A stretch of DNA of 20,337 bases from a virus: positions 1-20,337 of IMG/VR virus record IMGVR_UViG_3300021959_000532; one strand, 5' to 3'. Of this stretch, positions 1 through 20,337 are shown one piece after another. The notes under the pieces are model-generated. The model ran no database searches. It saw nothing but the letters and a program-made list of their open reading frames with translations, and was not told the origin of the DNA. A program made the translations under genes and the position numbers. Numbering within the stretch: the first letter of the stretch is position 1; each line of letters starts with the position of its first letter.

Positions 1-243
1 AAATCAGAAACATTAGCTAAGAAAATGTACGAGTTGTGTTGTCAAGAGATTTCTAAAAGAGGCAAAAATGTGTTCGCTTTATACTCTGCATTTACTAACT
101 ATGCATCTTATGCAGATGAGAGAAATGGTTTTTCATTACGTAATACAGGCAAGGATACTGTTGCACAATCCATGTGGGCAAGAGAACAAAAAGTAGCACA
201 ATGGATAGCATCACCTCAGTTCAAATCATTGATGGCAGCTTAA
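1..243 (+). CDS. DUF932-like phage protein, C-terminal fragment
   Basis: This is the 3' end of a gene that enters from the left; the frame is open from base 1, so 80 residues are visible. The fragment has the look of the C-terminus of DUF932 (phage/plasmid-like) proteins: an asparagine-valine-leading helix with a 'xLYSAFTxYAS' core, followed by 'DER', then a region ending in short aliphatic and aromatic helices (MWAREQKVAQWI). Members are common in phages and plasmids and have no firmly established biochemical role. Its TAA stop is followed by one base and then the ATG of the integrase, so the two are probably co-transcribed. The first ATG at base 25 is unlikely to be the true start because the family is several hundred residues long. 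The family call rests on pattern memory from a short fragment. Confidence 0.5.
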   Translation, partial: KSETLAKKMYELCCQEISKRGKNVFALYSAFTNYASYADERNGFSLRNTGKDTVAQSMWAREQKVAQWIASPQFKSLMAA

Positions 244-244
244 A

Positions 245-1180
245 ATGAAAGTGAAAACTTTGATACAGGACTACTATTTATCCTTTGAATACAACAACTT
301 ACGTGAAGAAACTAAAGCACAATATAAATACTTTTTAGATGTGTTTGCTAATACTTCCGTAGATAAAAATAAAAAGCTAGGTGGTGTAATGCTACCTAGT
401 TTGACCACGAAGATGGCTAAGTTGGCATATAATTCTTGGTGTGAGAGAGGAGTATCAATGGCTAATCACGTTATGTCTGTAGCTAGAGTTCTTCTAAATT
501 ATGGCATAAATATGGAGCACTGTACTCAGAATCCGTTCAGTAATATCAAGAAAAGATTATCAACTAGTCGTAAAGTTGTGTGGTCTAAGAAAGATGTTAT
601 CAGGTTTCTTGATACCTGTTACTCAGACTTTAATACAAGAAGTATTGGTCTGATTGCACACATGGCATACGAATGGTGTCAAAGAATTGGCGATATGAGA
701 TTACTTGAGTGGTCTAACATAGATTTTGAGGAGAAAAAAATGTATTTGTTACAATCAAAACGTAGAGCAGAAGTATTTTTACCTATATCAGATGAACTAT
801 ACGAGATGTTACGTCAGCAGAATGATGATTACGGGTTTCAAAAGTATGTAGCACCTCGCCCAAGAGCCTACAGAGGGTCTTACAAGCCTTATTCACTTAC
901 TAAGCTACCCTTACTAGCTAGAAAGGTTATGGACTCTGTAGGGCTATCTAAGGAGCTTAGATTGAGTGACTTACGTAGAACAGGTACAGTAGAAATGGTA
1001 GATGCAGGTGTATCTATGGGTAATATTATGTCAGTAACAGGACATGCTAACCCACAATCCGTTAAACCTTACATGAAAAATACGTTTGCTAGTGCTAATT
1101 TGGCATTAAATAAACGCAGGGGGTTGACAGAAAAAAATATCCATGGTACAAGCATTGTATATGCCGACAAGGAAGGGTAA
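245..1180 (+). CDS. int: Tyrosine recombinase / phage integrase
   Basis: A 311-residue protein of normal size for a phage integrase. Tyrosine recombinases cut and rejoin DNA at attachment sites through a 3'-phosphotyrosine. The N-terminal ~105 residues form a SAM-like core-binding domain; the catalytic domain follows. Visible catalytic residues are R147 (in CQRIGDMRLLEW), K172 in the beta-hairpin, R244 (in LSDLRRT), H267 (in VTGHANP) and the nucleophile Y276 (VKPYM). The first histidine of the usual HxxR box is a serine (S241). All other core residues are present, so the enzyme is probably active. The start ATG lies one base after the upstream TAA with no clear ribosome binding site, suggesting translational coupling. 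No tRNA gene or obvious attP core is visible nearby. It implies a temperate lifestyle or ancestry, although no repressor is seen in the window. Confidence 0.93.
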   Translation: MKVKTLIQDYYLSFEYNNLREETKAQYKYFLDVFANTSVDKNKKLGGVMLPSLTTKMAKLAYNSWCERGVSMANHVMSVARVLLNYGINMEHCTQNPFSNIKKRLSTSRKVVWSKKDVIRFLDTCYSDFNTRSIGLIAHMAYEWCQRIGDMRLLEWSNIDFEEKKMYLLQSKRRAEVFLPISDELYEMLRQQNDDYGFQKYVAPRPRAYRGSYKPYSLTKLPLLARKVMDSVGLSKELRLSDLRRTGTVEMVDAGVSMGNIMSVTGHANPQSVKPYMKNTFASANLALNKRRGLTEKNIHGTSIVYADKEG

Positions 1181-1189
1181 TATAATAAT

Positions 1190-1978
1190 ATGATTAATAT
1201 ATATACATATGTAAAACAATTAGATGTAGGGAATGGAGAGACTAAAAGATTAAATTGTCCTCTATGTAATTCTTATAAAACATTTTCTGTCACAAATAAT
1301 ATGGGTTCTCTTCTTTGGAATTGTTACAAAGCTAGTTGTAGTACAAAGGGCAGTTCTCGTGTTCATTTAAGTGCAGATGAGATACGTTCAATACAAAAGA
1401 AAGAAGAAAGGGTAAAAGAAGATACATTCACTATGCCTGATTTCATTGTGCCTCACAGATACAGAAAAGAAGTTATGAATTTTTGTGAGCTATGGGAGTT
1501 GGATATAGATGAAGTTGAAATGTACTATGATGTTAAAGAAAGCAGAATAGTATTTCCCATCAAAAAAGATGGAGTAATTGTTGATGCTACAGGTAGGTCA
1601 ATCTATAATAAATTACCTAAGTGGAAAAGATATGGTAATTCAGACTTGCCTTTTACTCATGGTAGTGGTAGTATCGCAATCGTAGTAGAGGATTGTGTTA
1701 GTGCAGTCTCTGTTGGTAATGATGTATATGTTGGGTTAGCTGTGTTAGGTACGTCATTATTAGATTCCCATAAGAGATTTCTATCACAGTTCTCTACTGC
1801 CGTAATAGCCTTAGACCCTGATGCATTGCCAAAAACACTAGCCTTTGCAAAAGAGTTACGAGGATATGTCAAGGACATTAAGATACTTAGATTGACAGAT
1901 GATTTAAAATATCGTAAGCCTAATGACATGCAAAACTTAATGAGTTTAACCCAAAAGGAGACACAGGAATGGAATTAG
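1190..1978 (+). CDS. DNA primase, zinc-finger plus TOPRIM (T7 gp4 N-half type)
   Basis: A 262-residue protein resembling the primase half of T7 gp4. It would synthesise RNA primers at the replication fork. An N-terminal zinc ribbon is formed by C23, C26, C45 and C50 (CPLC, then CYKASC). A TOPRIM domain follows, with the acidic pair E167-D168 (VVEDCVSAVSV) and the second acidic motif D209-P-D211 (ALDPDA). The C-terminal 'KPNDM' stretch is typical of phage primases. Unlike T7, the helicase is a separate gene: it starts at 1969, overlapping this gene's last 10 bases. The ATG at 1190 has a purine-rich AAGGAAGGG about 12 bases upstream, inside the end of the integrase region. The zinc and TOPRIM motifs make the call strong. 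Confidence 0.9.
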   Translation: MINIYTYVKQLDVGNGETKRLNCPLCNSYKTFSVTNNMGSLLWNCYKASCSTKGSSRVHLSADEIRSIQKKEERVKEDTFTMPDFIVPHRYRKEVMNFCELWELDIDEVEMYYDVKESRIVFPIKKDGVIVDATGRSIYNKLPKWKRYGNSDLPFTHGSGSIAIVVEDCVSAVSVGNDVYVGLAVLGTSLLDSHKRFLSQFSTAVIALDPDALPKTLAFAKELRGYVKDIKILRLTDDLKYRKPNDMQNLMSLTQKETQEWN

Positions 1979-3192
1979 CATTAGTAAGAAGTCTTATGGA
2001 TAAGTCTTTCTATGATGACCATAGAGGGGCAAGATGTCCTGACAGATTGTTTAGTAAAGATACTAGAAAAATAAAACAAGCTATTGATACTGCAATGAGT
2101 AGGTATGAACGTAATGTCACACCTGATGAAATAGAAGCTTTGTTTATGTCAAGTAATCCAACGATGACTACAGCACAGAAGCAAGCTTACAGTTCTTTGT
2201 TCAGAAAAATTAAGAACGAGCAACCTATGGGTGCAGATGTAGCACAAGAAGTATTGTCAAAGTTATTTCAACAAGTTGTTGGCGAAGATATTGCTAACAT
2301 TGGATTTGATTATGTGAATGGTTCTCATTCAAGCTTAGAACCTATACGTAATATACTTGAAATGTATGGAGATGATTTTACACCTAACCTTAACGTGGAG
2401 TGGGATGATATGGATATTGATACACTATTAGCAAAAAATGATTTAGAAGCTAGATGGACATTTAACGTGCCATCTTTAACAAGACAAGTTGAGGGCATTA
2501 ATGCAGGACACTTAATTGAAGTAGGAGCAAGACCTAACACAGGTAAAACTTCTTTTCATGCAAGTTTGTTAGCAGGTCCTAATGGTTTAGCAAGACAAGG
2601 TGCTAGTTGCATTATCTTGTGTAATGAAGAAGGTAGTCACAGGGTTGGTGCAAGATACTTAACAGCATCAACAGGTATGACAATGAGAGAGATAAAAGCA
2701 AACCCTACAAAGGCTCGTGACTTGTATGAACCTATTAAGAAAAACATTAAGATAAAAGATGCGACAGGCAGAGACATGTCATGGGTTGAAAGTGTATGTA
2801 AATCTTATAAGCCTGACATTGTTATACTTGATATGGGCGATAAGTTTGCACGTACCGCAGGTTTCGCTAGAGCAGATGAAGCCTTAAAAGCTAATGCTAT
2901 ACATGCTCGTATGATTGCTAAAGAGCATCAATGTGCAGTCTTTTATATGTCACAACTATCTGCTGATGCAGAGGGTAAGGTGCTACTGAATCAAAGTATG
3001 ATGGAAGGTTCACGTACAGGTAAAGCTGCTGAAGCTGACTTAATGATTTTGATAGCTAAGAATCCACCAAGACAAGATTCTGAAGAAGAAGATTTACAAA
3101 GACATTTGAATGTGGTAAAAAATAAACTTACAGGATGGCATGGTGTCGTTCATTGTAATTTAAATTACCAAGTAGGAAGGTATGAAGTGTGA
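1969..3192 (+). CDS. Replicative DNA helicase, DnaB/T7 gp4 type
   Basis: A 407-residue RecA-fold hexameric helicase that would unwind the duplex ahead of the polymerase. The N-terminal ~160 residues are a helical region of no clear family. The ATPase core has Walker A at 186-195 (GARPNTGKTS, K193), a likely catalytic glutamate E220 (LCNEE), Walker B ending at D288 (DIVILD), a sensor-type motif 'YMSQLS' near 326-331, and a basic 'NVVKNKLTG' segment near 381 that matches the arginine-finger/KNR region of T7-type helicases. The start is supported by AAAGGAG about 8 bases upstream inside the primase gene. The 10-base overlap suggests coupled translation at matched levels of primase and helicase. 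The 3' end overlaps the next gene's GTG start in a GTGA tetranucleotide. Confidence 0.92.
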   Translation: MELALVRSLMDKSFYDDHRGARCPDRLFSKDTRKIKQAIDTAMSRYERNVTPDEIEALFMSSNPTMTTAQKQAYSSLFRKIKNEQPMGADVAQEVLSKLFQQVVGEDIANIGFDYVNGSHSSLEPIRNILEMYGDDFTPNLNVEWDDMDIDTLLAKNDLEARWTFNVPSLTRQVEGINAGHLIEVGARPNTGKTSFHASLLAGPNGLARQGASCIILCNEEGSHRVGARYLTASTGMTMREIKANPTKARDLYEPIKKNIKIKDATGRDMSWVESVCKSYKPDIVILDMGDKFARTAGFARADEALKANAIHARMIAKEHQCAVFYMSQLSADAEGKVLLNQSMMEGSRTGKAAEADLMILIAKNPPRQDSEEEDLQRHLNVVKNKLTGWHGVVHCNLNYQVGRYEV

Positions 3193-3671
3193 CTTATATA
3201 CCAATTTATAAGAGGAAAATAAAATATCTTAACAAAAAAGATGCTGAGAGATTAAATCTTCCTCTTAAAACAAATGATATAAGAGATGATGGATATGTCT
3301 TCCAGTATTATTACACAAGGGGTGATGCTATATACGAAATGTGGCACTCTCCACAAACTATGAAAAATACATCTATTCGCAAAAGTAAAGATAAAAGAGA
3401 ACATAGTAAAAAAACTAGAAATTTTATTAAAAGGGTAAAACTATATCTTGGTTGTAATATTTGTGGGTATAAAAAATGTAGTGATGCTTTACATTTTGAC
3501 CACATTGATGTAAATAATAAATTTAGAGAAATCAGCAAGATGGGTGTGTATAGTTTTAAAAGTATAAAAGAAGAAATGAGAAAGTGTAGAGTGTTATGTG
3601 CTAATTGTCATGCCGAGCATACACAAGTTCAAAGAGAAGAAGGATTATTTAATAATGAAATTAACAATTGA
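3189..3671 (+). CDS. HNH endonuclease (free-standing, homing-type)
   Basis: A 160-residue protein with a C-terminal HNH nuclease domain. Zinc-binding pairs are C89/C92 (CNIC) and C137/C140 (CANC). The active-site residues are D104-H105 in 'HFDHID' and N139/H141 in 'NCHAEHT'. The N-terminal ~75 residues are basic and probably bind DNA, but I recognise no named domain. HNH enzymes make nicks or double-strand breaks. Free-standing copies between phage replication genes are usually selfish homing endonucleases, and this one sits exactly between helicase and DNA polymerase. It starts with GTG, sharing the GTGA with the helicase stop, and its last 17 bases overlap the polymerase start. There is no in-frame ATG before the mid-protein methionines, so the GTG start is favoured. 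Confidence 0.85.
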   Translation: MTYIPIYKRKIKYLNKKDAERLNLPLKTNDIRDDGYVFQYYYTRGDAIYEMWHSPQTMKNTSIRKSKDKREHSKKTRNFIKRVKLYLGCNICGYKKCSDALHFDHIDVNNKFREISKMGVYSFKSIKEEMRKCRVLCANCHAEHTQVQREEGLFNNEINN

Positions 3672-5667
3672 TGTAGAAAATACTGTTACTCATCGTGATG
3701 GTAAAATGCATCTTGACCCATTTGAATCTACAAACAAACTTGTCATGGTTGGTTGCTTAACAGATACAGGTAAAGAGTATTTGTTTCGTGATAACTTTGA
3801 TGGTGTACAAGAGTTGTTAGATGAAGCCACAATTCTTATAGGTCATAATATTGTTCACGACCTTATGTGGTTGTGGGAGTGTGGCTTTAAATACGAAGGT
3901 TCAGTATTTGATACAATGTTAGGCGAATATGTCTTGCAACGTGGTCAGAAACAACCATTGTCTTTAGAAGCATGTGCTGAGAGATATGAACTAGAAACTC
4001 AGAAACAAGATACTCTGAAAGAGTATTTCAAAAAGGGTGTAGGTGTTGACGAGATACCACATGAAGAGTTATCAAGTTATTTGTCTGCAGACTTACATGC
4101 GACACAACAACTATCTGACAGGATATATAGAAAACTAAATACTGTTGAGTATGCATCTTTGATGGATACAGTTATCTTAACAAACAAAGTTGCAGTTACT
4201 TTGGGTAGAATATATCAGAGAGGATTCAAGGTTGATGTTTCTAAGCTTGATGAAGTTAGAGTTGAGTTTGAAAAAGAAAAGCAACAGATTGAGGGAAGGC
4301 TAAATGAACAGGTAAAGTATCTAATGGGTGATACACCTATTAATTTAAATAGTCCTGAACAGATGTCTTGGGTTATCTATAGTAGAAAACCTATAGACAA
4401 AGCAATGTGGGCAAACAACTTCACACCATATATGGATGTGCAAGAGTATAAAGACAAAGTAAAAGAGTACTCTGATACATTGTACAAAACACAGGCAGTA
4501 AAATGTTATGAGTGCAAGGGAGAAGGTTACATAAGAAAGGTAAAGAAAGATGGTAGTTTATACTCTAAGCCAAACAGGTGTAATAATTGTAATACTTATG
4601 GCTACTTATTTAATGCTACGAAACATGTAGCAGGGCTAAAGTTCTCAGCACCCAATGCTAAGTGGATTAGTGCTAATGGTTTTACAACTAATAAAGCATA
4701 TTTAGATATATTACGTAATGTAGCTAAGAAGAATAATTTAACTGATGCTGTAAACTTTCTAACTGACTTACAAAGATTGTCTGCATTGGATACTTATTTA
4801 TCATCTTTTGTTGAAGGCATCAGTACACATGTGAAATCAGATGGCAGGTTGCACGTTAGATTGCTTCAGCACAGAACTTCAACAGGTAGGTTTAGTGGTG
4901 CTGACCCTAACATGCAAAACATGCCTAGAGGTGGTACATTTCCTGTGAAGAAAGTATTTGTATCACGTTGGGAAGGTGGAAAGATATTGGAAGCTGACTT
5001 TGCACAGTTAGAGTTCAGAACAGCTGCCTACTTATCACAAGACAAAATAGCAATGAAGGAGATTAACGATGGTTTTGACGTACATTCATACACTGCTTCT
5101 GTCATTACGGAATCAGGTCAGAAGACTTCTAGGCAAGAAGCCAAAGCCCATACCTTTGCCCCTCTATATGGAGCAACAGGATTTGGGAGAACGAATGCTG
5201 AAGCAAAATATTATGAACAGTTCACACAAAAATACAAGGGAGTTGCATCATGGCATTCCCGATTGGCTAAAGAAGCTTTAGAAACACGTATGATAACAAC
5301 CCCATCAGGTAGGCAGTTTTTATTTCCTGATGTTGAGAGAAGAATGAATGGAACTGTTTCACATTTTACACAAATAAAAAATTACCCTGTACAAAGCTTT
5401 GCGACTGCAGATGTAGTGCCATTAGTTTTAATAGAAATAGATAAAGCACTTGACAGGTATAATTCTTGTGTGGTAAATACTGTACATGACTCTATAGTAA
5501 TAGATATTCATCCACATGAGACAGAAGACGTATTGAATATCATTCGCAATATGAATAGGACATTGAATAACTTGATAAATATAACATTTAAAATTGATTT
5601 CAACGTACCTCTTTTATTAGAAGCGAAGATAGGAGATAATTGGCTTGACACAAAAGACGTGTCGTGA
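3655..5667 (+). CDS. polA: Family A DNA polymerase with 3'-5' exonuclease and a zinc-ribbon insertion
   Basis: A 670-residue replicative polymerase of the Pol I/T7 gp5 family. The proofreading exonuclease is intact: Exo I D6/E8 (IDVEN), Exo II with D69 (GHNIVHDL), Exo III Y142/D146 (YLSAD). The polymerase core has 'RTSTGRFSGADPNMQNMP' (408-424), motif A D448 (ADFAQLEFR), motif B R493-K497-F501-Y505, and motif C H611-D612. Motif C reads HDS, where Pol I and T7 have HDE. The residue equivalent to E. coli Pol I position 762 is Phe (F501). Between the exonuclease and polymerase cores, residues 284-312 carry CxxC...CxxC (CYECKGEGY, then CNNC), a DnaJ-like zinc ribbon in the thumb region. I chose ATG 3655, not the upstream in-frame GTG at 3598, because AGAAGAAGGA precedes it and Exo I follows at once. 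Confidence 0.95.
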   Translation: MKLTIDVENTVTHRDGKMHLDPFESTNKLVMVGCLTDTGKEYLFRDNFDGVQELLDEATILIGHNIVHDLMWLWECGFKYEGSVFDTMLGEYVLQRGQKQPLSLEACAERYELETQKQDTLKEYFKKGVGVDEIPHEELSSYLSADLHATQQLSDRIYRKLNTVEYASLMDTVILTNKVAVTLGRIYQRGFKVDVSKLDEVRVEFEKEKQQIEGRLNEQVKYLMGDTPINLNSPEQMSWVIYSRKPIDKAMWANNFTPYMDVQEYKDKVKEYSDTLYKTQAVKCYECKGEGYIRKVKKDGSLYSKPNRCNNCNTYGYLFNATKHVAGLKFSAPNAKWISANGFTTNKAYLDILRNVAKKNNLTDAVNFLTDLQRLSALDTYLSSFVEGISTHVKSDGRLHVRLLQHRTSTGRFSGADPNMQNMPRGGTFPVKKVFVSRWEGGKILEADFAQLEFRTAAYLSQDKIAMKEINDGFDVHSYTASVITESGQKTSRQEAKAHTFAPLYGATGFGRTNAEAKYYEQFTQKYKGVASWHSRLAKEALETRMITTPSGRQFLFPDVERRMNGTVSHFTQIKNYPVQSFATADVVPLVLIEIDKALDRYNSCVVNTVHDSIVIDIHPHETEDVLNIIRNMNRTLNNLINITFKIDFNVPLLLEAKIGDNWLDTKDVS

Positions 5668-5686
5668 TATAACTAGGATTCTTTTG

Positions 5687-5693
5687 AAAGGAG
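5687..5693 (+). promoter_or_regulatory. Ribosome binding site deciding the 5705 start
   Basis: AAAGGAG, 11 bases before the ATG at 5705. It lies inside the longer open frame that could begin near 5645 and so supports the shorter protein. Confidence 0.6.
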
Positions 5694-5704
5694 AAAATAT
5701 ACAA

Positions 5705-6640
5705 ATGAATGAAATAACAACTATTAATACAGATAATTACGCAACTATGGCGAAAGCTATGGGTTTGCCTACTGCATCTGTTGACAAGAAGACCAATGTA
5801 CTAAATAGGTTTAGACTTTGGCATCAAGCTACTATGGGCACAGATACAAACAGTCAAGGTAAAAAGATAATTACTGAAGTTGTTGAGGGTGGTTCATATA
5901 GGCTAGAAGAAGTAGGGAGTCCTTCAACTTTTTACTTTTCCAAGAAGGTTAAATTCAGACCCTTTATGCAAAGATTCATGTATAAAAAATATGTTGCCTA
6001 CAAGAACCCTAAAGAGGGAGAAAAGAAAGGCTATTATATAAACTCTGTTTTATCTGACAATCTAAATATAGATTTAAAAGATGATGCAGGAACATTTAAC
6101 TGTGGTAAACCTGCAGGGTTCGTAGAAGATTTTCAGTCTTTGCCTGACTCTGTAAAGCAATCCATACGAGATGTAAAAAGATTTAGAGTTCTTTTTGGTA
6201 CAGTAACATTATTGCAACCTATAAAAGCTTCTGATGGAAATGAAGTAGAGAAAGAGTTAGCAAGCTTTCCTGTTATTTGGGAAGTTAGCAATAACACAGA
6301 CTACAAAGCTTTAGGTAATGTATTTAGTAAATTTGCCCAAATGGAAAGGCTACCCTTACAACATAATATAGATTTAGGCGAACCTGCTCCACATAAAGGT
6401 AATAATGGTAGTACATTCTATACTTCTAGTGTAGGTTTGGATTTAACAAATAAGTTAGATATATCCGAAAATGACCATAAGTTATTTGGAGATTTTATGG
6501 ATTGGATTAAGGTTCATAATGATACTATAAATACTAAATGGAGTGAAGCAGTAGACGAAAGACAAAATGAAATATCAGAAGATGATATGAAAACTGTTGA
6601 TAGCTTCATAGACGTGGATATGGAATCACAAAATGCCTAA
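5705..6640 (+). CDS. Conserved phage protein of unknown function, acidic C-terminus (possible ssDNA-binding protein)
   Basis: A 311-residue soluble protein with no motif I can assign firmly. It has a basic, aromatic-rich middle (residues near 75-105: many K, R, F and Y), a central 'FNCGKPAGF' segment, and a strongly acidic tail over the last ~25 residues. It lies directly after DNA polymerase and before the nuclease gene. In T7-like phages, a gene encoding an ssDNA-binding protein (gp2.5) belongs to this gene set, and such proteins have an aromatic/basic binding core and an acidic tail. That makes an SSB-like role possible, but it is only an inference; unlike T7 gp2.5 the tail does not end in phenylalanine. 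Start at 5705 is favoured by the AAAGGAG upstream. The gene ends 8 bases inside the start of the nuclease gene. Confidence 0.75.
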   Translation: MNEITTINTDNYATMAKAMGLPTASVDKKTNVLNRFRLWHQATMGTDTNSQGKKIITEVVEGGSYRLEEVGSPSTFYFSKKVKFRPFMQRFMYKKYVAYKNPKEGEKKGYYINSVLSDNLNIDLKDDAGTFNCGKPAGFVEDFQSLPDSVKQSIRDVKRFRVLFGTVTLLQPIKASDGNEVEKELASFPVIWEVSNNTDYKALGNVFSKFAQMERLPLQHNIDLGEPAPHKGNNGSTFYTSSVGLDLTNKLDISENDHKLFGDFMDWIKVHNDTINTKWSEAVDERQNEISEDDMKTVDSFIDVDMESQNA

Positions 6641-7514
6641 TCCTACTCACCCTGCAGAACTGTTAGTGCATCAGTATATGTCTGATGCATTAAATGGTAA
6701 AACAATAATGCCTGACTCTGTAATAGAACAGGTAGGCAAAGATGTAATGGATGCACTAAAAAAGCAGTTCGGCAGTGAGGATAGCCGTAAAGACTTTAGG
6801 TTACGTATGTCAAACTTAGGTAGACCTACTTGTCAATTGTGGTTTGAGAAAAATAAACCTGAGCTTGCTTCAGGTAAGCCTAACAACTTTATGATGAATA
6901 TGATGTTAGGTGATATTGTTGAAGCAGTATTTAAGGGTTTACTCAAAGCATCAGGAGTTAAATATGAAGAACCTGAAAATGTAGAATTAGAAGTTGATGA
7001 TATAAAAATAAATGGTACTTATGATTTAGTTGTTGATGGTGCAGTTGACGATATAAAGTCTGCTTCAAGTTGGTCTTACGATAATAAGTTTGAATCTTTT
7101 GAAACCTTGAGTGAAGGCGATGCCTTTGGTTACATAGCACAGCTAGTTGGATACGCAGAAGCATCTAAAAAAGAAGTAGGTGGTTGGTGGGTAGTCAACA
7201 AAGCTAATGGTAAGTTTAAGTATGTATCAGCTAAAAATGTAGACAAGCCAAAAGAGATGAACAAAATAAAAGCTACAGTTCAAAAAGTTAAAGAAAATAA
7301 CTTTGAACGATGCTTTGAACCTGTAGAGGAAACATTTAGGGGTAAAGCTACAGGCAATAAAGTCTTAGGAATTAATTGTAGTTTCTGTGACTATAAACAT
7401 TCTTGTTGGGAAAACTTACAAGAATTACCATCAGTAATGTCTAAGGCACAGTTCCCTAAAGTTGTGTCCTATGTTGAACTAAGAAAGGAGTACGTAAATG
7501 AGCAAGTCACTTGA
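6633..7514 (+). CDS. PD-(D/E)XK exonuclease with predicted 4Fe-4S cluster (Cas4/RecB-like)
   Basis: A 293-residue nuclease of the RecB/Cas4 group. The nuclease core shows E97 (LGDIVEAVF), D131 (GTYDLVVDG), D140-x-K142 (DDIKSAS) and the QxxxY motif Q170/Y174 (QLVGYAEAS). One cysteine before the core, C67 (GRPTCQLWFEK), and three after it, C249, C252 and C258 (CSFCDYKHSC), reproduce the C...CxxCx5C arrangement that holds a 4Fe-4S cluster in Cas4 and AddB. The likely role is exonucleolytic degradation of DNA, filling the place of T7 gp6 between polymerase and late genes: host DNA breakdown, primer removal or recombination. The start ATG overlaps the previous gene by 8 bases; the end overlaps the next gene by 17 bases. 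No CRISPR array or other Cas gene is present. Confidence 0.85.
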   Translation: MPNPTHPAELLVHQYMSDALNGKTIMPDSVIEQVGKDVMDALKKQFGSEDSRKDFRLRMSNLGRPTCQLWFEKNKPELASGKPNNFMMNMMLGDIVEAVFKGLLKASGVKYEEPENVELEVDDIKINGTYDLVVDGAVDDIKSASSWSYDNKFESFETLSEGDAFGYIAQLVGYAEASKKEVGGWWVVNKANGKFKYVSAKNVDKPKEMNKIKATVQKVKENNFERCFEPVEETFRGKATGNKVLGINCSFCDYKHSCWENLQELPSVMSKAQFPKVVSYVELRKEYVNEQVT

Positions 7515-7719
7515 CGAACTAAAAGCCAATATAGAAGAAATGGAAAAGCAACTAGCTGAAGCTAAAAAAGAATATCGTGAAATGCGTACAGCAGGTTTGC
7601 GAGATGCTATAGAAGCTAGGAAAGCAGCCGATGAAGCAGTAAAAGAAGAGCTAAAGAACTTAGGTTATTCTAATACTTATTCATATAGTAATCCATTTAT
7701 TTCTTGGCGAAACTTCTAG
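7498..7719 (+). CDS. Small coiled-coil protein, unknown function
   Basis: A 73-residue charged protein. Residues 4-55 are rich in E, K, A and L with regular heptad-like spacing and should form one long helix or coiled coil. The last ~17 residues are aromatic and polar (YSNTYSYSNPFISWRNF). AAGGAG at 7485-7490 lies 7 bases before the ATG, which supports both the gene and its start. It overlaps the Fe-S nuclease by 17 bases, and its stop codon abuts the GTG of the endonuclease I gene, so it is wedged between two nucleases. A partner or scaffold role is conceivable but nothing in the sequence proves it. Confidence 0.75.
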   Translation: MSKSLDELKANIEEMEKQLAEAKKEYREMRTAGLRDAIEARKAADEAVKEELKNLGYSNTYSYSNPFISWRNF

Positions 7720-8175
7720 GTGTCTCCTCATAAAATAAGAAGAGATGCTATAAAGCATGGGTATAGGAGTGGCTTAGAGCATAAGTTATCTATCTATCTT
7801 GATGAATTAAAACATAAATATCTTTATGAAAAGATTAAGATAGAATGGGAAGATTTATCATACCGCACCTATACCCCTGACTTTGTGTTGAACAATGGTA
7901 TCATTATAGAAACAAAAGGTAGGTTTCTAGCACTTGATAGACGAAAACATCTAGCCATTAAAAAGCAACATCCAAAGTTAGATATAAGATTTGTATTTAC
8001 AAATAGTAGAAGTAAACTAAGAAAAGGTGCTAAATCTACATATGCAGATTGGTGTATTAAATATGGTTTTAGGTATTATGATAGGATTATTCCTGAAGAT
8101 TGGTTAAAAGAAAAAGGTAAAAATAAACATCCTAAGTTTATAAAATTTATGGGTAATAAAGTAAGGAGAAAATAA
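7720..8175 (+). CDS. Endonuclease I, Holliday junction resolvase (T7 gp3 family)
   Basis: A 151-residue protein that follows T7 endonuclease I (149 residues) over most of its length. Catalytic residues align at nearly the same numbers: E20 (GYRSGLEHK), D54 (TYTPDF), E64 and K66 (IIETKG), compared with E20, D55, E65 and K67 in T7. Later blocks 'KHLAIKKQHPKLDIRFVF' and 'IIPEDWLKE' also match the family. The enzyme is a dimer that cleaves four-way junctions and branched DNA; it clears replication intermediates before packaging and helps break down host DNA. It begins with GTG immediately after the preceding TAG with no clear ribosome binding site, so translation is probably coupled. The fit of E20 to T7 numbering supports this start. 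Confidence 0.95.
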   Translation: MSPHKIRRDAIKHGYRSGLEHKLSIYLDELKHKYLYEKIKIEWEDLSYRTYTPDFVLNNGIIIETKGRFLALDRRKHLAIKKQHPKLDIRFVFTNSRSKLRKGAKSTYADWCIKYGFRYYDRIIPEDWLKEKGKNKHPKFIKFMGNKVRRK

Positions 8176-8507
8176 TGGAAGCAGATAATAAAGGCAACAG
8201 ATTTTTTATAGAAGTAATACCAGATGTTACAAAGGATGGTCAATTTACAGGCATGTTTAATTTACAAATATGTGCTACTCCTATTAATATATCCGAAGAT
8301 GGCTTTGACAGAGTAGAGCACATATGCCAATTAGGATGTGCGGCATTGTCTTTGATGCAGGAAGATGAAGAATTTAAAAATACAGTATACGATTTTATGA
8401 TGTCACCACAAATAAGTGACAATGATAATCAAATTATAAAACCAACAATAAAAGATGTTACAGAAAATGTAATAACTTTAGACTTTAATAAGGAAACAAA
8501 GCATTGA
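8175..8507 (+). CDS. Hypothetical phage protein
   Basis: A 110-residue acidic protein I do not recognise. It has alternating beta-type segments at the N-terminus (FFIEVIPDV, FNLQICATPINI), a central helix with three cysteines (near residues 51-56 in 'CQLGCAA'), and an acidic second half. No signal peptide or membrane segment is visible. AAGGAG at 8163-8168 is 6 bases upstream of the ATG, which overlaps the endonuclease I stop by one base (TAATG). It sits between DNA-processing and nucleotide-metabolism genes, so an accessory replication role would fit the context, but this is not shown. Confidence 0.75.
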   Translation: MEADNKGNRFFIEVIPDVTKDGQFTGMFNLQICATPINISEDGFDRVEHICQLGCAALSLMQEDEEFKNTVYDFMMSPQISDNDNQIIKPTIKDVTENVITLDFNKETKH

Positions 8508-8570
8508 CTTATGTTAATAAAAAGAGTACAAAAGATATGAGACACTTAGAATACATGGCTTACCAATCAG

Positions 8571-8578
8571 AAAAGGAG
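8571..8578 (+). promoter_or_regulatory. Ribosome binding site deciding the 8585 start
   Basis: AAAAGGAG, 6 bases before the ATG at 8585. It argues for the 74-residue product over a longer frame that could begin with TTG at 8504. Confidence 0.7.
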
Positions 8579-8584
8579 AAAAAA

Positions 8585-8809
8585 ATGGAAAAGCAAGACA
8601 TGGTTAATAGTCCTGCCCATTATAACAAAGCAGGTATTGAAACTATAGATGCATTAGAAGCAATGCTTACGAATGGGTTTGATTATTATTTACAAGGAAA
8701 CATAGTCAAGTACTTATGGAGATACAGATACAAGAATGGTGTAGAAGACCTCAAGAAAGCACAGTGGTATCTGAATAAACTTATTGAGGTCTATGATGGT
8801 AAAAGTTAA
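8585..8809 (+). CDS. DUF3310 family protein (annotated elsewhere as SaV-like nucleotide kinase)
   Basis: A 74-residue protein matching DUF3310 from end to end: 'NSPAHYNKAGIETIDALEAML' near the start (written here in its parts NSPAHYNKAG and IETIDALEAML), 'GNIVKYLWRYRYKNG' in the middle and 'DLKKAQWYLNKLIE' at the end. The family is widespread in phages; some databases call it a nucleotide kinase, but direct biochemical proof is limited. I chose ATG 8585 over the upstream TTG because of the strong ribosome binding site and because the family domain begins just after it. It lies upstream of ribonucleotide reductase, in line with a nucleotide-related role. Confidence 0.85.
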   Translation: MEKQDMVNSPAHYNKAGIETIDALEAMLTNGFDYYLQGNIVKYLWRYRYKNGVEDLKKAQWYLNKLIEVYDGKS

Positions 8810-8810
8810 T

Positions 8811-8972
8811 ATGATGATATCAATGAAGGTAGACCCTGAAGAATATCCCATACCTTCAGACGGAAGATTAGACGAAGAAATAGAGGATTATATAACCGAT
8901 TTAATACACGAGATAGAAGGAATAAAAATCACGAACATGAGAATTACAATGGAGAATAAAGATTATGATTAG
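8811..8972 (+). CDS. Small acidic phage protein, unknown function
   Basis: About 53 residues. The sequence is acidic, with a 'DGRLDEEIEDYITDLIHEIEG' helix (residues near 21-41, given in part) followed by a short beta-like 'IKITNMRITM' segment. I see no named domain. Several in-frame starts exist: ATG at 8793, 8811, 8814 and 8823. I chose 8811, one base after the DUF3310 stop, but no good ribosome binding site separates them; GAGG at 8786-8789 could serve 8793. The stop overlaps the first bases of the reductase gene (ATGATTAG), which suggests coupled translation with it. Confidence 0.65.
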   Translation: MMISMKVDPEEYPIPSDGRLDEEIEDYITDLIHEIEGIKITNMRITMENKDYD

Positions 8973-10878
8973 CAACTATTTACCTACCGACTACCAAAAT
9001 TTTATAGCACTCTCTCGCTATGCAAGGTGGAAAGACGATGAACAAAGAAGAGAGAATTGGGGAGAAACAGTAGATAGATACTTTAATTACATGAGTACTC
9101 ATCTAAATAATAATTATGGTTTTACTTTAACAAAAGCTTTGAAAGAAAAGCTAACACATCAAATATTGAATTTAGGTGTCATGCCTAGTATGAGAGCTTT
9201 GATGACAGCAGGTCCTGCTTTGGATAGATGTCATGTAGGTGGATATAACTGTAGCTATATACCTGTAGATAGCCCACGTTCATTTGATGAATGCATGTAC
9301 ATACTTATGTGTGGCACGGGTGTAGGTTTCTCTGTTGAACGTGAGAATATAGACAAGCTACCTATTGTCAATGAGCACTTTGAGGACAGCACTACTATCA
9401 TCACTGTCGCTGACTCTAGACCAGGTTGGGCAAAAGCACTGAGAGAACTTATCGCTATGTTATATGTAGGACAAGTTCCAAAATGGGATGTATCACAGGT
9501 AAGACCCGCAGGTGCTAGGCTAAAAACATTTGGTGGTAGAGCATCTGGTCCTGCTCCCTTAGTTGAGTTGTTTCAGTTCTGCATACAGAAATTCAAAGGA
9601 GCTAAAGGCAGAAGACTATTTCCTATTGAGTGCCACGATTTAATGTGCAAGATTGGTGAGGTTGTAGTTGTAGGTGGTGTAAGACGTTCTGCTCTTATCT
9701 CTTTATCTAAGTTAGGCGATGACCAAATGAGACATGCTAAGTCAGGTCAATGGTGGGAGAATGAAGGGCAAAGAGCCTTAGCTAATAACTCTGTAGCATT
9801 TAAAGGTAAGCCTGAGATGGGTACATTCATGCGAGAGTGGACATCTTTATATGAATCCAAGTCAGGTGAACGTGGTATATTTAATAGACAAGCAGCTAAA
9901 GTTAAAGCACAAGAGAATGGTAGGAGAGATGCTGACCACTACTTTGGATGTAATCCTTGCAGTGAGATTATACTTAGACCTTATCAGTTCTGTAATCTTA
10001 CTGAAGTTGTATGCAGAGCTACAGATGACTTAGCATCTTTGACAGAGAAAGTACGTATGGCTACTATACTTGGTACATTTCAATCCACACTTACAAACTT
10101 TAAATATTTACGTAAAGTATGGAAAGATAACACAGAGGAAGAGAGATTATTAGGAGTTTCCCTAACAGGTATCTTGGATACAAATATATGGACAGAAGAA
10201 GTACTTACTATGTTAAGAGAAGTAGCGGTAGAAACTAATAAGAAGATGGCTAAAGACTTAGGTATACCACAGTCAACTGCTATTACTTGTGTAAAGCCAA
10301 GTGGTACAGTTAGTCAATTAGTTGACAGTGCATCAGGTATTCATGCTAGACACAATGACTACTACGTCAGAACTGTACGTGGCGATAACAAAGACCCATT
10401 AACACAGTTTATGAAAGAGAGTGGTATACCAAGTGAGCCTTGTGTTATGAAACCTGATAGCACTACTGTGTTCAGCTTTCCTATGAAGTCACCTGAAGGT
10501 GCTGTCACTAGAACACAGATGTCTGCTATTGAACAGCTAGAGTATTGGCTCATGTTCCAAAGACATTGGTGTGAACACAAGCCTTCTGTTACTGTGTCTG
10601 TCAAGGAAGATGAATGGATGGATGTAGGAGCATGGGTATACAAGAACTTTGATGAAGTGTCAGGTATATCTTTCTTGCCATTCAGTGACCATACATATGC
10701 TCAAGCTCCTTACCAAGATATAAATAAAGAAGAGTATACTGAATTATATAGTAAGATGCCTATGTCTATTGATTGGTCTAAGTTAGCAGACTTTGAGAAG
10801 GAAGACACAACTAGTGGTGGTAGAGAACTAGCTTGCACAGCAGATGCGTGTGAGATGGTTGACATACAGGCTAGTTAA
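8965..10878 (+). CDS. nrdJ: Ribonucleotide reductase, class II, adenosylcobalamin-dependent, monomeric
   Basis: A 637-residue enzyme that reduces ribonucleotides to deoxyribonucleotides for phage DNA synthesis, using adenosylcobalamin to make its thiyl radical. Key residues by comparison with Lactobacillus RTPR: C96 (GGYNCSY) as the first redox cysteine, the radical site C332 with N330 and E334 (FGCNPCSEI), the second redox cysteine C343 (QFCNLTEV) exactly 11 residues later as in RTPR, and a C-terminal swinging pair C624/C629 (CTADAC). 'CVKPSGTVSQLVDSASGIHAR' (442-462, in parts) is the typical phosphate-binding region. No NrdA ATP cone or NrdB partner is present. It is about 100 residues shorter than RTPR. 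GGAG lies 10 bases upstream of the ATG. Activity depends on host cobalamin supply and a host thioredoxin-type reductant. Confidence 0.95.
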   Translation: MISNYLPTDYQNFIALSRYARWKDDEQRRENWGETVDRYFNYMSTHLNNNYGFTLTKALKEKLTHQILNLGVMPSMRALMTAGPALDRCHVGGYNCSYIPVDSPRSFDECMYILMCGTGVGFSVERENIDKLPIVNEHFEDSTTIITVADSRPGWAKALRELIAMLYVGQVPKWDVSQVRPAGARLKTFGGRASGPAPLVELFQFCIQKFKGAKGRRLFPIECHDLMCKIGEVVVVGGVRRSALISLSKLGDDQMRHAKSGQWWENEGQRALANNSVAFKGKPEMGTFMREWTSLYESKSGERGIFNRQAAKVKAQENGRRDADHYFGCNPCSEIILRPYQFCNLTEVVCRATDDLASLTEKVRMATILGTFQSTLTNFKYLRKVWKDNTEEERLLGVSLTGILDTNIWTEEVLTMLREVAVETNKKMAKDLGIPQSTAITCVKPSGTVSQLVDSASGIHARHNDYYVRTVRGDNKDPLTQFMKESGIPSEPCVMKPDSTTVFSFPMKSPEGAVTRTQMSAIEQLEYWLMFQRHWCEHKPSVTVSVKEDEWMDVGAWVYKNFDEVSGISFLPFSDHTYAQAPYQDINKEEYTELYSKMPMSIDWSKLADFEKEDTTSGGRELACTADACEMVDIQAS

Positions 10879-11051
10879 TGCTAGAATCTGCAGAACTATT
10901 ATGGTGGCAATGGTGGTTACTTATCGCCATTTCCATCAATACTACAATAAACTTAATCGTGTTCTTTAAAGGTAGAAAGTTACATATAAGAGAGTTTCTA
11001 CACTTGAAGCCTAAAAGAACTAAACCCTCAACTCCAAGAAAGGAGAAATAA
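10878..11051 (+). CDS. Small single-pass membrane protein, 57 residues
   Basis: A short open frame filling the gap after the reductase gene. It begins with ATG overlapping the reductase stop by one base (TAATG) and ends two bases before the next ATG. The protein has a short acidic start, a tryptophan-rich hydrophobic stretch (residues 7-30: LLWWQWW, then LLIAISI, then INLIVFF) that should span the membrane, and a strongly basic tail (residues 31-57, many K and R). The positive-inside rule would put the tail in the cytoplasm. The exact fit between neighbours and the coherent topology support a real gene. Function is unknown; single-pass phage membrane proteins include holins, spanin parts and inhibitors, none of which is proven here. 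Confidence 0.65.
   Translation: MLESAELLWWQWWLLIAISINTTINLIVFFKGRKLHIREFLHLKPKRTKPSTPRKEK
11039..11045 (+). promoter_or_regulatory. Ribosome binding site for the 11053 gene
   Basis: AAAGGAG, 7 bases before the ATG at 11053. It lies inside the basic tail of the 57-residue membrane protein gene. Confidence 0.7.
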
Positions 11052-11052
11052 T

Positions 11053-11466
11053 ATGGATGTATTAGAACCCTGCATAGAAGATAGAAAAAAGTTTGACATA
11101 GACTTAGAATATGGAAAAGTAAGAGAACGTCATGTAGCAGATATGTTGCAAGACAAAAAGATAGAAGTAAAAAGTGAACGAGGTATGTGGCAAAATACAG
11201 GCAACATAGCTATAGAATATGAAAGTTATGGTAAGCCTAGTGGTATAAATGCCACAGAAGCTGATTATTGGTTTCATAACCTTTGTGTAGGAGATGATAC
11301 TTTCTGCACATTAGTGTTTAAAGTAGATTCTTTAAAGCAAATAATAGAGAATCTTGATTATAAGAGAACAGTTTCAGGTGGAGACCACAATGCATCAAAG
11401 ATGTATTTGTTGAATCTGCAGAAGTTATTCTCATCTGATGTAATAAAATCATTTAAAGGAGTATAA
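11053..11466 (+). CDS. Putative PD-(D/E)XK-like nuclease or nuclease-fold protein
   Basis: A 137-residue protein with a small nuclease-fold look. E25 sits in an N-terminal helix (GKVRERHVADML), followed by a beta strand ending in E38-V-K40 (KKIEVKSE), which matches the (D/E)xK half of a PD-(D/E)XK site, then 'GNIAIEYESYGKPSGI' and 'ATEADYW'. I have seen this block in proteins of marine phages, usually without a function. An acidic residue upstream of E38 in the right strand is not obvious (D34 is a candidate), so catalysis is not assured. The AAAGGAG upstream supports the start. A role in DNA processing or host DNA degradation would fit the neighbouring genes. Confidence 0.6.
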   Translation: MDVLEPCIEDRKKFDIDLEYGKVRERHVADMLQDKKIEVKSERGMWQNTGNIAIEYESYGKPSGINATEADYWFHNLCVGDDTFCTLVFKVDSLKQIIENLDYKRTVSGGDHNASKMYLLNLQKLFSSDVIKSFKGV

Positions 11467-11467
11467 T

Positions 11468-11728
11468 ATGAGAGACATGATAATAAATGCGATAAAAACT
11501 AAGATGATAGGGCAGATGAATGCTCATATAGCTAATGCAGAGGTTATGTTAAATAATCCTGTTGGTGCAAGAGACAGAGCAACTGTGATAGACACGATTG
11601 AGAAAGAGTTGTCTGCTTTAGAACATCTTGATGGAAGACTTAACGTACTAACTAAATATTTTGAAAGGAGTAATGAGAATGCAATTGAGAATCAACAACA
11701 AGAGAAAGAGAAATCCAAATCTAAGTAA
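11468..11728 (+). CDS. Small helical conserved phage protein
   Basis: An 86-residue protein, mostly helical: an amphipathic N-terminal helix (residues 1-29, 'MIINAIKTKMIGQMNAHIANAEV' in part), the segment 'LNNPVGARDR' and a second helix ending in 'LNVLTKYF', then a charged, low-complexity tail rich in E, K, Q and S. The 'NPVG...VIDTIEKEL' arrangement recalls small conserved proteins of marine cyanophages, from memory and not checked. AAAGGAG at 11455-11461 lies 6 bases upstream of the ATG. The 3' end overlaps the next gene by about 50 bases. No function can be assigned. Confidence 0.75.
   Translation: MRDMIINAIKTKMIGQMNAHIANAEVMLNNPVGARDRATVIDTIEKELSALEHLDGRLNVLTKYFERSNENAIENQQQEKEKSKSK
11664..11670 (+). 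promoter_or_regulatory. Ribosome binding site for the RMF-like gene
   Basis: AAAGGAG inside the preceding gene, 8 bases before ATG 11679 but only 2 before ATG 11673. The spacing favours 11679. Confidence 0.6.
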
Positions 11729-11927
11729 ATACGATGCACCTTTAAAGATACAATTCAATAGAGGTCTCAGTGATTTTAAAAGAGGTAAGATTGTCAATCC
11801 TTATAACCCCAATACTATGCAAGCACGAGAGTGGGATAGGGGTTTTAATGTATCCTACTTTCAACGATTAGAAAGGGTCAAACGAGATGAAGCTAGAAGA
11901 AGAAGCGAGAAAATTTATGCAGGATAA
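11679..11927 (+). CDS. RMF-like small basic protein
   Basis: An 82-residue, strongly basic protein. The middle reads G29, then G36, then N40-P41-Y42, and W52 with G55-F56 (NPYNPNTMQAREWDRGF). This is the pattern of the ribosome modulation factor (RMF) group: a glycine-containing helix, a (C/N)PY turn, and a helix with W..G(W/F). E. coli RMF binds the 30S subunit and drives 100S dimers in stationary phase; related small proteins occur in phages. Here the N-terminal ~15 residues and the C-terminal ~20 residues add extra basic charge. The start at 11679 is chosen on ribosome binding site spacing; 11673 adds two residues. It overlaps the gene before it by 50 bases and MazG by 41. Family membership is probable but rests on pattern only. 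Confidence 0.55.
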   Translation: MQLRINNKRKRNPNLSKYDAPLKIQFNRGLSDFKRGKIVNPYNPNTMQAREWDRGFNVSYFQRLERVKRDEARRRSEKIYAG

Positions 11928-12276
11928 ATTAGTTATAGAAGAAGTAATGACTGCTGAGTTTTATGAAATGAAAGCAGGACAGACAGCTATCTTCCCTGAA
12001 CACAAAGCCCTAGAGTACTTAGCTCTAGGGTTAACGAGTGAAGCAGGGGAAGTTGCAGGTAAGGTAAAGAAACTTATACGTGATGGTGAGGATATGGAAG
12101 GCTTTGAATTAAAGAAGATAGCCATAGCATCAGAGGTAGGTGACGTACTTTGGTATTGTGCTATGCTTTCTAAAGAGGTAGGTGTTCCATTGAATGATAT
12201 TATGAAAGATAATTTAAAGAAGTTACACGGAAGAAAGATACGTGGAACATTGCATGGGTCAGGAGATAACAGGTAG
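11887..12276 (+). CDS. mazG: MazG-like nucleotide pyrophosphohydrolase
   Basis: A 129-residue all-alpha NTP pyrophosphatase. The metal-binding motif is complete: E52 and E55 in 'SEAGE', E83 and D86 in 'SEVGDVLWY'. The C-terminal 'NLKKLHGRKIRG' (109-120) matches the family's closing helix. MazG-type enzymes convert NTPs, dNTPs or (p)ppGpp-like nucleotides to monophosphates; in marine phages it is a common auxiliary gene thought to alter host nucleotide pools. It is the last gene of the + strand module. ATG 11887 has AAAGG 10 bases upstream; ATG 11917 is an alternative that would shorten the overlap with the RMF-like gene to 11 bases. Its stop is 2 bases from the stop of the opposite-strand gene. 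Confidence 0.88.
   Translation: MKLEEEARKFMQDKLVIEEVMTAEFYEMKAGQTAIFPEHKALEYLALGLTSEAGEVAGKVKKLIRDGEDMEGFELKKIAIASEVGDVLWYCAMLSKEVGVPLNDIMKDNLKKLHGRKIRGTLHGSGDNR
12008..12030 (+). repeat. Perfect 8-bp inverted repeat (hairpin) inside mazG
   Basis: CCCTAGAG at 12008-12015 is the exact reverse complement of CTCTAGGG at 12023-12030, with a 7-base loop. A G-T wobble and an A-T pair could extend the stem by two. No T-run follows, so it is not a normal intrinsic terminator. It encodes 'ALEYLALG' in MazG, and repeated Leu/Ala codons may explain the symmetry by chance. Confidence 0.6.
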
Positions 12277-12278
12277 CT

Positions 12279-15200
12279 TTAGTTTAACTCTTGGAATGCT
12301 TTAGCTGTTGTTGGAAATAATTCTTTTTCACCGAACATTTCTTGATATACAGATAAAGCTCCTAAGTAATCACCATCTATACCTTCTCCAACTGTGACAT
12401 CGTACATGCTTGTACCATTACCATAGTTAGGACTATTTTTATACTGTCTTTCTACCAAGGCTCTTTGTGTTTTTGGTATGTCAAAAAACCTAGCTCTAAA
12501 TTTTCTATTTCTTTCTAGTGGTGTGTCTTTAGGAGAAGGTTTAATAACTTTCATCCTAGATACACCTCTGTAAGCATTGATTAAGTCTTTAAGATGCTTT
12601 CTTTTTAAACCATCAGAAGGTAAATCTTGATAGTCATTACTGAGTATGTAAGGTAGGATATAGTTATCCATAGCCCTACCCATCTCACCTTTTGATAAGT
12701 TTGACCACACACCTTCACCTTTAAATTTTCTAGGAGCTATTTCTCTAAAATCAAACCTTAATCTATCAAGCTCTGCTTGTATCATTGTTTTTGATTCTTT
12801 CTGTGTAAATCCTGTAAGCATTTTAACAAAAGGATTTACATTTCTTAATGGTCTGTCTCTACTAGGATTATATATAGGGGTGTCTTCTTCTTCGTCATAC
12901 TTCTTAGGAAGAGGTCTTGTTGCCCTTTTGAGCATATACTCCATCATATCAACATCATTAGTGTCTTGAACTATTCTGTAGTTAGGGTCTAATACAGTTC
13001 CAGCTATGTCCTTTAATACGCCGCCACCTACTAGTGCAGTACCAAAGAAATCACCAGCTATTCTTGCAGTTACTTCTTCAAATTCTTGCTCACTAGCACC
13101 TTCTCCATTTATGTTAAGTAGATTATCAACTAAACTATCTACAACATATAAACCTGTACCTGCTCTACCTAGACCACCTGTAAATGCATTTATAAAATCT
13201 CTAGTTTTTCCAGGTATACCTACAGCAACTTTTTTATTATCATGTATTTGAGGCAATGTCAGTCCTGCAACTTTTCTAGAACTTTCATCAGGACCTGTGT
13301 GTCTATACAACCAATCAGCTAGATAAGCAAAGCCCATGAAAGGACCAAGGGAAGCTGTTAAATCGTAACTTTCACCTTGAAATTTAAAATCATAAGGTCC
13401 TGTATTCTCATCACCAAATTCATGCCTTAATCCATAGAATGCGGATAACATCGCTAAACCTGTAGCTTGTTTAGCAAAAGATTCAGGGTCTAGCTTTATG
13501 AATGATTTCTCTCCAGCCTTTCCTCTTTTATTAAGAATACCCCCCATATTTACCATACCTAATACTGGCATGTGCTCATATTGAAATATTAATTGATTAA
13601 CTAAATAACGTGGAAAAGGTATTGCCGCAGAAGGAAGTATGCCTGATGAAAATTGGATAAAGCCATCAAAGAAAGTATTCATCCACCCTCTTCTCTCCCT
13701 GAATTTACCAGATTGATATGTAAAATCTATAGCTTTTTCCATAGCACCACCTATAGCCTTATCATCTATTAAGCTGAATTTACCCATAGATTTTTGTGCG
13801 TTTATAGGGTCTAAATAGGCTTCCTCGAAAAAACCTTTTAAGCCACCCTTTTGTCCATTAGCAAACATATATTTATCTAGTTCTCTAGAAAACACAGCAC
13901 GTTTAAACATGTTATCACTTAAAGTATTTAAGTAATTCATTTTTCTAGCTACCCAAACAACTCCACTCTCCGCACCTGTAATTTCTCCTACATCTCCCAT
14001 TTCTTTAAACAAGTTCTTAGCTAAATCAGATTTAGAAAACCTCTCATCTCTAAATAGTAATTCTAAAGCCTCTGTTTCCCAAGACTTAGTTCCTAACCAT
14101 AAATCCTTACCATAAGCAGACTGACCTCCTGTTCTCATTTGAGCTATACCAAGGTTTACTGCTCTTTTTGCTTCTTGTTTTAATATATTATCATCTAAAA
14201 CAGACCCTGCTATCTTTTTACCAAGCCCAATACCTGTGTTAATTAAGCCTTCACCTAAGTTATCTAAAGCGTATGCGTAATTTCTCATGTAACCATTTGT
14301 TGTGTTACGTGCAGTAGTAGCAGTTTGAATAGTCATAAAGCCTATACGTGCTTTATTTAGAGCACCAAGATTAAACCAATTATTGTATACATTAGCAACC
14401 TTAGTTCCTATACCACCATTTTGTTCTCTTACGACCTTCTGTGCTGGAGTAACTATATCGCCAAGATTTATTAACTTTTGGTCTAGTTCAGTTATTTCAG
14501 CTAAAAGCTGTTTTCTTTCTAACCTAGCTAATCTACCTGCTCCACCTATTAACCTAGCTGCTTTACTATATTCCTCAACCATTAAAGAAGAAAGCTGTTG
14601 CATACTTATGCCATGTTCATTTAATATTTCATATATTTTATCATCTTTAATTACATTATTACCTAAAGCCCTAGATAACCTAGATGTAAATCTTTCGGTA
14701 GCTACAGCCTTACCACCCTTCTTTGTAGTAACTTCTTTAGCTATAGGTGGAGGTAAAGCATCCATACCTTTTAGGTTTATAATACGTGATGCCGCAGCAG
14801 CTATATTTTCATGTAATTTTTCTTCTAAAGATAAATCAAATCTACCTTGTTTAAATTCTATATCACCTGCTATACCTTCTTTGAACTGCTTTCCTTCTTC
14901 TAACTTTTCAGGAACAGTTTCTTTTAACGCTAGTTTCCTTTTACCTTTTTCAGGCACAAGTTCTACACCTTCTGATATAATATTTTTAAATTCTTTAGCA
15001 TCTTTTTTTGTCTTAGATGAACGAAAAACTTTCTGAGTAAAGTTCTTATGAGCAGATTCAATGTTAACAGATTCTTTTTTTATAGCCACTTGTCTTATTT
15101 GTTCAGCGACATTAGAACTTAATGTACGACTTGTACCTGTTATAGCACCTATTGTACCACTACCTAATGCACTAAAAGTAGTAGCCAATGCTATATTTTC

Positions 15201-15890
15201 TAAGCTAATACCATCTTTTATACCAACATCATCTCTAATACGTTCTTGTTGATACACAGTGTACCCACTAGCAGCCCCATCTACTGCCATAGCACCTAAA
15301 GCTGTTCTATAGCCACCTTGAATAAAACCTTCTTTTGCTACACCTAGCCTTTGACCTAATGTTGGCTTTTTAGCAGATTCTTGGGCTACCCTTTTTGCGG
15401 TAGCTCTAATACCTTGTTTCTTTAAACTTTCTGTAGCACCTTTTTTGAGAGCTTCTCTTATACCTAACTTAACTCCCTGTTGAGCAGCTATAGCACCTGC
15501 CTTACTTGCACCAAAAGAAAACATACCTGCATAAGTTGATGGTGCAGTAAATACACCACCTAGATAATCTTGAGCTGCATCTAAACCTAAGTCACTATCC
15601 ATCTTATCAAATGTTTCCATGAGTCTACCAAATCTTTCTTTGGTAACATCATCTGCTTGTTGTACATAAAACAAATCTCTAGTAGCAGTTACTTCATTAA
15701 CATTTTGATAACGGAAATGTTCCATAAACCTGTCATATATTTCTTTCTTACCTTCTTCTGTATCAATAGAATTTTTAGGTTGATAATTTTCTCTTTCGCC
15801 CAAAATAATACGAGCATCTTCAATAAAGTCTTTATCCTTTATTAAATTTTGCTCTGTCATATCTTCTGGGTCATAATAATTATATGACAT
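12279..15890 (-). CDS. Very large internal virion / DNA-ejection-type protein
   Basis: A 1203-residue protein on the - strand, in the size class of T7 gp16 (1318 residues). I find no lytic transglycosylase motif and no clear enzyme domain. The N-terminal third has several stretches of small and hydrophobic residues (about 108-140, 185-212 and 231-254, rich in G, A, F and T) that resemble membrane-active segments of phage ejection proteins. The rest is mixed charged and helical, with another hydrophobic region around 'LGEGLINTGIGLGKKIAG' and a basic C-terminal part. It starts with ATG overlapping the previous gene's stop by one base, with AAAGAGGA about 12 bases upstream. It is the last gene of the late module. 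Assignment as internal core or ejection protein is inferred from size, composition and position. Confidence 0.7.
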   Translation of the reverse strand: MSYNYYDPEDMTEQNLIKDKDFIEDARIILGERENYQPKNSIDTEEGKKEIYDRFMEHFRYQNVNEVTATRDLFYVQQADDVTKERFGRLMETFDKMDSDLGLDAAQDYLGGVFTAPSTYAGMFSFGASKAGAIAAQQGVKLGIREALKKGATESLKKQGIRATAKRVAQESAKKPTLGQRLGVAKEGFIQGGYRTALGAMAVDGAASGYTVYQQERIRDDVGIKDGISLENIALATTFSALGSGTIGAITGTSRTLSSNVAEQIRQVAIKKESVNIESAHKNFTQKVFRSSKTKKDAKEFKNIISEGVELVPEKGKRKLALKETVPEKLEEGKQFKEGIAGDIEFKQGRFDLSLEEKLHENIAAAASRIINLKGMDALPPPIAKEVTTKKGGKAVATERFTSRLSRALGNNVIKDDKIYEILNEHGISMQQLSSLMVEEYSKAARLIGGAGRLARLERKQLLAEITELDQKLINLGDIVTPAQKVVREQNGGIGTKVANVYNNWFNLGALNKARIGFMTIQTATTARNTTNGYMRNYAYALDNLGEGLINTGIGLGKKIAGSVLDDNILKQEAKRAVNLGIAQMRTGGQSAYGKDLWLGTKSWETEALELLFRDERFSKSDLAKNLFKEMGDVGEITGAESGVVWVARKMNYLNTLSDNMFKRAVFSRELDKYMFANGQKGGLKGFFEEAYLDPINAQKSMGKFSLIDDKAIGGAMEKAIDFTYQSGKFRERRGWMNTFFDGFIQFSSGILPSAAIPFPRYLVNQLIFQYEHMPVLGMVNMGGILNKRGKAGEKSFIKLDPESFAKQATGLAMLSAFYGLRHEFGDENTGPYDFKFQGESYDLTASLGPFMGFAYLADWLYRHTGPDESSRKVAGLTLPQIHDNKKVAVGIPGKTRDFINAFTGGLGRAGTGLYVVDSLVDNLLNINGEGASEQEFEEVTARIAGDFFGTALVGGGVLKDIAGTVLDPNYRIVQDTNDVDMMEYMLKRATRPLPKKYDEEEDTPIYNPSRDRPLRNVNPFVKMLTGFTQKESKTMIQAELDRLRFDFREIAPRKFKGEGVWSNLSKGEMGRAMDNYILPYILSNDYQDLPSDGLKRKHLKDLINAYRGVSRMKVIKPSPKDTPLERNRKFRARFFDIPKTQRALVERQYKNSPNYGNGTSMYDVTVGEGIDGDYLGALSVYQEMFGEKELFPTTAKAFQELN

Positions 15891-17332
15891 TATTTATTAT
15901 ATTCCTCTTTCCAGTCCATACCCATTACTCTTTTGTATTCAGATTTCCAATCTGCTACTTGTAAAGCTATCAATCTATTCTTAATAGATTTTGCTTGTAT
16001 CTTTTGCTGAGTAGAATCTGAAGAATTTAGGAATTTATTTTTAGCTGAGGATATAGTTCTGTCGTTGTCAATCTTACTAATAGTTTCTTTAGTAGTTTTA
16101 GTAAAACCTGTTTTATCAGGTTCAGGAACACCACCACTACCGCCTCCACCGTCTTTAGTATATGATACTTTTTCATTTGAAATTGTAATATAAGGTGGTA
16201 TATTATCCGATGCTGGTACTATTGCAATCTTATAACCATTCTGCCCAGCAGCATGCATCAATCTATCAGGAGTTATGTATTCCCCTTCTTTTCCTTCTAA
16301 TCCTTTAAAACCTTTAGGAAGTTTGTTAGGAACTAAACCTCTAGCAGTTTGCTCATAGCCAAGACCGTAATCAGCTTTGTTCATTTTAGACCATCTTAAA
16401 GCGTCAGCCATTTCTTGACCTTGGTCTGAAACCAATTTAGCATTTTCAGATTTTGAAATAGCAGGAATCCAATCTTTTGTGTATGGGTCTATATTTCCTT
16501 TAAGATTAGCAAATGCAGCTGCACTTTTAGAAAAAGAACCTGCAAAGCTTCTTACTTGAGGGTTTGTTAATGGTTTATCTGATTGGGCTAGTATAGACAT
16601 TTCTGTTTGAAATGCTCTTTCTTTATACTCTTTCTTTTTATCAGGGTCTGTTTCATTTTCTGCGGCAGCTTTTAACTTAGGTAAATTTTCTTTTAAATTA
16701 TTTGTTAAAGATAATTCAAATCTATCTACACTCAACTTTCCTGCTGCCCCTATCTCACCATAACTCACAGGTTTTTCAGACAATCCAGATAATGCCATAT
16801 CAGACTCAATAGTTCTTTTCATATATTTAGGTATAGCATCTTCGGATGAAGCAAAAATATTTAAAATATTAGAGCCACTACCTTCCAAAGCCTTTCCATA
16901 ATCTAAGTCTGGTATATTCATAGGTACAGTAATTAATTCTGCTAATTGTTTTGTGGAAGGTGTTTGATAACCTTCGGTAGGCTTATATTTAAGAATTTGA
17001 GAAGCAGACATATTTGTATCTTGCATCTTCTTAACAACAGCAGGTATAACAGATTTAGCATAACTATAACCACCTTCACTTGTAATCAAGCTATGTAAAA
17101 TGCCAGAACCATCAGGACCTAATGCAGCAGCTAAAGATTTTATTTCTTCTTCATTTTCTCTAAATTCTTTTTTATATCTAGGCATCTCATTTGCGGCTTT
17201 GTTCATTCGTATTTCAGATAATCTACTAACTTTACCATCTAAATCATCCATAGCTTTCTGAACACCTTTAGCACCAGAAGTTGCTAATCCTTCAATAAGA
17301 CCTAAACCAAAATCACCGAACCGTATACCCAT
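15890..17332 (-). CDS. Probable virion protein, 480 residues (internal core or ejection candidate)
   Basis: A 480-residue protein with no named domain visible. The N-terminal ~25 residues are Gly/Ala-rich with a weakly amphipathic helix, followed by a charged helical stretch (30-70). Near the C-terminus a glycine linker (395-401, GGGGSGG) joins the main body to a lysine-rich tail of about 80 residues. Such linker-plus-tail architecture is common in structural proteins with two modules. AAGGAG lies 6 bases before its ATG, inside the end of the preceding gene, which abuts it directly. It sits just upstream of the 1203-residue protein and may be a partner, like the T7 gp15/gp16 pair, but this is inferred from order and not from similarity. 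Confidence 0.65.
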   Translation of the reverse strand: MGIRFGDFGLGLIEGLATSGAKGVQKAMDDLDGKVSRLSEIRMNKAANEMPRYKKEFRENEEEIKSLAAALGPDGSGILHSLITSEGGYSYAKSVIPAVVKKMQDTNMSASQILKYKPTEGYQTPSTKQLAELITVPMNIPDLDYGKALEGSGSNILNIFASSEDAIPKYMKRTIESDMALSGLSEKPVSYGEIGAAGKLSVDRFELSLTNNLKENLPKLKAAAENETDPDKKKEYKERAFQTEMSILAQSDKPLTNPQVRSFAGSFSKSAAAFANLKGNIDPYTKDWIPAISKSENAKLVSDQGQEMADALRWSKMNKADYGLGYEQTARGLVPNKLPKGFKGLEGKEGEYITPDRLMHAAGQNGYKIAIVPASDNIPPYITISNEKVSYTKDGGGGSGGVPEPDKTGFTKTTKETISKIDNDRTISSAKNKFLNSSDSTQQKIQAKSIKNRLIALQVADWKSEYKRVMGMDWKEEYNK

Positions 17333-17875
17333 TTAATTTCTCCTTGCCATTAAACCCATAGGTTCTTCTTGTGGACTCTCCTCAACTTCTTCTGAAGCAG
17401 ACTCCATTTTAACTTCTTCAACCAAAGTATCAGCCATCCCATCTTCAGGGTCTACTGACTTTTTATCCATTTCATTACGTAACTTTTCAACAGTTCTTTT
17501 AGCTAATGAATCTCTATTTGTTCTAGGCTCATCTTCTAAACCTGTATCATATTCAATTCCTGCCGAATCTCCTATCACCATCATTGTCTCAATTAATACA
17601 GGTAATACTAATAAACCCACATCTGTTGTGTGTTTACCTTCCATCACACCTGCCAATTGTATAGTATTTGCAAGTGTAGTTAAGGGTATTCCCATATCCA
17701 TAACATCTACAAGTTGGTCAGCAAACTCATCATTCATCATTCTAGATGTGTAATGGTCTACTGCTGCTTCAACTGTAGGATATTGCGGAGGTTGTTGCCA
17801 AGGTCTAGCACCAAGCTCGTGTGTCAAAGACATTCCCGGAATAGGAGCATCTAATTTAGGTTGTTTCTCTTCCAT
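17333..17875 (-). CDS. Conserved marine-phage protein, probable virion component
   Basis: A 180-residue protein. It opens with a proline-rich segment, 'PIPGMSLTHELGARPW' followed by 'QQPPQYPTVE' (11-36), then helices with 'FADQLVDVMDMGIPLTTLAN' (51-70) and a hydrophobic run 'DVGLLVLPVLIETMMVIGDS' (85-104). The C-terminal ~70 residues are acidic and low-complexity, ending in 'MARRN'. The N-terminal block is familiar from structural-gene regions of marine phages, from memory and unchecked. I cannot name a function. A short AGGA lies about 11 bases upstream of its ATG. The stop codon touches the next start (TAA-ATG), and the 5' end overlaps the 76-residue gene by 20 bases. Confidence 0.7.
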   Translation of the reverse strand: MEEKQPKLDAPIPGMSLTHELGARPWQQPPQYPTVEAAVDHYTSRMMNDEFADQLVDVMDMGIPLTTLANTIQLAGVMEGKHTTDVGLLVLPVLIETMMVIGDSAGIEYDTGLEDEPRTNRDSLAKRTVEKLRNEMDKKSVDPEDGMADTLVEEVKMESASEEVEESPQEEPMGLMARRN

Positions 17876-18086
17876 TATTTTTGAATCCTAATCTTTTATT
17901 TCTAATTGTGTTTACGTATTTAGCTATTCTATAAGCAGGTTGATTAATTAATTCTTGATTCATACCCTTATTTACAGAATTTCTTGATGAAGACAATAAA
18001 CCACCTTTTTTAGTTTTAGGCTCAACTGGGTCTATTTCTATCTGTTCCATTAACTTATACATAGATTTTGCGTAATTAGTTTCCAT
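17856..18086 (-). CDS. Small basic protein, 76 residues, unknown function
   Basis: A 76-residue protein, basic in its second half ('KKGGLLSSSRNSVNKG' and 'RNKRLGFKNNGRE'), with an acidic-helical start. No domain recognised. I place the start at the ATG whose complement is 18084-18086, one base after the stop of the 747-residue gene; an in-frame TTG four codons further out (18098) would overlap that gene and is less likely. It overlaps the next gene by 20 bases. Tight packing among late genes suggests a minor virion or assembly protein, which is inference only. Confidence 0.65.
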   Translation of the reverse strand: METNYAKSMYKLMEQIEIDPVEPKTKKGGLLSSSRNSVNKGMNQELINQPAYRIAKYVNTIRNKRLGFKNNGRETT

Positions 18087-18087
18087 A

Positions 18088-20331
18088 TTATAATCCAAAC
18101 CTCAAGTATGCAGTACCTAGTGTACCAATTAAATTTCCAATGGCACTACCAGCAGAAGAAGACCTTCTACTTGATGCCTCATCTCGCCTTACACCTGCAT
18201 CAATTTGTGCTTCAGCTAAAGTTGTCATTCTATCTAATTCATTTTCAGCAGAAGTCCAAGCCCACTCCATTGTGTCTGCATAATACTGCCATAAATTATC
18301 ATATGCATTTTTAGACACATTAAGTAACGCAGTAGCATTTAATTCATTAGCACGGTTAATAGCTGCAGTATCTGCTGTAGCAATCTGTCTTCTCCACTGA
18401 GCGTTACTCTGTGCTATTATCATTTGATTCTGTGCATTGAATTGGTCACGTTGATTGTTTAATTCGGCATTAAATCTTTCAACTGTGTTTGCTTGACCTG
18501 CATTGAATTGACTTTGAGCATTTGCTTGAGTAGCATTGAACTGTGCTACCTGCGTATTTAAACTAGCAAAGAATTGGTCTACTTGATTTTGACTAGAAGC
18601 ATTAAACTGTTTAGCAGCATTTGTAGCAGCTTGGTCTGTAAACAATGCCTGTGTTCTTTGTTGTGCTTTAAATAAATCTGTCTGCTGTTGATTAGATAAA
18701 TTAGCCATTTCCATCTGCAAGAAAGACTGTGCATTTTGTACTGCTGACTGTTGCCTGTTATTTAAATTAGACATATCTAAGTTAGCTAACGCAGAAGCTT
18801 CCGCCATAACCATTGCTTGTCTATTAGATAGATTATTCAAGTTCATTGTATTTACAGCACGAGAGTTCTCTAGAGCTATGTTCTGCTCTGCTGTGAAGTT
18901 CATGTTAGCTATATCACCAATTCTAGCAGAGTTCTGTACCCTTGCTTGAAATGCTTGGTCAAACTCTTGTCCTATGAACTGTGCACGTTGTTGTGCAGCA
19001 AGCATTGCTCTTTGCTGTCTATTGGATAAATTCTGTGATTCAAACTGTGCCTGTGTTTGTGCATCAGCTTGAGCTATAGGCAATGCAGATTCTAATGCAC
19101 CTTGTATAAGTGCTTGACCTGCAATTGAAGATGCACCCAAACCTCTAGCTGCCAACTGTCCTTGAATACCACGTAATGCTCCTGCAGCCCATGGAGGAGG
19201 ATTATTAGCATCAAAGTTTTGGGTAAGCTGTGCTAGTTGTCCTTGTACTGTAGCCTTCTCACTAGGAGTTGCTGTAGCAGCTTCAATCTGTTCTGCAAAC
19301 TTAGACGCTTTTTCTGCATCTGCCGCACCTGATATTAATTCACCATCCTGTATCTCACGTTGTACAGGGTTCTCCATTAATGTTGCACTTCCTTGTGCAG
19401 CATTTAAATCTGAAACAGCAGACTTAGTTTGTTGAGCAGCTAAAACTTTAGCACGTGGGTCATTAGGGTCTGTTTGAGCAGCTTGGAGTGAATCTAGGGA
19501 TGAGTTAACCTGACCTGCTACAGCTTCAGGTGTCATAAGATTAGCGTCAGTAACACCTGGCTGTTCTGCCATAGTTGTTGAAGCCATTGCTGTTGGTACA
19601 GAAACAGTGCCTGACACTTGACCTGTGCCTTGCTGTAACATTTGGTCAGGTGATTGTCCTATGCCTACAGCAGTGGCTGTTGCACCTTCAGGTAAAGCAG
19701 GGTTAAATGCTAGTTTACCTGTTATATCAGCTACTGAACCACCTATAGATGGAGCAGGAGGTATATATCCTGGAGTTGTTGCAATAGGACTACCTTCTTG
19801 TACAGACACAAGTTGTGGTCCATCCGCTGCTATGTTATCAGTAATAGTTAATCCAACTTCTCTAGCAAAGTTTTTAAAGTCTTCTGTAAACTGACCACCA
19901 CCAAGTCCTTGATACCCTTCCTGTTCAGATAAACGCACAGGACCACTATATATGTTTCTTACGTAGTCTAATATCTTATCTGATTTATTTGTTCCTAGAG
20001 GGTCATCAGTATCATCTTTTGCTAACTCTTCTTGCATAGCATCAAAGCTAGTTTGAATGTTAGGGTTTTTAAATGTATTTGTTCCTGGAAATGTTTCTAC
20101 ATTCTGTCTGTAGTCAGCATAAGGGTCAACACCTTCTTCAGGTACACCTAAGTATTGGTCATCCATTTGGGGGATGTATTGTTGTGGTAAAGGTTGAGGT
20201 TGAGCAGTTTGTGCGTAAGGTTGAACAGCATACCTTGGAGTTTCATTCATCCTTCTATTAATTTCTTCGTCTGACATACCCGGATAGTATTGCTCTAAAA
20301 TAGCCGCTACCCTTGGGTTATCTTTAAACAT
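18088..20331 (-). CDS. Large Q/N/A-rich virion-type protein with hendecad repeats
   Basis: A 747-residue protein in four parts. Residues 1-75 are Pro/Gln-rich, with several PQ and QP steps. Residues 76-360 are acidic and Ala/Thr-rich with no domain I recognise. Residues about 360-420 include 'PPPWAAGALRGIQGQLAARG', a glycine-alanine segment. Residues 423-675 are an uninterrupted series of 11-residue units, with N commonly at the first position and long Q/N/A content. The C-terminus ends in 'GSAIGNLIGTLGTAYLRFGL', a small-residue hydrophobic stretch. No enzyme motif is visible. The start ATG is 6 bases from the window edge, so its ribosome binding site is outside and an upstream extension cannot be excluded. 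It leads the - strand module of the window; a structural or ejection role is inferred. Confidence 0.7.
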   Translation of the reverse strand: MFKDNPRVAAILEQYYPGMSDEEINRRMNETPRYAVQPYAQTAQPQPLPQQYIPQMDDQYLGVPEEGVDPYADYRQNVETFPGTNTFKNPNIQTSFDAMQEELAKDDTDDPLGTNKSDKILDYVRNIYSGPVRLSEQEGYQGLGGGQFTEDFKNFAREVGLTITDNIAADGPQLVSVQEGSPIATTPGYIPPAPSIGGSVADITGKLAFNPALPEGATATAVGIGQSPDQMLQQGTGQVSGTVSVPTAMASTTMAEQPGVTDANLMTPEAVAGQVNSSLDSLQAAQTDPNDPRAKVLAAQQTKSAVSDLNAAQGSATLMENPVQREIQDGELISGAADAEKASKFAEQIEAATATPSEKATVQGQLAQLTQNFDANNPPPWAAGALRGIQGQLAARGLGASSIAGQALIQGALESALPIAQADAQTQAQFESQNLSNRQQRAMLAAQQRAQFIGQEFDQAFQARVQNSARIGDIANMNFTAEQNIALENSRAVNTMNLNNLSNRQAMVMAEASALANLDMSNLNNRQQSAVQNAQSFLQMEMANLSNQQQTDLFKAQQRTQALFTDQAATNAAKQFNASSQNQVDQFFASLNTQVAQFNATQANAQSQFNAGQANTVERFNAELNNQRDQFNAQNQMIIAQSNAQWRRQIATADTAAINRANELNATALLNVSKNAYDNLWQYYADTMEWAWTSAENELDRMTTLAEAQIDAGVRRDEASSRRSSSAGSAIGNLIGTLGTAYLRFGL
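18307..19065 (-). repeat. 33-bp-periodic region encoding about 23 hendecads
   Basis: Within the 747-residue gene, residues 423-675 divide into consecutive 11-residue units. Examples by first residue: 434 NLSNRQQRAML, 500 NLSNRQAMVMA, 522 NLNNRQQSAVQ, 544 NLSNQQQTDLF, then 577, 599, 610, 621 and 632 each starting NA, with the preceding unit ending in QF, RF or similar. The earlier half also shows a 22-residue super-period (434, 456, 478, 500, 522, 544). The phase is kept from start to end without insertions that I can see. Confidence 0.8.
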
Positions 20332-20337
20332 CTTTAT

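Follow-up and report, generated by a model that had tools for sequence, protein, structure and literature searches.

The pilot protein H of the tail-less ssDNA phage phiX174 forms a 170 Å decameric alpha-helical tube, 22-25 Å wide and lined mostly by asparagine, glutamine and arginine; the tube comprises residues 151-271 and consists of three hendecads at one end followed by 11 heptads (PMC7354561). The genes for the ejection proteins of T7 (gp14-gp15-gp16) and P22 (gp7-gp20-gp16) form late cassettes of rising gene size, which follow the tail genes and close the structural module. Phages of the HMO-2011 type are reported to outnumber every other known group in most of the marine viromes that were examined (PMC6918029), and it is a late protein of this type that we analyse here in a 20.3-kb fragment of a virus record (the window, i.e., the whole stretch of 20,337 nucleotides). 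The protein, referred to below as the array protein, shares with phiX174 H a long proline-free helix (predicted here), a hendecad section, a face of uncharged amide side chains and a supposed role in the passage of DNA through a Gram-negative envelope. Unlike phiX174 H, it comes from a short-tailed dsDNA phage and its array runs to 23 hendecads, and up to ca. three times longer in relatives, while tube and inward face are conjectural in the present case. Asparagine and glutamine make up 32% of the array and 26% of the phiX174 H coiled coil, with almost no proline or glycine, as compared with 7-18% in the ejection proteins of T7 and P22. No homology was detected between the array family and phiX174 H, and no PDB chain was matched (profile searches to E = 1, array searches to E = 10).

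The array protein and its gene neighborhood

Similarity across head, array and tail, together with a position before a gene of ca. 180 aa, places the array protein in the family of gp25 of Puniceispirillum phage HMO-2011 (68.8% identity over residues 199-743, tblastn); scans of Pfam, PHROG and NCBIfam returned no match to the window protein. Relatives are encoded by phages of SAR116, Roseobacter-group, Pelagibacter, Rhizobium, Sinorhizobium, Vibrio, Aeromonas and Pseudoalteromonas hosts, all known hosts being Gram-negative, and by several hundred further viral contigs, and with the queries used none were found in bacterial genome contigs or plasmids. Where annotated, they are mostly called "hypothetical protein"; the relative in ctYwJ313 (L088:5366-7957) bears the public-record name "huntingtin", presumably a misannotation arising from its Q/P-rich sequence. 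The features of the locus are collected in Table 1.

Table 1 Features of the array protein and of the late cassette in the window
Feature	Residues	Positions	Strand	Remark
Array protein, 747-aa ORF		18088..20331	-	HMO-2011 gp25 orthologue
N-terminal variable region	1-344	19300..20331	-	replaced in relatives by other lengths or modules
Conserved, non-repetitive array head	345-428	19048..19299	-	helical, pLDDT ~80
Hendecad array	417-669	18325..19083	-	253 residues, 23 units, without register break
C-terminal "QFNA" sub-array	575-644	18400..18609	-	F/I/V/L on one face, A-N-Q on the other
Post-array helical continuation of fixed length	670-745	18097..18324	-	invariant spacing; AlphaFold2
C-terminal small-xxx-small hydrophobic segment, AGSAIGNLIGTLGTAYL	727-743	18103..18153	-	such a tail in 152 of 212 homologues
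80-aa ORF in a variable slot		17856..18098	-	other genes in this place in relatives
180-aa conserved partner gene		17333..17875	-	five-helix AlphaFold2 model, pLDDT 83
480-aa variable late protein		15890..17332	-	putative ejection-cassette member
1203-aa late protein		12279..15890	-	putative large ejection protein; no family match

The array gene was said in the first-pass annotation to adjoin very large ejection-like proteins, and large late genes do follow it immediately. Across hosts, the succession of array gene, small gene and genes of ca. 180, ca. 500 and ca. 1200 aa is conserved, with varying sizes, in HMO-2011, the CRP phages, Slicky01, phiM6 and the Rhizobium, CHOED and MQM1 phages. 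The array gene sits at the putative ejection side of the late module, well away from the portal, scaffold and coat genes, and in HMO-2011 the tail fiber genes are found directly upstream of it. Order and sizes would fit a podovirus ejection cassette, and the likeness to T7 and P22 extends to the late position, the rising sizes and the location at the structural-module end after the tail genes; unlike in T7 and P22, however, an extra protein, i.e., the array protein, precedes the set of 180, 480 and 1203 aa. Neither in sequence nor in fold did the neighbors match a known ejection protein, and the T7 and P22 ejection proteins have neither sequence similarity to this cassette nor an 11-residue lag. 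Of the 207 loci that hold the 180-aa partner, 203 have it within 1.5 kb on the downstream side of the array gene; the partner carries the motifs RPWQ-PPQ and, at its C-terminus, GLMARR. Its model found no convincing fold in the PDB and otherwise matched just one viral protein of similar length, and its sequence could not be linked to proteins of T7, P22 or the Grimontviridae. The variable slot is filled in CRP-603 by a cell wall hydrolase (PF07486) and in CRP-9 by a gene of a length similar to it.

Other parts of the window and of related genomes also deserve mention. The late module on the minus strand and the early one on the plus strand (MazG gene) run towards each other and meet at positions 12276-12279, with a 2-base gap and a switch in GC skew; the gap holds no terminator-like site, and its equivalent in HMO-2011 is 157 bases long. 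On the plus strand, an ORF at 3189-3671, HNH endonuclease-like by eye and possibly a homing endonuclease, overlaps the start of a DNA polymerase A gene (3598-5667, plus strand), whose product has CxxC(x)G-type cysteine motifs between its exonuclease and polymerase parts, resembling the partial DnaJ domain described in HMO-2011 (PMC6918029). In the late module of the pelagiphage HTVC033P (L091:4130-6244), two 2OG-Fe(II) oxygenase genes and a "putative ferrochelatase" gene are inserted just upstream of the array gene.

The array and the C-terminal part are conserved, whereas 132 distinct N-terminal lengths occur among the homologues, and in some relatives LysM, RTX or DUF4214 modules are present on the N-terminal side. 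The head is recognizable by the motifs GQL..L, P.WAAGA.R, MAARGLGASS and SALPIAQ.DAQ. Among the 212 homologues with complete C-termini, 152 possess the small-xxx-small hydrophobic tail, in some of them followed by an S74 or a CFI-box-like module; by pattern, 16 have S74 (e.g., CRP-3, CRP-738, and CRP-235), at least 26 have the CFI-box-like "CWVAREVYG" and 153 have neither. The window protein lacks S74. HMO-2011 gp25 itself (L001:21642-21866) and at least 26 relatives end in the "CWVAREVYG" domain, in the place taken elsewhere by S74; it resembles NCBIfam CFI-box-CTERM, with a best E value of 0.003 that lies below the cut-off, and such C-termini were also seen in L006, L009, L012, L081 and L084. 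The CRP-235 protein (L098:2411-4942) combines LysM at its N-terminus with S74 at its C-terminus.

Register and length of the hendecad array

An 11-residue register had been read by eye on the minus strand at 18307-19065, which correctly translates to residues 423-675 of the 747-aa ORF, and the junctions reported there are indeed found at residues 575 (QFNA), 586 (QFFA), 597 (QFNA), 608 (QFNA), 619 (RFNA), 630 (QFNA), and 641 (QSNA). The upstream part of the array is organized in 22-residue pairs with the consensus ..L[SN]NxQQxxLxNA... Residue identity within the array at lags of 11, 22, 33 and 44 reaches 0.22, 0.23, 0.22 and 0.19, as compared with 0.10-0.11 expected (z = 5.9, 5.9, 5.7, and 4.6), values attained in 0, 0, 0 and 1 of 5000 shuffles that kept the regional composition. 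An 11-column profile made only from homologues less than 55% identical placed all 21 overlapping 33-residue segments of residues 417-669 in the same phase, each above 99% of the null; since every segment shares this phase, the description of an uninterrupted array of about 23 units holds. The 11-column pattern is retained even between proteins that are ca. 25-35% identical.

Between two non-repetitive anchors, SALPIAQ.DAQ in the head (residue 405) and ..SNAQWRR at the end (residue 626), the spacing equals 221 + 11n residues in all 218 homologues in which both anchors could be scored, with 16 distinct spacings ranging from 111 to 771 residues. The register that the earlier reading would have expected homologues to keep was thus lost in none of them, while the N- and C-terminal lengths of the same homologues, taken as a control, scatter over all residues modulo 11. 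Behind the array, the spacing of 54 residues from SNAQWRR to WAWTSAENELDR is the same in 217 of 217. A tree made solely from the array flanks requires at least 30 separate length changes, each a multiple of 11; in one parsimony reconstruction 27 changes are even, and 17 go in multiples of 110 residues, and changes by 1, 2, 6, 8, 11, 12 and 22 units preserve the register as well. Long members contain an internal 110-residue super-repeat (5 x 22) with 29-51% identity between blocks, which means that the quantization may stem in part from duplication of existing blocks. Growth by 110 residues, i.e., 10 hendecads, is visible in five viral contigs (L208, L179, L141, L144, and L145; blocks 35-51% identical), and such steps run in separate clades, one with 0, +10, +20 and so on and another with +8, +18, +28 and +38 units. 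Whatever its function, we regard the array as a striking case of strictly quantized evolution in a helical protein.

Predicted helix, its faces and its length

Across the arrays of 75 non-redundant homologues, 28,585 residues in all, proline is absent, as compared with a share of 4.4% just upstream. An AlphaFold2 model based on 67 homologues places helices at residues 402-475, 481-500, 505-544 and 547-745, with moderate confidence (mean 60; 45-80 in the array): pLDDT is ca. 80 at the head, 45-60 in mid-array and 70-79 at the end, and mostly low in the N-terminal 335 residues. The array is therefore predicted to be neither globular nor disordered, and the long helix proposed in the first-pass annotation is borne out at this level of confidence; that the array is helical appears likely, and we are less sure of the predicted continuity through its middle. 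The unbroken 11-residue register, the 3-4-4 core spacing and the helix prediction (moderate confidence) are those of a hendecad coiled coil, whose supercoiling is putative.

The same reading had implied a hydrophobic period of 11/3 = 3.67 residues. Periodicity analysis upheld the 11-residue register but not this peak: hydrophobicity peaks at 2.75 and 2.2, its power at 3.67 is low, and it is glutamine that peaks there. On a helical wheel of the family pattern (98.2 degrees per residue), hydrophobic residues gather at 327-33 degrees, with glutamine between them, and again near 196 degrees. A strong asparagine ladder lies at 229 degrees; most charges fall at 262-295 degrees, and glutamine, serine and asparagine at 65-98 degrees; lysine and arginine account for 30% at 262 degrees and for 3-4% at 65-98 degrees. 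In the main array the hydrophobic moment is 0.10-0.17 in the first and 0.24-0.33 in the second harmonic, the latter with a hydrophobic axis at 4/184 degrees and a charge axis at 87/267 degrees. A simple amphipathic helix, the other form suggested at first, is accordingly not what we see, as there are two opposite hydrophobic faces, with a charged face and an amide-rich face lying between them.

Drawn out straight at 0.15 nm per residue, the window array would measure ca. 38 nm and the helix from head to tail ca. 52 nm, and homologous arrays from ca. 17 to more than 115 nm. The rod suggested initially, taken as one of fixed periplasmic length, fails as a family-wide function because array length varies between 111 and 771 residues. 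The longest straight arrays would exceed both the Gram-negative periplasm and a capsid of ca. 70 nm, the size reported for CRP-9 (PMC8528129) and MQM1 (PMC10410586), so long members must double back, curve or be situated elsewhere. A tape-like part fares no better, as the tails of these phages are short: the helix between the anchors, ca. 27 nm, compares with a tail of 9.2 nm in MQM1 (PMC10410586).

Candidate roles in the virion

We tentatively favor, ahead of all other readings, a virion pilot or ejection protein that opens the ejection cassette of HMO-2011-type podoviruses and packs laterally into a tube or bundle, a tube wall being one of the forms raised in the first-pass annotation. Two opposite hydrophobic faces are compatible with a helix that has a neighbor at either face, the arrangement of helical barrels and sheets, and it is from them that we infer such neighbors for the array. 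Several copies would align laterally to form a tube or a sheet-like bundle, with the charged face perhaps outward and the amide face inward (this orientation being a guess), and the assembly, like the phiX174 H tube, would guide DNA through the cell envelope or past it. The glycine-rich C-terminal tail might touch the membrane, and the disordered, exchangeable N-terminus might touch the host cell wall or help packing; judged by sequence, the LysM and RTX modules and the neighboring cell wall hydrolase of relatives would point to contact with the envelope. The 11-residue quantization would also be explained, because gain or loss of whole hendecads keeps the faces aligned. Presence in the virion, oligomerization, the direction of the faces and a part in DNA delivery are all inferred for the array protein.

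Comparison with annotated proteins makes it plausible, by analogy, that the array protein works like an ejection protein. S74-bearing relatives match phrog_4287 "DNA ejection protein" and phrog_6121 "virion structural protein", matches that vanish once S74 is removed. Proteins built alike, with a helix, a Gly-rich segment and S74, are annotated as DNA ejection or injection proteins in phages 7-11, GAP52 and APT65, and one occupies the slot of P22 gp7 in the P22-like Pseudoalteromonas phage H6/1. For a further one, gp18 of Privateer, the record marks presence in the virion as verified by mass spectrometry, and ten virion proteins are reported for this phage by that method (PMC7881722). The S74 proteins of H6/1 and of the Grimontviridae (7-11, GAP52, and Privateer; phrog_4287) share with the HMO-2011 subgroup II relatives a Q/N-rich helical body, a glycine-rich hydrophobic segment and a C-terminal S74. 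In phage 7-11, too, the S74 ejection gene comes first and is followed by late genes of ca. 180, 550 and more than 600 aa. The 7-11-type proteins, however, lack the 11-residue register, which H6/1 gp17 shows as lags of 11, 22 and 33. Because the comparison of the array family with 7-11-type proteins outside S74 is not significant (hhalign probability 0.5%, E 0.11), the link to ejection proteins rests on S74, architecture and position; with no significant similarity beyond S74 and no homology to T7 or P22 proteins found, the array protein could not be assigned to a known ejection family. The best BFVD matches of the array model look like members of its own family, and below them comes one "DNA transfer protein" (E 0.003) with poor superposition.

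The next reading in rank, doubtful in our estimation yet the foremost competitor, is an external trimeric fiber or tail needle, i.e., a parallel three-helix hendecad coiled coil that reaches the cell surface and whose assembly is assisted by S74 in some relatives. S74 domains are trimer chaperones of fibers and spikes, and their occurrence in the 16 homologues noted above, the canonical 3-4-4 core spacing, the tail fiber genes just upstream in HMO-2011 and the gene of the P22 tail needle gp26, which sits two genes before gp7-gp20-gp16, all agree with it, as does a large length variation of the kind common among fibers. Known phage fibers, however, have a conserved N-terminal anchor and a variable C-terminal tip, the reverse of the pattern of this family with its many N-terminal lengths; a second conserved, N-rich face would be unexpected in a simple trimer, and P22 gp26 has no 11-residue lag. 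S74 is itself weakened as a pointer to fibers, since it is found fused to annotated DNA ejection proteins.

Third, and unlikely, comes a protein of the capsid interior (core, scaffold or DNA-organizing) that stays in the capsid or is lost from it and has no role in crossing the envelope. Such a protein would suit a late gene, its N/Q-rich surfaces could line packed DNA, long arrays could wind inside the capsid without any need for a fixed length, and some S74 relatives match a PHROG of the category "head and packaging". The envelope-related modules and the adjacent hydrolase of relatives speak against it, as does the distance of the gene from those for portal, scaffold and coat.

We consider an amphipathic 11-mer helix that binds lipids or surfaces, of the apolipoprotein, perilipin or synuclein type, to be quite improbable. 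Repeats of 11 and 22 residues, many length changes and a long helix are all expected of it, but the main array has no single hydrophobic face, given its stronger second harmonic, and its composition (K/R 6%, D/E 7%, amide 29-32%) is unlike that of such families; nor does the continuous face at 11/3 of apolipoprotein/LEA-type 11-mers appear. Least probable of all, and close to refuted, is the view that the repeats lack structural meaning and arose neutrally, by slippage or recombination in a low-complexity gene: tandem duplication does predict the 110-residue blocks of long members with their internal identity, but length changes by other numbers of units also stay in register (0 of 218 homologues have register-breaking indels), proline is fully excluded and the 11-column pattern outlives most of the sequence identity.

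To return to the tube or bundle, a stronger version of this reading, which we put forward as a speculation more likely wrong than right, would see in the array family an undescribed class of tailed-phage pilot protein: an amide-lined alpha-helical DNA tube made from a modular hendecad array whose length changes in steps of 11, 22 and 110 residues, convergent with phiX174 H. The family offers a clean natural experiment, with the same helix in many lengths and always in register; through it one can test whether tubes that guide DNA are built from hendecad arrays, and what, if anything, is measured by array length. Should the tube reading prove true, amide-lined helical tubes would have had two or more origins, one among tail-less ssDNA phages and one among short-tailed dsDNA phages, and such a pilot class would belong to a virus group that ranks among the most abundant in the ocean.
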